The notes beneath the pieces are model-generated. The model ran no database searches and was not told where the DNA came from. It saw only the letters and a list, made by a program, of their open reading frames with translations. A stretch of DNA of 64,000 nucleotides from Achromobacter sp. Marseille-Q4962 (lineage in GTDB: Bacteria; Pseudomonadota; Gammaproteobacteria; Burkholderiales; Burkholderiaceae_B). Location: the NCBI RefSeq assembly GCF_943737005.1, contig NZ_CALSFU010000005.1, positions 62,001 to 126,000 on the forward strand. Reading direction: 5' to 3'. A program made the position numbers and the translations under genes. Position 1 is the stretch's first letter; the number at the start of each line of letters is the position of its first letter. Positions 1 to 64,000 of this stretch are shown here, piece after piece.

Positions 1-18
1 AGGGCGCGTCGGCGGGCC

Positions 19-1353
19 TTACGGTTGCGGGGCCTGCGCGCGCGGATTGAGCACGCGAGCGGCCTGCAGCCCGCTCGCGACCGCGCCTTCCAGCACGCCG
101 GGGTAGCCCGTGTCGGTCCAGTCGCCCGCGAGCGCCAGGGTGGGCCAGGGCGTGGTGTTCAGCGGGCGGCTCAGGCCCGGCACCGCCGCGAAGGTGGCGC
201 GTTTTTCGATGAACAGCTCGGCCGCCGACGGCTCAGGCATGGGGGGCAGGCGAGCCGGATGCGCCGACGCCTGCTCGGCCACCTGGTCGGCCAGCGCCTC
301 GATGACCTGGGGGCGCTGGGTCTCGGCGATGCCGGCCGCCGCGCTCACCACGACCGCCAGCTCGCCGGCCTTGGCGTCGCCCAGGATCTGGGCGCGATCG
401 AATACCCATTGGCCGAGATGGCCCCGGGCGTGGTCTTCGCGCAGCATCATCATGGGCTCGGGCAAGCGCCACGGCGCCGACAGCCGCAGGTTCAGCGTGG
501 CGATGGGCTGGTACTCGAAAGACTTGAGCGCGGCCAGCAGGCCCTCGGCGCCCGCCTCGCGCAACGGACCGGCCAGCAGCCGCGCCGCGTGCGCCGGCTG
601 GATGGCCAGCACCGCCGCGTCGAAACGCTCCTGGTTGATGTCGATGCCGTCGGCCGACGGACGCAATTGCCGCACGGTGCTGCCGTAGCGCATCGTGACC
701 TGGCGCGCGGCCGCGTCCGGCCACAGGGCGGAAAGGTCGGTGCAGGGCAGCAGCAGGTCGCTGTGCTCGCGCTTGCCCGCCAGGCTGTCGCGCAGCACGT
801 GCGCGAACAGCGCGGCGCTGGCGGCGGCGACCGGGGTGTTCAGCGCCGCCAGGCAGATCGGCTCCCACACCTGGCGGACGAGGCCTTCGGGCTGCGCGTG
901 ATACTGCATGAGCTGCGCCACCGTCCATTCGCGCGGCGCGGCCCAGCCCATGCGTTTGAGTCCGCGCATCAGGCGCAGCATCGACAGGCGCTCGTTCCAG
1001 GACAGGCCGCGCGCGCCCAGCGCGGCGGCGGCCAGGTGCAGGGGAGCGGGCAGGCGCGGGGCCGACAGGCGGAAGCGCCCGTCCAGGCTGGCCAGCCGCA
1101 GCGGCCGGCGCATGAGCAGCGCGTCGGGATTGCGGCCGACCCGCCGCATGACCGCCAGCGTGCGGCGGTAGGCGCCGCAAAGCAGGTGCTGGCCGTTGTC
1201 CAGGGGCGCGTCGAATCCGCCGGTGAACACGCGGCGGGCGCGCCCGCCGGGGGTGTGCCCGGCTTCGAACACGGTGACTTTCGCGCCGGCTTCGCGCAGG
1301 GCGACGCTGGCGGCCAGGCCGGCCCAGCCGGCGCCGATGACGGCGGCTTTCAT
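19..1353 (-). CDS. hpnE: Hydroxysqualene dehydroxylase HpnE
   Basis: The 444-residue FAD-dependent amine-oxidase-like protein is the last enzyme of the HpnCDE route, reducing hydroxysqualene to squalene in the cytoplasm or at the inner membrane. A Rossmann FAD motif, GAGWAGLAAS, lies at residues 7-16, followed by a GGRAR-type motif near residue 30. The C-terminus has the usual flavin-closing segment (AGDWTDTGYPGVLEG). The ATG start at 1353 overlaps the stop of hpnD in an ATGA arrangement, so the two are translationally coupled. The TAA stop lies 18 bases from the window edge, so any downstream hopanoid gene, such as a squalene-hopene cyclase, would be outside. Family assignment is firm from motifs and from the hpnC-hpnD-hpnE order. 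Confidence 0.93.
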   Translation of the reverse strand: MKAAVIGAGWAGLAASVALREAGAKVTVFEAGHTPGGRARRVFTGGFDAPLDNGQHLLCGAYRRTLAVMRRVGRNPDALLMRRPLRLASLDGRFRLSAPRLPAPLHLAAAALGARGLSWNERLSMLRLMRGLKRMGWAAPREWTVAQLMQYHAQPEGLVRQVWEPICLAALNTPVAAASAALFAHVLRDSLAGKREHSDLLLPCTDLSALWPDAAARQVTMRYGSTVRQLRPSADGIDINQERFDAAVLAIQPAHAARLLAGPLREAGAEGLLAALKSFEYQPIATLNLRLSAPWRLPEPMMMLREDHARGHLGQWVFDRAQILGDAKAGELAVVVSAAAGIAETQRPQVIEALADQVAEQASAHPARLPPMPEPSAAELFIEKRATFAAVPGLSRPLNTTPWPTLALAGDWTDTGYPGVLEGAVASGLQAARVLNPRAQAPQP

Positions 1354-2213
1354 CGCGACAGCCTGCGGACCAGGCCGCGCCCGCCGCCCACCCAGGTCTT
1401 CCAGGCCAGCCAGAGCTTGCGCAGCGGCGTGAGGGAAATGCGCTGGTGCAGCACCTGCCAGCCGTCGCGCTCGATTTCGTCGAGCAGGGCATGGTAGATG
1501 GCCGCCATCATCAGGCCGGGCCGCTGGGCGCGGCGGTCGGCCTCGGGCAGGAGCTGCATGGCCTCGCGGTAGAGCGTCCGCGTCCGCTCGGCCTGGAAGC
1601 GCATGAGCGCCGCAAAACGTTCCGAGTATCGGCCGTTGATGATGTCGGCCGCCTTCACATCGAATTGCTGCATGTCGTTGACCGGGATGTAGATGCGTCC
1701 GCGCCGCGCGTCGTCGCCCACGTCGCGAATGATGTTCGTCATCTGGAAGGCCAGGCCCAGTTTCTCGGCATACTGCAGCGTGCGGGGATCGGTGTAGCCG
1801 AAGATCCCGGCCGACAGCTCGCCCACCACGCCGGCCGCGTGCCAGCAGTATTTGCGCAGGCCGGGCCAGTCCAGGTAGCGGGTCTGGTCGAGGTCCATTT
1901 CCATGCCCTCGATCACCGCCAGCAGCCGCTCCCGCGTGATGCCGCAGGGCGCCAGGTGCGGCTGCAGGGCGCGCGTGACGGGGTGGTCGGGCCGGCCGTC
2001 GAACATCTGGTCGACCTGGGTGCGCCACCAGGCGAGCTTGATGCGCGCCAGCGACGGGTCGGTGCACTCGTCCACCACGTCGTCCACCTCGCGGCAGAAG
2101 GCATACAGGGCCGTGATGGCGCGCCTGCGCTCGGGCGGCAGGAACAGAAACGAATAGTAGAAGCTGGAGCCGCTGCGGGCGGCTTTGTCCTGGCAGTACT
2201 CGTCAGGGGTCAT
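1350..2213 (-). CDS. hpnD: Presqualene diphosphate synthase HpnD
   Basis: A 287-residue trans-isoprenyl diphosphate synthase of the squalene/phytoene synthase family. It condenses two farnesyl diphosphates to presqualene diphosphate. Both Mg-binding aspartate-rich motifs are visible: EVDDVVDE around residues 42-49 and NIIRDVGDD around 160-168. Length is normal for HpnD. The gene lies 6 bp downstream of hpnC and overlaps hpnE by 4 bp, so the three form one operon. I separate HpnD from its paralogue HpnC by position in the conserved hpnCDE order and by its RGRIYIP segment after the second motif, compared with the WRKQRVYLP of HpnC. Confidence 0.93.
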   Translation of the reverse strand: MTPDEYCQDKAARSGSSFYYSFLFLPPERRRAITALYAFCREVDDVVDECTDPSLARIKLAWWRTQVDQMFDGRPDHPVTRALQPHLAPCGITRERLLAVIEGMEMDLDQTRYLDWPGLRKYCWHAAGVVGELSAGIFGYTDPRTLQYAEKLGLAFQMTNIIRDVGDDARRGRIYIPVNDMQQFDVKAADIINGRYSERFAALMRFQAERTRTLYREAMQLLPEADRRAQRPGLMMAAIYHALLDEIERDGWQVLHQRISLTPLRKLWLAWKTWVGGGRGLVRRLSR

Positions 2214-2219
2214 ATCGGG

Positions 2220-3059
2220 TCAGGGCCGTTGTCGGAGGGAGCGCCACAGCATGACGGCCCAGTCTTTGGCGCCCAGTTCGGGGCGGTTCATGAATACATC
2301 GTAGCCGCCGCGCTCGATGCGCTCGAGCACGCGCAGGCCGCCCTGCACCACCAGCCGCAATTCGAGGCCGATGCGCCCGGGCAGGCGGCGCGCCAGCGGA
2401 GCGCCGAAGTTTAGCAGCGCGCGGGCGCGGCCGATCTCGAACGCCATGAGCTCGCGCCAGCCCGGCGTCAGGCGGCAGGCCGCCAGGTCTTCTTCGGTGA
2501 CGCCGTGGCGGCGCAGGTCTTGCTGCGGCAGGTAGACGCGCTGCTTGCGCCAGTCCACGCGCACGTCCTGCCAGAAATTCACGAGCTGCAGGCCGGTGCA
2601 GATGGCGTCGGACAGTTCGATATTTTCGGGCGTGGCCGCCTGGAACAGATGCAGCATCAGGCGGCCGACCGGGTTGGCCGAGCGCGTACAGTAGTCGGCC
2701 AGCGCGTCGTAGTCTTCGTAGCGCTTGACCACGATGTCCTGTTCGAACGCCGACAGCAGGTCGTAGAAGGGCGCGATGGGAAGCTGGTGACGCGCGATGG
2801 TGGTCGCCAGGGGGGCGAAGATGCCGGCCAGCGCGGGCGAGCCGGGAGCCGGCCGGCCCCCGGGCTCCGCGCCGATGCGGTGCAGTTCGGCGCGGAATTC
2901 CGCGAGCTGGCGCAGCCGCTCCTCGTCCGAGGCCGGACCTTCGTCGGCGACATCGTCCGCCGCGCGGGCGAAGCGGTAGATATCGGTCACGGCGGCGCGC
3001 AGCCTGCGCGGCAGGAGCAGCGAGGCGACGGGAAAGTTCTCGTAGTGATCGACGGGCAT
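2220..3059 (-). CDS. hpnC: Hydroxysqualene synthase HpnC
   Basis: The 279-residue squalene/phytoene synthase-family protein converts presqualene diphosphate to hydroxysqualene as the second step of HpnDCE squalene synthesis. Aspartate-rich motifs AADDVADE (about residues 33-40) and [10 protein letters not shown] are present. I chose the ATG at 3059 because the protein then begins [17 protein letters not shown], the usual HpnC N-terminus. An in-frame ATG at 3125 would add 22 residues of low-complexity sequence and is less likely. It is the first gene of the hpnCDE operon and is divergent from alr, leaving about 125 bp for both promoters. Confidence 0.9.
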
Positions 3060-3185
3060 AGGCGGAATACGGGGCCGGGGCGCAAGACCGGGTTGCCGGC
3101 ACATTTTAGAGGACGCTTTCGTCATGCCCCCGCTGCCGTGGACGGCAGCGATCAGTTAGACTTAGTCGCCACAGGATCGCACACC

Positions 3186-4313
3186 ATGCCCCGCCCGATT
3201 TCAGCCTCCGTTTCCGTTTCCGCGCTTGCTTACAACCTGTCCACCGTCCGGGCCCACCTCGAGCGCTCCGCCGCCGCGGCGGGCGGCGTGCCTCCCTCCA
3301 TCTGGGCCGTCATCAAGGCCAACGCCTACGGACACGGCATCGAGCAGGCGGTGGCGGGGTTCTCGTCCGCCCAGGGCCTGGCCATGCTCGACCTCGACGA
3401 GGCCGTGCGCTGCCGCGAGGCGGGGTGGGGCGGCCCCATCCTGCTGCTCGAGGGCTTTTTCGAGCCGGCCGACCTCGACATCATCGACCGCTACCACCTG
3501 AGCACCACGGTGCACAACCGCGAGCAGCTCGACATGCTCGCCCGCGCGCGCCTGTCGCGCCGCGTGGACATCATGCTCAAGCTCAATTCCGGCATGAACC
3601 GGCTGGGCTTCAGCCCCGCGTCTTACGCCGCCGCCCACGAGCGCGCCATGCTGCTGCAAAGCCAGGGCGTGCTGGCCTCGGTGGGCAAGATGACCCACTT
3701 CGCCTGCGCCGACGGGCCGCAGGGCGTGCACGAGCAGCTCGCGGTGTTCAATTCCGTGACGCATCGCCTGCCGGGTCCGGTCAGTGTCTGCAATTCCGCT
3801 GCCACGCTGCGCTTTGCCGACATCGCCATCGGCCCGGGCACGCCGCCTCACTGGGTGCGGCCCGGCATCTGTCTTTACGGCGCTTCGCCGTTCGCCGACG
3901 CCGACGCGGCTTCGTTCGGGCTGCGGCCCGCCATGTCGCTGCGTTCCGAGATCATCGCCGTGCAGGAACTGCGGCCCGGCGACTCGGTCGGCTACGGCGC
4001 CATTTTTCGCACCGAGCGCGCCATGCGCGTGGGCGTGGTGGCCTGCGGCTATGCCGACGGCTACCCGCGGCATGCCACGACGGGCGCGCCGGTGGTGGTG
4101 GCGGGGGTGCGCACGCGCCTGGTGGGCCGCGTCTCCATGGACATGCTCATCGTCGACCTCGACCCCGTCCCCGCCGCCGGCGTGGGCGCGCCCGTTTCGC
4201 TGTGGGGCGAAGACGGCCCCTCGGTGGACGAGGTGGCGCAGGCCGCGGGCACCATCGGCTACGAGCTGCTGTGCGCGCTGGCCCCGCGCGTGCCCGTCAC
4301 CCGCGAAGGCTAG
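3186..4313 (+). CDS. alr: Alanine racemase
   Basis: A 375-residue PLP-dependent racemase interconverting L- and D-alanine for peptidoglycan synthesis or D-Ala catabolism. The PLP lysine is in the [11 protein letters not shown] motif (K44). The second catalytic base is the tyrosine of SVGYGAIF (Y270). The VGRVSMDM segment of the C-terminal beta domain is also present. Length is typical for the family. The same reading frame is open upstream to 2505, but that extension is antisense to hpnC. The ATG at 3186 gives the standard start (MPRPISAS). Whether it is the biosynthetic alr or a catabolic dadX cannot be decided here: no dadA is adjacent. Confidence 0.93.
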
Positions 4314-4459
4314 GGCGTGTCCGGCCGGGTCCGCCGGGCCTGTTCGCACCGCGCACATCCGGCCCCGGCTTTGCAGACAGCCGGCGCGCCTTGGTGTCTA
4401 CTTGCGGTATCGGGCGCCCGGCGTCCGTTTTTCACTCACATCGAGAGAGGTTCCCATCC

Positions 4460-5179
4460 ATGAAGGACAAATGCGTGCTCATCACCGGCGCCACCAAGGG
4501 CATAGGCTGGGCGCTAGCTCAGCGCCTGTCCGACATGGGCTGCCATGTGGTCGGCATCGCGCGCAACACGACGGACGTGGATTTCCCGGGCTACCTGTAT
4601 GCCTGTGACCTGGCCGACGCCGGCCGCACCGAAGAAGTGCTGCGCGAGATCCGCGACAAATTCCCCGTCGATGCCGTGGTCAACAACGTGGGCATCGTGA
4701 AGCCGCAGCCCCTGGGCGAGATCGACCTGGCCACGCTCTACAACGTGCTGGACCTGAACGTGCGCGTGGCGGTGCAGGTCACGCAGGCCTTCGTGGAGTC
4801 CATGAAAGTGCGCCGCGCCGGCCGCATCGTCAACGTGTGCAGCCGCGCCATCCACGGCGGGCTGGACCGCACCGCCTATTCGGCGGCCAAGAGCGCGCTG
4901 GTGGGCTGCACCCGCACCTGGGCGCTGGAGCTCGCCGAATACGGGGTCACCGTCAATGCCGTGGCGCCCGGCCCCATCGAAACCGAGATGTTCCGCGCCA
5001 CGCGACCGGTCGGCAGCGAAGAAGAAAAACGCGCCCTGGCCTCGGTGCCCATGAAACGCGTCGGCACGCCGGCCGAGGTGGCCGCCGCCATCGCCTTCCT
5101 GCTGTCCGACGAAGCGGGTTTCATCACAGGGCAGGTGCTGGGCGTGGACGGCGGCGGCAGCCTGGGCGGGCGCTCCTGA
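4460..5179 (+). CDS. Short-chain dehydrogenase/reductase (SDR)
   Basis: A 239-residue classical SDR. It has the NAD(P)-binding TGATKGIG motif at residues 9-16, the NNVG motif, and the catalytic YxxxK as Y140-K144 (YSAAK). A serine lies 15-20 residues before the tyrosine (NVCSR). The C-terminal GPIETEMF and GQVLGVDGG segments match the 3-oxoacyl-ACP reductase (FabG-like) subgroup. A purine-rich GAGAGAGG lies 10-17 bases before the ATG. It follows alr by 146 bp and is followed by a very strong hairpin. The substrate cannot be told from sequence: it could be a sugar, steroid-like or acyl substrate. Confidence 0.85.
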   Translation: MKDKCVLITGATKGIGWALAQRLSDMGCHVVGIARNTTDVDFPGYLYACDLADAGRTEEVLREIRDKFPVDAVVNNVGIVKPQPLGEIDLATLYNVLDLNVRVAVQVTQAFVESMKVRRAGRIVNVCSRAIHGGLDRTAYSAAKSALVGCTRTWALELAEYGVTVNAVAPGPIETEMFRATRPVGSEEEKRALASVPMKRVGTPAEVAAAIAFLLSDEAGFITGQVLGVDGGGSLGGRS

Positions 5180-5225
5180 GCCGGGCTGCCGCCGGCCGGA
5201 GCGCGCCGGCCGGCGGCAGCCCGGC
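5180..5225. repeat. 20-bp perfect intergenic hairpin
   Basis: Bases 5180-5199 are the exact reverse complement of 5206-5225, with the 6-base loop AGCGCG. It begins immediately after the SDR stop codon and ends 30 bp before the FecR-like gene. There is no T-run on either side, so it is not a standard intrinsic terminator. It could be a 3'-end stabiliser, an attenuating structure, or a REP-like palindrome. Confidence 0.75.
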
Positions 5226-5255
5226 GCGGATCCCTGCGGAAATCCTCCAGCCGCC

Positions 5256-5936
5256 ATGTCCGCCGACCGCAAACCTCCCCTGGCTCCCGGTTTTCGCGCC
5301 GTCGCGCGCGATCGCCTGCGCAAGCTGCGCCGCGCGGCCGGCGCGCTGATCGGCCGGGCGACGCCGCCCGGGGCAGGCGGGCGCGCGCCGGCGTGGCGCA
5401 TGGCGTTGGCCGCCGGCTGCGCCGTGGCCGCCATTGCGGCGGGGCTGGCCTGGCATGCCAGGCCCAAGGGCGAACCGGACTACGAAGCCATGCTGGAAAC
5501 CGGCCCCCAGGAGCGCCGCCAGGCGTCCTTGCCCGACGGCAGCCTGCTGGACCTGCGCGCGGGCGCCAAGGCGCTCGTGAGGCTGTATGGCGACCGGCGC
5601 GAGGTCGATCTGGAGGCGGGCGGAATCCGTTTCAGCGTTGCGCCCGATCCTGAGCGGCCGTTCCTGGTGCGCGCCGGCGCCGGCGACGTCAGGGTCACAG
5701 GCACCGTTTTCGCCGTGCGCCGCGACGCGGACGGCGTGCTGGTCGCGGTGGCGTCCGGCGAGGTGGAGGTCACGGGCGGCCACTGGTGGAACCTGGGACG
5801 CGCCGTGCTGCGCGCCGGGCAGGGGCTGAGGGTGCCCGGGTCCGGCGCCATTCTTCCGCCCGTGCCCATGGATATCGAGGCGGCGGGCGCGTTCCCGGTG
5901 GCCGCCGCCGTCGCCCCTGGGGTTTCTCGCCGTTGA
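5256..5936 (+). CDS. Short FecR-domain protein without sigma factor
   Basis: A 226-residue protein with a basic N-terminal cytoplasmic tail (about 1-47), one membrane segment (about 48-66, MALAAGCAVAAIAAGLAW) and a periplasmic FecR domain (about 80-175). The FecR motifs LPDGSLLDLRAGAKA, FLVRAGAGDVRVTGTVFAVR and VASGEVEV are recognisable. Usual FecR proteins are near 320 residues and have an N-terminal sigma-binding DUF4880 domain and a C-terminal secretin/TonB-like domain. Both are missing here. No ECF sigma gene or TonB receptor lies next to it. Its stop codon overlaps the -35 box of the hpaD promoter. The function may be structural or regulatory; I cannot say which. Confidence 0.7.
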   Translation: MSADRKPPLAPGFRAVARDRLRKLRRAAGALIGRATPPGAGGRAPAWRMALAAGCAVAAIAAGLAWHARPKGEPDYEAMLETGPQERRQASLPDGSLLDLRAGAKALVRLYGDRREVDLEAGGIRFSVAPDPERPFLVRAGAGDVRVTGTVFAVRRDADGVLVAVASGEVEVTGGHWWNLGRAVLRAGQGLRVPGSGAILPPVPMDIEAAGAFPVAAAVAPGVSRR

Positions 5937-5973
5937 CTTTGCGGGTGCGCCCGTATAATGTTAACTCGTTAAC
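5933..5973 (+). promoter_or_regulatory. hpaD promoter with paired GTTAAC operator
   Basis: TTGACT (5933-5938) and a perfect TATAAT (5954-5959) are separated by 15 bp, slightly short for sigma-70. Directly downstream lie two palindromic GTTAAC hexamers (5960-5965 and 5968-5973) separated by TC, which together form a 14-bp near-palindrome over the expected transcription start. This is the expected place for a MarR-type repressor, and hpaR lies just beyond hpaD. Binding by HpaR is inference. Confidence 0.65.
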
Positions 5974-6032
5974 TAAAAACCGGGGCCGCAATCCCGGACC
6001 GGCCAGGTCAGGCCCGGCGAGGAGACGACATC

Positions 6033-6881
6033 ATGACCCAGCTCGCACTGGCGGCAAAAGTAACGCATGTGCCGTCCATGTATCTGTCCGAACTGCCCGG
6101 CTCTCATCACGGGTGCCGCGAGGCGGCCATCCAGGGGCACCGGGAGATCGGCCGCCGCTGCCGCGAACTGGAGGTGGACACCATCGTCGTGCTGGACGTG
6201 CACTGGCTGGTCAATGCGGGCTACCACGTCAACTGCAGCCCGCGGTTCGAGGGCTGCTACACCAGCAACGAGCTGCCGCATTTCATCAAGGATATGCGTT
6301 ACGCCTACCCGGGCAATCCCGCGCTGGGGCGGCGTATCGCCGAGTCCGCCAGCGCGGCGGGCGTGGGCACGCGCGCCCACGAGATCGCCAGCCTGGAGCT
6401 GGAATACGGCACGCTGGTGCCGATGCGCTACATGAACGCCGACGGGCGCTTCAAGGTGGTGTCGGTGGCCGCATGGTGCGCCTGGCATGCGCTGGAAGAC
6501 AGCCGCCGCTTCGGCGCGGCGCTGCGCGAGGCCATCGAGGCGGGCGAAGAGCGCGTGGCGGTGCTCGCCAGCGGCTCGCTGTCGCACCGCTTCAACGACA
6601 ACGGCAGCGACGAGGCCGCCATCCACCGCATCAGCCGCGAATTCTTCCGCCAGGTGGACCTGCGGGTGGTGGATCTCTGGCGCGCCGGCAACTGGAAGGA
6701 TTTCTGCGCCATGCTGCCCGAGTATGCGCGCCTGTGCGAAGGGGAGGGCGGCATGCACGACACCGCCATGCTGCTGGGGCTGCTGGGCTGGGACGGCTAC
6801 GACCAGCCCGCCGAGATCATCACCGATTACTTCTGCAGTTCCGGCACGGGCCAGATCAACGCCGTGCTGCCCGTGCGTTGA
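6033..6881 (+). CDS. hpaD: 3,4-dihydroxyphenylacetate 2,3-dioxygenase
   Basis: The 282-residue class III (LigB-type) extradiol dioxygenase opens the ring of homoprotocatechuate. The sequence matches the HpaD/HpcB family almost end to end: THVPSMYLSELPG at the N-terminus, metal ligands in THVPS (H12) and DVHW (H57), the NELPHFIKDM segment, ASGSLSHRF and the SSGTGQINAVLP C-terminus. Length equals the family norm. The ATG follows a GAGGAG-like ribosome site about 10 bases upstream. It is the only degradative hpa gene in the window. The product would need hpaE, F, G, H and I from elsewhere. It converges on hpaR with a 6-bp gap. Confidence 0.93.
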   Translation: MTQLALAAKVTHVPSMYLSELPGSHHGCREAAIQGHREIGRRCRELEVDTIVVLDVHWLVNAGYHVNCSPRFEGCYTSNELPHFIKDMRYAYPGNPALGRRIAESASAAGVGTRAHEIASLELEYGTLVPMRYMNADGRFKVVSVAAWCAWHALEDSRRFGAALREAIEAGEERVAVLASGSLSHRFNDNGSDEAAIHRISREFFRQVDLRVVDLWRAGNWKDFCAMLPEYARLCEGEGGMHDTAMLLGLLGWDGYDQPAEIITDYFCSSGTGQINAVLPVR

Positions 6882-6887
6882 GGCGCC

Positions 6888-7322
6888 TCAGGGCCGCTTG
6901 ATGAGCTCCACCATGGCGTCCACGTCCTGGTAGAGGCGGTCGAGCAGTTCCTTGCCGATCTTGGCCTCGAGCTCCTGGTACTTGGCGTCGACCTGAGGGC
7001 GCATGCGGTCGATGAGCCGGGCGCTCTTGGGCGTGAGCGAAATTTCCTGGCGGCGCTGATCGGCGCTGGAGCGCGCGCGCCGGATCAGGCCCTGTTCTTC
7101 CATGCCCGCCAGCATGCGCGTGAGGCTGGGGCTGAGAATCTGACAGGTGCGGGCGATCTGGTTCGGTTCCATGGAACCCGTTTCGCTGAGCGTGCGCAGG
7201 ATGCGCCATTGCTGTTCGGTCACGCCGGCCGCGTGCAGCACGGGACGGAAATGCGCCATCAGGGTTTCGCGCGCGTACAGCAACAGGTGCGGGAGATTGC
7301 GGTGGTGAAAGCTCGGGCTCAT
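6888..7322 (-). CDS. hpaR: MarR-family regulator HpaR
   Basis: A 144-residue winged-helix repressor of the MarR family, closest to HpaR of the homoprotocatechuate operon. The start is MSPSFHHRNLPHLLLYARETLM, as in HpaR. The segment TEQQWRILRTL, the recognition helix region ILSPSLTRML and the wing region RRARSSADQRR follow in the usual order. I chose the ATG at 7322 because it gives the HpaR-like N-terminus. Upstream in-frame starts add Pro/Arg-rich sequence. It faces hpaD tail to tail and probably represses the promoter at 5933-5973, relieved by an aromatic acid. The regulated gene is inferred from neighbourhood. Confidence 0.88.
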   Translation of the reverse strand: MSPSFHHRNLPHLLLYARETLMAHFRPVLHAAGVTEQQWRILRTLSETGSMEPNQIARTCQILSPSLTRMLAGMEEQGLIRRARSSADQRRQEISLTPKSARLIDRMRPQVDAKYQELEAKIGKELLDRLYQDVDAMVELIKRP

Positions 7323-7410
7323 GGCGGGTATGTTAGCAAGAAGCCGCCCGGCGCCCCGGTCCGCGCCCGCCGATTGCCCGCCGCGAAGCGGGCGCGGCGC
7401 CGGCGGCGGT

Positions 7411-7971
7411 TCAGGCCGGCTGCCGGCCGGCAAGCTCTTCCAGATCGTCGGGTAGCCCATAGTCGGGAGCCAGCTCGCGCAGCTCCTGCAGGGCCTCGCG
7501 GGCGTCTTCGACCTGGTCGTTCTGCATGAACCCGCGGATGCGCCCGACCAGCTCGTCGATGCGCTCGTCGGAGGCGGCTTCCGGGGCGGTATCCGTTACC
7601 GGCGGCGCGTCGGCGGCCGGCCCGGCCGCGGGCTGCGGCGGAACCTGCGCGCCGGCGGGCGCGGCAGCAGGCATGGAAGCGGGTGGGGGCGCGGCGGCCG
7701 GTTCGGCGGGGTCGGGCTGCGCGGCGATGGGCGCGCGCGGGCGCGGCGGATTGGCGAGCCGCTCCTCGAGCGCGTCCGTCCATGCGAACATGCCGGCGGC
7801 CAGCGCCAGGCATGCCGCGGCGGCCCAGCCCGGGTGCCAGCCCGGCCCGGCGTGCCAGGCCGGGGAACCCGCGGCGTCCGGCGACCCGCGGCCCGCGCCA
7901 CGGTTGCGATAGAGGCCGCGCCGGTCCAGTTCGTCGTCTTCGTCGAAAGGGGGGCGGTAGGCAGTGCTCAT
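7411..7971 (-). CDS. Pro/Ala-rich single-pass membrane protein
   Basis: A 186-residue protein I do not recognise. It has an acidic then Gly/Arg-rich cytoplasmic N-terminus (1-46), one predicted membrane helix (about 48-63, GWAAAACLALAAGMFAW), a Pro/Ala linker (about 75-125) and a helical acidic C-terminal domain (about 130-186) with the pattern IDELVGRIRGFMQNDQVEDAREALQELREL. The start at 7971 is preferred over 7977 because AGGAG lies 7 bases before it and only 1 base before the other. The C-terminal helices resemble a half tetratricopeptide unit, but this is a guess. It is divergent from radA. Confidence 0.7.
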   Translation of the reverse strand: MSTAYRPPFDEDDELDRRGLYRNRGAGRGSPDAAGSPAWHAGPGWHPGWAAAACLALAAGMFAWTDALEERLANPPRPRAPIAAQPDPAEPAAAPPPASMPAAAPAGAQVPPQPAAGPAADAPPVTDTAPEAASDERIDELVGRIRGFMQNDQVEDAREALQELRELAPDYGLPDDLEELAGRQPA

Positions 7972-8086
7972 GCGCATGCTCCTGGAGTCCGAGCAGAAAG
8001 GCTGCCGCGGTGCGCGTGATCCGATGAATGATTATGCGCGATCGGCGCGGAATCCGGCAGCTTTTTTTGCCGGTAAACTTCCGCGC

Positions 8087-9451
8087 ATGGCCAAAACCCG
8101 AACCGTCTATGTGTGCGCCGAATGCGGCGGCACCACGCCCAAGTGGCAGGGCAAGTGCCCGCACTGCAATGCCTGGAATACCCTCGAGGAAACCGTGGAG
8201 GCGCCTGCGCAGGCCGCGGGCGGCGCCCACCGCTACGCTCCGCTGGCGTCTTCCAGCTCGGTGCGCAGCCTGTCCGAGATCGAGGCGCGCGAAACACCGC
8301 GTCAGCCCACGGGCCTGGACGAGTTCGACCGGGTGCTGGGCGGCGGCCTGGTGGCCGGCGCCGTGGTGCTCATCGGCGGCGATCCGGGCATAGGCAAGTC
8401 CACGCTGCTCTTGCAGGCGCTGGCCTCGCTGTCGGCCTCGACCAAGGTGCTTTACGTCACCGGCGAAGAATCGGCCGAGCAGGTGGCGCTGCGTGCGCGC
8501 AGGCTGGGCCTGCAGACGGGCAACGTGGACCTGCTGGCGGAAATCCGGCTGGAATCCATCCAGGCCGCGGTGTCGCGGCAGAAGCCGGCGGTGGCCGTCA
8601 TCGACTCCATCCAGACGCTCTACAGCGGCGAACTGAGCTCGGCGCCGGGCTCGGTGTCGCAGGTGCGCGAGTGCGCCGCGCAGCTCACCCGGCTGGCCAA
8701 GCAGACCGGCATCGCCATCGTCATGATCGGCCACGTCACCAAGGACGGCGCGCTGGCCGGGCCGCGCGTGCTGGAGCACATCGTGGACACGGTGCTGTAC
8801 TTCGAGGGCGATACGCATTCCTCGTTCCGGCTGGTGCGCGCCTTCAAGAACCGCTTCGGCGCGGTCAACGAGCTGGGCGTCTTCGCCATGACCGACCGCG
8901 GCCTGCGCGGCGTGGCCAATCCGTCCGCGCTGTTCCTCTCGCAGCATGAGCAGCAGGTGGCCGGTTCCTGCGTCATGGCCACCCAGGAAGGCACGCGTCC
9001 GCTGCTGGTCGAAATCCAGGCGCTGGTGGACAGCTCGCACGCGCCCAATCCGCGCCGCCTCACGGTGGGGCTGGAGGGCAACCGCCTGGCCATGCTGCTG
9101 GCCGTGCTGCACCGGCATGCGGGCGTGTCCACCTTCGACCAGGACGTGTTCGTCAACGCGGTGGGCGGGGTGCGCATCACCGAGCCCGCCGCCGACCTGC
9201 CCGTGCTGCTCGCCATCATGTCCTCGCTGCGCGACAAGCCGCTGCCGCGCGGCCTGATCGCATTCGGCGAAGTCGGGCTGGCCGGCGAGATACGGCCGGC
9301 CCCGCGCGGGCAGGAGCGGCTGCGCGAGGCCGCCAAGCTGGGTTTCAGCGTGGCGCTCATTCCCAAGGCCAACGCCCCGCGCCAGCCCGTCGAAGGGCTG
9401 GAGATCTGGGCGGTGGAGCGCCTGGACGCGGCCCTGGACAAACTGCGCTGA
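8087..9451 (+). CDS. radA: DNA repair protein RadA
   Basis: The 454-residue RecA-like ATPase promotes branch migration and processing of recombination intermediates. An N-terminal C4 zinc finger (CAECGGTTPKWQGKCPHC) starts near residue 9. The Walker A GDPGIGKS is near residue 100, the RadA-specific KNRFGAVNE motif is in the middle, and a Lon-protease-like domain without a catalytic serine-lysine pair forms the C-terminus. Length matches the family (about 455). The ATG at 8087 gives the canonical MAKTRTVYVC start. Upstream codons in the same frame are antisense to the neighbouring gene's 5' end. Confidence 0.96.
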   Translation: MAKTRTVYVCAECGGTTPKWQGKCPHCNAWNTLEETVEAPAQAAGGAHRYAPLASSSSVRSLSEIEARETPRQPTGLDEFDRVLGGGLVAGAVVLIGGDPGIGKSTLLLQALASLSASTKVLYVTGEESAEQVALRARRLGLQTGNVDLLAEIRLESIQAAVSRQKPAVAVIDSIQTLYSGELSSAPGSVSQVRECAAQLTRLAKQTGIAIVMIGHVTKDGALAGPRVLEHIVDTVLYFEGDTHSSFRLVRAFKNRFGAVNELGVFAMTDRGLRGVANPSALFLSQHEQQVAGSCVMATQEGTRPLLVEIQALVDSSHAPNPRRLTVGLEGNRLAMLLAVLHRHAGVSTFDQDVFVNAVGGVRITEPAADLPVLLAIMSSLRDKPLPRGLIAFGEVGLAGEIRPAPRGQERLREAAKLGFSVALIPKANAPRQPVEGLEIWAVERLDAALDKLR

Positions 9452-9538
9452 AACCCGCGTCGCCCGCGCAAGCGCCGGGCGGCGCGTTTCCCCACCCCGA
9501 AACCCGCGCGCCGCGGCGCGCTTGCCTGGAGCCTTTCC

Positions 9539-10312
9539 GTGAGTCTGTACCTCATCCCCGCATGCCTGGCCGCCGGCGGCCTGATCGGTTTCCTCGGCGG
9601 GGTGCTGGGCATAGGGGGAGGGCTGATCGCCATTCCGTCGCTGGTGCTGCTCATGGGCATGTCGCAGCAGCTCGCGCAGGGCACGGCGCTCATCATGGTG
9701 CTGCCCACCATCATGATGGCGGTACGCAAGTACAACCAGCAGGCGCGCATCGACAAGCGCGTGGCGGCCGCGGGCGCGGCCGGCGCGGTGGTGTTCACCT
9801 GGGTGGGCGCGCGGCTGGCGCTGGGCATCGATTCGCGCAGCCTGCGGCTGAGTTTCGCGGTGTTCCTGTTTTTCATCGCGCTGTTCTATGTGTGGCAGAC
9901 CTGGCGCGCCGGCAAGGCGCCCCGCCGCAAGCCGGCCGCCGGCCCCGCGCCGGCGTTCACGCCGCGCCGCGCCTGCGTGCTGGGCATGCTGTGCGGCACG
10001 CTGGGCGGCTTCTTCGGCGTGGGCGGCGCGGTGCTGGCCGTGCCCATCATCACCTCGGTCTTCCGCCTGCCGCAGACCTCGGCGCAGGCGCTCGCGCTGT
10101 CGATGGTGATTCCCGGCTCGACCATCGCGCTGGCCACTTACGGATGGGCGGGGCAGGCCGACTGGCTCGTCGGCCTGCCGCTGGCGCTGGGCAGCCTGCT
10201 GTTCGTGCCGGTGGGCGTGCGCCTGGCCTACCGGCTTCCTGAAAAAAAGCTGAGAGCATGTTTTGCGGCCATGCTGTTCGCCACGGTGGCGCTGCTGGTG
10301 TTCGAGGCCTGA
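9539..10312 (+). CDS. TauE/SafE-family (DUF81) membrane permease
   Basis: A 257-residue inner-membrane protein with about eight hydrophobic segments arranged as two homologous halves. The first half carries GGVLGIGGGLIAIPSLVLLMG and the second GGFFGVGGAVLAVPIITSVF. These duplicated motifs define the TauE/SafE sulfite/sulfonate exporter family. The start is GTG at 9539 with GGAG 8 bases upstream. It follows radA by 87 bp. The substrate is unknown: family members export sulfite, sulfoacetate and other anions. Nothing nearby concerns sulfur. Confidence 0.85.
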   Translation: MSLYLIPACLAAGGLIGFLGGVLGIGGGLIAIPSLVLLMGMSQQLAQGTALIMVLPTIMMAVRKYNQQARIDKRVAAAGAAGAVVFTWVGARLALGIDSRSLRLSFAVFLFFIALFYVWQTWRAGKAPRRKPAAGPAPAFTPRRACVLGMLCGTLGGFFGVGGAVLAVPIITSVFRLPQTSAQALALSMVIPGSTIALATYGWAGQADWLVGLPLALGSLLFVPVGVRLAYRLPEKKLRACFAAMLFATVALLVFEA

Positions 10313-10489
10313 GCTTTCGGATTGATGACGCGGAAATGACGAGGCGTTAACAGCGGAAAAAAAGTGCGCTTGCGTGAACCTTCGGCCGCGGCCGGCCTCC
10401 AACGCTTTACAAGGCCGTGCGGCGATGGCGCCGCGCCTTGCGGATGCAAGACCCGCCGGTCTTTCATCGTGTATTCAGGAGCTCATGAA

Positions 10490-10717
10490 ATGACGACTCA
10501 CTCCCGCATTGCCGCTTTTCTTTCCACCTCGGCCCTGTGCCTGGGCCTGGCCGCCGCGCCGGCGGCCTTCGCAGCCGGCGCCGAGGGCACGGCCAAGGCT
10601 TCCGCCTCGAAGTCCCAGACGCACAAGCATCACAAGGCCGGCAAGACCGCCAAGCATGAGCACGCCGGAGCCAAGCAGGCTCCCGCCGCGCCGGCCGCCG
10701 CCGCGCCGGCGAAGTAA
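10490..10717 (+). CDS. Small secreted His/Lys/Ala-rich protein
   Basis: A 75-residue protein with a clean signal peptide (residues 1-27, ending AAAPAAFA). The mature part is about 48 residues made almost entirely of Ala, Lys, His, Gly and Pro, including THKHHKAGKTAKHEH. AGGAG lies 8 bases upstream of the ATG, and a strong terminator follows at 10790-10826, so it is a stand-alone transcription unit. I recognise no domain. The composition recalls acid-shock (Asr-like) or metal-binding small periplasmic proteins, but there is no alignment to support either. The 177 bp upstream hold its promoter and no other gene. Confidence 0.75.
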   Translation: MTTHSRIAAFLSTSALCLGLAAAPAAFAAGAEGTAKASASKSQTHKHHKAGKTAKHEHAGAKQAPAAPAAAAPAK

Positions 10718-10789
10718 GCCGCCGCCCGGGCCGCAGGCCCGTTCTCGTTCCTTTGCAAGGTTTTTCCGCGTCCTCGGGCGCGAAAAACG

Positions 10790-10826
10790 AAAAGCCTCCC
10801 GGTATGGGCGCCGGGAGGCTTTTTTC
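10790..10826. terminator. Bidirectional intrinsic terminator
   Basis: A 13-bp stem (AAAAGCCTCCCGG, 10790-10802, with CCGGGAGGCTTTT, 10811-10823), loop TATGGGCG, and a T-run to 10825. The A-run on the left makes it work for both the small secreted protein gene (+) and the hydroxyacid dehydrogenase gene (-). Confidence 0.92.
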
Positions 10827-10856
10827 ATCCGGGCGGCCGCCCGCCTTGCGCCGGGC

Positions 10857-11813
10857 TCATTCCGCCGGCGTGATGACCCGGCCGGTTTCGAAGAACGCGC
10901 GCAGGTTGTCGAGCATGAGGTCTTCCATGGCCATGCGGGTTTCGCGCGTGGCGCTGCCGATGTGCGGCAGCAGCACCGCGTTGTCGCTCTGGATCAGCGC
11001 CTGCGGCACCTTGGGCTCGTGCTCGAACACGTCGAGCGCGGCGCAGCCCAGCTTGCCGGCTTCGAGCGCCGCCACCAGCGCGGCTTCGTCGATGACGGGA
11101 CCGCGCGCGATGTTCACGATGATGCCCTGCGGGCCCAGGGCTTCGAGCACTTCGCGGTCGACCAGGTGGCGCGTGCCCGCGCCGCCCACCGTGGCCACGA
11201 CGAGGAAGTCGGCCCATTGCGCCAGGTCTTTGAGCGACGCCTCGTAGCCGTAGTCCGTGTCGGCGCGCGGCTTGCGGTTGTGGTAGCGGACTTCCATGTC
11301 GAAGCCGGCGCCGCGCCGCGCGATGGCCAGGCCGATGCGGCCCAGCCCCAGGATACCCAGCTTCTTGCCGCTGACGCGCGTGCCCAGCGGGATGCTGCCA
11401 TGCACCTGGCCCCATTGCCCCGCGCGCACGAAGCGCTCGCCCTGGCCCATGCGGCGCGCGCCGGCGATGAGCAGCCCCCAGGCCAGGTCCGCCACGCAAT
11501 CGGTGAGCACGTCCGGCGTGTTGCTGACCTGGATGCCGCGCGCCTTGGCCGCGGCTACGTCGATGGTTTCGTAGCCCACGCCCCAGCTACAGATGGCCTT
11601 GAGATCGGGCAGGGCGTTGATGAGCTCGGCGTTCGCGCCGAAGTTGGCGGAGGTGACCACGGCGGTCACGCCCTTGCCGTGCTCGGCCAGGGCCTGCTTG
11701 CGGTCGGGGTGCTTCCAGAGTTCGAACACGTCGTACTGCTCGGCCAGGCGCTGGTTGGCCGAAGGGGAGCCGGCCAGCGAGCCGACCTGGATGATGCGAT
11801 GCTTGGTGGTCAT
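10857..11813 (-). CDS. D-2-hydroxyacid dehydrogenase
   Basis: A 318-residue NAD(P)-dependent D-isomer-specific 2-hydroxyacid dehydrogenase, of the glyoxylate/hydroxypyruvate/hydroxyphenylpyruvate reductase subgroup. The GLGRIG nucleotide-binding motif, the NIARGPVIDE catalytic-arginine segment, the DVFEHEP glutamate region and the LLPHIGSAT histidine region are all present and in order. It is transcribed with a Bug receptor gene upstream (11905-12879). It lies beside a sugar-acid cluster in which GarL would release tartronate semialdehyde or another short aldehyde. A role in reducing such two- or three-carbon products fits, but is inference. Confidence 0.88.
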   Translation of the reverse strand: MTTKHRIIQVGSLAGSPSANQRLAEQYDVFELWKHPDRKQALAEHGKGVTAVVTSANFGANAELINALPDLKAICSWGVGYETIDVAAAKARGIQVSNTPDVLTDCVADLAWGLLIAGARRMGQGERFVRAGQWGQVHGSIPLGTRVSGKKLGILGLGRIGLAIARRGAGFDMEVRYHNRKPRADTDYGYEASLKDLAQWADFLVVATVGGAGTRHLVDREVLEALGPQGIIVNIARGPVIDEAALVAALEAGKLGCAALDVFEHEPKVPQALIQSDNAVLLPHIGSATRETRMAMEDLMLDNLRAFFETGRVITPAE

Positions 11814-11904
11814 GGTGTGTTGCGTGTGAGTGGCGAAAAGACCATGCTACTTGATCCGCGCTTTCGGGGCGCTGGCGGACGCGGCGCGCCCGCCGCGGGC
11901 GGCC

Positions 11905-12879
11905 TCATTCGAGCTGGATGCCGCTTTTCTGGATGACGTCCTTCCAGCGTTTGACCTCGGCCTGCTGGAAGGCGGCGAACTGTTGCGGCGTATTGGCCAC
12001 GACTTCGAATCCCAGCCCTTGCAGCGTGGCTTTGACCTTGGGCTCGCCGAGCGTGGCGCGCAGGGCCTCGGAGAGCTTCTGCACCACGTTCCGGGGCGTG
12101 CCCCTGGGCACGGCGAAACCTTGCCACGAATACACCACCATGTCTTTGATGCCGGCCTCGGCCAGCGTGGGCACGTCGGGCAGCTCGGGCGCGCGGGACT
12201 CGCCGGTGATGGCCAGGGCCTTGAGCTTGCCCGCCTTGATGTGGGTCTGCACCGCGCCCAGGTTCTGGAACGACACGTTCACCTGCCCGCCGATCAGGTC
12301 GGCGATGGCCGCGCCGCCTCCGCGGTAGGGCACGTCCACGCCGGTGCTGCCGGTGCGCTGGCGGAACAGCACGGCGGAAAGATGGTCGGATGAGCCCGTG
12401 CCCGACGAGGCGTACGACACCTTGCCGGGATTCTTCTTGGCATAGGCCACCAGCTCCGCCACGGTACTGGCGGGAAACGCGGGCGAGGCCACCAGCACGT
12501 TGGGATTGCGCACCGCCTGCGTCAGGTACTCGAAGTCCTTGCTGGGGTTATAGGCCAGGCTCTTGTACAGCGCCTCATTGATGGCGAAGGTGCCGATCGA
12601 GCCCACCATCATGGTGTAGCCGTCGGGCGTGGCGCGCGCCAGCGCCTGCGCGCCGATGGCGCTGTTGGCGCCCGGCTTGTTCTCGACCACGAAGGTCTGG
12701 CCGAGCCGCTGCGACAGGCCGGGCGTGACGGCGCGTGCGGTGATGTCGGAAGACCCGCCCGGCACGAAGGGCACGATCATGGTGACGGGTTTGTCGGGGT
12801 AGCCGGCGGCGCGGGCCGCCGGGGCCGCAAGCAGGACGGCGGCGCCGGCCGCGGCGATGGCGTTGATGAGTTTGTTCAC
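11905..12879 (-). CDS. Bug-family periplasmic solute receptor
   Basis: A 324-residue tripartite-tricarboxylate-type (Bug/TctC) binding protein. It has a signal peptide (about 1-24, ending ARAA), the YPDKPVTMIVPFVPGGSSD entry motif that binds carboxylates, and NKPGANSAIG and SSGTGSSDHL segments. The start is GTG at 12879 with AGGAG 5 bases upstream. No membrane subunits (TctA/TctB) are nearby, as is common for orphan Bug proteins in Bordetella-like genomes. It is divergent from the DHDPS-family gene across a 215-bp control region, so it probably senses or captures the carboxylate that the neighbouring operon degrades. Confidence 0.92.
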   Translation of the reverse strand: MNKLINAIAAAGAAVLLAAPAARAAGYPDKPVTMIVPFVPGGSSDITARAVTPGLSQRLGQTFVVENKPGANSAIGAQALARATPDGYTMMVGSIGTFAINEALYKSLAYNPSKDFEYLTQAVRNPNVLVASPAFPASTVAELVAYAKKNPGKVSYASSGTGSSDHLSAVLFRQRTGSTGVDVPYRGGGAAIADLIGGQVNVSFQNLGAVQTHIKAGKLKALAITGESRAPELPDVPTLAEAGIKDMVVYSWQGFAVPRGTPRNVVQKLSEALRATLGEPKVKATLQGLGFEVVANTPQQFAAFQQAEVKRWKDVIQKSGIQLE

Positions 12880-13002
12880 GATGTCTCCTGGTTCGCGCGA
12901 TGGGAATCGGGCCGGCCGCCCGCGCGTGGCGGCCGTCTCTTTGACGGGAGGGCGCGGGGCGGGCCCGGCGCGTGCTCGGACTGTTTCGTGATGCTCGCCT
13001 AC

Positions 13003-13043
13003 TTGTTAAACAAATATATGTATTGAGTTGTAGGTTGTCAACC
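13003..13043. promoter_or_regulatory. Two palindromes 30 bp apart, likely GntR operators
   Basis: TTGTTAAACAA (13003-13013) and GGTTGTCAACC (13033-13043) are both perfect inverted repeats around one central base. Their centres (13008 and 13038) are exactly 30 bp apart, about three helical turns. They lie in the AT-rich divergent control region between a Bug gene (-) and the DHDPS-family gene (+). A GntR/FCD regulator is encoded in the same cluster, and FCD regulators typically bind such short palindromes. Assignment to that regulator is inference. Confidence 0.6.
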
Positions 13044-13094
13044 AAGTATACTTTTTCCATCGCACAGCCGCCCGTCCCTTGCAGAGGAGCTTCC

Positions 13095-14024
13095 ATGAAA
13101 ACCACGCCCGTCACCGCCCAGGACCTGCAGCGTTCGGTCATTGCCGTGCCGCCGCTGGCGCGCCACGAAGACCTGTCCCTGAACGAGGCGGCCAACGGCG
13201 CGCTGCTCGCGCATCTGGAAGCGGGCGGGGTGCGCAACGTCATGTACGGGGGCAACGCCAACTTCTACAACGTGGGCGTGAGCGAATACGCGCGCATCGT
13301 GGACATGCTGGCCGGGCTGGCGGGCGAAGACACCTGGATCCTGCCCTCGGTGGGCCCCGACTACGGCAAGATGATGGACCAGGCGGCCATCCTGCGTTCG
13401 CGCGCCTTTCCGACGGCCATGCTGCTGCCCATGTCCTTTCCCTGGACCGACGAGGGTCTGGCGGCGGGCATCCGCCGCTTCACCGATGCGCTCGGCAAGC
13501 CGGCGGTGGTGTATATCAAGTCCGCCGACTATCTCGCGCCGGCCACGGTGGCCCGGCTCATCGAGGAAGGCCGCATCGTGGCGCTGAAGTACGCGGTGGT
13601 GCGCGCCGATCCGGCGCAGGACGCCTACCTGTCCGCGCTGCGCCAGGCGGTGGACGCGCGCTGGATCGTCAGCGGCATCGGCGAGCGCCCCGCCATCGCG
13701 CACTGGCGCGAGTTCGGCCTGCGCAGCTTCACCTCGGGCTCGGTCTGCGTGGCGCCGCGCGGGTCCATGCGGCTGCTGCGCCTGCTGGGCGCAGGCCGCT
13801 ACGACGAGGCGGAGGCGGTGCGGCAGCGCTACCTGCCGCTGGAAGACTGCCGCGACGAGGTCAGCCCCATCCGCGTGCTGCACGACGCGGTGACGCTGGC
13901 CGGCGTGGCCGACATGGGGCCCATGCTGCCCTTGCTGACCGGGCTCGCGCCCGCGCAGCGCGAGCGGGTGGCGCCGGTGGCGCGCGCGCTGGCGGCCTGG
14001 GACCGCGAAGGCGCCGGCGCCTGA
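13095..14024 (+). CDS. DHDPS/N-acetylneuraminate lyase-family protein
   Basis: A 309-residue TIM-barrel protein of the dihydrodipicolinate synthase superfamily, whose members cleave or dehydrate 2-keto acids through a lysine Schiff base. The likely Schiff-base lysine is in VALKYAVV, and the tyrosine in VVYIKSADY is upstream of it. The G(S/T)TGE motif that binds the keto-acid carboxylate in most members is replaced by YGGNANFYN. GAGGAG lies 5 bases before the ATG. It opens an operon with a GntR regulator, an Ldh-family oxidoreductase, an IlvD/Edd dehydratase, a Bug receptor and GarL, which points to a sugar-acid intermediate. It is not expected to be the lysine-pathway DapA. Confidence 0.8.
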   Translation: MKTTPVTAQDLQRSVIAVPPLARHEDLSLNEAANGALLAHLEAGGVRNVMYGGNANFYNVGVSEYARIVDMLAGLAGEDTWILPSVGPDYGKMMDQAAILRSRAFPTAMLLPMSFPWTDEGLAAGIRRFTDALGKPAVVYIKSADYLAPATVARLIEEGRIVALKYAVVRADPAQDAYLSALRQAVDARWIVSGIGERPAIAHWREFGLRSFTSGSVCVAPRGSMRLLRLLGAGRYDEAEAVRQRYLPLEDCRDEVSPIRVLHDAVTLAGVADMGPMLPLLTGLAPAQRERVAPVARALAAWDREGAGA

Positions 14025-14107
14025 ACCGCGTGGTCCGCCTCGGTGCGCCGCCGGGCGTTACCATGGCGGCCATGGCAGGTTGGCGATCAGCTCATGCAGG
14101 AGGCGCA

Positions 14108-14887
14108 GTGGTCCGGAACAAGGCGGCAGCGGAAGAAGCGGGACAGGGGGCGGCGCACCCGCCCGAACAGGAGCACGGCGCCCTGGTGCTGGAGCGCGGG
14201 CACCGCGTGCGTTTGGCCGACCAGCTCTACGGGCAGATATTCGAGCAGATCGTCTCGGGCAGCCTCAACGTGGGCGACCGCCTGCCCTCCGAGAACGAGA
14301 TATCCGAACGCTTCGGCGTGTCGCGGCCGGTCGTGCGCGAAGCGCTGCTGCGCCTGCGCGCCGACGGCCTGGTCACGGCCCACCAGGGGCTGGGCACCTT
14401 CGTCAGCCACCAGCCCGCGCCACGCCTGAAAACTTTCAGCGATGTGAAGAACGTCAGCGCCTACCTGCGTGCGCAGGAGGTGCGGGTGGCGCTGGAGGGC
14501 GACGCCGCGCGGCTGGCGGCCCTGCGCCGCACCGACGAGCAGTTGCAGAAAATCGTGCAGGCGCACGCAGCGTTCGCCGACAGCCTGGCGCGCGGCCAGG
14601 TCTCCGCCGAGGCCGACCTGGCGTTCCATGCCAGCATCGCCGAGGCCAGCGGCAACGACTTCTACCTCGGGGTGCTGGAAAGCATCCACGAGTCCATCAG
14701 CGGCTTCATGCGGCTCACGCTCAACCTTACCCGCACCGGCTCGCGCCAGCGCGCGCAGCGCGTGGTGGACGAGCATGCGTCCATCCTGGACGCGATCCGG
14801 GAGCAGGACGGCGAGCGGGCCCGCATCGCCATGCAATTCCACCTGGGGCAGGCGCGGCACAGGCTCGTTGATCGCGAGCGCGACTGA
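14108..14887 (+). CDS. GntR-family regulator with FCD domain
   Basis: A 259-residue transcription factor. The N-terminal GntR winged helix (about residues 30-95) has the signature GDRLPSENEISERFGVSRPVVREALLRL, written here over its core positions only, and LGTFVSHQ. The C-terminal FCD ligand domain (about 115-250) contains the metal-ligand-like DLAFHASIAEASGN and a late HASILDAI segment. A GTG at 14108 preceded by a perfect AGGAGG is preferred to the ATGs at 14063 and 14072, which lack a ribosome site. It lies within the sugar-acid operon and probably controls it and the divergent Bug gene through the palindromes at 13003-13043. Confidence 0.9.
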   Translation: MVRNKAAAEEAGQGAAHPPEQEHGALVLERGHRVRLADQLYGQIFEQIVSGSLNVGDRLPSENEISERFGVSRPVVREALLRLRADGLVTAHQGLGTFVSHQPAPRLKTFSDVKNVSAYLRAQEVRVALEGDAARLAALRRTDEQLQKIVQAHAAFADSLARGQVSAEADLAFHASIAEASGNDFYLGVLESIHESISGFMRLTLNLTRTGSRQRAQRVVDEHASILDAIREQDGERARIAMQFHLGQARHRLVDRERD

Positions 14888-14941
14888 CCGCCGCCGCTTC
14901 CCCGCCCATCACCATCAGACAGAGACGAAAAGGAGTACGGA

Positions 14942-16054
14942 GTGCGAGGAAACGGATCGGGTACGGCGGCGCCGGCGGAACGCGTGCGCGAGCAGATCCT
15001 GGCGGTGCTGCAGGCCTGGGGCATGCCCGGCGACCTGGCGCGCATCACGGCGGACCTGATGGCGCAGACCGACCTGCTCGGCATCGATTCTCATGGCATT
15101 TCCATGCTGCCGGCCTACGAGGAAAAATGGCGCGCCGGCTCGCTGCGCCTGGACGCGCGGCCGCGCGTGGAACGCGAGAGCGGCGCCAGCGCGCTCATCG
15201 ACGCCATGGGCGGGCTGGGGTATCCGGCGGCCGCCATGGCCATGAACCTGGCGGTGGACAAGGCCCTGGAATCCGGCGTGGGGGCGGTGTCGGTGCGCAA
15301 CTCGCATCATTTCGGCGCGGCCGGCGTCTATGCCCGCATCGCCGTGGCGCGCGGCGTGGTGGGGCTGGTCACCAGCAGCGCCAACGGCATCATCATGGTG
15401 CCCACGCGCGGCGCCATGCCCATGCTGGGCACTAACCCCATCGCCTTCGGCGCGCCCGCGGCGCGCAACGAGCCCTTTTTGCTCGACATGGCCACCACCA
15501 CGGTCGCGGCCAACAAGGTCAAGGTGTACGACTTTCTGGGCAAGCCGCTGCCCGAGGGCTGGGCCGTGGACGGGCAGGGCGCGTCGATCCGCGACGCGGG
15601 CCAGGCCATGAAAACCATTTTCGAGCGGCCCGAGGGCGGGCTCACGCCGCTGGGCGGCACGCCCGCCATGAGCAGCCACAAGGGCTACGGGCTGGCCATG
15701 ATGGCGCAGATCCTGGGCGGCACGCTGGGCGGCAGCGCCTTCGCCGCGCGGCGCGCCGCGACGCGCCGGCCGGACGAACCCGACGACGTCGGCCATTTCT
15801 TCCTGGCGCTCAACCCCGACGCCTTCCGCGCCTCGGGCTCTTTCGAGTCCGACATGGACGGCCTGATCGACGCCCTGCACGCCACTGCGCCGGCCGACCC
15901 CGAAGCGCCGGTGCTGGTGGCCGGCGAGCCCGAGGCCGCCGAGCGCGAGCGCAGGCGCGTGGCGGGCATTCCCATACCGGCCGCGCTGGCCGAGCGGCTG
16001 CGCGGCATCTGCGAGCGGGCCGGCGCGCCATACCTGCTGGACGGGCCCGCCTGA
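14942..16054 (+). CDS. Ldh-family (malate/L-lactate type) oxidoreductase
   Basis: A 370-residue NAD(P)-dependent oxidoreductase of the type-2 malate/L-lactate dehydrogenase family (YiaK/ComC/AllD fold). Visible signatures are DLLGIDSHGISMLP with the catalytic histidine, NSHHFGAAGVYA, GTNPIAFGAP, LDMATTTVAANKV and SSHKGYGLAMM. The start is GTG with AGGAG 6 bases upstream. Relatives reduce 2,3-diketogulonate, ureidoglycolate or delta-1-piperideine carboxylate. In this operon a 2-keto or 2-hydroxy sugar acid is the sensible substrate. Activity on malate or lactate is unlikely given the context. Confidence 0.88.
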   Translation: MRGNGSGTAAPAERVREQILAVLQAWGMPGDLARITADLMAQTDLLGIDSHGISMLPAYEEKWRAGSLRLDARPRVERESGASALIDAMGGLGYPAAAMAMNLAVDKALESGVGAVSVRNSHHFGAAGVYARIAVARGVVGLVTSSANGIIMVPTRGAMPMLGTNPIAFGAPAARNEPFLLDMATTTVAANKVKVYDFLGKPLPEGWAVDGQGASIRDAGQAMKTIFERPEGGLTPLGGTPAMSSHKGYGLAMMAQILGGTLGGSAFAARRAATRRPDEPDDVGHFFLALNPDAFRASGSFESDMDGLIDALHATAPADPEAPVLVAGEPEAAERERRRVAGIPIPAALAERLRGICERAGAPYLLDGPA

Positions 16055-16099
16055 ACCGCGTCCCGCATGCTTTCATAACCAGAACACAGGATCCGAGAC

Positions 16100-17845
<1,746 letters not shown>

Positions 17846-17889
17846 CCCGCGCAGCGGGCGCCACGACAACACAGAGAGGAGACAAAACC

Positions 17890-18894
17890 ATGAAGAACCA
17901 CGCTACATCCCGCGCGGGACGCCGCCAGGCGCTGCTGGCCATGACCGCCTTCGCGGCGCTGGCCGCGCTGGGCGGCCCGGCTTGCGCCCAGGGCGGGGAC
18001 TGGCCGTCGCGGCCGGTCAAGCTGGTGGTGCCGTTTCCGCCGGGCGGCAGCACCGACGCCGTGGGCCGCATGCTCGCGGCCGGTCTGTCCAAGGAGCTGG
18101 GACAGACGGTGATCGTCGAGAACAAGGGCGGGGCCAACGGCAATATCGGCTCCGACGCGGTCGCCAAGGCCGAGCCCGATGGCCATACGCTGCTGCTTTC
18201 GGGCGTGGGCTCCAACGCCATCAACTACGCGCTCTACCAGAGCATGCCGTACCGCGACGCGGATTTCTCGCACATTTCGCTGCTGGCGACCGGCCCCAAC
18301 GTGCTGGTGGCCAATCCGGAGTTTCCGGCGCGCACCTTCGCCGAGCTCATCAAGCTGGCGCGCGAGAACCCGGGCAAGTACACCCACGCCAGCTCGGGCA
18401 ACGGCTCCTCGGGCCATCTCGCCATGGAGATGCTGAAGCAGGCGGCCAAGATCGACCTGATGCACGTGCCCTACAAGGGCGGCGCCGCGGCGATCACCGA
18501 CACCATCGCGGGCCGCGTCTCGGTGTTGTTCCTGAACCAGGACAACCTGCTGCCGCAGGTGCAGGCCGGCAAGCTGCGCGCGCTGGCCGTGGCCAGCGCC
18601 AAGCGCAATCCGGCCTATCCCGACACGCCCACCATCGCCGAGTCGGGCTATCCTGGCTTTGCGGCCGAATCGTGGTTCGGCCTGTCGGCGCCGGCCCGGA
18701 CCCCGCCCGCCGTCATCGAGCGGCTGCACCAGGCTACGGTGAAGGCCCTGGCCGATCCCGCCACGCGGCAGAAGCTCGAAAGCGTAGGCTTCGTGGTGGT
18801 GGGCAACGACCCCAAGGCGTTCTCGGCCTTCGTCGGCAACGAGATCGCCAAGTGGGGCGCGGCCGCCAAGGCGTCCGGCGCGCGCATGGACTGA
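17890..18894 (+). CDS. Bug-family periplasmic solute receptor
   Basis: A 334-residue TctC/Bug binding protein, the second in this island. It has a Tat-like or Sec signal (about 1-33; an RAGRRQALL stretch precedes the hydrophobic core, and it ends ACAQ). The mature part starts with WPSRPVKLVVPFPPGGSTD, the pyrrolidone-like carboxylate pocket of the family. SSGNGSSGHLAMEMLK and VPYKGGAAAITD follow. It sits between the dehydratase and garL in the same operon and probably binds the sugar acid being degraded. No TctA/TctB subunit is present nearby, so either it works with a permease elsewhere or it acts as a sensor. Confidence 0.92.
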   Translation: MKNHATSRAGRRQALLAMTAFAALAALGGPACAQGGDWPSRPVKLVVPFPPGGSTDAVGRMLAAGLSKELGQTVIVENKGGANGNIGSDAVAKAEPDGHTLLLSGVGSNAINYALYQSMPYRDADFSHISLLATGPNVLVANPEFPARTFAELIKLARENPGKYTHASSGNGSSGHLAMEMLKQAAKIDLMHVPYKGGAAAITDTIAGRVSVLFLNQDNLLPQVQAGKLRALAVASAKRNPAYPDTPTIAESGYPGFAAESWFGLSAPARTPPAVIERLHQATVKALADPATRQKLESVGFVVVGNDPKAFSAFVGNEIAKWGAAAKASGARMD

Positions 18895-18963
18895 GCTTTT
18901 CCCGCCGCGGCCCCGGCCGGCCGCGGCTCTTCGATTCCGCATCCCTGAAAGGCAAATGCAGCA

Positions 18964-19731
18964 ATGAATTCACCGCTACCCAACCGTTTCCGCCAACGCA
19001 TCCTGGCCCGCGAGCGCCTCATCGGCTTCTGGATGTGCATGGCCAGCCACATCACGGCCGAGGTGGCCGGCCTGGCCGAGTTCGACTGGCTGCTCCTCGA
19101 CGGCGAGCACTCGCCCAACGACGTGCCCATGTTCCTGCAGCAGTTGCAGGCCTTGCAGGCCAGCGGCAGCGCGCCCATCGGCCGGCCGTCGTGGAACGAC
19201 CCCGTGGAGATCAAGCGCCTGCTGGACATCGGTTTCTACAACCTGCTGATTCCTTTCGTGGAGTCGGAAGACGACGCGCGGCGCGCGGTGGCGGCCACCC
19301 GCTATCCGCCGCAGGGCATCCGGGGCGTGGCCGGCGCGCAGCGCAGCAACCGCTACGGCACCGTGCCGGGCTATCTGCAGACCATCAATGACAACATCTG
19401 TGTGCTGGTGCAGATCGAGAGCCGGCCGGGCATCGAAGCCGTGGACGAGATCGCCTCGGTGGAGGGCGTGGACGGCGTGTTCATCGGTCCTTCGGACCTG
19501 GCCGCGGCGCTGGGCCATCTGGGCAATCCCGGCCACCCCGAGGTCCAGGAGGCCATCCGCCACCTCTACCAGCGCATCAGCGCGCAGGGCAAGGCAGTGG
19601 GCATCCTGGCCCCGGTGGCGGCCGACGCGCGCCGCTACCTCGACATGGGCATGCACTTCGTGGCGGTGGGCACCGACCTGGGCGTGTTCAAACAGGCCAC
19701 TTTCGCCCTGCGCGAGGCATTTCCCACCTGA
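18964..19731 (+). CDS. garL: 2-dehydro-3-deoxyglucarate aldolase (GarL type)
   Basis: A 255-residue class II metal-dependent HpcH/HpaI-family aldolase. The sequence follows E. coli GarL closely: FDWLLLDGEHSPND, KRLLDIGFYNLLIPFVE with the metal-binding glutamate, ATRYPPQGIRGV, VQIESRPG, GPSDLAAALGHLGN and GILAPVAADARRYL. GarL splits 5-keto-4-deoxyglucarate to pyruvate and tartronate semialdehyde. The family is promiscuous on 2-keto-3-deoxy acids. It is the last gene of the sugar-acid operon and ends 6 bp from the stop of the convergent lysA, with no terminator in between. I prefer GarL to HpaI on the segments listed. Confidence 0.88.
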   Translation: MNSPLPNRFRQRILARERLIGFWMCMASHITAEVAGLAEFDWLLLDGEHSPNDVPMFLQQLQALQASGSAPIGRPSWNDPVEIKRLLDIGFYNLLIPFVESEDDARRAVAATRYPPQGIRGVAGAQRSNRYGTVPGYLQTINDNICVLVQIESRPGIEAVDEIASVEGVDGVFIGPSDLAAALGHLGNPGHPEVQEAIRHLYQRISAQGKAVGILAPVAADARRYLDMGMHFVAVGTDLGVFKQATFALREAFPT

Positions 19732-19737
19732 ACGCGC

Positions 19738-20973
19738 TCAGCGCGTGTTTTCCAGCGCCAGCAGCTCGTCCACCGTCTGGCGACGGCGGATCAGCGTGGC
19801 GCGGTCGCCGTCGAGCAGCACCTCGGCTGCCAGCGGCCGGCTGTTGTAGTTGGAAGACATGGAAGCGCCGTAGGCGCCGGCGTTATGAAAGAACAGCAGG
19901 TCGCCCACGCGAGGGCGCGGCAGCGCCTGCTCCGATACCACGCCGCCGGCGTCCTGCGTGAACACGTCCCCGGACTCGCACAGCGGGCCGGCCACGGTCA
20001 GCGGCGCCAGGGCGCCGTCGCGCGGCGCATCGCCGCGCGCGTGCACCTCGATGCGGTGGTGGCTGCCGTACATGGCCGGCCGCATCAGGTCATTGAAGCC
20101 CGCGTCCACCAGCGCGAAATCGCGCCCGGGGCGGCCGCTCAGCGCATGCACCTCCGCCACCAGCACGCCCGCCTCGGCCACCAGGAAGCGGCCGGGTTCG
20201 ATTTCCAGCCGCACGGCGTGGCCCAGTTGCGCCTCGATGCGCTTGCGGGCCGCGTCCCATTGCGCGAAGTAGTGCGCGGTGTCGATGCGCGGCTCTCCCT
20301 CGCGGTACGGGATCGACAGGCCGCCGCCCGCCGAGATGGCTTCGATGTCGTGGCCCAGCCCCGCCACCGTTTGCACCATGGCGTCGCAGACCTGCGAGAG
20401 ATGGCCGTAGTCCACGCCCGAGCCGATGTGCATGTGGATGCCGACCAGCTTCAGGCCGTGGCGGCGCACGATGTCCAGCGCCCGTCCGGTGTCTCCGATC
20501 CAGATGCCGTGCTTGCTCTGCGGGCCGCCGGTGTTGGTCTTGTTGCTGTGGCCGTGGCCGAATCCGGGGTTGATGCGCAGCCACACGCGATGGCCGGGCG
20601 ACTGGATGCCCACCCGTTCCAGCATGTCCAGCGAGCCCGCGTTCACGGTAATGCCGTGCTCGCGCACGGCGGCCATGGTGGCGTGATCGATGAGGTCCGC
20701 GGTGAAGACGATGCCCTCGGGCTCGCCGCCGGGGCGAAAGCCCGCCGCCAGGCTGCGCTGGATTTCGCCCAGCGACACCGCGTCCACCACCGTGCCCGCT
20801 TCCCGCATGAGCTTCAGGATATGGATGTTGGAGCAGGCTTTCTGCGCGTAGCGGAGGGTGTCGAACTGGCGGAGCTGCCCGATGCGTTCGCGGATGACCG
20901 CCGCGTCGTAGACCCAGAGCGGGGTGCCGTAGCGTTCGGCGAGGTCGGAAAGCTGGCGGGGATCGAAAGCCAT
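19738..20973 (-). CDS. lysA: Diaminopimelate decarboxylase
   Basis: A 411-residue fold-III PLP decarboxylase making L-lysine from meso-diaminopimelate. The PLP lysine is in RYAQKACSN (K45). The glycine-rich AGGGLSIPY phosphate loop, the EPGRFLVAEAG segment and the active-site CESGDVF cysteine region are present. The ATG at 20973 gives the usual short N-terminus; an upstream in-frame ATG (21051) overlaps the promoter region. It is divergent from a LysR-type gene at 21098, the classical lysA-lysR arrangement in which LysR activates lysA under lysine limitation. Confidence 0.94.
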   Translation of the reverse strand: MAFDPRQLSDLAERYGTPLWVYDAAVIRERIGQLRQFDTLRYAQKACSNIHILKLMREAGTVVDAVSLGEIQRSLAAGFRPGGEPEGIVFTADLIDHATMAAVREHGITVNAGSLDMLERVGIQSPGHRVWLRINPGFGHGHSNKTNTGGPQSKHGIWIGDTGRALDIVRRHGLKLVGIHMHIGSGVDYGHLSQVCDAMVQTVAGLGHDIEAISAGGGLSIPYREGEPRIDTAHYFAQWDAARKRIEAQLGHAVRLEIEPGRFLVAEAGVLVAEVHALSGRPGRDFALVDAGFNDLMRPAMYGSHHRIEVHARGDAPRDGALAPLTVAGPLCESGDVFTQDAGGVVSEQALPRPRVGDLLFFHNAGAYGASMSSNYNSRPLAAEVLLDGDRATLIRRRQTVDELLALENTR

Positions 20974-21097
20974 GTCTGATGCGTCTCGGAAAGAAAATGC
21001 GCGCCGGTCTTTCCGGCGCGGGAGGGCGCCATCATGACGCGAAATCCCCATGCCGTAAAATGCCTTCTATTAAAGCATTCATTCATATCTGATATAC
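20974..21097. promoter_or_regulatory. lysA/lysR divergent control region
   Basis: This 124-bp gap has a distinctly AT-rich half next to lysR and must hold both promoters. ATATCTGATAT (21085-21095) is a perfect short palindrome immediately before the lysR start codon. LysR-type regulators bind T-N11-A palindromes in exactly such gaps. I cannot fix -10/-35 boxes with confidence. Confidence 0.45.
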
Positions 21098-22021
21098 ATG
21101 AGCCAGCTATCGCACCGGCATGTCGAGCTGTTCCGCGCACTGATGCTCGCCGGCAGCGCCACGCGGGCGGCCGAGTTGCTGCGCACCTCGCAGCCGACCG
21201 TGAGCCGCGAGCTGGCCCGGCTGGAGCGCATGCTGGGGCTGGCGCTGTTCGAGCGCGTGCGCGGCCGGCTGCGGCCTACGGCGCAGGCGCTGGCGCTTTA
21301 CGAGGAAGTGCGGCGCTCGTACACGGGCCTGGAGCGCGTCGCCGCGGCGGCGGCGCGTCTGCGCGCCTTCCACGACGGCCAATTGGCCGTGATCGCGCTG
21401 CCGGCGTTTTCGCACTCGATCCTGCCTGGCGCCTGCCGCCGGTTTCACGCGCGCCATCCGGACGCCAGCGTCTCGGTCGAAAACCAGGAATCGCCGGTGC
21501 TCGAAGAATGGCTGAGCGCCCAGCGTTACGACCTGGGTCTGACCGAGCGCGATGCCGCGCCCGCGGGCACCCGGCTGGAAACCTTGCTGGAAGTGGACGA
21601 GGTATGCGTGCTGCCCGCCGGACATCCCTTGCTGGCGCGGCGGGCCATTGCGCTGCAGGATCTGGCCGGGCAGGCGTTCGTGTGCCTGTCGCCCAGCGAT
21701 CCGTACCGCCTCCAGATCGACGCGGCGTTCGCGGAGCTGGGCGTGGCGCCGCGTCCGGTGGCGGAAACGCCCACGGCCGTGTCGGTGTGCGCCTTCGTGC
21801 GGCAGGGGCTGGGGGCGGCCATCGTCAACCCCCTGACGGCGTTGGACTTCGCCGGACCGCATCTGCACCTGCGGCCGCTGACGCGGTCTTTTCCGTTTCG
21901 CGTCGGCATGGTGTTTCCCGAGCACCGGCCGGCCAATTCATTGGCGGCGGACTTCCGCGTGGCGTTGCAGGAAGAAGTCCGGGCCATGCGGGCCGCGCTT
22001 GCGCGGCAGGTCTCGGCATAG
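21098..22021 (+). CDS. lysR: LysR-type regulator, probable LysR
   Basis: A 307-residue LysR-type transcription factor. An N-terminal winged helix (about 1-60; RHVELFRALMLAGSATRAAELL then SQPTVSRELARLERMLG) is followed by a LysR_substrate domain (about 90-295). Divergence from lysA and the HVELFRALM start, typical of the lysA activator of proteobacteria, support naming it lysR. A perfect terminator follows at 22071-22099. Diaminopimelate would be the expected co-inducer, from knowledge of E. coli LysR. Confidence 0.85.
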   Translation: MSQLSHRHVELFRALMLAGSATRAAELLRTSQPTVSRELARLERMLGLALFERVRGRLRPTAQALALYEEVRRSYTGLERVAAAAARLRAFHDGQLAVIALPAFSHSILPGACRRFHARHPDASVSVENQESPVLEEWLSAQRYDLGLTERDAAPAGTRLETLLEVDEVCVLPAGHPLLARRAIALQDLAGQAFVCLSPSDPYRLQIDAAFAELGVAPRPVAETPTAVSVCAFVRQGLGAAIVNPLTALDFAGPHLHLRPLTRSFPFRVGMVFPEHRPANSLAADFRVALQEEVRAMRAALARQVSA

Positions 22022-22070
22022 GGAGCGCCATGGGCGCGGACGGTTCCACACGTGCCCGGCGTTCCCACGC

Positions 22071-22099
22071 AAAAAAGGATGCCCGCGGGCATCCTTTTT
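22071..22099. terminator. Bidirectional intrinsic terminator
   Basis: A-run, GGATGCCCG/CGGGCATCC stem and T-run together form a palindrome from 22072 to 22099. It lies between the convergent lysR (+) and rpsT (-) genes and can serve both. Confidence 0.93.
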
Positions 22100-22146
22100 C
22101 ATTTGCCGTATTCGTGCTGCCCCGGCAGGCGGGGCGGCAGAATGGC

Positions 22147-22410
22147 TCAGGCCAGCGCCTTGATGGCGGCGGCCAGGCGGCTCTTGTGGCGAGCGGCCTT
22201 GTTCTTGTGAATGATGTTCTTGTCGGCCACGCGGTCGATCACGCTGGTGGCCTTCTGGAACACTTCGCCTGCCGCAGCTTTGTCGCCAGCGGCGATGGCT
22301 TGACGAACACGCTTGATGGCGGTGCGCAGCATCGAGCGCAGGCTGGAATTGTGCTTGTTGCGCTCGATGGATTGGCGAGCGCGCTTGCGTGCTTGGGCGG
22401 TATTGGCCAT
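22147..22410 (-). CDS. rpsT: 30S ribosomal protein S20
   Basis: An 87-residue, very basic protein with the S20 pattern [21 protein letters not shown], then [17 protein letters not shown] and [18 protein letters not shown]. It binds 16S rRNA early in 30S assembly. The ATG at 22410 is the family start. The in-frame extension to 22494 runs into the AT-rich promoter region. It stands alone, as in most bacteria, and ends at the shared terminator 22071-22099. Confidence 0.97.
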
Positions 22411-22575
22411 GTTGCTATATAAGTTGAATTCGGCAAAGACAAAGATTTTAGCAATTCCGCCAGGGAATGCAAGTACAGCCTGCTGAATTTGCACAGACCG
22501 GGGCCGCCGCAGACCCTTCGGCGGGCGCTGGGGAGTATACCTCAGGCCGGAAATGACGGGCGGGAGGGCGCAGCC

Positions 22576-23553
22576 CTAGCCCGCGACGTTGATGGACACG
22601 AACCAGGGGGTGTAGCGCCGCACCTCGATGGGCATGCTTTCCTGCAGGGCCGACAGGGCGGCGTCCGTGTTGTCGAGCGGGAAGTGGCCGTACACGGGCA
22701 GGCCGCCCGCCGCCATCGAGACGCGCAGCGCGCCGCTGCGGTACGGGCGCAGGGCGGCGATCACTTCGGCCAGCGGCCGGCCGCGCGCGTCGACCCAGCC
22801 GTTTTCCCAGGCGGCTTCGGCGGTCAGCTCGGCGCGCGGGGTGTCCATGCGCGCCGCGTCGAAGCGCGCGCCGGTGCCGGCCCGCACCACGCCGTGGGCG
22901 CCGGCCATGGTTTCGACCTCGACTTCGTGCTCGTGCACCACCACCACCGTGCGCTGCGCCTGCTGGCGCACCATGTAGCGGGTGCCCAGCGCCCGCACCG
23001 TGCCCTGGGCGGTCTGCACCAGGAAGGGGCGGCGCGCATCCGGCGCGACGGCTACCGTGACCGCGCCGTCGAGCAGGCGGACCTGGCGGTAGGCGGGCGT
23101 GAAATCCAGATTGACGCGGCTGCGCGCGTCCAGCAGCAACTGGCTGCCGTCGGACAACATGTAGCGGCGGCGCTGGCCGGTGGGGGTGGCGGCGTCGGCC
23201 GCTACGCTGCTCAGCGGATAATAGGCGTTGCCCACATAGCCGGCGAAGGCGCCGGTGCAGGCGAGGGCCAGTCCGCCGGCCAGGAAACGGCGGCGCGAGC
23301 CCGGAACCGGCGCGGGCGGGGGCGCCTCGGCGTCGGAGGTGGGATAGCCGACCGGATACGCGTCGCCGAGCCGGCCGAACGCGGAGCCGGCCAGCGAACT
23401 GCTGAGCTGCTGCCAAGCGTTCTCGTGGCTGGGGTCGGCCGCGCGCCAGGCCAGGAATTCGTCATAATCCTGGGCGGTTGCACGGCCGGACCGCAGCAAC
23501 AGCAACCAGTTGATTACCTGGTCGGCCACGGGTTTTCCTTGTGCGTAATTCAT
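22576..23553 (-). CDS. FecR-family anti-sigma/regulator, orphan
   Basis: A 325-residue full-length FecR-type protein. The N-terminal DUF4880 (about 8-50) includes INWLLLLRSGRATAQDYDEFLAWRAADP in part, with the conserved HENAWQQL. An RRRF-preceded membrane segment lies at about 88-108, the periplasmic FecR domain (about 125-225) follows, and a C-terminal DUF4974/secretin-like domain (about 250-325) ends it. Such proteins normally carry a siderophore-receptor signal to an ECF sigma factor encoded just upstream. Here the upstream DNA is a repeat array and no sigma or TonB-receptor gene is in the window. The ATG at 23553 gives the normal family N-terminus. Confidence 0.88.
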   Translation of the reverse strand: MNYAQGKPVADQVINWLLLLRSGRATAQDYDEFLAWRAADPSHENAWQQLSSSLAGSAFGRLGDAYPVGYPTSDAEAPPPAPVPGSRRRFLAGGLALACTGAFAGYVGNAYYPLSSVAADAATPTGQRRRYMLSDGSQLLLDARSRVNLDFTPAYRQVRLLDGAVTVAVAPDARRPFLVQTAQGTVRALGTRYMVRQQAQRTVVVVHEHEVEVETMAGAHGVVRAGTGARFDAARMDTPRAELTAEAAWENGWVDARGRPLAEVIAALRPYRSGALRVSMAAGGLPVYGHFPLDNTDAALSALQESMPIEVRRYTPWFVSINVAG

Positions 23554-23662
23554 TCGTGTCCCACGGAGGCGGGTGGGAATCCTGCAATGCCAACTTGTAA
23601 ATAATAAAGGTTTTTTACCAAAGATTACCGGGTGGCTGTCAATTCTTGACGGAAATTTAAAT

Positions 23663-23691
23663 AAAAAACCGGCGCTGGGCCGGCTTTTTTT
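23663..23691. terminator. Intrinsic terminator beside repeat array
   Basis: A-run (23663-23668), stem CCGGC (23669-23673) with GCCGG (23679-23683), then a T-run to 23691. It separates fecR from the repeat array and murJ. Both A- and T-runs allow function in either direction. The 110 bp from here to the fecR start are AT-rich and probably hold its promoter. Confidence 0.75.
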
Positions 23692-23692
23692 G

Positions 23693-24018
23693 TCGCCGGG
23701 CCGCCCCAAGACAAAAAGCGCCCCCCTTGGGGGGGCAGCAAGCCCGCGCAGCGGGCGCGGCGCGGGGGGCCCATTTCATCGCCGGGCCGCCCCAAGACAA
23801 AAAGCGCCCCCTTGGGGGGCAGCAAGCCCGCGCAGCGGGCGCGGCGCGGGGGGCCCCATTTCATCGCCGGGCCGCCCCAAGACAAAAAGCGCCCCTTGGG
23901 GGGCAGCAAGCCCGCGCAGCGGGCGCGGCGTGGGGGGCCCTTTTCATCGCTGGGCCGCCCCAAGACAAAAAGCGCCCCCTTGGGGGCAGCAAGCCCGCGC
24001 AGCGGGCGCGGCGCGGGG
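23693..24018. repeat. Four tandem ~85-bp GC-rich repeats
   Basis: Copies start at 23693, 23779, 23864 and 23947 (periods 86, 85 and 83; the last is truncated). Each holds, in order, TCGCCGGGCCGCCCCAAGAC, AAAAAGCG, a C-run/TT/G-run hairpin, GCAGCAAGC, the inverted repeat CCCGCGCAGCGGG, and a GGCGCGGGGGGCCC tail. The homopolymer lengths differ between copies (C6-G7, C5-G6, C4-G6, C5-G5). Read on the minus strand, each copy is a C/G hairpin followed by GCTTTTT, that is, terminator-like and pointing away from murJ. The array fills the 498-bp gap between murJ and fecR; I see no gene in that gap. Confidence 0.9.
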
Positions 24019-24051
24019 CTTCTTTCTTCATGCGGGACGAAAATCCCGCAT

Positions 24052-25611
24052 TCAGCCGCTGCGCGCGCGCCGAAAATCGCGCGGGCGGAAGCCGAACGCG
24101 AACAGCATCGAGAAATACACCAGGCCGCTGGCCGCCAGCACGCCGGCCAGGCAGGCGACCCGGCGCCAAGCATGCGCCTGCAGGCCGATCCAGTCGATCC
24201 GCTGATCGGCGTAGATCAAAAGCGCAGCCAGGGCGGCCAGGGCCGGCAGCAGGCGCAGCGCAAAGACGGCCCAGCCCGCGCCGGGCCGGTATACCCCGCG
24301 CCGGCGCAGGCCCAGGAGCAGCGCCAGCGCATTCAGGCAGGCGCCCAGCCCGATGGCCAGCGCCAAGCCGGCGTGCGAGAAAAGGGGCACGAAGGCGAGG
24401 TTCATCAGCTGCGTGAGCAGCAGCACGCCGATGGCGATTTTCACGGGCGTGCGGATGTCCTGCTTGGCGTAGAACCCGGGGGCGAGGATTTTCACCGACA
24501 GCAGGCCGATCAGCCCGGCGGAGTAGGCGATCACGGCCAGCCGCGTCTGGCCCACGTCGGCGGCGTCGAAGCGGCCGTAGTGGAACAGCGTGGCCACCAG
24601 CCCGTCGGACAGCAGCGCCATGCCGACGGCGGCCGGCAGCCCCAGCAGCAGCACCAGGCGCAGGCCCCAGTCGAGCAGCGCGCTGTAGCCGCCATGGTCG
24701 TCGCGCGCATGCGCGGCGGAGAGGCTGGGCAGCAGCACCGTGCCCAGCGCCACGCCCAGCAGGGCGGTGGGGAATTCCATGAGGCGGTCGGCGAAGGACA
24801 GCCAGGTCACGCTGCCGGGCTTGAGCCAGGTGGCGATGTTTGTGTTGATGAGCAGCGAGATCTGCGCCACGGATACGCCCAGCGTGGCGGGCGCCATCTG
24901 CTTCAGGATGCGCTGCACCGTGGCGTCGCGCCAGGCTTCGCGCACGCGCAGGCTCAGGCGCGGCGTCAGGCCCAGGCGCGCCAGCGCGGCCCATTGCACC
25001 GCCAGTTGCGCCACGCCGCCGGCCATCACGCCGACCGACAGCGCATAGATGGGCACGGCCATGATCGGCGCCAGCCACAGGCAGGCGCCGATCATGGCCA
25101 GGTTGAGCAGCACGGGCGTGAAGGCGGGCACCGCGAAGCGCCGCCAGGTATTGAGCACGCCCGAGGCGAAGGCGACCAGCGACATGCACAGGATGTACGG
25201 GAACATCATGCGCGTCATCCAGACGGCGGCGCCGAATTCGGTTTCGCGGGCCGCGCCGCGCAGGCCGCTGGCCATGGCGGACACCACCCAGGGCGCGGCC
25301 GCGATGCCGGCCAGCGTGATGGCCATGAGCGCCAGCGTCAGCAGCAGCGCCACGCGGTCCAGCAGCGTGCGGACGGCGTCTTCGCCGCGGTTGGCGCGCG
25401 CCGCGCCGAGTATGGGCACGAACGCCTGGGAAAACGCGCCTTCGGCGAAGAGCCGCCGCAGCAGGTTGGGAATGCGGAACGCGACCCAGAACGCATCGGT
25501 GAGCGGGCCCGCGCCGAATGCGCGCGCGACCAGGATGTCGCGGACGAGGCCGGAGACGCGGGAGAGCAGGGTGAGGCCGCTGACCGTGGCCGCGGAACGG
25601 AAAAGACTCAT
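24052..25611 (-). CDS. murJ: Lipid II flippase MurJ
   Basis: A 519-residue MOP-superfamily protein with about 14 membrane helices that flips lipid II across the inner membrane. The N-terminus (SGLTLLSRVSGLVRDILVARAFG) and the GPLTDAFWVAFRIPNLLRRLFAEGAFSQAF region, quoted here only to mark the site, are highly characteristic. The essential arginines of the central cavity lie in these segments. Length matches E. coli MurJ (511). It ends 34 bp from the repeat array. An SDR gene lies 92 bp upstream on the same strand. It lies one gene from rpsT, and many proteobacteria keep murJ near rpsT. Confidence 0.96.
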   Translation of the reverse strand: MSLFRSAATVSGLTLLSRVSGLVRDILVARAFGAGPLTDAFWVAFRIPNLLRRLFAEGAFSQAFVPILGAARANRGEDAVRTLLDRVALLLTLALMAITLAGIAAAPWVVSAMASGLRGAARETEFGAAVWMTRMMFPYILCMSLVAFASGVLNTWRRFAVPAFTPVLLNLAMIGACLWLAPIMAVPIYALSVGVMAGGVAQLAVQWAALARLGLTPRLSLRVREAWRDATVQRILKQMAPATLGVSVAQISLLINTNIATWLKPGSVTWLSFADRLMEFPTALLGVALGTVLLPSLSAAHARDDHGGYSALLDWGLRLVLLLGLPAAVGMALLSDGLVATLFHYGRFDAADVGQTRLAVIAYSAGLIGLLSVKILAPGFYAKQDIRTPVKIAIGVLLLTQLMNLAFVPLFSHAGLALAIGLGACLNALALLLGLRRRGVYRPGAGWAVFALRLLPALAALAALLIYADQRIDWIGLQAHAWRRVACLAGVLAASGLVYFSMLFAFGFRPRDFRRARSG

Positions 25612-25703
25612 GGAAGGCGGGAAGCGGGGAGGGGTGGGCCGGCGCCGCCCCGGACAGCGGTTTCCGGGGCAGAGGCCGGCCGCACGGCCGTGCGCGGGCC
25701 GGT

Positions 25704-26462
25704 TTACTTCGGCGGCATGCGGATGGCGCCATCCAGGCGGATGGTTTCGCCGTTGAGCATGTCGTTGGTGATGATGCTGTGGACCAGCTTGGCGTAGTCT
25801 TCGGGACGGCCGAGGCGGGCGGGGAAGGGGATGCTGGCGGCCAGCGAGTCCTGCACTTCCTGGGGCATGCCGAAGATCATGGGCGTGCCGAAGATGCCGG
25901 GAGCGATGGTCATGCAGCGGATGCCGGTCTTGGCCAGATCGCGCGCGATGGGCAGCGTCATGCCGGCCACGCCCGCCTTGGAGGCGGAATACGCGGCCTG
26001 CCCGATCTGGCCGTCGAACGCCGCCACCGAGGCGGTGTTGATGAGCACGCCGCGCTCGCCGGTGGGCTCGGGCGCGTTGGCGCTCATGGCCTCGGCGGCC
26101 AGGCGCATCATGTTGAAGCTGCCGATGAGGTTGACGGAGATCACTTTCTGGAAGAGATCCAGCGGGTGAGCGCCGTTCTTGCCGACGATCTTCGCCGCCG
26201 GGGCGATGCCGGCGCAGTTGACCAGGCCGAAGAGGGCGCCCAGTTCCTTGGCGGCGGCCACGGCGCGCTGGCCGTCGGTTTCCTGGGTGACGTCGCAGTG
26301 CACGTAGCGCTGGCCCAGCTCCTTGGCCAGCGCCTCGCCGGCCTCGTCCTGCACGTCGGCGATGACCACCTTGGCGCCGTTCTGCACCAGCATGCGTACG
26401 GTGCCTGCGCCCAGGCCGGAGGCGCCGCCGGTCACGATGAATACCTTGTTCGCGATTTCCAT
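25704..26462 (-). CDS. HSD10-type SDR (3-hydroxyacyl-CoA dehydrogenase)
   Basis: A 252-residue SDR closest to the type-2 3-hydroxyacyl-CoA dehydrogenase (HSD17B10-like) group. Nucleotide motif [11 protein letters not shown] (about 11-21), the DVTQ acidic segment and NCAGI follow. Catalytic YSASK is in [14 protein letters not shown], and the family-specific APGIFGTPM and [15 protein letters not shown] are present. It would oxidise 3-hydroxyacyl-CoA in fatty-acid or branched-chain amino-acid breakdown, in the cytoplasm. It is followed by murJ, with no obvious functional link. Confidence 0.88.
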
Positions 26463-26520
26463 GTCTCTGCTACCCCATGAACTCGATGGATTGGACGCGG
26501 CGCGGGCGGCGCCGCGAAGA

Positions 26521-26553
26521 AAAGAAAAAGCCTCCGGGCCGCGGCCCGGAGGC
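26521..26553 (-). terminator. Intrinsic terminator after adk
   Basis: An 11-bp perfect stem (26530-26540 with 26543-26553; GCCTCCGGGCC) followed on the minus strand by CTTTTTCTTTTC. It ends the kdsB-adk transcript 24 bases after the adk stop. Confidence 0.92.
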
Positions 26554-26576
26554 CTCGGGCGGCCGTCGGCGCGCGG

Positions 26577-28100
<1,524 letters not shown>

Positions 28101-28138
28101 TCAGGCCCGCGCGGGCGGGCAGGAAGTGGAGAGTCGCG

Positions 28139-28321
28139 TCATGCGGCGGCCGGCGTTTCGTCCAGCTCGCGGGCTTCGGATTCCAGCATGACGGGGATGC
28201 CGTCGCGCACGGGAAAGGCCAGGCGGTCGGCGCGGCAGATCAGCTCGCCGCGCTGGCGGTCGTGTTCGAGGCGGCCCTTGCACAGCGGGCAGACGAGAAT
28301 GTCGAGGAGGCGGGATTCCAT
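28139..28321 (-). CDS. Trm112/YcaR-family small zinc-ribbon protein
   Basis: A 60-residue Trm112-family protein (UPF0434, YcaR type): [21 protein letters not shown] followed by [21 protein letters not shown]. One CxxC (LVCPLC) is present; the second pair is reduced to a single Cys (ELIC), as is common in the YcaR group. Bacterial members usually lie between lpxK and kdsB. Here kdsB follows normally, but lpxK is displaced by an inserted divergent gene. The precise role is not known. Confidence 0.9.
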
Positions 28322-28482
28322 GACCGCGATTCTAGAACAGTTTCTTCCCTCCGGCGGCCCGGCGCAGCGGGGTCTTCCTGGCGTTTGGTCAACGATTGTC
28401 ATGCTTTGGCATATTTGCGAGAAAATCCCGGGACGCATCATCGCTATGATCCTGCCTTCCCGAAAAAAGAAGAAGGCTCACA

Positions 28483-30708
28483 ATGGAAATCCTGCGTTTG
28501 GCGCTCCTGCTGGCGGTCCTGGGATGGTCGGCCATCAGTGTCGTGACTTATCTTTCGCGACGCAGCGGCAACAAGGGTGCGCTGCGCACGCTGCAGCAGC
28601 AAGCCAGCCCGTTGCGCCGGCTGACGGCGGAGGAAGCGGCGCTGGTCGAACCCTTCCTGGTCGATCCGCAGAAGCCGCGCAAGCGCCACCCGCTGCGCGA
28701 CGACGGCGTCTACCGCCTGGCGGGCGAATTCATCCGCCACGGGCTGCAGACTGCGCAGGGCGGCACCGCCATGCACGACACGCTGGGCGGCATCGACGTG
28801 GTGCTGCCCTACGATGCGCGCGATTTCCTGGCCGAGAACAATCGGGCCGAGGTGGCGCTTACCGACAGGTTCGCCATCGTGGTGGCCCTCAATGACGGAT
28901 TCACGCTGGCGCAAGGGCGCGAGCGCGAGCAGCGCCGCAGGAGGCAGAGCGACCAATGGCAGTCGGGCCGGACGGGCGCGATGCAGAACGTGAGCGATCC
29001 CGAGGACCTGCTGGCCGATTCGCCTCCCGGCGAACCTGCCGCGCAGGCGGCGCGCGAGCTGGAGGACGCGATGCGCGTGGAAATCCTGGGCCAGCGCGAC
29101 GAGACGCCGGCCGAGGTGGCGGCGCGCAGCGGGCCGGGGGCGGGCATCTGGCCGGCGCTCCTGTGGGCGCTGGCGTTCGGCGCGCTGGCCTTCGCCATCG
29201 GCCAGGACTCACCCGCCTGGATGGCCGGCGGCGCGGCGCCGGCCGCGGCCGCGCTGTGGGTCGCGTGGCGCCGCCGCCGGCTGCCCGAGCCGGGCAAGGT
29301 GAACCGCGTGCGGGGCGAACTGCACGCCGTGGTGCTCACCGACACGCGCAATACCGAAACCGTGCGCGCCCAGCTCTTTGTGGGCGACAAGCTGCCGGTG
29401 TCGCTGCCCGCGCACTGGCAGGACAGCCTGAAGCTGCCGGACGACCTGCGCGTGGACATGGACCTGCGCGTTTCCGACTACGGCGTGCTGCGGCTGGGCA
29501 GGACGCATTCAGTGGATGAAGACATCCGGCGGCATCCGCCCGTGTACTGGGGCCGGCATTTGACGCTGGCGCTCACGGGCCTGGCCGCGCTGGTCCTGCT
29601 GTGGCTGGCGCTCGGCAATCCGCGGTCCGAGTTCCTGCTGGCCGGCGCCTGGCTGCGCGGCGCGGAGCCGCGCGCATACGACTCGCCCGAGGGCCTGATG
29701 CGCGACCTGCCCGCCGTGGGCGCGCCGGTGGCGCTGTCGGGCGAGGGGCGCTGCGACCCCGCGGCCGGTTCGGAAGGCGGTTTCTGGCCGGCGGATTGCC
29801 GGCGACTGCGCTGGGGCGGGCAGCCCGTGCAGGCGCCGCGGCCGGAGCTGGACGAATCCGTGCTCGCCGTTTACTCGGGAGCGTTCCTGCGCACGCGGGC
29901 CAACCCCGTCATGGACGCCCTGGTGCGCATGGCGGCGGGCCGGGCGGGCGGCGCGTCGCCGTATCCGTATCCCTATGGCGGCCGGCGCGCCGTGTCGGTG
30001 GAGACGGTGGCCGGGCTGAGCGAGGGAGTGCTCGCCGTGGAACAGGCCTGCGCCGCGGCGGGCGGCAGCGATCACGGGCTGTGCGCGAGCCTGAAGGGCA
30101 CGATGGCCGAGCAGCTCGTCTTCGACGGACCCGAGCCGGAAGACTGGGGCGCGTTGCTGGACCTGGCGCGCAAAGGCGAGCTCAAGGGGCGGCGCGATAC
30201 CGCCCTGGTCAATTCGCGCGCCGCCGAGGAGCTGCGCCGCCTGGGCCGCGAGAGCATGGGCGAACAGGTGCGGCTGGCCGTCGACAAGGCCGCCGGCGAG
30301 GCCGCGCGGATGCGGCGCGGCGGCGTGGCGCTGCGGGTGGCGCCCGGGCCCCATGCTTCGCTGCCGCAAGCGCCCGAGGCGGCCGGCGGCGACCTGCTGG
30401 CGCGCTGGCGCGCCCAGGCGCTCATGCTTTCGGCGGAGGGCGGGGCGCCGTTCCGCATCGAAGGCATCGTCATCGCCTCGGGCCGGGACGAGGCGGGTTC
30501 GCCCCTGCTGGCGATCGATGCTTCCCTGGGATTGTCCGATCCGTGGCGCGCGCTGGCGACGGCATTGGCATGGACGCTGGCCGCGCTGCTGGTGCTGGCG
30601 CATGCGCCGCTTTGGCTGCTGCGGCTGCGCGCCGCGCGCGCCCGCGAGCGCGCCCTGGCGCAGGACGTCGCGCAGCGCGCCGCCGCGGCCGGGCCGGCCT
30701 TTTTCTAG
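28483..30708 (+). CDS. IgaA/YrfF/UmoB-like membrane regulator
   Basis: A 741-residue inner-membrane protein whose layout matches IgaA: one N-terminal helix (about 4-24), a cytoplasmic domain (about 25-220), two helices (about 222-241 and 246-265), a second cytoplasmic domain (about 266-355), a fourth helix (359-379), a large periplasmic domain (380-685) and a C-terminal helix (690-712). From memory of IgaA I can align [63 protein letters not shown] and the end. Four periplasmic cysteines (C424, C439, C523, C534) fall where IgaA has its two pairs. IgaA restrains the Rcs phosphorelay, but no rcs gene is in the window. It is divergent from the Trm112-like gene, and its TAG overlaps the stop of the convergent lpxK. 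Confidence 0.68.
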
Positions 30709-31817
30709 TGCTTGCCGCGCAGGCGCGCGGCCAGCCAATCGAACAGGCGCGGATCGGAAAACTCGGCACGCACCGGCACCTCCCACAGCCGATCGTCGTG
30801 CAGGGCGGCGCATTTGATGGCGTCTTTGGACGTGATCAGGATGGTCCGCGCGCCCAGCGCGCCGAAGGGCGAGCGGGCGTAGTCGTGATGGTCGGGCAGC
30901 GGCAACGTGTGCCCGGGCTCTACCCCCGCGGCCTTCAGCGTGGCGAAGAAACGGTCCGGGTTGCCGATGCCGGCGGCGGCGGCCACGCCGGGCTGGCCGG
31001 CGAAATCGGACAGCGGGCGCTCGGCGCCGTCTGTCAGCCGGCGCGCCAGGCCGGGGCGCAGCCACATGGCGACGCGCCGCGGATGACCTGACGCGGCCCC
31101 GCCCGGCGCGGCCCGGCCTGACGCGGCCCGGCCTGACGCGGCCCGGCCTGGCGCGGCCCGGCCAGCTTTCCCCTGAGGAGGGGGGGTGTCGGGGCCGGCT
31201 TGGTTGGTGACGATAAGGTCCACCTCGTCCAGGCGTTCGGGCGGTTCGCGCAGCGGACCGGCCGGCAGCAGGCGGCCGTTGCCCACGCCGCGGGCGTCCT
31301 GCACCACGATTTCCACGTCGCGCGCGAGCGCCAGATGCTGCAGGCCGTCGTCGGAGACGATGAGGTCCACCTCGGGGTGCGCGCGCAGCAGGGCCTGCGC
31401 CGCGAGCGGACGGCGCGGGTGCACGGCCACGGGCGCTCCGGTGGCGCGCGCGATCAGGGCCGGCTCGTCGCCGAATTCGCCGGCCGGCAGTTCGCCCCGG
31501 CCCACGCGCGGCGCGGGGCCGATTTTCACGCCATAGCCCCGGCTCACCACGCCGGGCGTGTAGCCGCGCTCGCGCAGCGCCTGCACGGCGGCGATGACCA
31601 CGGGCGTCTTGCCGGTGCCTCCCACGTAGATGTTGCCCACGACCACCACGGGCACGGGCGCGCGCCAGGACGGTTTGCGGCCTTGCAGGTAGTCGGCGCG
31701 TTTTTTTTCGGTGTGGCGGCGCACCAGCGCGGCGAGGGGGCGCAGCAGGTCGGACAGCCAGCCGCCTTCCTGCCATTGGCGAGCCAGCAGCGGCGCGGAA
31801 GAACGACGGGCGGTCAC
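30705..31817 (-). CDS. lpxK: Tetraacyldisaccharide 4'-kinase (LpxK)
   Basis: The 370-residue membrane-associated kinase phosphorylates the 4' position of the lipid A precursor. The P-loop is [12 protein letters not shown] (about 61-72), followed by VVSRGYGVK, the Walker B-like IVSDDGLQH and [22 protein letters not shown]. The C-terminal DHHDY segment is also typical. The start is GTG at 31817, overlapping the exbD stop (GTGA). Residues about 206-245 form an unusual Pro/Gly/Arg/Ala-rich insert made by a 15-bp tandem repeat (see the repeat entry). Without it the length would be close to the family norm. Confidence 0.93.
31092..31166. repeat. 15-bp tandem repeat inside lpxK
   Basis: Five contiguous 15-bp units starting at 31092, 31107, 31122, 31137 and 31152. 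The middle ones are CGCGGCCCGGCCTGA, and the outer ones differ at a few bases. On the lpxK strand they encode successive GRAA(S/P)-type pentapeptides and keep the frame. The array is followed by CCCCTGAGGAGGGG, another small inverted repeat (about 31170-31183). Confidence 0.85.
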
Positions 31818-32224
31818 CGCGAGGTCTGGGCGGCGAAGTTGACGCGGCCGATGCCCGCCAGCCGGGCGGCTTCCATGACGTTGATCACGGACTGGTGGGT
31901 GGCCTGGGCGTCGGCGTTGATGATGATCATGGGCTCGGTCTTGCCCGCGGCCGCCTGGCGCAGCGTGTCGGCGATCTCGGCCGGGGTGGACACGTCGATG
32001 AGCGTGCCGTTGAGCGCATAGCGGCCGTCCTGGCTCACGGCCACCTCGAGCGCCGCGGGCATGTCCTGGGCGGCCGACGCTTCGGGCAGCGTGACCTTGA
32101 GCTGGGTGAACTTCGCGAACGACGTGGTGGCAGCCAGGAAGATCAGGATGACGAGCAGCACGTCGATGAGCGGGATCAGGTTGATGTCCAGCTCGTCGCG
32201 ATTGCCGCGGCCGCGGAAATTCAT
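31814..32224 (-). CDS. exbD: ExbD/TolR-family proton-channel subunit
   Basis: A 136-residue protein with a short cytoplasmic tail, one membrane helix (about 17-34; [19 protein letters not shown]) carrying the essential aspartate (D21 in PLIDVLL), and a periplasmic domain (about 45-136). It pairs with ExbB to use the proton gradient. It overlaps exbB by an ATGA and lpxK by a GTGA, so the three are tightly coupled. No tonB is present in the window. In many beta- and gammaproteobacteria this exbB-exbD pair precedes lpxK, and its client is unclear. Confidence 0.9.
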
Positions 32225-32865
32225 GGGCGGGCCTCGCGCGCGCCGCCGGCGGCGGCATGGGACGGCGCGATCGCGCGCGCCAGGCGCGAAGCGGCGTGTT
32301 CCATGGCGGCCAGGTAGTTGTCGACCCGGCCGCGCAGGTAGCGGTGCGCGATCATGGCGGGGATGGCGATCAGGATGCCGAAGGCGGTGTTGTAGAGCGC
32401 CATGGAAATGCCGCGCGCCAGCTGGACCGGGTCGCCGCCGCCGGGCGAATACGAGCCGAAGATCTCGATCATGCCGACCACGGTGCCGAACAGGCCCATC
32501 AGCGGCGCCACCACCGCGATGGTGCCGATGGCGGAAATGTAGCGGCCGAGGTCGTGGGCCACGGCGCGGCCGGTGTCCTCGACCACATTGCGCAGCTCGT
32601 CGCGCGGCAGGTGCCGGTTGCGCATGACTTCGGCCAGCACGCGGCCCAGGGGGGAATTGCGCTCCAGGCGGTGCAGGGATTCGGGCGTGTCCTGCCGGTT
32701 GCGCAGCATTTCGGCGACCTGTTCGCTCAGGCCCCTGGGCATGACCAGGCCGCGGCGCAGGGAGAGGAAGCGCTCGAGAATGAGCGCCAGACCCAGCACG
32801 GAAGTCGCCAGCAGGGGCCAGATGGGCCAGCCGGCCTCGCGCAAGATGGTTAGCAAAGCGTTCAA
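32221..32865 (-). CDS. exbB: ExbB/MotA/TolQ-family proton channel
   Basis: A 214-residue three-helix protein. Helix 1 is near residues 12-30, helix 2 at about 110-130 and helix 3 at about 150-172. The conserved [21 protein letters not shown] stretch lies around helix 2, and the [15 protein letters not shown] stretch around helix 3. The first codon in frame that gives the usual MNALLTIL start is TTG at 32865. A GGAG lies right against it, so initiation at the TTG at 32856 is also possible. It heads the exbB-exbD-lpxK operon. Upstream is a 357-bp AT-rich gap with DnaA-box-like sequences. Confidence 0.88.
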
Positions 32866-32983
32866 CTCCAGGCAGGGCCGCGAGACGTCCGGCGGCGCGC
32901 CCCGGCGGCGCGCAACGGCGTGCGGCTAAGGCGGCACTGTAACGGCGCGGCGGGCTGGTTGGCAAGGCGAGGGAATCCCGAAT

Positions 32984-33006
32984 CTATCCACAGAATATGT
33001 GGATAA
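32984..33006. promoter_or_regulatory. Inverted pair of DnaA-box-like sequences
   Basis: TGTGGATAA (32998-33006) is the exact complement of the DnaA box TTATCCACA. CTATCCACA (32984-32992) faces it with one mismatch and a 5-bp spacer. A CAGAAT/ATTCTG inverted repeat (32991-32996 with 33006-33011) overlaps them. They lie in the 357-bp gap between exbB and xseA, which also holds an AT-rich inverted repeat AAGGC...GCCTT (33075-33099). No gene is seen in this gap. Confidence 0.55.
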
Positions 33007-33222
33007 TTCTGTGCAGAACTTCGCCGGAAGGCTTGCTGACACAGGGCTGGCGGTGGGTTGCTTCAAAAGCGCGCAAGGCATTTTTTTAAAAATAGCCTTA
33101 TAGATCAAAAGCTTGCTACGAAAATGCTGCGTTTCGAGCCGGTTGGGCCCGAATCGGCGGAACGCGGTATCATGGCGCCCCGCCGCGCGGGCCCTGTGGA
33201 CAGGTATGCATTGGAAAGCCTC

Positions 33223-34590
33223 ATGACTATTGAGTTTTCAGTCACAAACGACGTATTTGCGCGGGATATCCTTACGGTTGCCCAGCTGAATCAAGCCGTG
33301 GGGCGGATGCTGGAGCGCAACATCCCCGCGCTATGGGTGCGCGGCGAGATTTCCAATTTCACGCAGGCGGCTTCGGGCCACTGGTATTTCACGCTCAAGG
33401 ACAGCCGCGCCGCCGTGCGCGCCGTCATGTTCCGCAGCCGCGCCGGCGCGGTGGGATTCGTGCCGCGCGCGGGCGACCAGGTCGAGGTGCGGGCCCGCGT
33501 CAGCCTCTACGAGCCGCGCGGCGACTACCAGCTCCAGGCCGACGCCATGCGGCGGGCGGGCATCGGCAATCTGTACGAGGCCTTCCTGCGCCTGAAGGAG
33601 CAGTTGGCCTCCGAGGGGCTGTTCGACCCCGCCCGCAAGCGCGAGCCCGTCGCGCTGCCGCGCGCCATCGGGGTCGTCACGTCGCTGCACGCGGCCGCCT
33701 TGCGCGACGTGCTGACGGCGCTCGCACGGCGCGCGCCGCACGTTCCCGTCATTGTCTATCCGGCGCCCGTGCAGGGGGCCGACGCGGCGGCCCGCCTGGC
33801 CGCCCGGGTGCGCGAGGCCAATGCGCGCGCCGAAGTGGACACTCTGCTGCTGGTGCGCGGCGGCGGCAGTATCGAAGACCTTTGGAGCTTCAATGACGAA
33901 GCGCTGGCGCGCGAAGTGGCCGCCAGCGCCATCACCGTCATCAGCGGCGTGGGGCACGAAACGGATTTCACCATCGCGGACTTCGTGGCCGACCTGCGGG
34001 CGCCCACGCCCACCGCGGCCGCCGAGCTCGCCTGCATGCCCCGCGCCGACCTGCTGGGCCGCACGCTGGCCGCGGCGCAGGCGCTGGTCCGCGCCCAGCG
34101 CCGCCAACTCGACCGCGCCGCCCAGCGCGTGGACCGCGCGGCCGCCCTGCTCGTGTCCCCGGCCCAGCGGCTGGCTCACCAGCGCGAGCGGCTGCAGGGG
34201 CTGCGCCACCGGCTCGCCGCCGCGTGGGCGCGTCCGCAGGCCCGGCGCCGCGGCCGCCTGGAGCTGCTGGCCCAGCGCCTGGCGCACCGCGCGCCCGACC
34301 TGACCCGCGCGGCCGACCGGCTGGCAGGCGCCGCGCGCCAGCTGGGCCTGGCGCATGCGCGGCTGCTGGCGGCGCGCCAGGCCCGCCTGGCCGCGGCGGG
34401 CGCCCAGCTGCGCGCGCTCGACCCGGGGCTGACGCTGGCGCGCGGCTACAGCATCGCACGCGACGCGCAGGGCCGCATCGTGCGCGACGCGGCCTCGCTC
34501 GCGCCCGGGCAGGCGCTGGACCTGAGCTTCGCGCGCGGCGGCGCGCAGGTCGAAGTCCTGCAGACGCGCGCGGACCGCGAGCCGTCCTGA
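33223..34590 (+). CDS. xseA: Exodeoxyribonuclease VII large subunit
   Basis: A 455-residue nuclease subunit. The N-terminal OB-fold (about 15-110) includes VAQLNQAVGRMLE and WVRGEISNFTQAASGHWYFTLKD in part. The catalytic domain (about 130-320) has RAIGVVTS, YPAPVQG, VRGGGSIEDLWSFNDE and SGVGHETDFTIADFVAD. A long Arg/Ala/Leu-rich coiled-coil (about 275-420) and the C-terminal LARGYSIARDAQG end it. Length matches the family. The ATG at 33223 is the family start. The partner xseB is not in the window. Confidence 0.96.
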   Translation: MTIEFSVTNDVFARDILTVAQLNQAVGRMLERNIPALWVRGEISNFTQAASGHWYFTLKDSRAAVRAVMFRSRAGAVGFVPRAGDQVEVRARVSLYEPRGDYQLQADAMRRAGIGNLYEAFLRLKEQLASEGLFDPARKREPVALPRAIGVVTSLHAAALRDVLTALARRAPHVPVIVYPAPVQGADAAARLAARVREANARAEVDTLLLVRGGGSIEDLWSFNDEALAREVAASAITVISGVGHETDFTIADFVADLRAPTPTAAAELACMPRADLLGRTLAAAQALVRAQRRQLDRAAQRVDRAAALLVSPAQRLAHQRERLQGLRHRLAAAWARPQARRRGRLELLAQRLAHRAPDLTRAADRLAGAARQLGLAHARLLAARQARLAAAGAQLRALDPGLTLARGYSIARDAQGRIVRDAASLAPGQALDLSFARGGAQVEVLQTRADREPS

Positions 34591-34757
34591 TCCGTCTGCG
34601 GCCGCCGCGGCCCGTTGCGCCCCGCGCGCGGGCCGGGCACGCCGGATGCGGACGCAAACGGCGGGCGCCGCGGGCTTGCGCACGTGTCGCGCAAGGCGCG
34701 GGCGCATGCGGCGGCAAGGTTTACAAGGGCGGGCAAGATTGTGCGCAGGCCCGCGGT

Positions 34758-34814
34758 TTAACCCCGCCGCGCCCCGGGGTTAACGCGGCGGGCCGCGGCC
34801 ATTGCCGATACAAT
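34758..34814 (+). promoter_or_regulatory. sodB control region: inverted repeat and -10
   Basis: TTAACCCCG (34758-34766) and CGGGGTTAA (34775-34783) form a 9-bp inverted repeat around an 8-bp spacer. A plausible -10 (TACAAT, 34809-34814) follows, and the sodB ATG is at 34855. It could be an operator for sodB or the 3' hairpin of the xseA transcript. There is no T-run. The other 170 bp of this 264-bp gap show nothing clear. Confidence 0.45.
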
Positions 34815-34854
34815 GAAACGGCTTGATCGTGCACTCAACAGAAGGAACCATCAC

Positions 34855-35433
34855 ATGGCACATACTCTTCCTCCCCTGCCTTACGAACTGGACGCGCTGG
34901 CTCCCCACATCTCGAAGGAAACGCTGGAGTATCACTACGGCAAGCACCACCAGACCTACGTCACCAACCTGAACAATCTCATCCCCGGCACCGAATTCGA
35001 AAACCTGTCGCTGGAAGAGATCGTCAAGAAATCCTCGGGCGGCATCTTCAACAACGCGGCCCAGGTCTGGAACCACACGTTCTACTGGAACAGCCTGTCG
35101 CCCAAGGGCGGCGGCGAACCCACCGGCAAGCTGGCCGACGCCATCAAGGCCAAGTGGGGCAGCATCGACGCCTTCAAGGAGGCGTTCAACAAGTCCGCCG
35201 CCGGCAACTTCGGTTCGGGCTGGACGTGGCTGGTCAAGAAGGCCGACGGCTCGGTCGACATCGTCAACACCAGCAACGCCGCCACGCCGCTCACCACGGC
35301 CGACAAGCCGCTGCTCACCTGTGATGTGTGGGAACACGCCTACTACATCGATTACCGCAACGCCCGTCCCAAGTACCTGGAAAACTTCTGGGCCTTGGTG
35401 AACTGGGAATTCGCGGCCAAGAACTTCGGCTGA
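34855..35433 (+). CDS. sodB: Superoxide dismutase [Fe]
   Basis: The 192-residue cytoplasmic superoxide dismutase has metal ligands H27, H74 (WNHTFYW), D157 and H161 ([11 protein letters not shown]). [11 protein letters not shown] favours the iron-type SodB, as does the length. The ATG at 34855 gives the standard [10 protein letters not shown] start. It is a single-gene unit ended by the terminator at 35481-35517. Iron or oxidative regulation is likely from knowledge of the family, but no Fur box was identified. Confidence 0.97.
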
Positions 35434-35480
35434 TCTCCGGCCGCCCGCGGCGGGCCGCCAGGCCCCACGCGAAGCCCTGC

Positions 35481-35517
35481 GCAAAGCCCTTCGCATACGC
35501 GAGGGGCTTTGCTTTTT
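35481..35517 (+). terminator. Intrinsic terminator after sodB
   Basis: Stem GCAAAGCCC (35481-35489) with GGGCTTTGC (35504-35512), an inner TCGC/GCGA stem, then TTTTT. It lies 48 bases after the sodB stop. Confidence 0.92.
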
Positions 35518-35698
35518 GGGCGTGGTTTTCCGCTGCCGGGCCTTCCGGGGGCAGGCCGGGTCCGGCTCGGGGCGGCTGGATGTTGTGGGCTGCGGGTAAG
35601 GTGGAAATGGTAAGGTTCGGGCCTGTCCTCCCCGAATGCGGATCGCCGGCCCGGGGGGGCCGATTCCGCCCAGCCCCGCAGACACCCGAACCGCGCCC

Positions 35699-37162
35699 AT
35701 GAGCCTGCCCGCCCTCGTCCGCCGCCGCATCGCCAATGTCCGCCGATACGGGCGGCGCAAGGTCAGGCAGATCAACCGGTGGTCGCGCAAGAGCGTGCAG
35801 CTCGCGCTGCTGCTGGGCGGCGCCTCGCTGGTGGCGCTGGTGTCGTTGGGTTTCGCCCACTTGGCCGACCTCGCGCTGGAATGGAACCGCGCATGGGTGG
35901 GCCACGCGGGATGGCTCGCCTTCATCGTGTTGCCGTGCGGGCTGGCGGCGCTGCGCTGGCTCACGATGCGCTTTGCGCCCTATGCCTCGGGCAGCGGCAT
36001 TCCCCAGGTGATCGGCGCGCTGTCGCTGCCGCCCGGGCCCGGCCAGGGCAGCCTGGTGTCGCTGGCGCAGACGGTCTGGAAGATTCCGCTGACGTTCCTG
36101 GGCATGCTGGCCGGCGCCTCGATCGGGCGCGAAGGCCCGTCGGTGCAGGTGGGCGCGGCCGTCATGCTGGCCTGGGGAGATTTCTGGAAGCGGCGCGGCG
36201 TGCGCCTGCGGGGCTTTCACGCCAACGAGCTCATCGCAGCCGGGGCGGCGGGAGGACTGGCGGCGGCCTTCAACGCGCCGCTGGCCGGCGTCATTTTCGC
36301 CATCGAGGAATTGGGCCGCGGCACCGTGCTGCGCTGGGAGCGGCTGGTGCTCATCGGCGTGCTGGCCGCCGGCTTCATGGTGGTGGCGGTGGCCGGCAAC
36401 AACCCCTATTTCGGCGCTTTCGGCGGCCGTCCCCTGGCCGAGCACATGTTGATGTGGGTGCTGATATGCGGCGCGCTCAACGGCGCGCTGGGCGGCATTT
36501 TCGCCCGCCTGCTCGGCAAGGGCGCAGCGGGCGCCGTTCCCGCCGCATGGCGCGGCTGGGTGCGCGAGCACCCGCTGGGCACGGCCTTCGTCCTGGGCCT
36601 GGTGGTCGCGTTGCTGGGCATGCTCACGGCCGGCACCGTCTACGGCACCGGCTACGGCGTGGCGGCGGGGCTGCTGTCGGGCCAGCCGGGCGTCGCGCCC
36701 GACGGCTTCGGCCTGGCCAAGCTCGCCGCCACCGTGGCTTCGTACTGGGCCGGCATTCCGGGGGGTATTTTCACGCCCGCGCTGACCACCGGCGCGGGCG
36801 TCGGCCACCAGATCTGGGCGTTGGCCGGCGAGGGCGTGGACCAGCGCGTGCTGGTGCTCGTCTCGATGGCCGCGTTCCTGGCCGCGGCCACGCAGGCGCC
36901 CCTGACCGCCAGCGTGGTGGTCATGGAAATGACGGGCAGCCAGCCCATGCTGTTCTGGCTGCTCGCGGGTTCGATGCTGGCCTCGGTGGTGTCCCGCCAG
37001 TTCTGCCCGCGTCCGTTCTATCATCTGTCGGCCGGCCGCTTCCGCCGCCAGGCCATCGTGGAGGCGGGCAGGGCGTCCAAGGCCGCGGCGGGCAGGGCGA
37101 TGGCGGACCAGGCCGGCCGCCCCGAAAACGCGCGCGCAACGCCCCCGTCCGGTGCAAAGTGA
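35699..37162 (+). CDS. ClC-family chloride channel/transporter
   Basis: A 487-residue membrane protein of the ClC family. Selectivity motifs are in order: GSGIPQ, GREGPSVQ with the gating glutamate, the AFNAPLAGVIFAIEEL stretch with the internal proton glutamate, and GGIFTPAL. About 12 or more hydrophobic helices are present. There is no C-terminal CBS domain. The acidic residues suggest a proton-coupled exchanger rather than a channel, but that is inference. The ATG at 35699 follows the sodB terminator. A basic N-terminal tail (about 35 residues) precedes the first helix. Confidence 0.92.
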   Translation: MSLPALVRRRIANVRRYGRRKVRQINRWSRKSVQLALLLGGASLVALVSLGFAHLADLALEWNRAWVGHAGWLAFIVLPCGLAALRWLTMRFAPYASGSGIPQVIGALSLPPGPGQGSLVSLAQTVWKIPLTFLGMLAGASIGREGPSVQVGAAVMLAWGDFWKRRGVRLRGFHANELIAAGAAGGLAAAFNAPLAGVIFAIEELGRGTVLRWERLVLIGVLAAGFMVVAVAGNNPYFGAFGGRPLAEHMLMWVLICGALNGALGGIFARLLGKGAAGAVPAAWRGWVREHPLGTAFVLGLVVALLGMLTAGTVYGTGYGVAAGLLSGQPGVAPDGFGLAKLAATVASYWAGIPGGIFTPALTTGAGVGHQIWALAGEGVDQRVLVLVSMAAFLAAATQAPLTASVVVMEMTGSQPMLFWLLAGSMLASVVSRQFCPRPFYHLSAGRFRRQAIVEAGRASKAAAGRAMADQAGRPENARATPPSGAK

Positions 37163-37284
37163 ACGCGGCCCGGACATCGTCCGCAAGGCGGACAGTTAAC
37201 GCGTGCACCAATTTGGCGCGCCGCGGCCGGCAGTAAGATCGGCGGTTATTCCACGCGTTTTCCTTCACTTCCTTCGAGCTACTC

Positions 37285-38490
37285 ATGACCGTGCATGCCT
37301 ACATCTGCGACGCGATTCGCACCCCCTTCGGCCGCTACGGCGGCGCGCTGGCTTCCGTCCGCCCCGACGATCTGCTGGCCGTAACGATCAAGGCCCTCGC
37401 CACGCGCAATCCCGGCGTGCGCTGGGAAGAGCTCGACGACGCCATCATGGGCTGCGCCAACCAGGCCGGCGAAGACAACCGCAACGTGGCCCGCATGGCG
37501 ACGCTGCTGGCCGGCCTGCCGGTGGAAGTGCCGGGCGCCACGGTCAACCGCCTGTGCGGTTCGGGCCTGGACGCCATCGGCACGGCCGCCCGCGCCATCC
37601 GCGCCGGCGAGGCGGGCCTCATGCTGGCCGGCGGCGTCGAAAGCATGAGCCGCGCGCCGTTCGTCATGGGCAAGGCGGAAAGCGCCTACTCGCGCAGCGC
37701 CGCCATCTACGACACCACGATCGGCTGGCGCTTCATCAACAAGCTCATGAAGGCCCAGTACGGCGTGGACTCCATGCCCGAAACGGCCGAGAACGTGGCC
37801 GACGACTTCCACATCAACCGCGAAGACCAGGACAAGTTCGCGCTGGCCAGCCAGCAGAAGACCGCGCGCGCGCAGAAAGAAGGCTATTTCGACGCCGAGA
37901 TCGTGCCGGTGTCCATTGCCCAGAAAAAGGGCGACCCCATCGTCGTGTCCAAGGACGAGCATCCGCGCGAAACCAGCCTCGAAGCGCTGGCCAGGCTGAA
38001 GGGCGTGGTGCGCGAAGGCGGCACGGTTACGGCCGGCAACGCCTCGGGCGTGAACGACGGCGCGGCCGCGCTGCTGCTGGCCGGCGAGAAGGCCGCCGCC
38101 AGCCACGGCCTCACGCCGCGCGCCCGCGTGGTCGGCATGGCCACGGCCGGCGTCGCGCCGCGCATCATGGGCATCGGTCCGGCGCCCGCCACGCGCAAGG
38201 TGCTGGCCCAGACCGGCCTGACGCTGGACCAGATGGACGTCATCGAACTGAACGAGGCCTTCGCGGCCCAGGGCCTGGCGGTGCTGCGCCAGCTCGGCAT
38301 CGCCGACGACGATCCCCGCGTCAACCCCAACGGCGGCGCGATCGCGCTGGGCCACCCTCTGGGCGCGAGCGGCGCCCGCCTGGCCACCACGGCCATCAAC
38401 CAGCTTCACCGCAGCGGCGGCCGCTATGCGCTGTGCACCATGTGCATCGGGGTGGGGCAGGGTATCGCGCTGGTCCTCGAGCGGGTCTGA
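37285..38490 (+). CDS. pcaF: 3-oxoadipyl-CoA/acetyl-CoA thiolase
   Basis: A 401-residue type II thiolase. The nucleophile is C91 (NRLCGSGLD), with H357 (GGAIALGHPLG) and C387 (CTMCIGVGQG) completing the triad. The N-terminus AYICDAIRTPFGRYGGAL and the 401-residue length are those of 3-oxoadipyl-CoA thiolases (PcaF/PaaJ), which end the beta-ketoadipate and phenylacetate pathways with succinyl-CoA plus acetyl-CoA. No other pca or paa gene is near, so a general acetyl-CoA acetyltransferase role cannot be excluded. Two hairpins follow at 38513-38585. Confidence 0.88.
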   Translation: MTVHAYICDAIRTPFGRYGGALASVRPDDLLAVTIKALATRNPGVRWEELDDAIMGCANQAGEDNRNVARMATLLAGLPVEVPGATVNRLCGSGLDAIGTAARAIRAGEAGLMLAGGVESMSRAPFVMGKAESAYSRSAAIYDTTIGWRFINKLMKAQYGVDSMPETAENVADDFHINREDQDKFALASQQKTARAQKEGYFDAEIVPVSIAQKKGDPIVVSKDEHPRETSLEALARLKGVVREGGTVTAGNASGVNDGAAALLLAGEKAAASHGLTPRARVVGMATAGVAPRIMGIGPAPATRKVLAQTGLTLDQMDVIELNEAFAAQGLAVLRQLGIADDDPRVNPNGGAIALGHPLGASGARLATTAINQLHRSGGRYALCTMCIGVGQGIALVLERV

Positions 38491-38512
38491 GCGCCTTGGG
38501 GTGTTTCCGGGC

Positions 38513-38550
38513 GTTCATGGCGCGCCCGGCCTGTCAGGCGCGCCATGAAC
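38513..38550. repeat. 14-bp perfect inverted repeat without T-run
   Basis: GTTCATGGCGCGCC (38513-38526) and its exact complement (38537-38550) flank a 10-base loop. It starts 23 bases after the thiolase stop and ends 3 bases before the terminator hairpin at 38554. Confidence 0.85.
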
Positions 38551-38553
38551 GTC

Positions 38554-38585
38554 AAGAAAAAGAGCCCGTCAGGGCTCTTTTTCTT
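38554..38585. terminator. Bidirectional intrinsic terminator
   Basis: A 14-bp perfect stem (AAGAAAAAGAGCCC, 38554-38567, with 38572-38585), loop GTCA, with A-run and T-run on its two sides. It serves the thiolase gene (+) and the convergent DUF192 gene (-). Confidence 0.95.
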
Positions 38586-38620
38586 GGGCGGCGGCCGCTC
38601 TCCGGTGAAAAAGGCCCTGT

Positions 38621-39124
38621 TCAGGGCAGGCCGTCGATTTTCCGGCCCGCCGACACGCCATGCTCGGCGAACCAGCCCTGAGCCATTTCGAGCGCGTAGC
38701 GCACGGGTTTCTTGGCGCAGTGGCCGTCGTCGGTCTGGGGCGCCATGTCGTTGATGTTGACGATGGTGCCGTCATCGGCGATGAAGGCGATGGACAGCGG
38801 CACCAGCGTGTTGCGCATCCAGAAGCACTGCACGTCGGGGTTCTCGAAGACGAACAGCATGCCTTCGTTGCCCGGCAGTTCGCGTCGGAACATCAGCCCC
38901 GCGCGCCGGGTCGATTCCGTGTCGGCCACTTCTGCGTGGATAATATGGATTCCTGCCGAGAGCTGGACCACGGGCAGGCGCGGCTGCGGGCCATCGGCCG
39001 GTTGCGCGTGGGCAGGCGCGGCGATGGCCAGCGCAAGGGCGGCCAGCGCCGCCTTTGCCGCTCTCGGGACCGCCATGGCGGATTGCATGCGGCGGATCGG
39101 AAACAGGACGGCGTTTTTCAGCAT
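38621..39124 (-). CDS. DUF192 secreted protein
   Basis: A 167-residue DUF192 protein. From the ATG at 39124 the N-terminus has a long basic region then a hydrophobic signal ending PAHAQ (about residue 41). Starts at 39088 or 39076 would give shorter signal peptides, and none has a good ribosome site, so the start is uncertain. The mature domain shows the family pattern: TRRAGLMFRRELPGNEGMLFVF, QCFWMRNTLVPLSIAFI, DGTIVNINDMAP and YALEMAQGWFAEHGV. The function of DUF192 is unknown. It converges on the thiolase gene. Confidence 0.85.
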   Translation of the reverse strand: MLKNAVLFPIRRMQSAMAVPRAAKAALAALALAIAAPAHAQPADGPQPRLPVVQLSAGIHIIHAEVADTESTRRAGLMFRRELPGNEGMLFVFENPDVQCFWMRNTLVPLSIAFIADDGTIVNINDMAPQTDDGHCAKKPVRYALEMAQGWFAEHGVSAGRKIDGLP

Positions 39125-39251
39125 GAGGCGATGCGGTAGTAAAAATGAGGAACTGCGTGGCAGCGAGGGCATGCGGGCGCGGGCGCGCCGGCATGTCTGG
39201 AGCCGTGCGTTGCGCGGCGGCATCCGCGATGACATCCACGGTTGCGTCCGC

Positions 39252-39288
39252 GCAAAAACAACGGGGCGGGGCTCGAAAGCCCCGCCCC
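39252..39288 (-). terminator. Intrinsic terminator after cold-shock gene
   Basis: An 11-bp stem (GGGGCGGGGCT, 39263-39273, with 39278-39288), loop CGAA, then GTTGTTTTTGC on the minus strand. It lies 39 bases past the cold-shock gene stop. The rest of the 39125-39326 gap shows nothing else. Confidence 0.88.
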
Positions 39289-39326
39289 GGATTATGGCGC
39301 AACAAGCCTGCCGCGCCATAGGGCGC

Positions 39327-39572
39327 TCAGGCCGCAGTGATATTCAGCGCCTGTTTGCCTTTGGGCCCCTGGATGATTTCGAAGGCGACTTTCTGGCCTT
39401 CCTTCAGGGTTTTGAAACCATTCATCTGGATGGACGAAAAGTGGGCGAAGAGATCTTCACCGCCGTCGTCGGGCGTGATGAAGCCGAACCCCTTTGCATC
39501 GTTGAACCATTTGACGGTGCCCGTCGATTTGGGATTGTCCCCTTGGACGGCGGTTGCGGTCGTATCAGACAT
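39327..39572 (-). CDS. Cold-shock-domain protein (CspA family)
   Basis: An 81-residue nucleic-acid-binding OB-fold protein. RNP1 is KGFGFIT and RNP2 is DLFAHFS. A 16-residue Ser/Thr/Asp-rich N-terminal extension precedes the typical [14 protein letters not shown] start. It is divergent from clpS, the place where cspD lies in many proteobacteria, so CspD is possible. It binds single-stranded RNA or DNA. It ends at the terminator 39252-39288. The 227-bp gap to clpS holds both promoters. Confidence 0.93.
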
Positions 39573-39799
39573 GCGGACTGCCTCACTGAATCGTATGTTT
39601 GACAGAAGGGCATTGCGGTCTAGACCCCTGTCCCCCCTCCGGTTTTCTGGCAGATTTTTCCTGTAGAAAACCCCCCAGAATGCGTGGATAATGCGCCGCT
39701 TTTCTTTGTCGCGTCAAGTATGGAAACTACGCATTTCTACGTGTAATTCTTGGTAAGTTGCCAGCAGATCGTTCCCCGTTTAAATAGAATACGCGCGCT

Positions 39800-40114
39800 A
39801 TGAGTTCTACCTTGGATACCCAGCACGATTTGGCCGTCGAAAAGGCGCCGGCGAAAGTTGCGCCGCCGCCGATGTACCAGGTCGTGCTGTTGAACGATGA
39901 TTACACGCCGATGGAATTCGTGGTGAAAGTCCTGCAGAAGTTCTTCAACAAGAATCACGAAGAAGCCACGCGCATCATGCTGCAGGTGCATCACGAAGGA
40001 CGCGGGGTGTGCGGGGTTTATCCGCGCGACGTCGCGGCCACGCGCATCGCCCAAGTGGGGCAATATGCCCGCGCGCGCCAGCATCCGCTGCAGTGCGTGA
40101 TGGAACCCGTGTAA
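39800..40114 (+). CDS. clpS: ATP-dependent Clp protease adaptor ClpS
   Basis: A 104-residue adaptor that delivers N-degron substrates to ClpAP. The core starts with [20 protein letters not shown] (about 23-42), which contains the N-end-rule pocket. [20 protein letters not shown] follows. A flexible 20-residue N-terminal tail precedes it. The partner clpA is not adjacent as usual but 7.6 kb downstream (47749), because an alpha-2-macroglobulin/pbpC pair lies between. Confidence 0.96.
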
Positions 40115-40132
40115 GAGAAAACCAGAAACAAG

Positions 40133-40152
40133 CGCCGCCCCCGGGCGGCGTT
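40133..40152 (+). terminator. Weak terminator-like hairpin after clpS
   Basis: CGCCGCCC (40133-40140) pairs with GGGCGGCG (40143-40150), followed by TTGTCATTGT. The T-run is poor, so termination may be partial. The rest of the 161-bp gap to the next gene shows nothing certain. Confidence 0.5.
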
Positions 40153-40275
40153 GTCATTGTCGTACCGCGCCATGGCGGCGCCGGTGCGGTCCGGGCCTCG
40201 GCATGGCCGGACGCCAGCGGGTCGGCAGCTCCGCCGCAAAGGAGCGTCGTATCGAAGTAAGCGGGGAGAGTCGCC

Positions 40276-43200
40276 GTGAGTGGAAAGTTCAGCAAGACCT
40301 GGCTGGCGATCGCCGGCGCCATCGTGGTGGCGGGCGCCGTGGGCGTGGGCTGGTGGATGGGCAACCCGGGCCAGCCCGGCGCGGGCGCGAACCGCGCGCC
40401 GGCGGCCCCGGGCGCGGCGGCGACCGCGCCAGCCCAGCCCGCGCAGCCTCCGCTGCCCGCCAGCGCCGTCGTGGGCGAGGCCGACCCCTTCGCGGCGCTC
40501 AATTGCCAGCCGCGCCAATATAACGACGCGCTGGCGCTGGCGGTGACGTTCACCCAGCCGGTGGACGCCAAGGCCGACCTGGACAGCTTTCTGCAGGTGA
40601 CCGACACCGGCGCCGCCAGGCGCGACGAGGATGGCGCCGAGAGCGCCGCAGCGCCCGGCGACCAGCCCGCCTCGGTGCGGCCGGGCGACGCCGCGCCCAA
40701 GGGCAAGATCCTGAAGGGCAATTGGGTGGTGGGCGACAACCCCCGCATGGTGTATTTCCCCTATGTGCAGCCGCAGCGCGCCTACGCCATTTCCATCCGC
40801 GCCGGTCTGCCGGGCGCGGGCGGCAAGGCCAGCCTGGCCTCGGCCTCGAACTGCCAGGTCAGTACGCAGGCGATGCCGCCTTCGTTCTACTTCGCCAGCC
40901 GCGGCGTGGTGCTGCCGGCGGGCCAGAACGGCGGGCTGCCGGTGGCCACCGTCAACGTGCCCGAGGTGGACGTGCAGTTTCTGCGCGTCGCGCCCGAGCG
41001 CGTGCCCGAACTGTTCGACACAGTGCTGGGCGTGGGCCGCGGCGGCGCGGCGGCGGACGACGAAGACGAGGGAGAAGAGGAAGACGGCTGGCGCTACGCG
41101 GACAACCGCAGCCTGAAAGGTTCGGTCAGCAACTGGGACCTGGACCGGCTCAACACGCTGACCACCAGCGTCTACCAGGGCCGCTTCCTCACCGACGACA
41201 AGCCCAATCGCCGCCACGTGACGTTCCTGCCGGTGGAAGGCATCAAGGAGCTGCAGGAGCCCGGCATCTATATCGCAGTCATGAGCCAGCCCGGCCGGTT
41301 CCGCTACGAGTACCAGGTCACCTATTTCTACGTCAGCGACATCGGGCTGCATGCGCGCCGCTACGCCGACCGCATCGAAGCGTATTCGGTGTCGCTCAAG
41401 AGCGGCCAGGCCATTTCCGGCGCGCAGTTCGAGCTGGTGGACGGCGCCGGCAAGGCGCTGGCCAAGGCGGCGTCCGGCAAGGACGGCCACGTGCGCTTCG
41501 AGGGCAGCTTCGCCAATGCGCGCGTCATCCGCGCCTCGCGCGGCAAGGAAATGACGGTGCTCGCGCTGGGCGAACCGGCGCTGGACTTGTCCGAGTTCGA
41601 CATCGGCGGCCACGTCTCGCGTCCCAACAGCCTCTTCGTGTACGCGGGCCGCAACCTGTACCGCCCGGGCGAAACCTTCCAGGTGTCGGTGCTGCCGCGC
41701 GACCTCGACGGCCGCCCGCTCGCGCCTTCGCCGCTCACCGCCACCCTCAAGCGTCCCGACGGCCGCGTGGTGCAGACTTCGCTCTGGCATCCGGCCCAAG
41801 ACCTGCCGGGCTATGTGGAGCACGCCATCGAGCTGCCGCCGGACGCCCAGACCGGCTCCTGGCTGCTGGAGCTGCGGGTCGACCCGTCCGCCAGGAACGC
41901 CGACGCGTCCTGGAAGTTCCAGGTCGAGGAGTTCCTGCCCGAGCGCATGAAGCTGCTGCTCACTTCGACGCAGCCGGTGCTGGCGCCCGACGAGCCGCTC
42001 ACTGTGGATGTGCGGGGCGACTACCTGTACGGCGCGCCCGCGGCGGGCAACCGCCTGCTGTCGAGCTTCCAGGTCAAGCGCGAACGCCACGCGCTGCCGC
42101 AGCAATGGCCCGGATTCATTTTCGGCGACGTGGCCGACGACAGCCGCCGGCACTTCCAGGAGCTGCCCGAAACCGCGCTGGACGACCAGGGCGGCGCACA
42201 GCTCGAAATCGATCCGCAGACCTCGGGCACGCATTCGCCCATGAAGGTGCGCGTGTCGGCCAGCCTGCTGGAGTCGGGCGGACGGCCGGTGGTGCGCTCC
42301 ATCGAGCGCAGCGTGTGGCCGGCCGACAAGCTGATCGCCGTGCGCCCGCAGTTCGAGGGCGACGTGACGCGCGAAGGCGCGCCCGCCGTCTTCGAGGCCC
42401 TGCGTGTGGACGCCTCCGGCAAGATCGCGCCGCTGGCGCGGGCGCAGATGCGCCTGTTCCGCGAAGAGCGCCAGTATTACTGGCGCTTCGACGACCAGCG
42501 GGGCTGGAACAGCGGCTACACCGAGACTGAAGAGCTGGTCGATTCGCGCGAAATCGCGCTCGAGGACCGCACCCAGTTCACCGTGGCCGTGAAGTGGGGC
42601 CGCTACCGCCTGGAGCTGGCCGACCCGGAAACCGGCCAGACGCTGCGCTACCGCTTCTACGCCGGCTGGAACGCGCAGGACGCCGACGCCATGGGCAACC
42701 GCCCCGACCGCGTGCAGATGAAGCTGGAAGGCGTGCCGGCCAGGCCCGGCGATACGGTCAAGCTCACGCTCACGCCGCCGCACGACGGCCAGGCGCTCGT
42801 CACGGTGGAAGGCGACCGCATGCTGTGGTCCAGCTGGGTGGCCGTCAAGGCGACGGGCACCGAGGTCGAGATTCCGGTGGACCAGAGCTGGAAGCGCCAC
42901 GACCTGTACATTGCCGCCGCGGTGTTCCGCCCCGGCAGCGAGGGCGACCGCGTGACGCCGGCGCGCGCGCTGGGCCTGACCTATCTGCCCATCGCCAGCG
43001 CCGACCGCAAGCTCGGCGTGCAGATATCGGCGCCGTCCAAGACCGAGCCCGAGCGCAAGGCCACGGTGCGCGTCAAGGTCGACGGCGCGCAGGGCAAGCG
43101 GGCCACGGTGACGCTGTCGGCCGTGGACGTGGGCATTCTCAACATCAACCAGTACGCCACGCCCGATCCGCTGGACTATTTCTTCGGCAAACACCGCTAC

Positions 43201-45489
43201 GCGCCCGAGCTGCTGGACATGTACGGCAAGCTCATCGAGAAAATGGACGGCACGCAGGGCAAGCTGAAATGGGGCGGCGACGCCGCCATGCGCGGCGACA
43301 GCAAAAGCCTGCCCAAGAAGGTGAAGCTGGTGGACCTGTTCTCCGGCCCGGTGGCGCTCAACGACCGGGGCGAGGCCGACATCGCGCTGGACCTGCCGGA
43401 TTTCAACGGCACGCTGCGGCTGATGGCCGTGGCTTTCACGCCCGAGAACTACGGCAGCGCCGACGCCGAGATGGTGGTGGCCGCGCCCATCGTGGCAGAG
43501 CTGAACACGCCTCGCTTCATTACGCCGGGAGACCAGGCCGCCATCGCGCTGGACGTTACCAACCTGAGCGGCGCCGCGCAGAAGGTGACGGTCAAACTGG
43601 AGGCCCTGGATCCGCTGGCCATCCCGGATGGCACGCGCACGCTGACGCTGCAGGACAAGCAGCGCGCCACGCTGCGCTTCAATGCCGCCGCCACCGGCTC
43701 CTACGGCCTGGGCCTGATGCGTCTGACCGTGGACGGGCAGGGCGGCCCCGAGCCGGTGCGCATCGTGCGCGAGTCCGTGCTGCAGGTGCAGCCGGCGCAC
43801 GCGCCCGAGCGTCAGGTGCGGCGCCTGCGGCTGAATCCGGGCGAGACGCAGCCGGCGCAGGCAGCGTGGGTGTCGTCCTATTACCCGGACTCCGCCACCG
43901 TCAGCCTCACGCTGTCCAACCGGCCGCCCTTCAACGTGAACCGGCTGGTCGAGGATCTGCTGAACTATCCCTACGGCTGCACCGAGCAGACCATCAGCGC
44001 CACGCTGCCCTGGGTGCTGATCGATGAAGGCGCCGCCCGGCAATTCGGCCTCAAGCCGCGCACCCAGGCCCAGCGCGAGGCCAAGGTGGCCGGCGCCCTG
44101 GGCCGCCTGGCCGGCATGCGCAACGCCGCCGGCGCTTACAGCCTGTGGGGAGACTATTCCTCGCGCGACGTGTGGCTGACGGCCTACGCCGTGGGTTTCA
44201 TGCAGGACGCCCGCGACAACGGCTTCGCCGTGCCCGACGCTTCCCTGGACCGTTCGCGCGCCTGGCTGCTGGAGCAGCTCCAGCAGGGCGCGGGCAGTTT
44301 CGGCGCCTGGTCGCCCAATCTGCGGCGCAACCTGGAGTCCGGCCGCTACGACAGCGGTGACGCCAACATCCTGCGCGAAGACCATCGCCGCTTTGCCGGC
44401 CTGGCGGCCGCCGCGCTGGCGCTGGCGCGCGACGGCAAGGCGCCGCTGTCCACCGTGCGCCAGCTGTTCGACAGCTACCAGGAGCGCGCGCGCTCGCCGC
44501 TGCCGCTGGTGCAGCTCGCCGCCGCCTTCAAGCTCATGGGCGATGAGGGCCGCATGAAGACGGCGCTGGAGCAAGCCATGTCGCGCGACTACGGCATCAG
44601 CCGCCGCGGCGCCGGCGCCTACTACTACGACGAGTGGCTGGGCGACTACGGCTCGGCGGTGCGCGACGATGCGCTGTCGTACGCTCTCATGGCCCGCCAC
44701 GATCTGCGCCACGAACGCCGCGAGAACCTGCTCGGCCAGCTCGCGTCGCGCCTGGGCAACCGTTCCTATCTCTCCACGCAGGAGCAGATGGCGCTGCTGC
44801 TGGCCGCGCGCGCGGCGGGCGGCGATAGCGGCACGCCGTGGGAGGCCGCGCTTACCGTCAACGGCGCGCGCAAGCCGCTGGCCGGCGGCAAGGGCGACCT
44901 GTCCGTCTCGCTGTCGGCGGCCGACCTGGGCTCGGTCCAGCTCGCCAACACCGGCTCGCAGTCGCTTTTCGTGGAGTACGACATCCAGGGCAGCCCCACC
45001 GCCGCGCCCGCGCCGCGCAACAGCGTCATCCAGCTCAAGCGCGGCTGGTACCGGCCGGACGGCCGTCCGTGGGACGGCGGCGTCCTGCAGACCGGCGACA
45101 TGCTGGTGGTGTGGGTCCAGGCCACCGCCAACCAGTACATTCCCGACGGGCTGCTGGTGGACCGCGTGCCGGCGGGCTTCGAGGTGGAGAACCTGAATCT
45201 CTCGCAAAGCCCCGAGATGCAGGACTGGACCATTGGCGGGCGCCGCGTGGCCGACGCCATGGCCGATCCCAACATCCGTCACCGCGAATTCCGGGACGAC
45301 CGCTACGTGGCCGCCGTGTCCCTGGGCCGCGGCAAGGTGGACGTGTTCTATCTGGTGCGCGTGGTGACGCCGGGCCGCTACGCCGTACCGTCCACCGTGG
45401 CCGAGGATATGTATCGGCCCGAATTGCGCGGCGTGGGCGAGCAATGGAGCACCGTGGAAATCCGCGATCGCGGCGCCAGGCGTCCTTGA
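40276..45489 (+). CDS. Bacterial alpha-2-macroglobulin (YfhM type)
   Basis: A 1737-residue periplasmic protease trap anchored by one N-terminal helix (about 9-27). MG domains fill most of the chain. The thioester motif CTEQ starts at C1235 (YPYGCTEQTIS) and is followed by the alpha-helical thioester domain (about 1235-1540) and a receptor-like C-terminus. The start is GTG with GGGGAG upstream. The E. coli counterpart is a lipoprotein. Here no lipobox cysteine is present near the N-terminus, so it would be an inner-membrane signal-anchor protein. Its stop overlaps the TTG start of pbpC, the usual partner that repairs peptidoglycan after attack. Confidence 0.95.
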   Translation: MSGKFSKTWLAIAGAIVVAGAVGVGWWMGNPGQPGAGANRAPAAPGAAATAPAQPAQPPLPASAVVGEADPFAALNCQPRQYNDALALAVTFTQPVDAKADLDSFLQVTDTGAARRDEDGAESAAAPGDQPASVRPGDAAPKGKILKGNWVVGDNPRMVYFPYVQPQRAYAISIRAGLPGAGGKASLASASNCQVSTQAMPPSFYFASRGVVLPAGQNGGLPVATVNVPEVDVQFLRVAPERVPELFDTVLGVGRGGAAADDEDEGEEEDGWRYADNRSLKGSVSNWDLDRLNTLTTSVYQGRFLTDDKPNRRHVTFLPVEGIKELQEPGIYIAVMSQPGRFRYEYQVTYFYVSDIGLHARRYADRIEAYSVSLKSGQAISGAQFELVDGAGKALAKAASGKDGHVRFEGSFANARVIRASRGKEMTVLALGEPALDLSEFDIGGHVSRPNSLFVYAGRNLYRPGETFQVSVLPRDLDGRPLAPSPLTATLKRPDGRVVQTSLWHPAQDLPGYVEHAIELPPDAQTGSWLLELRVDPSARNADASWKFQVEEFLPERMKLLLTSTQPVLAPDEPLTVDVRGDYLYGAPAAGNRLLSSFQVKRERHALPQQWPGFIFGDVADDSRRHFQELPETALDDQGGAQLEIDPQTSGTHSPMKVRVSASLLESGGRPVVRSIERSVWPADKLIAVRPQFEGDVTREGAPAVFEALRVDASGKIAPLARAQMRLFREERQYYWRFDDQRGWNSGYTETEELVDSREIALEDRTQFTVAVKWGRYRLELADPETGQTLRYRFYAGWNAQDADAMGNRPDRVQMKLEGVPARPGDTVKLTLTPPHDGQALVTVEGDRMLWSSWVAVKATGTEVEIPVDQSWKRHDLYIAAAVFRPGSEGDRVTPARALGLTYLPIASADRKLGVQISAPSKTEPERKATVRVKVDGAQGKRATVTLSAVDVGILNINQYATPDPLDYFFGKHRYAPELLDMYGKLIEKMDGTQGKLKWGGDAAMRGDSKSLPKKVKLVDLFSGPVALNDRGEADIALDLPDFNGTLRLMAVAFTPENYGSADAEMVVAAPIVAELNTPRFITPGDQAAIALDVTNLSGAAQKVTVKLEALDPLAIPDGTRTLTLQDKQRATLRFNAAATGSYGLGLMRLTVDGQGGPEPVRIVRESVLQVQPAHAPERQVRRLRLNPGETQPAQAAWVSSYYPDSATVSLTLSNRPPFNVNRLVEDLLNYPYGCTEQTISATLPWVLIDEGAARQFGLKPRTQAQREAKVAGALGRLAGMRNAAGAYSLWGDYSSRDVWLTAYAVGFMQDARDNGFAVPDASLDRSRAWLLEQLQQGAGSFGAWSPNLRRNLESGRYDSGDANILREDHRRFAGLAAAALALARDGKAPLSTVRQLFDSYQERARSPLPLVQLAAAFKLMGDEGRMKTALEQAMSRDYGISRRGAGAYYYDEWLGDYGSAVRDDALSYALMARHDLRHERRENLLGQLASRLGNRSYLSTQEQMALLLAARAAGGDSGTPWEAALTVNGARKPLAGGKGDLSVSLSAADLGSVQLANTGSQSLFVEYDIQGSPTAAPAPRNSVIQLKRGWYRPDGRPWDGGVLQTGDMLVVWVQATANQYIPDGLLVDRVPAGFEVENLNLSQSPEMQDWTIGGRRVADAMADPNIRHREFRDDRYVAAVSLGRGKVDVFYLVRVVTPGRYAVPSTVAEDMYRPELRGVGEQWSTVEIRDRGARRP

Positions 45490-47696
45490 GGGCCGGTCCG
45501 TCCGGCGCGGCGGGCGGCGGGCGCTCGCGCCGCTGGCGGCGCGCGGGCCTGTGCGCCGCCGGCGCGGCCGCCGCGCTGGCCGTCGCGATGGTTGCGCTGG
45601 ACCGCCTGTATCCGCTGCCGCCCATTAATTCCGACGGCGCTGCCGTGGTGGTGGCCGCCGGCGGCGCGCCGCTGCGCACCTATCCCAGCCGCGACGGCGT
45701 GTGGCGCTACCCCGTGACGCCCGAGCGGGTTTCGCCGCGCTACCTCGACACCCTGCTGACTTACGAAGACCGCTGGTTCTATTGGCATCCGGGGGTCAAC
45801 CCCGTTTCCCTGGCGCGCGCCGGCTGGCAGTGGCTGGCCAATCGCCGCATCGTGTCCGGCGGGTCCACGCTGACCATGCAGGTGGCGCGGCTCATCGACC
45901 CGCAGCTCGCCGGCCGCCCGTCGCGCACGCTGGGCGCCAAGCTGCGGCAGGCCTGGCGCGCCGTGCAGTTGGAAATGCACTACAGCAAGGACGAGATCCT
46001 GTCGCTCTACCTGACGCACGCGCCCATGGGCGGCATCGTGGAAGGGGTGGAAATGGGGGCGCGGATGTGGCTGGGCAAGTCGCCCGCCGACCTGAGCGCG
46101 GCCGAGGCCGCCTTGCTGACGGCGCTGCCGCAGGCGCCGTCCCGGCTGCGGCCCGACCGCCATCCCGAGGCCGCGCGGGCGGCGCGCGACAAGGTGCTGG
46201 ACCGCATGGCGGAGCTGGGGCGGGCCAGCCCGGCCGAGGTGGCCGACGCCAAGATCGAGAACGTGGTCGCGCCGCCGCTGCGCGCGCGCTGGATGGCGCC
46301 GCTGGCGGCCCAGCGCCTGCTGCAGGACGCGGCGGCCGGCCGCGCCGGCGGGCGGCCGGGCCTCGTGCGCTCGACGCTGGACGCCGACACGCAATCGGCG
46401 GTGGAGCGCATGCTGCTGGACCGCGTGGACGGCCTGCCGCCCAAAGTGTCGATGGCGGTGCTCGTCATGGACAACGACAGCCTCGAGGTCAAGGCGTATG
46501 CCGGATCGGCCGATTTTTCCGACGCCAGCCGCTATGCCTACGTGGACATGGTGCGCGCGGTGCGCTCGCCCGGCTCCACGCTCAAGCCCTTCCTGTATGC
46601 GCAGGCGCTGGACCAGGGGCTGATCCATTCCGAAAGCCTGCTTATCGACGCGCCGCTGTCTTTCGGCGGCTACGCCCCGGGCAACTTCCAGGCGGCGTTT
46701 TCGGGGCCGGTAAGCGTGGCGCAGGCGCTGCAGCGTTCGCTGAACGTGCCGGCGGTCGATCTGCTGGACCGCGTCGGGCCCGCCAGTTTCGCATCGGTTA
46801 TGCTGGCGGGAGGCGTGCGGCTGCGCCTGCCGGCGGGCGCCAGTCCCAACCTGAGCTTGATTTTGGGCGGGGCCGGCGCCACATTGGAAGAACTGGTGGG
46901 TGCCTACCGCGCGCTGGCCCGCGGCGGCATTTCGGGGCGACCCCGGCTGCGGCCGGGCGACCCCCGGATCGAGTCCCGTATGATGAGCGCGGGCGCGGCC
47001 TGGATCGTGCGCGATATCCTGGAAGGCGGCGGGCATCCCGACCGGCCTTTCTACGAATCGGGCAGTCCGGGGCGCAGGCTGGCCTGGAAGACCGGCACCA
47101 GTTTTGGTTTCCGCGACGCCTGGGCGGTCGGAGTGACCGACAGGTGGACGATCGGGGTCTGGGTGGGCCGTCCCGACGGCACGCCGAATCCCGGCTTCTT
47201 CGGCGCCAACGTCGCGGCGCCGCTTCTGCAGGACATCGTGGCCGCGCTGCCGGAAGGCCCGCAGCGCGCCCGCGCCAGGCCCGAAACGGTGCAGGCGGTG
47301 GTGACCTGCTGGCCCCTGGGCTACCGGCTGGGCAGCGTTCCGTCCGGCCGGTGCCCGGAGCAGCGCGCCGCCTGGGCCCTGAACGATACGGTGCCGCCGT
47401 CGTTTCCCGGCTATGCCGACGCCTCGCGCGGTCCGCTGCGCCTGGCCGGACTGGCTGACGGTTCGGTGCTGCGCCCGGTGCCCGGCCGCCGCCAGGTGGC
47501 GGTGGACGTGCAGGCGGAAGGCGCGGCGGGTGAAGTATGGTGGATGCTGGACGGGCGTGTGGTGGATCGCCGACAGGCGGATCATCCGTTTAATCTGGTG
47601 CTCGGGCGCGACGGCAGGTATACGCTTACCGTCATGGATGGACAGGGCCGCCACGACAGCGTGGTTTTTGAAATCGCTGGCGTTACGCCCCGATAG
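45486..47696 (+). CDS. pbpC: Penicillin-binding protein 1C
   Basis: A 736-residue class A PBP. After a short tail and a membrane helix (about 22-40), a family 51 glycosyltransferase domain (about 60-250) holds LTYEDRWFYWHPGVNP with the catalytic glutamate and RIVSGGSTLTMQVARL. The transpeptidase domain has S364-x-x-K367 (SPGSTLKPF) and KTGTSFGF. A C-terminal BiPBP_C domain (about 640-736) marks PBP1C. The only sensible start is TTG at 45486, overlapping the preceding TGA, so it should be translated by coupling. An internal ATG at 45588 would remove the membrane anchor. Confidence 0.93.
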   Translation: MRAGPSGAAGGGRSRRWRRAGLCAAGAAAALAVAMVALDRLYPLPPINSDGAAVVVAAGGAPLRTYPSRDGVWRYPVTPERVSPRYLDTLLTYEDRWFYWHPGVNPVSLARAGWQWLANRRIVSGGSTLTMQVARLIDPQLAGRPSRTLGAKLRQAWRAVQLEMHYSKDEILSLYLTHAPMGGIVEGVEMGARMWLGKSPADLSAAEAALLTALPQAPSRLRPDRHPEAARAARDKVLDRMAELGRASPAEVADAKIENVVAPPLRARWMAPLAAQRLLQDAAAGRAGGRPGLVRSTLDADTQSAVERMLLDRVDGLPPKVSMAVLVMDNDSLEVKAYAGSADFSDASRYAYVDMVRAVRSPGSTLKPFLYAQALDQGLIHSESLLIDAPLSFGGYAPGNFQAAFSGPVSVAQALQRSLNVPAVDLLDRVGPASFASVMLAGGVRLRLPAGASPNLSLILGGAGATLEELVGAYRALARGGISGRPRLRPGDPRIESRMMSAGAAWIVRDILEGGGHPDRPFYESGSPGRRLAWKTGTSFGFRDAWAVGVTDRWTIGVWVGRPDGTPNPGFFGANVAAPLLQDIVAALPEGPQRARARPETVQAVVTCWPLGYRLGSVPSGRCPEQRAAWALNDTVPPSFPGYADASRGPLRLAGLADGSVLRPVPGRRQVAVDVQAEGAAGEVWWMLDGRVVDRRQADHPFNLVLGRDGRYTLTVMDGQGRHDSVVFEIAGVTPR

Positions 47697-47748
47697 GCAT
47701 AGAATATGAATCGTGTATTTGACCGCTTCGATGCGTTACGGAGGAAGC

Positions 47749-50061
<2,313 letters not shown>

Positions 50062-50077
50062 CGCCGGTCCGCCTTGC

Positions 50078-51427
50078 ATGCATAACGGCGCGCGGCAGGA
50101 GGCGCGGACCTCCCCGGAAGCGGGCACCGAACCGCTCATCGAGTGCGAGCTTTGCGGCAGCGTGTACCGCCGGCGCGAGCTCGCGCCGCGCGAAACGGCC
50201 AGTTGCTCGCGCTGCGGCTCCACGCTGTGGCGCTACAGCGGGCTGACGCTCTCCAACTGGCTGGCGCTGGCGCTGACGGCCCTGATCGTCTTCGGCATCG
50301 CCAACGCCTATCCCGTGGCTTTCATGTCGGTGCAGGGCATGACGCAGCAGGCGTCCATGCTCGATGCCGTCATCATCACCTGGCGCCAGGGGCACTGGGT
50401 GGTGGCGCTCATGACCGGCCTGGCGGGCTTCGGCCTGCCGCTGCTGCAGCTGGCGGTGCTGCTCTGGGTGATCGGCCCGCTGGCGGCCGGGCGCGAACCG
50501 CCGGCCTTCCGCCAGGCGATGCGCGTGCTGGGCCTGCTGCGCCCCTGGTGCATGGTGCCCGTTTTCCTGCTGGGCGTGCTGGTGTCGGTGGTGAAGCTGG
50601 CCGGCATGGCGTCGGTGTCGCCCGGCATGGGCCTGGCCGGATTCGGCCTGCTCACCGTGCTGCTCACTATGCTGGGCAGGCTGTCCCCTCATGTGATCTG
50701 GCGGTACGCCGAAAGCGCGGGCGTGGTGCCGGTGCACGTGCCGCGCGCGGGGCCGGACGTGGTGCTGGCCGGCTGCCATGTGTGCGGCCAGGTGCAGGCG
50801 CTGCCGCGCGATGCCGACCCCGAGGAAACCCACGCCTGCGTGCGTTGCCATGCCGTGGTCCATTACCGCAAGCCCGATCACCTTGCGCGGAGCTGGGCGC
50901 TGCTGATCGCCGCCGCCATCTTCTACATTCCGGCCAATGTGCTGCCCGTGATGCAGATCCGCTCGCTGCTGGGCGACAGCGGCCACACCATCCTGGGCGG
51001 GGTGGTGGAGCTCTGGGAAACCGGCTCGTGGGACATCGCGCTCATCGTCTTCATTGCCAGCGTGGCCGTGCCGCTGACCAAGCTGCTTGCCATGGCCCTG
51101 CTGCTGCTTACCCAGCAATGGGGCAGCGCCACCAGCCTGCGCCCGCGCACGCGGCTCTATCAGTTGGTCGAATTCATCGGGCAATGGTCCATGCTGGACG
51201 TGTTCGTCGTCATCCTGCTGGCCGCCCTGGCCGATTTCCAGGGACTGATGGCCATCAGCGCGGGGGCGGGCGCGGCCGCCTTCGGCCTGGTGGTCATTCT
51301 CACCATGCTGTCGGCCATGAGCTTCGATCTGCGGCGCAGCTGGGACCTGGAGCGGCAAGGTGAAATAGAATCACCGTCATCGAATTTCGCGGCCCGCGCT
51401 GCGGCGGCCGGGGAACCCGCCGGCTGA
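50078..51427 (+). CDS. pqiA: Paraquat-inducible protein A (PqiA)
   Basis: A 449-residue inner-membrane protein with two repeats of the PqiA domain, each a CxxC zinc ribbon followed by four helices. Ribbon 1 is CELCG...CSRCG (about 23-47) and ribbon 2 is CHVCG...CVRCH (about 227-255). NWLALALTALIVFGIANAYPV and SWALLIAAAIFYIPANVLPVM open the two helical blocks. It works with the MCE protein PqiB in envelope lipid transport. The gene starts 16 bp after clpA and is 34 bp from pqiB. Confidence 0.93.
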   Translation: MHNGARQEARTSPEAGTEPLIECELCGSVYRRRELAPRETASCSRCGSTLWRYSGLTLSNWLALALTALIVFGIANAYPVAFMSVQGMTQQASMLDAVIITWRQGHWVVALMTGLAGFGLPLLQLAVLLWVIGPLAAGREPPAFRQAMRVLGLLRPWCMVPVFLLGVLVSVVKLAGMASVSPGMGLAGFGLLTVLLTMLGRLSPHVIWRYAESAGVVPVHVPRAGPDVVLAGCHVCGQVQALPRDADPEETHACVRCHAVVHYRKPDHLARSWALLIAAAIFYIPANVLPVMQIRSLLGDSGHTILGGVVELWETGSWDIALIVFIASVAVPLTKLLAMALLLLTQQWGSATSLRPRTRLYQLVEFIGQWSMLDVFVVILLAALADFQGLMAISAGAGAAAFGLVVILTMLSAMSFDLRRSWDLERQGEIESPSSNFAARAAAAGEPAG

Positions 51428-51461
51428 AGCCGCCCACCTTCGCGCGGAAAAAAGGAAAAGA

Positions 51462-53126
51462 ATGTCCGATCAAGTCCCAGGCTCCGGGGAATCCGACTAC
51501 GCAACACCCACTGTCACGCGCAAGCGCCAGAACCGCATTTCGTGGATCTGGCTCGTGCCCGTGGTGGCGGCGCTCATGGGCCTGTCGCTGGTGGTGCGCA
51601 CCTGGCTGCAGGCCGGGCCCGAGATTTCCATTTCCTTCAATACCGCCGAAGGCCTGGAGGTGGGCAAGACCCAGCTCCGCTACAAGGACGTGAACGTCGG
51701 CACGGTGCAGTCGATCGGCTTCAACGAAGACCGCAGCAAGGTGGTGGTCAAGGCCGAGCTGGCCAAGGAAGTCGCCGACCTGGCGCGCGAGGGCACCAAT
51801 TTCTGGGTGGTGCGGCCGCGCCTGGGCGTGAGCGGGGTGTCGGGCCTGGGCACCCTGTTGTCGGGCGCCTACATCGGCGTGGACGCGCCGGAGGGCGGCA
51901 ACGGGCAGAAAAAAGCCACCAAGTTCGAGTTCGAGGGCCTGGAAACGCCGCCCGCCGTCACTCATGACCGCGCCGGCAAGCGTTTCCGGCTCAAGGCGGA
52001 AGACCTGGGCTCGCTCGACGTGGGCTCCCCGGTGTATTTCCGCCGCATCACCGTGGGGCGCGTCATCGGCTACGAACTGGACAAGACCGGCGGCGCCGTG
52101 AACGTGGAGGTGTTCGTGGACGCGCCCAACGACCAATTCGTCACCAGCGGCACGCGCTTCTGGAACGCCAGCGGGGTGGACTTCAGCGTCAACGCCGACG
52201 GCCTGAAAGTGCGCACGCAGTCGCTGGTGTCCATGGCCGTGGGCGGCGTGGCGTTCGAGCCCGTCTACACGGCGCGCGGCGCCGACCAGCCGGCCCCGCC
52301 CGACGCCGAGTTCCAGCTCTACGGCACCGAGGCGCAGGCCAAGGCCAACCCCGACGCCGAGCGTTTCGACATCCGCATGCGGTTCGACCAGTCGATCCGC
52401 GGCCTGGCGGTGGGCGCGCCGGTGGACTTCAGCGGCATCACGCTGGGCAACGTCACTGCCATCAACCTGGACTTCGACGACAAGGCCAAGCGGTTCTATT
52501 CGGTGGTGGACGCCACGCTCTATCCGGAGCGCCTGGGCCGCGTGTTCGAGGAAGTGCGCAAGCGCGCCGAGCGCGACGGCGACGTCGCGGGCAACCGGCT
52601 GCTGGCGGGCATGATCGGCCACGGCCTGCGCGCCCAGTTGCGCACCGCCAACCTGCTGACCGGCCAGCTCTTCGTGAGCCTGGACGTGTTCCCCAACGCC
52701 AAGCCGGTGGAGTTCAAGCCGTCCACGCCGGCCGTGATCCCGACCGTGCCCGGCAACCTCGACCAGCTCCAGCAGCAGGTCAGCAATATCGTCGCCAAGA
52801 TCGAAAAGATTCCCTTCGACAAGATCGGCGAAGACTTGCGCGCCACGCTGTCCAGCACGTCCCGCCTCATGAACCGCCTGGACAAGCAGGTGGCGCCGCA
52901 GGCGCAGGCCGTGTTCCGTCAGGCCAAGGAATCGCTGGCGCAGATCAATGCGCTGGTTTCGCCCGACGGCTCGCTGCCGGTCAATGCCGAGCGCGCCATG
53001 CAGGAGCTGGGCCGGGCGGCCCGTTCGCTGCGCGCGCTGGCCGACTTCCTGCAATCCAACCCCGAGGCGCTGCTGCGCGGCCGAGGGGAAGACCCCATCC
53101 CCGGCGCCGGGCCGGTGAGGAACTGA
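51462..53126 (+). CDS. pqiB: MCE-domain protein PqiB
   Basis: A 554-residue protein with one N-terminal helix (about 26-44; WIWLVPVVAALMGLSLVV) and three MCE repeats (about 48-145, 165-275 and 295-405). Each carries the GLEVGKTQLRYKDVNVG-like or GSPVYFRRITVG-like signature. A C-terminal coiled coil (about 430-520) builds the needle. E. coli PqiB has the same three-ring plan and spans the periplasm to conduct lipids. It is 4 bp from pqiC. Confidence 0.94.
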   Translation: MSDQVPGSGESDYATPTVTRKRQNRISWIWLVPVVAALMGLSLVVRTWLQAGPEISISFNTAEGLEVGKTQLRYKDVNVGTVQSIGFNEDRSKVVVKAELAKEVADLAREGTNFWVVRPRLGVSGVSGLGTLLSGAYIGVDAPEGGNGQKKATKFEFEGLETPPAVTHDRAGKRFRLKAEDLGSLDVGSPVYFRRITVGRVIGYELDKTGGAVNVEVFVDAPNDQFVTSGTRFWNASGVDFSVNADGLKVRTQSLVSMAVGGVAFEPVYTARGADQPAPPDAEFQLYGTEAQAKANPDAERFDIRMRFDQSIRGLAVGAPVDFSGITLGNVTAINLDFDDKAKRFYSVVDATLYPERLGRVFEEVRKRAERDGDVAGNRLLAGMIGHGLRAQLRTANLLTGQLFVSLDVFPNAKPVEFKPSTPAVIPTVPGNLDQLQQQVSNIVAKIEKIPFDKIGEDLRATLSSTSRLMNRLDKQVAPQAQAVFRQAKESLAQINALVSPDGSLPVNAERAMQELGRAARSLRALADFLQSNPEALLRGRGEDPIPGAGPVRN

Positions 53127-53130
53127 GCCG

Positions 53131-53793
53131 ATGAAATTTCCTTCCGTCCGAACCGCCCTGGCCGGCGCCGCCCTGGCAGCCGCGCTGGCGGGCTGCTCGT
53201 CTTCGGCGCCGCCGCGCTATTACACCCTGTCCGTTCCGGCGGCCGACGCCGCGCCCCGCGTGCAGGCCGGGTATCTCATCGACGTGCTGCCGGTCAGCGT
53301 GCCCGCGCAGGCCGACCAGCCGCAACTCATGGTGCGCACGGAGGAGGGCTCGGTGGCCGCCCTGTACGGCGAACGCTGGGCCGCGCCGCTGGCCGAGGAG
53401 ATCCGCGACGCCCTGTCCGACGCGCTCAAGCGCGACCTGGGCGCGCTGGACGTGCGTACCGTGAAGCCGGCCGCCAACGCGCCCGTCTGGCGGGTGCAGG
53501 CCGATGTGCAGGGCTTCGACCTGGTGGCCGGCAGCCGGGCGCAACTGGACGCCACCTGGCGCGTCCGGCCGCTCAACACGGCGGGCGAGGGGCGGCTCTG
53601 CCGCAGCCTGGTGGTCGAGAACGTGGACGGCGAAGGCGCGCCGGCCCTGGTGGCCGCCCAGCGGCGCGCCGTGGCGGCGCTGGCCGGCGCCATGGCGGCC
53701 GCCATCCGCGGCGGGACGGAAGACGCGGGCTCTTCCGTGCGCACGCTGGGCTGCACGGCCCTGCCGCGCGCCCAGGGTGAAAACCCCGCGTGA
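53131..53793 (+). CDS. pqiC: PqiC outer-membrane lipoprotein
   Basis: A 220-residue ABC-type-transport auxiliary lipoprotein (DUF330, PqiC/YmbA). A lipobox LAGC gives lipidated C22 followed by SSSAP. RYYTLSVPAADA, IDVLPVSVPAQADQPQLMVRTEEG and the VQGFDLVAGSRAQLDATW segments match the family. It forms the outer-membrane base of the PqiB tube. It is the last gene of pqiABC; no terminator is seen before putA. Confidence 0.92.
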   Translation: MKFPSVRTALAGAALAAALAGCSSSAPPRYYTLSVPAADAAPRVQAGYLIDVLPVSVPAQADQPQLMVRTEEGSVAALYGERWAAPLAEEIRDALSDALKRDLGALDVRTVKPAANAPVWRVQADVQGFDLVAGSRAQLDATWRVRPLNTAGEGRLCRSLVVENVDGEGAPALVAAQRRAVAALAGAMAAAIRGGTEDAGSSVRTLGCTALPRAQGENPA

Positions 53794-53802
53794 TCTCAAT
53801 CA

Positions 53803-53844
53803 GTTAACCATAGGGTTAACCGCAATACAAACCCGGTTGCAACC
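53803..53844 (+). promoter_or_regulatory. putA operator region with GTTGCA palindrome
   Basis: GGTTGCAACC (53835-53844) is a perfect palindrome containing GTTGCA, the core that E. coli PutA binds through its ribbon-helix-helix domain. Two GTTAACC repeats (53803-53809 and 53815-53821, 12 bp apart) lie just upstream. All are within the 123 bp before putA, whose product has that DNA-binding domain. Autoregulation is inferred. Confidence 0.6.
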
Positions 53845-53916
53845 TGACTAGCATACGGTCGTACCCACCGGCCGTCCGGCCGGCGATCTCCGTCATGCGA
53901 CAGGAAGCAATCTCTT

Positions 53917-56900
53917 ATGGCCAGCACGACCCTAGGCGTCAAAGTCGATGACGCGCTGCGCGATCGCCTGAAGGCGGCGGCGCAAAAGCTCAACTGCACG
54001 CCGCACTGGCTGCACAAGCAAGCCATTCTTTCCTATCTGGACCGGATCGAGCGGGGGCACCTGCCCGCCGAGATGTCGCACCTGGCCGGCGAAGACGGCG
54101 CGGACGAGGAGCACGGCGAGGCGGCCGCCGTCCAGGTGCCGCCTTTCTACGAATTCGGCCAGGACGTGCAGCCCCAGTCGGTGCTGCGCGCGGCCATCAC
54201 CGCCGCCTACCGCCGCCCCGAACCCGAGTGCGTGCCGCTGCTGCTGGGCCAGGCGCGGGTGCCCAATCCCGACAAGGTGCACGCCATGGCGGCCGGCCTG
54301 GTGCGCAAGCTGCGCGGCAAGCGCGGCGGCGGCGGCGTCGAAGGGCTGATCCAGGAGTTTTCGCTGTCCAGCCAGGAAGGCGTGGCGCTGATGTGTCTGG
54401 CCGAAGCCCTGCTGCGCATTCCCGACCGCGCCACGCGCGATGCGCTCATCCGCGACAAGATCGCCCGCGGCGACTGGAAATCGCATATGGGCGGGTCGCA
54501 GTCGCTGTTCGTCAACGCGGCGACCTGGGGCCTGATGATCACCGGCAAGCTGGTGGCGGTGAGCAGCGAGCAGTCGCTGTCCAAGGCGCTGACGCGCCTC
54601 ATCGGCAAGGGCGGCGAGCCGCTGGTGCGCAAAGGCGTGAATATCGCGATGCGCATGATGGGCGAGCAGTTCGTGTCGGGCCAGACCATTTCCGAGGCGC
54701 TGGCCAACAACCGCAAGATGGAGGCGAGGGGCTTCCGCTACTCCTACGACATGCTGGGCGAAGCGGCCACCACGGCGGAGGACGCCGAGCGCTATTACGC
54801 CTCGTACGAACAGGCCATCCACGCCATCGGCAAGGCCGCGGCGGGCCGCGGCATCTACGAAGGCCCCGGCATTTCCATCAAGCTCTCGGCCCTGCATCCG
54901 CGCTATTCGCGCGCCCAGCGCGAGCGCGTCATGGCCGAGCTGCTGCCGCGCGTGAAGGCGCTGACCGTGCTGGCGCGCAGCTACGACATCGGCCTGAACA
55001 TCGACGCCGAGGAGGCCGACCGGCTGGAAATCTCGCTGGACCTGCTGGAAGCGCTCTGTTTCGAGCCCGAGCTCGAAGGCTGGAACGGGATCGGCTTCGT
55101 GATCCAGGCCTATCAGAAGCGCGCGCCCTTCGTCATCGACTACGTGGTGGACCTGGCGCGCCGCAGCCGCCACCGCATCATGGTGCGCCTGGTGAAGGGC
55201 GCCTACTGGGATACGGAAATCAAGCGCGCCCAGGTCGACGGCCTGGAGGGCTATCCCGTCTACACGCGCAAGGTGTACACCGACGTGGCCTACCTGGCCT
55301 GCGCGCGCAAGCTGCTCGCGGCGCCGGACGCGGTCTATCCGCAGTTCGCCACGCACAATGCCTACACGCTCTCCGCCATCTACCAGTTGGCGGGCCAGAA
55401 CTACTACCCGGGCCAGTACGAGTTCCAGTGCCTGCACGGCATGGGCGAGCCCCTGTACGACGAAGTGGTGGGGCCGGCGGCGCAGGGCAAGCTGAACCGG
55501 CCGTGCCGCATCTACGCGCCGGTGGGCACGCACGAGACGCTGCTGGCCTACCTGGTGCGCCGGCTGCTGGAAAACGGCGCCAACACGTCCTTCGTCAACC
55601 TCATCGGCGACGAGAGCATTCCGGTGGAGCAACTGGTGGCCGACCCGGTCGAGGTCGCCTCGCGCATCGCGCCGCTGGGCGCGCCGCACGAGAAGATTCC
55701 GCTGCCGCGCGAGCTTTACGGCAATCCGCAGCAGGGCGCGCGCGCCAATTCCGCGGGCCTGGACCTCAGCAACGAGCACCGGCTGGGTTCGCTGTCGGCC
55801 GCGCTGCAGGCCAGCGCCGGCACGCCCTGGCGCGCCATGCCCATGCTGGGCGAAGGCGAGGCGCCCTGGGACCCGGCGCGCGCCGTCGAGGTGCGCAACC
55901 CCGCCAACGTGCGCGACGTGGTGGGCCACGTGATCGAGGCCACCTCCGGAGAGGCCCAGGCCGCGCTGCGGGCGGCCGGCAACGCCGCGCCGATCTGGCA
56001 GTCCACGCCGGTGGCCGAGCGGGCGCTGTGCCTGCGGCGCGCCGCGCAGCTCATGGAAGAACAGATGCAGACGCTGCTGGGCCTCATCGTGCGCGAGGCC
56101 GGCAAGTCGCTGCCTAACGCCATCGCCGAAGTGCGCGAGGCGGTGGACTTCCTGCGCTACTACGCCGACCAGGCCGCGCGCGAGTTCGGCAACGACACGC
56201 ACCGCCCGCTGGGCACGGTGCTGTGCATCAGCCCGTGGAACTTCCCGCTGGCCATCTTCACGGGCCAGGTCGCGGCGGCGCTGGCGGCCGGCAATACCGT
56301 GCTGGCCAAGCCAGCCGAACAGACGCCGCTCATCGCGGCCCAGGCCGTGGGCATCCTGCGTGCGGCCGGCGTGCCGGCCGGCGCGGTGCAGCTGCTGCCG
56401 GGGCGCGGCGAAACCGTGGGCGCGCAGCTCGTGGCCGACCCGGGCGTGCGCGGCGTGATGTTCACCGGCTCCACCGACGTGGCGCGCATCATCGCCCGCA
56501 CCCTGGCCAGCCGCCTGGACGACAACGGCCACACCATTCCGCTCATCGCCGAGACGGGCGGCCAGAACGCCATGGTGGTGGATTCCTCCGCGCTGGCCGA
56601 GCAGGTGGTGTTCGACGTGCTGACCTCCGCCTTCGATTCGGCGGGCCAGCGCTGTTCGGCCCTGCGCGTGCTGTGCGTGCAGGAGGATTGCGCCGACCAC
56701 ATGCTCACCATGTTGCGCGGCGCGATGCGCGAGCTCAGCGTGGGCAACCCCGACCGGCTGTCCGTGGACGTGGGGCCGGTGATCGACGCGGAAGCGCGCG
56801 ACGGCATCCTGCGCCACATCGACGCCATGCGCGCGGCCGGCCATCGCGTGGACCAGGTGCCGCTGGGGCCCGAGTGCCGCCATGGCACCTTCGTGGCGCC

Positions 56901-57738
56901 CACGCTCATCGAGATCGACGACATCTCCGAACTCACGCGCGAAGTGTTCGGCCCGGTGCTGCACGTGCTGCGCTACCGCCGCGGCGAGCTGGACGGCGTG
57001 CTGGAGGCCGTGAACGCCACCGGCTACGGCCTTACCTTCGGCGTGCATACGCGCATCGACGAAACCATCGCCCACGTCACCGACCGCATCCACGCGGGCA
57101 ACATCTACGTCAACCGCAACATCGTGGGCGCGGTGGTCGGGGTGCAGCCTTTCGGCGGGGAGGGGCTGTCGGGCACAGGCCCGAAGGCGGGCGGCCCGCT
57201 GTACATGTACCGCCTGCTGGGCACGCGCCCGCCGGGGCTGCCGCCCGCGCTGGACGCGGCCGCGCCGCTGCCGCAGCGCATCGCGCTGCCGGGGCCCACG
57301 GGCGAAACCAACACCTACGTGGTGGAGCCGCGAGGCGCGGTGTACTGCGTGGCCGCTACCGAGGCGGGCGCGCGGGCGCAATGGGAGGCCGCGCGCCGCA
57401 CGGGCAACCACGCCTGGTTCGCCGACACGCCGGCCGCGCGGTCCCTGCTGGCGGGGCTGGACGCGGCCCAGCAGGAGCAGGCCGGCATTCTGGACGACGC
57501 CGAGGTAGACCAGGCGGACTTCCAGGCAGTACTGTTCGAGGGTGACGGCGATGCGCTGCTGGCGCTCAACCAGCGCATCGCGCAGCGGCCGGGCCCCCTC
57601 CTGGCCGTGCACGGGCTGAGCCCGGACGCGCTCGCGGCCGGCGCGGCCTACGTGCCGGAACGCCTGCTCGCGGAGCGCTCGATCAGCGTGAACACCGCCG
57701 CGGCGGGCGGCAACGCCAGTCTCATGACCATAGGTTGA
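53917..57738 (+). CDS. putA: Trifunctional proline utilization protein PutA
   Basis: A 1273-residue protein oxidising proline to glutamate. A ribbon-helix-helix DNA-binding domain is at about 1-47 (STTLGVKVDDALRDRLKAAA). The FAD proline dehydrogenase barrel lies at about 190-520 (RYSYDMLGEAA, DAEEADRLEISLDLL, VRLVKGAYWDTEIKRAQ and FATHNAYT). The P5C dehydrogenase at about 590-1110 has E879 (ETGGQN) and nucleophile C913 (GQRCSALR). A C-terminal trifunctional-type domain follows. The repressor role switches on FAD reduction and membrane binding in E. coli. GTTGCA motifs lie both before and after the gene. Confidence 0.97.
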   Translation: MASTTLGVKVDDALRDRLKAAAQKLNCTPHWLHKQAILSYLDRIERGHLPAEMSHLAGEDGADEEHGEAAAVQVPPFYEFGQDVQPQSVLRAAITAAYRRPEPECVPLLLGQARVPNPDKVHAMAAGLVRKLRGKRGGGGVEGLIQEFSLSSQEGVALMCLAEALLRIPDRATRDALIRDKIARGDWKSHMGGSQSLFVNAATWGLMITGKLVAVSSEQSLSKALTRLIGKGGEPLVRKGVNIAMRMMGEQFVSGQTISEALANNRKMEARGFRYSYDMLGEAATTAEDAERYYASYEQAIHAIGKAAAGRGIYEGPGISIKLSALHPRYSRAQRERVMAELLPRVKALTVLARSYDIGLNIDAEEADRLEISLDLLEALCFEPELEGWNGIGFVIQAYQKRAPFVIDYVVDLARRSRHRIMVRLVKGAYWDTEIKRAQVDGLEGYPVYTRKVYTDVAYLACARKLLAAPDAVYPQFATHNAYTLSAIYQLAGQNYYPGQYEFQCLHGMGEPLYDEVVGPAAQGKLNRPCRIYAPVGTHETLLAYLVRRLLENGANTSFVNLIGDESIPVEQLVADPVEVASRIAPLGAPHEKIPLPRELYGNPQQGARANSAGLDLSNEHRLGSLSAALQASAGTPWRAMPMLGEGEAPWDPARAVEVRNPANVRDVVGHVIEATSGEAQAALRAAGNAAPIWQSTPVAERALCLRRAAQLMEEQMQTLLGLIVREAGKSLPNAIAEVREAVDFLRYYADQAAREFGNDTHRPLGTVLCISPWNFPLAIFTGQVAAALAAGNTVLAKPAEQTPLIAAQAVGILRAAGVPAGAVQLLPGRGETVGAQLVADPGVRGVMFTGSTDVARIIARTLASRLDDNGHTIPLIAETGGQNAMVVDSSALAEQVVFDVLTSAFDSAGQRCSALRVLCVQEDCADHMLTMLRGAMRELSVGNPDRLSVDVGPVIDAEARDGILRHIDAMRAAGHRVDQVPLGPECRHGTFVAPTLIEIDDISELTREVFGPVLHVLRYRRGELDGVLEAVNATGYGLTFGVHTRIDETIAHVTDRIHAGNIYVNRNIVGAVVGVQPFGGEGLSGTGPKAGGPLYMYRLLGTRPPGLPPALDAAAPLPQRIALPGPTGETNTYVVEPRGAVYCVAATEAGARAQWEAARRTGNHAWFADTPAARSLLAGLDAAQQEQAGILDDAEVDQADFQAVLFEGDGDALLALNQRIAQRPGPLLAVHGLSPDALAAGAAYVPERLLAERSISVNTAAAGGNASLMTIG

Positions 57739-57797
57739 AGTCCTTAGGTTGAAGCACAGGTAGAACCGGAGACGACCAAGGGTTATCTCCAATATCA

Positions 57798-57867
57798 CCC
57801 GAGGTTGCACTCGAAGCAAAATCCGGTCGCACCTCGGGCCGGGCGGCAAGACGAAAGGCCGCCCGGC
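57798..57867. promoter_or_regulatory. putA-livK gap: GTTGCA and nested hairpins
   Basis: CCCGAGGT (57798-57805) pairs with ACCTCGGG (57831-57838), enclosing a second GTTGCA motif (57804-57809). GCCGGGCGGC (57838-57847) pairs with GCCGCCCGGC (57858-57867). No T-run follows. This may be a putA 3' end or a 5' leader of the liv operon. Nothing else is clear in the 249-bp gap. Confidence 0.45.
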
Positions 57868-57987
57868 AACGCAGACCCGACGCGCGCAGGAAATCCATGC
57901 CGGCGCGCGGCGGAATAAAAAACCAGAAAGCCTGGCCAAAAGCGCAGGCATGACTAGGCTGACAATCCGATCTTCCGGAGGACCCCG

Positions 57988-59133
57988 ATGAAATTCCCCA
58001 CCACCCTGAAGCTCCTGAGCGCCGGCATCGCCGCCGCCGGCCTGCTTGGCGCGGCGCACGCGGCCGACGTCAAGTTCGGTTTTGCTGCGCCGCTGACCGG
58101 CCCGCAATCGCACTACGGCGAAGACATGCAGAACGGCCTGACCCTGGCGCTCGAGGAAGCCAACAAGAAGGGCATCAAGGTCGACGGAGAGCCCGCCAAG
58201 TTCGTGCTGGTGTCGCGCGACGACCAGGCCGACCCCCGCGTGGGCGTGCAGGTCGCCCAGCAGCTGGTGGACGAGGACGTGGTCGGCATCCTGGGCCACT
58301 TCAACTCGGGCACCACGATTCCCGCCTCGCGCGTCTACCACGAGGCCGGCCTGCCGCAGATCGCCATGGCCACCTCGCCCGAATACACCAGGCAGGGCTA
58401 CGAAACCACCTTCCGCATGATGACCAGCGACACCCAGCAGGGCGCCGCCGTGGGCAAGTTCATGGTGGAAAAGCTCAAGGCCAGGAAGATCGCCATCATC
58501 GACGACCGCACCGCCTACGGCCAGGGCCTGGCCGACGAGGTCGAGAAGGCCGTCAAGGCCGCGGGCGGCCAGGTCGTGCGCCGCGAGTACACCACCGACA
58601 AGGCCAATGACTTCACGTCCATCCTGACCAACATCAAGGGCTCGGAGCCCGACGCCATCTTCTACGGCGGCCTGGACGCGCAGTCCGGCCCCATGAAGCG
58701 CCAGATCAAGACGCTGGGCATCAAGGCGCCGCTGGTCTCGGGCGAAATGACCCGCAGCGACACCTTCATCAAGCTGGCCGGCGACGCCGCCGACGGCACC
58801 TACGCCTCGCTGGCCGGCGTGCCGCTGGACAAGATGGCGGCCGGCAAGGACTTCGAGCAGCGCTACCAGGCCCGCTTCAAGAAGGCGCCCGGCGTGTACG
58901 CGCCCTATGCCTACGACGGCGCGTGGAACATGATTACCGCCATCGAGCAGGCCGGCTCGGCCAAGCCCGAGAAGTACCTGCCCGCGCTGGCCAAGCTGAA
59001 TCGCAAGGGCGCCACCAGCGAGCACATTTCCTACGACGCCAACGGCGACCTGAAGGAAATCTCGGTCACCATCTACGAAGTCAAGAACGGCAAGTGGGAG
59101 ATGGTCGAAACCATGGTGAGCCAGGCCAACTGA
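57988..59133 (+). CDS. livK: Branched-chain amino acid ABC binding protein
   Basis: A 381-residue periplasmic LIV-type binding protein. The signal peptide is about 1-25 (ends GAAHAAD), followed by KFGFAAPLTGPQSHYGEDMQNG, RDDQADPRVGVQVAQQLVDE in part, GHFNSGTTIPASRVYHEAG, AIIDDRTAYGQGLADEVEKA in part and APYAYDGAW. It captures Leu/Ile/Val or related amino acids for LivHMGF encoded directly downstream. The ATG is preceded by GGAGGA. The 145-bp gap to livH is GC-rich with no clear signal. The ligand is inferred from family only. Confidence 0.93.
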   Translation: MKFPTTLKLLSAGIAAAGLLGAAHAADVKFGFAAPLTGPQSHYGEDMQNGLTLALEEANKKGIKVDGEPAKFVLVSRDDQADPRVGVQVAQQLVDEDVVGILGHFNSGTTIPASRVYHEAGLPQIAMATSPEYTRQGYETTFRMMTSDTQQGAAVGKFMVEKLKARKIAIIDDRTAYGQGLADEVEKAVKAAGGQVVRREYTTDKANDFTSILTNIKGSEPDAIFYGGLDAQSGPMKRQIKTLGIKAPLVSGEMTRSDTFIKLAGDAADGTYASLAGVPLDKMAAGKDFEQRYQARFKKAPGVYAPYAYDGAWNMITAIEQAGSAKPEKYLPALAKLNRKGATSEHISYDANGDLKEISVTIYEVKNGKWEMVETMVSQAN

Positions 59134-59278
59134 GCCTCCGGCCGCCTGCCGCGGGCGGGGCGCCGTCGCCCCTGGCCCGCCATGCGCCGCCGGCCGGTTC
59201 CGGCCCGGCGGCGCGCTTCGCCAGGCCGGCCCCATGCGGGCCGCGCCGCGCGCATCTTTCCCGGCTGATACGGCGCCT

Positions 59279-60208
59279 ATGGATATCTTCATTCAACAAC
59301 TGATTAACGGCGTGACGCTGGGCAGCGTCTATGCCCTGGTCGCCCTGGGCTACACGATGGTGTACGGCATCATCGGGCTCATCAATTTCGCCCACGGCGA
59401 CGTGGTGATGATCGGCGCGATGGCCGCCACCACCATCGCCATCTCCCTGGTGGGCGGCGACCCCTCCGCGTCGGCCTTTCTGGTGCTGGGCGCCGGGCTG
59501 CTGGTTTCCGTGCCGCTGTGCATGGCCGTGGGCTGGACCGCCGAGCGCATCGCGTACCGGCCGCTGCGCCGCGCCCCGCGTCTGGCGGCGCTCATCACCG
59601 CCATCGGCGTGTCCATCATCCTGCAGAACCTCGCCATGATGGGCTGGGGCCGCAATTACCTGAACTTCCCGCAGGTGCTTTCGCCGCGCGTGTTCGAGTT
59701 CTTCGGCGCGCGCATGAGCACGCTGCAGATCGCCATCGTGGTGATCGCGGCGCTCATCATGGGCGCGCTGCTGCTCGTGGTGCACAAGACGCGCCTGGGC
59801 ACGGCCATGCGCGCCACGGCGCAGAACCGCGAGGTGGCCGGGCTGATGGGCGTGAACATCAACACCGTCATCTCCGCCGCCTTCCTGATCGGCTCGGCGC
59901 TGGCCGCCGTGGCCGGCATGATGGTCGCCACCTACTACGGCGTTTCCCAGTACACCATGGGCTTTCTGCTGGGCCTGAAGGCGTTCACCGCCGCGGTGCT
60001 GGGCGGCATCGGCAACCTGGTTGGCGCCATGGCCGGGGGCCTGTTGCTGGGCGTGATCGAATCGCTGGGCGCGGGCTACATCGGCGACCTCACCGGCGGC
60101 TTCCTGGGCAGCCACTACCAGGACGTCTTCGCCTTTTTCGTGCTGGTGCTGGTGCTGATCTTCCGTCCTTCCGGCCTGCTGGGCGAACGCGTGGGAGACC
60201 GGGCATGA
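59279..60208 (+). CDS. livH: Branched-chain amino acid permease LivH
   Basis: A 309-residue inner-membrane permease with eight or so helices. The start MDIFIQQLINGVTLGSVYAL and GYTMVYGIIGLINFAHGDV are nearly diagnostic for LivH. A conserved cytoplasmic coupling segment (TAMRATAQNREVAGLMGVN) contacts the ATPases. The ATG at 59279 gives the E. coli-like length (308). An upstream ATG at 59234 adds an unneeded tail. It overlaps livM by ATGA. Confidence 0.95.
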   Translation: MDIFIQQLINGVTLGSVYALVALGYTMVYGIIGLINFAHGDVVMIGAMAATTIAISLVGGDPSASAFLVLGAGLLVSVPLCMAVGWTAERIAYRPLRRAPRLAALITAIGVSIILQNLAMMGWGRNYLNFPQVLSPRVFEFFGARMSTLQIAIVVIAALIMGALLLVVHKTRLGTAMRATAQNREVAGLMGVNINTVISAAFLIGSALAAVAGMMVATYYGVSQYTMGFLLGLKAFTAAVLGGIGNLVGAMAGGLLLGVIESLGAGYIGDLTGGFLGSHYQDVFAFFVLVLVLIFRPSGLLGERVGDRA

Positions 60209-61293
60209 ACGCGACACTGAAGAAAAACGGGCTCACCGCGCGCAACCTCGCCGGCATCGCGCTGATCGGCGTGGCGCTGGCCGTGCTGCCCTTCGTGCTG
60301 GGCGTGGCCGGACAGAGCTGGGTGCGCATCCTGAATTTCGCGCTGCTGTACGTGATGCTGTCGCTGGGCCTGAACATCGTGGTGGGCTTCGCCGGCCTGC
60401 TCGACCTGGGCTACATCGCGTTCTACGCGGTGGGCGCCTACGTATGGGCGCTGCTGGCTTCGCCGCATTTCGGGCTGCACCTGCCGTTCTGGGCCATCCT
60501 GCCCATCGCGCTGGCGCTGGCCTGCCTGTTCGGCGTGCTGCTGGGCGCGCCCACGCTCAAGCTGCGCGGCGACTACCTGGCCATCGTGACGCTGGGCTTC
60601 GGCGAAATCATCCGCATCTTCCTCAACAACCTGAACGCGCCCGTCAACATCACCAACGGGCCCCAGGGCCTGAACCGCATCGACACCTTCAAGGTGGGCA
60701 GCTTCGCGTTCGGCCGCACGGAAACCCTCATGGGCATCCGCTTCACCGGGCCGGAGAAGTACTACTACCTGCTGCTGGGCCTGACGCTGCTCATCGTGCT
60801 GGTGTGCGTGCGCCTGCAGAACTCCCGCATCGGGCGCGCCTGGGAGGCCATCCGCGAAGACGAGATCGCGGCCAAGGCCATGGGCATCAACACCCGCAAC
60901 GTGAAGCTGCTGGCGTTCGCCATGGGCGCGTCCTTCGGCGGCGTGGCCGGAGCGCTGTTCGCTTCCATGCAGGGCTTCGTGAGCCCCGAGAGTTTCAGCC
61001 TGATGGAATCCATTTCCATCCTGTGCATGGTGGTGCTGGGCGGCATGGGCCATATTCCGGGCGTGATCCTGGGCGCGCTCATCCTGGCCGCGCTGCCGGA
61101 GTTCCTGCGCGCGGTCGTCGAGCCCCTGCAGAACATGCTGTTCGGCTCGGTGGTGCTCGATCCCGAAGGCATACGCATGCTGCTCTTCGGCCTGGCCATG
61201 GTGTGCGTGATGCTGTTCCGGCCCGCGGGCCTGTGGCCCTCGGCGGTGCGCCGCCGCGAGCTGTCATCCAGGAACCGGGGAGGCGAGGCATGA
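60205..61293 (+). CDS. livM: Branched-chain amino acid permease LivM
   Basis: A 362-residue permease with about ten helices. It has NFALLYVMLSLGLNIVVGFAG, LGYIAFYAVGAYVWALL and the coupling stretch WEAIREDEIAAKAMGINTRN, followed by FAMGASFGGVAGALFASMQG in part. Length fits the family (E. coli LivM is 425 with an extra N-terminus). It overlaps livH upstream and livG downstream by 4 bp each, so it is tightly coupled. Confidence 0.95.
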   Translation: MNATLKKNGLTARNLAGIALIGVALAVLPFVLGVAGQSWVRILNFALLYVMLSLGLNIVVGFAGLLDLGYIAFYAVGAYVWALLASPHFGLHLPFWAILPIALALACLFGVLLGAPTLKLRGDYLAIVTLGFGEIIRIFLNNLNAPVNITNGPQGLNRIDTFKVGSFAFGRTETLMGIRFTGPEKYYYLLLGLTLLIVLVCVRLQNSRIGRAWEAIREDEIAAKAMGINTRNVKLLAFAMGASFGGVAGALFASMQGFVSPESFSLMESISILCMVVLGGMGHIPGVILGALILAALPEFLRAVVEPLQNMLFGSVVLDPEGIRMLLFGLAMVCVMLFRPAGLWPSAVRRRELSSRNRGGEA

Positions 61294-62093
61294 GCAAGCT
61301 ATTGCAAGCCCAGGGCCTGGGCAAGCGTTTCGGCGGCCTGCAGGCCCTGTCGGACGTGAGCTTCGACATCGAGCAGGGCGAGATCTACGGCCTCATCGGC
61401 CCCAACGGCGCGGGCAAGACCACGCTCTTCAACGTGCTGACCGGGCTCTATATTCCGGAGGAAGGCAGTTGCATCTTCAACGGCGAGTCCATGACGGGCA
61501 AGAAGCCGCACGAAGTGGCCCAGGCCGGCCTGGCGCGCACCTTCCAGAACATCCGCCTGTTCGCCAACCTGAGCGCCATCGAGAACGTGATGATCGGCCG
61601 CCACGTGCGCACGCGCGCCGGCGTGCTGGGAGCGGTGCTGCGCACCCGCGCCACCCGCGCCGAGGAAGCCGCCATCGAGGCCCGCGCGCACGAGCTGCTG
61701 GAGTACGTGGGCATCGCCCACCGCGCCAACGACGTGGCGCGCTCGCTGCCCTACGGCGACCAGCGCCGCCTGGAGATCGCGCGGGCGCTGGCCACCGATC
61801 CCAAGCTGCTCGCGCTGGACGAACCGGCGGCGGGCATGAACGCCTCCGAGACCGTGGTGCTGCGCAAGCTGATCGAGAAGATCCGCGGCGACGGCATCAC
61901 CGTGCTGCTCATCGAGCACGACATGAAGCTCGTCATGGGTCTGTGCGACCGCGTGCTGGTGCTCGAATACGGCAAGGTGCTGTCCCTGGGCAAGCCGGCC
62001 CAGGTGCAGCGCGATCCCAAGGTCATCGAGGCCTATCTGGGCGCTGGCGCCGCCCAGGACCCGCTTATCCACCAGGAGCGCCCCGCATCATGA
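61290..62093 (+). CDS. livG: Branched-chain amino acid ABC ATPase LivG
   Basis: A 267-residue ABC ATPase. Walker A is GPNGAGKTT (about 38-46), the Q-loop is RTFQNIRLF, the signature is PYGDQRRLEIARAL (the LivG variant of LSGGQ), and Walker B is LLALDEPAAGMN followed by the H-loop LLIEHDM. It partners LivF under LivHM. It overlaps both neighbours by 4 bp. Confidence 0.96.
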   Translation: MSKLLQAQGLGKRFGGLQALSDVSFDIEQGEIYGLIGPNGAGKTTLFNVLTGLYIPEEGSCIFNGESMTGKKPHEVAQAGLARTFQNIRLFANLSAIENVMIGRHVRTRAGVLGAVLRTRATRAEEAAIEARAHELLEYVGIAHRANDVARSLPYGDQRRLEIARALATDPKLLALDEPAAGMNASETVVLRKLIEKIRGDGITVLLIEHDMKLVMGLCDRVLVLEYGKVLSLGKPAQVQRDPKVIEAYLGAGAAQDPLIHQERPAS

Positions 62094-62827
62094 CCGCATC
62101 CCAACCCCTACTCGAATTGCGCGGCCTGCAGGTGTCGTACGGCGGCATCCGGGCGGTGCGCGGCATCGACCTGCGCGTGGACCCGGGCGAGCTGGTCTGC
62201 CTCATCGGCGCCAACGGCGCGGGCAAGAGCACCACGCTGCGCGCTATCTGCGGCCTCGTGCCGCTGGCCGGCGGCGAGATCGTCTACGACGGCCAGTCCA
62301 TCGGCGGACGCAAATCGCACGAACTGGTGCGCCAGGGCCTGGTCATGGTGCCCGAGGGCCGGGGCATCTTCGGCCAGCTCACCATCGAGGAAAACCTGGC
62401 CATGGGCGCCTACGTGCGCCGCGACGCCGCGCAGGTGCGCCAGGACACCGAGCGCGTCTTCACGCTGTTTCCGCGCCTGGCCGAGCGGCGCAGGCAGGCG
62501 GCCGGCACCCTGTCGGGCGGCGAGCAGCAGATGGTGGCCATGGGCCGCGCGATGATCGCGCGGCCCAGGCTGCTGCTGCTGGACGAGCCTTCGATGGGCC
62601 TGGCCCCGCTCATGGTGGAAAAGGTGTTCGAAGTGGTGCGCGCCATCGCCAGCGAAGGCGTGACCATCCTGCTCATCGAGCAGAACGCGCGCCTGGCGCT
62701 GGAGAATAGCCATCGCGGCTACGTGATGGAGTCCGGCGAAATCATTCTTTCCGGCCCGGCCGGCCAGATGCTGCACGATCCCAAGGTGCGGGCGGCCTAC
62801 CTGGGCGAGGTCGAGGAATCGGCCTGA
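62090..62827 (+). CDS. livF: Branched-chain amino acid ABC ATPase LivF
   Basis: A 245-residue ABC ATPase. Walker A is GANGAGKST, the Q-loop region is MVPEGRGIFGQLT, the signature is LSGGEQQMVAMGRAM, Walker B is LLLLDEPSMGLAP, and the H-loop variant LLIEQNA is typical of LivF. It is the last gene of the livKHMGF operon. Only 39 bp separate it from the convergent MFS gene. Confidence 0.96.
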   Translation: MTASQPLLELRGLQVSYGGIRAVRGIDLRVDPGELVCLIGANGAGKSTTLRAICGLVPLAGGEIVYDGQSIGGRKSHELVRQGLVMVPEGRGIFGQLTIEENLAMGAYVRRDAAQVRQDTERVFTLFPRLAERRRQAAGTLSGGEQQMVAMGRAMIARPRLLLLDEPSMGLAPLMVEKVFEVVRAIASEGVTILLIEQNARLALENSHRGYVMESGEIILSGPAGQMLHDPKVRAAYLGEVEESA

Positions 62828-62866
62828 GGGCCGGCCGGCGCGGCCGCGCCGTGGACCCCGCCCGCG

Positions 62867-64000
62867 TCAGGCGGGCTGCGGCGCGGCGGGGCGGCGGCGG
62901 TTGATCCTCAGCGCGATGACGGCGGCGGCCAGCCCGGTCGCGCCCGCCAGCACGAACGGCATGACATAGCTGCCCTGCATCTCGCGCAGCGCTCCGGCCA
63001 TCCATGCCGCGCTGGCCGCCCCGACCTGGTGCCCGGCCACGATCCAGCCGAACACGATGGGCGCGTCGCGCTCGCCGAACGCCTCGGTGGTCAGCCGCAG
63101 CGTGGGCGGCACGGTGGCGATCCAGTCCAGGCCGAAGAACACGGCGAAGAGAGACAGGCTGTAGAACGAAAAGTCGGAATAGGGCAGGTAGATGAGCGAC
63201 AGCCCGCGCAGGCCGTAGTACATGAACAGCAGCTTGCGCGCGTCGTAGCGGTCGGTCAGCCAGCCGGAGGCCGTGGTGCCCAGCAGGTCGAAAATGCCCA
63301 TCAGCGCCAGCAGCCCGGCCGCTTTCACCTCGGGGATGCCATGGTCGCCGCAGAGCGCGATGAGATGGGTGCCCACCAGGCCGTTGGTGGTGAAGCCGCA
63401 CACGAAGAAAGTGGCGAACAGGAACCAGAACGTGCGCGTGCGCGCGGCGCGCCCCAGCGTGCCGAAGGTGTTGGCGACCAGGCCGGCGCGCGGCGCGGGC
63501 GCCGGTTCCACCTGGTCCGCCGGGCTGCCGTAGGGGGCCAGGCCCACGCTGGCGGGCCGGTCCGGCACCAGCCACCAGACCAGCGGTACGAGCGCGGCGG
63601 CGGCTGCCGCCACCGTCCATACCACGCGCGTCCAGTCGCCCGAAGAGGCCAGCGCGGCCAGCACGGGCAGGAAGATCAGGTTGCCGGTGGCCGTGCTGGC
63701 GGTGAGCACGCCCATGGCCAGCCCGCGGTGCCGGCTGAACCAGCGGTTGACGACCGTGGCGCCCAGCACGACCGCCACGGCGCCGGTGCCCAGCCCGGAA
63801 AACAGGCCCCAGGTGAGCAGCAGGTGCCAGGACTGCGTCATGAACGCGCTGGCCGCGCTGGAGGCGGCCATGAGCGCCAGGGCGCCGATCAGTACCCGCC
63901 GCAGGCCGAAACGCTCCATGGCCGCCGCCGCGAACGGGCCGACCAGCCCATAGAGAAAAATGCCCATGGCCGCCGACAGCGAGATCACGCCGCGGCTCCA
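62867..64000 (-). CDS. MFS transporter, 5' end outside window
   Basis: At least 377 residues of a major facilitator permease are present; the frame stays open to the window edge, so the N-terminal helix and start codon are missing. RHRGLAMGVLTASTATGN and GWLTDRYDARKLLFMYYGLRG contain the typical loop motifs after helices 2/3 and 8/9. About 11 helices are visible. The FGERDAPIVFGWIVAGHQVGAA segment near the end is common in the OFA/oxalate-formate-like and nitrate/monocarboxylate-type groups. The substrate is unknown. It converges on livF. Confidence 0.85.
   Translation of the reverse strand, partial: WSRGVISLSAAMGIFLYGLVGPFAAAAMERFGLRRVLIGALALMAASSAASAFMTQSWHLLLTWGLFSGLGTGAVAVVLGATVVNRWFSRHRGLAMGVLTASTATGNLIFLPVLAALASSGDWTRVVWTVAAAAAALVPLVWWLVPDRPASVGLAPYGSPADQVEPAPAPRAGLVANTFGTLGRAARTRTFWFLFATFFVCGFTTNGLVGTHLIALCGDHGIPEVKAAGLLALMGIFDLLGTTASGWLTDRYDARKLLFMYYGLRGLSLIYLPYSDFSFYSLSLFAVFFGLDWIATVPPTLRLTTEAFGERDAPIVFGWIVAGHQVGAASAAWMAGALREMQGSYVMPFVLAGATGLAAAVIALRINRRRPAAPQPA

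Follow-up and report, generated by a model that had tools for sequence, protein, structure and literature searches.

An igaA homologue between lpxK and Trm112–kdsB

The window, by which we mean the whole 64-kb stretch of Achromobacter DNA analysed here, contains an open reading frame with an ATG start whose bounds and 741-residue length agree exactly with those given in the preliminary description (Table 1). GC content at the three codon positions of this frame is 0.78/0.54/0.89, a coding-type pattern, and its product is homologous to IgaA. The gene does lie between lpxK and Trm112–kdsB, as had been described, but on the strand opposite to lpxK, Trm112 and kdsB. It is divergent from Trm112–kdsB and convergent with lpxK, whose frame it overlaps tail to tail by 4 bp, and it therefore stands outside any lpxK/Trm112–kdsB operon. 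Two upstream patches are conserved in the 20 of 21 Achromobacter copies that were aligned (window included, G033 left out). We found no sigma-70 consensus in the region upstream of the igaA homologue, and the patches are possibly a regulator site or an unusual promoter.

Table 1. Features at the igaA-homologue locus (window coordinates). The upper bound given for lpxK is the start of the Pfam match; its open frame extends to 32258.
Feature	Coordinates	Strand	Evidence
kdsB-type cytidylyltransferase gene	27326..28090	-	PF02348, 190.9 bits
Trm112-like gene, divergent neighbour	28139..28321	-	PF03966, 69.3 bits
Two conserved patches 5' of the igaA homologue, possible promoter/regulatory region	28385..28456	+	alignment of upstream stretches
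IgaA-family inner-membrane protein, 741 aa	28483..30708	+	ORF; PF07095, 87.2 bits; AlphaFold pLDDT 88.4; folds 9biz/9biy/9bj0 and 4uzm
First cytoplasmic domain (cyt1), about residues 25–219, with R85 (= E. coli R97) and R205 (= E. coli R188)	28555..29139	+	
Second cytoplasmic domain, about residues 263–358, with PAHWQ island	29269..29556	+	model topology; alignment
Periplasmic domain, about residues 381–688, with cysteines 424, 439, 523 and 534	29623..30546	+	
lpxK, convergent neighbour	30705..31751	-	PF02606, 331.4 bits

The gene encodes a genuine IgaA-family protein

In gut bacteria, the Rcs envelope-stress alarm is held back by the membrane protein IgaA, its essential gatekeeper. Sequence, topology and fold all identify the product of the window gene as a true inner-membrane member of the IgaA family. 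An HMM search with PF07095, which the preliminary description had proposed together with a structural comparison, gave 87.2 bits against a curated cut-off of 25. The protein is 24% identical overall to E. coli IgaA, with which the islands [20 protein letters not shown] and ADCRRLRW align, as had been noticed from the sequence. The AlphaFold model bears out the IgaA-like topology with five membrane helices (residues 2–40, 222–241, 244–262, 357–377 and 688–735), which delimit two cytoplasmic domains and one large periplasmic domain, the orientation being borrowed from IgaA. The folds of cyt1 and of the periplasmic domain match solved IgaA structures. A single-sequence phmmer search of the PDB with the window protein returned nothing; a profile search did match, and the test we counted used an alignment independent of E. 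coli IgaA, the version containing E. coli IgaA being circular. NCBIfam matched neither the window protein nor E. coli IgaA, and is thus uninformative.

The core is conserved and the partner-facing surface apparently mostly is not

Sections of published work on E. coli IgaA describe repression of Rcs largely via the first cytoplasmic domain and reception of RcsF by the periplasmic domain (PMC5978795), together with a contact to RcsD whose periplasmic part is also needed for repression (PMC7418988; PMC13317618). As reported there, R97 and A94 in cyt1 adjoin the RcsD PAS-like switch, and residues 506–513 and 536–540 meet RcsD, some of them in common with RcsF (PMC13317618). In part of a further report, R188 and the C404–C425 disulfide are important for IgaA function (PMC5744062).

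The cysteines at 424, 439, 523 and 534, whose positions had been given correctly, align with E. coli C404, C425, C498 and C504. All four are invariant (46/46) in alignment A3, which comprises the window protein and 45 of 63 other homologues, the 18 left out including several partial ones; in alignment A1, 14 of the 15 genus sequences have all four. One Achromobacter copy (L013, genome G032) is without the C498 equivalent and keeps C504. On the cytoplasmic side, R188 is invariant in A3 (46/46), R97 is kept in 43/46 and A94 is present in 21/46. Twenty-two cyt1 residues are strongly kept, R97 and R188 among them, and the conservation of these two may be structural.

The periplasmic contact residues gave a different picture. 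In A3, the 17 residues that contact RcsF or RcsD are conserved in a mean of 8.3% of sequences, versus 18.3% for the periplasmic domain, a borderline deficit (permutation p 0.052) obtained with Klebsiella numbering that we shifted by one. A low-confidence insertion around residues 485–508, with model pLDDT below 50, adjoins the RcsF-contact helix; the alignment is unsure near these residues, and I476 and N536 are placed differently by two alignments. R540 has a possible shifted counterpart in window R579, which is nearly invariant in 11 genus sequences (A2) and is arginine in 19/46 sequences of A3. Taken together, these alignments suggest that the protein retains its core and its cytoplasmic output surface but, on borderline statistics, little of the surface facing RcsF and RcsD.

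A probably ancestral Achromobacter gene with inferred losses

A model built from the genus finds an igaA homologue in 21 of 43 Achromobacter genomes; 22 of the 43 species are without one. Every copy (21/21) spans the full model, the window's from position 3, with no internal stop. With the Pfam model PF07095, 17 of 37 genus genomes match, versus none of 24 genomes from other families of the order. The lpxK/Trm112 site is common to 20 of the 21 copies, with both flanks visible; at the G033 copy the contig ends on one side, and Trm112 and kdsB still adjoin. With G033 left out, the window protein has a mean identity of 49% to the 19 other copies, compared with 73% for LpxK and 82% for KdsB, and its divergence follows the trend among the other genus copies. 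By this measure igaA is evolving faster than its neighbours. Probably the gene was already at this site in the ancestor of Achromobacter, and about half of the species have since lost it; we prefer such losses to repeated gain. That the window's species acquired the gene recently is rejected, given the same lpxK/Trm112 site throughout the genus.

RcsF and a recognisable RcsD are absent

The window's genome contains neither RcsF (PF16358) nor the RcsD ABL domain (PF16359), and the E. coli controls were positive for both. Searching this genome with the E. coli RcsD sequence likewise revealed no recognisable RcsD. RcsF was absent at E ≤ 0.01 from all 30 igaA-positive genomes searched (21 Achromobacter and 9 from outside the genus). 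The RcsD model NF007907, which scored one of 14 controls above its cut-off of 634, placed none of a second set of 30 genomes above it (16 igaA-positive and 8 igaA-negative Achromobacter and 6 distant igaA-positive genomes, hence 22 with igaA). Generic kinase matches occurred in all, the best scoring 141 among the matches listed. None of those listed starts before model position 270 (for the window's genome, the best 1 of 10), so the listed matches cover no periplasmic part; a very diverged RcsD could be missed by a profile search of this kind. The top match in the window's genome (the best 1 of 10) scores 92.6 bits and lies in a BvgS-like kinase.

Nor did a partner emerge beside the gene. E. 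coli RcsD, RcsC and RcsB had no tblastn match in the window at E ≤ 1e-3, in keeping with the earlier remark that no Rcs partner genes lie there, and the same three queries against 20 igaA loci (flanks up to 10 kb) plus the window returned one generic kinase match. A partner reached through an Hpt domain was considered and rejected: two such domains were recognised in the window's genome, one in the BvgS-like kinase and the other next to motility genes at the end of a contig, the latter probably belonging to CheA. The BvgS-like kinase (L093, G000:C2) carries solute-binding-type domains and an Hpt domain and lies near a regulator closest to EvgA/FimZ and near genes that, judged by eye, resemble fimbrial ones.

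Compared with IgaA/YrfF/UmoB of Enterobacterales (PF07095), the window protein shares full-length homology, the five helices, the cyt1 and periplasmic folds, the four cysteines, R97 and R188. It differs in its low identity, its position on a long separate tree branch and its mostly unkept RcsF and RcsD contact residues, and its genome differs in having neither RcsF nor a recognisable RcsD. A complete rcs system elsewhere in the genome, which would have made the gene ordinary, was not found.

An RcsB-like regulator is encoded elsewhere in the genome

The genome does encode an RcsB-like regulator, P0070 (G000:C27:25119–25769; L063:9620–10270). Hence the phrase "without rcs genes" in the preliminary description, which could be judged there from the window only, holds for RcsF and a recognisable RcsD genome-wide and is too strong for RcsB; likewise, the proposed Rcs-independent branch is well supported as a branch lacking RcsF and a recognisable RcsD, but it is one with an RcsB-like regulator in this genome.

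This regulator invites a reading in which Achromobacter igaA restrains a phosphorelay ending in P0070, a relative of RcsB from the PvrSR/RcsCB network of fimbrial biofilm control, and in which the system is Rcs-related after all. We consider this reading rather unlikely, although several results point towards it. RcsB is the best model for P0070, at 179 bits, 81 above the next-best at 98 bits, and the protein is 41% identical to E. coli RcsB; the score nevertheless falls below the RcsB cut-off of 235. Orthologues at no less than 67% identity occur in 35 of 43 Achromobacter genomes, the window's own included: 20/21 with igaA versus 15/22 without. The one igaA-positive miss, G033, is 57% complete, and the seven igaA-negative misses include G028, which is 78% complete. 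When these two genomes (below 90% complete) are left out, the counts become 20/20 versus 15/21 (Fisher p 0.021, kinship ignored). That igaA was never seen without the RcsB-like gene in near-complete Achromobacter genomes fits a functional link and is a lead rather than proof. Conversely, 15 igaA-negative species keep the regulator, which can therefore do without IgaA.

Genomes further afield are divided. Three of the six distant igaA-positive genomes (two Pseudomonas and Acidovorax) have RcsB-like matches of 163–167 bits; the other three have no comparable match, scoring 92 bits in Uliginosibacterium, 108 bits with an in-frame stop in Variovorax, and E 5.9e-14 in Chitinolyticbacter. Searches for kinases in the window's genome also count against this reading. 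The 19.9-kb stretch around P0070 (L063) contains no RcsC- or RcsD-like gene in tblastn searches with E. coli queries (E ≤ 1e-3), RcsB being the only match, and the genome's best RcsD-model match (the best 1 of 10) is the BvgS-like kinase, and only two Hpt domains are recognised in all.

Sections of a report on Pseudomonas aeruginosa PA14 describe PvrSR/RcsCB as a system with an RcsB-named regulator (PMC3842833), which is thus also found outside Enterobacterales. Its layout resembles that of a cluster in genome G010, where a kinase nearest RcsC, an EAL regulator nearest PvrR, a second kinase nearest RcsC with an Hpt domain, and the RcsB-like regulator corresponding to P0070 occur together; the two RcsC-best kinases score 464 and 399 bits and the EAL regulator 463 bits, against a cut-off of 580. 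Genome G024 has open frames of similar sizes, sizes alone having been compared. In the window's genome, by contrast, the RcsB-like gene has no RcsC- or RcsD-like kinase beside it, and the sections of the PvrSR/RcsCB report cited here mention no IgaA.

A putative brake on a different phosphorelay

The reading we favour, with somewhat better than even confidence, is that the gene encodes an IgaA-type brake on a different kinase phosphorelay with a different trigger, at a probably ancestral Achromobacter site from which about half of the species have lost it. By analogy with IgaA, the protein would hold an envelope-sensing histidine-kinase phosphorelay in check. The first cytoplasmic, OB-like domain would be the output part of the brake, and release would follow when the disulfide-braced periplasmic domain is engaged. 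The trigger would be something other than RcsF, and the target something other than a recognisable RcsD. Inhibition of a kinase, the direction of the effect and relief through the periplasmic domain are all modelled on the enteric protein, from which a brake function is presumed by homology. In Achromobacter, the RcsB-like regulator would be the most tangible candidate output. According to the sections cited above, E. coli IgaA cannot repress without its periplasmic contact to RcsD (PMC7418988; PMC13317618), so the missing contact residues could instead mean that function has been lost and no new partner gained.

A complete but highly diverged Rcs system, with RcsD and RcsF present below the reach of profiles, would explain the same absences and strikes us as improbable. 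IgaA itself is only 24% identical to its E. coli counterpart and changes faster than LpxK and KdsB, and its partners could have followed. Yet the RcsF profile found nothing in any of 30 genomes, the RcsD ABL domain was not found in the window's genome, the RcsD-model matches listed all begin at or beyond position 270 (own genome: the best 1 of 10), and the genome has only two recognised Hpt domains.

We give still less credence to a vestigial or non-signalling protein kept without its original partners. Absence from 22 of 43 species, the want of a visible partner and the unkept periplasmic contact residues would suit such a protein; full-length copies without internal stops in all 21 genomes, four cysteines and R188 invariant in A3, a divergence on the genus trend and conserved upstream patches do not. 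The proposal that the homologue watches lipid A/LPS synthesis from its position beside lpxK and kdsB draws on a site common to the genus copies and is very improbable, and we reject it: igaA runs on the opposite strand and the stretches around nine igaA loci from outside the genus have no match to lpxK, Trm112 or kdsB, so this neighbourhood says little about an LPS role, and 22 of 43 Achromobacter species do without igaA.

Relatives outside the genus and a possible older role for IgaA

Beyond Achromobacter, a genome scan found igaA in Pseudomonas chlororaphis, P. morbosilactucae, Uliginosibacterium, an Acidovorax MAG, Variovorax and Chitinolyticbacter, and a protein homologue search adds Rhizobacter, Alloalcanivorax, Alcanivorax and Azonexus. 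The belief that IgaA is known almost only from Enterobacterales needs qualifying: NCBI already applies the name "IgaA/UmoB family" to members from Achromobacter, Variovorax, Rhizobacter, Chitinolyticbacter and Alloalcanivorax, and a distant P. protegens homologue has been in print since 2015, as part of that paper records (PMC4661788). That mention excepted, a literature search on IgaA with Betaproteobacteria, Achromobacter, Variovorax and wider terms found no study of non-enteric members; as far as the literature searched goes, all work on IgaA concerns enterics. When genomes were sampled evenly across the class, PF07095 matched 5 of 370, 4 of them over the cut-off and the window's own included; the sample returned no close enteric IgaA and is therefore no census.

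In a tree of 48 proteins, E. coli, E. albertii, S. bongori and G252 form a long branch apart from all else. The tree is midpoint-drawn, with G252 and G219 as long branches, and its enteric side is thin (3 sequences) because the best 120 of 1138 E. coli IgaA homologues retrieved were close enterics. The window protein falls on the same side as the non-Enterobacterales members from Achromobacter, Variovorax, Rhizobacter, Alloalcanivorax, Chitinolyticbacter and Pseudomonas, many of them already so named by NCBI, and is 30–51% identical to those of full length. The P. chlororaphis 14D6 copy (L037) nests within the clade that contains the Achromobacter copies, which suggests transfer of igaA between the two genera; the P. 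morbosilactucae copy (L038) was left out of the tree. The long-branched homologue placed with the enteric proteins (L133, G252:C11) comes from a genome without RcsF and could be an intermediate.

Tentatively, and with less confidence than we attach to a brake on a different phosphorelay in Achromobacter, we suggest that IgaA may be a portable inner-membrane kinase brake whose origin lies outside Rcs. An old branch, with members dispersed among Achromobacter, other Betaproteobacteria, Alcanivorax-type bacteria and some Pseudomonas, would direct this cytoplasmic domain at a kinase other than RcsD and respond to a different periplasmic trigger, and Enterobacterales would have wired their own copy to RcsF and RcsD. 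Part of a published account suggests the opposite order of events, in which a system based on RcsC came first and RcsD, IgaA and RcsF were added to it (PMC11709261).

A branch that keeps the brake core without RcsF or RcsD separates features intrinsic to IgaA, namely cyt1 and the disulfide-braced periplasmic domain, from those that serve Rcs. The Achromobacter branch is thus a natural setting in which to find the role of IgaA before or besides Rcs. In this airway opportunist, IgaA may control an uncharted envelope response.

Outside Achromobacter, the gene has other surroundings. In Acidovorax (L044) and Variovorax (L045), igaA is followed by a gene that resembles, by eye, an htpX-type protease gene and has a dihydroorotase-like gene nearby before it, a neighbourhood common to both and unlike the Achromobacter site.
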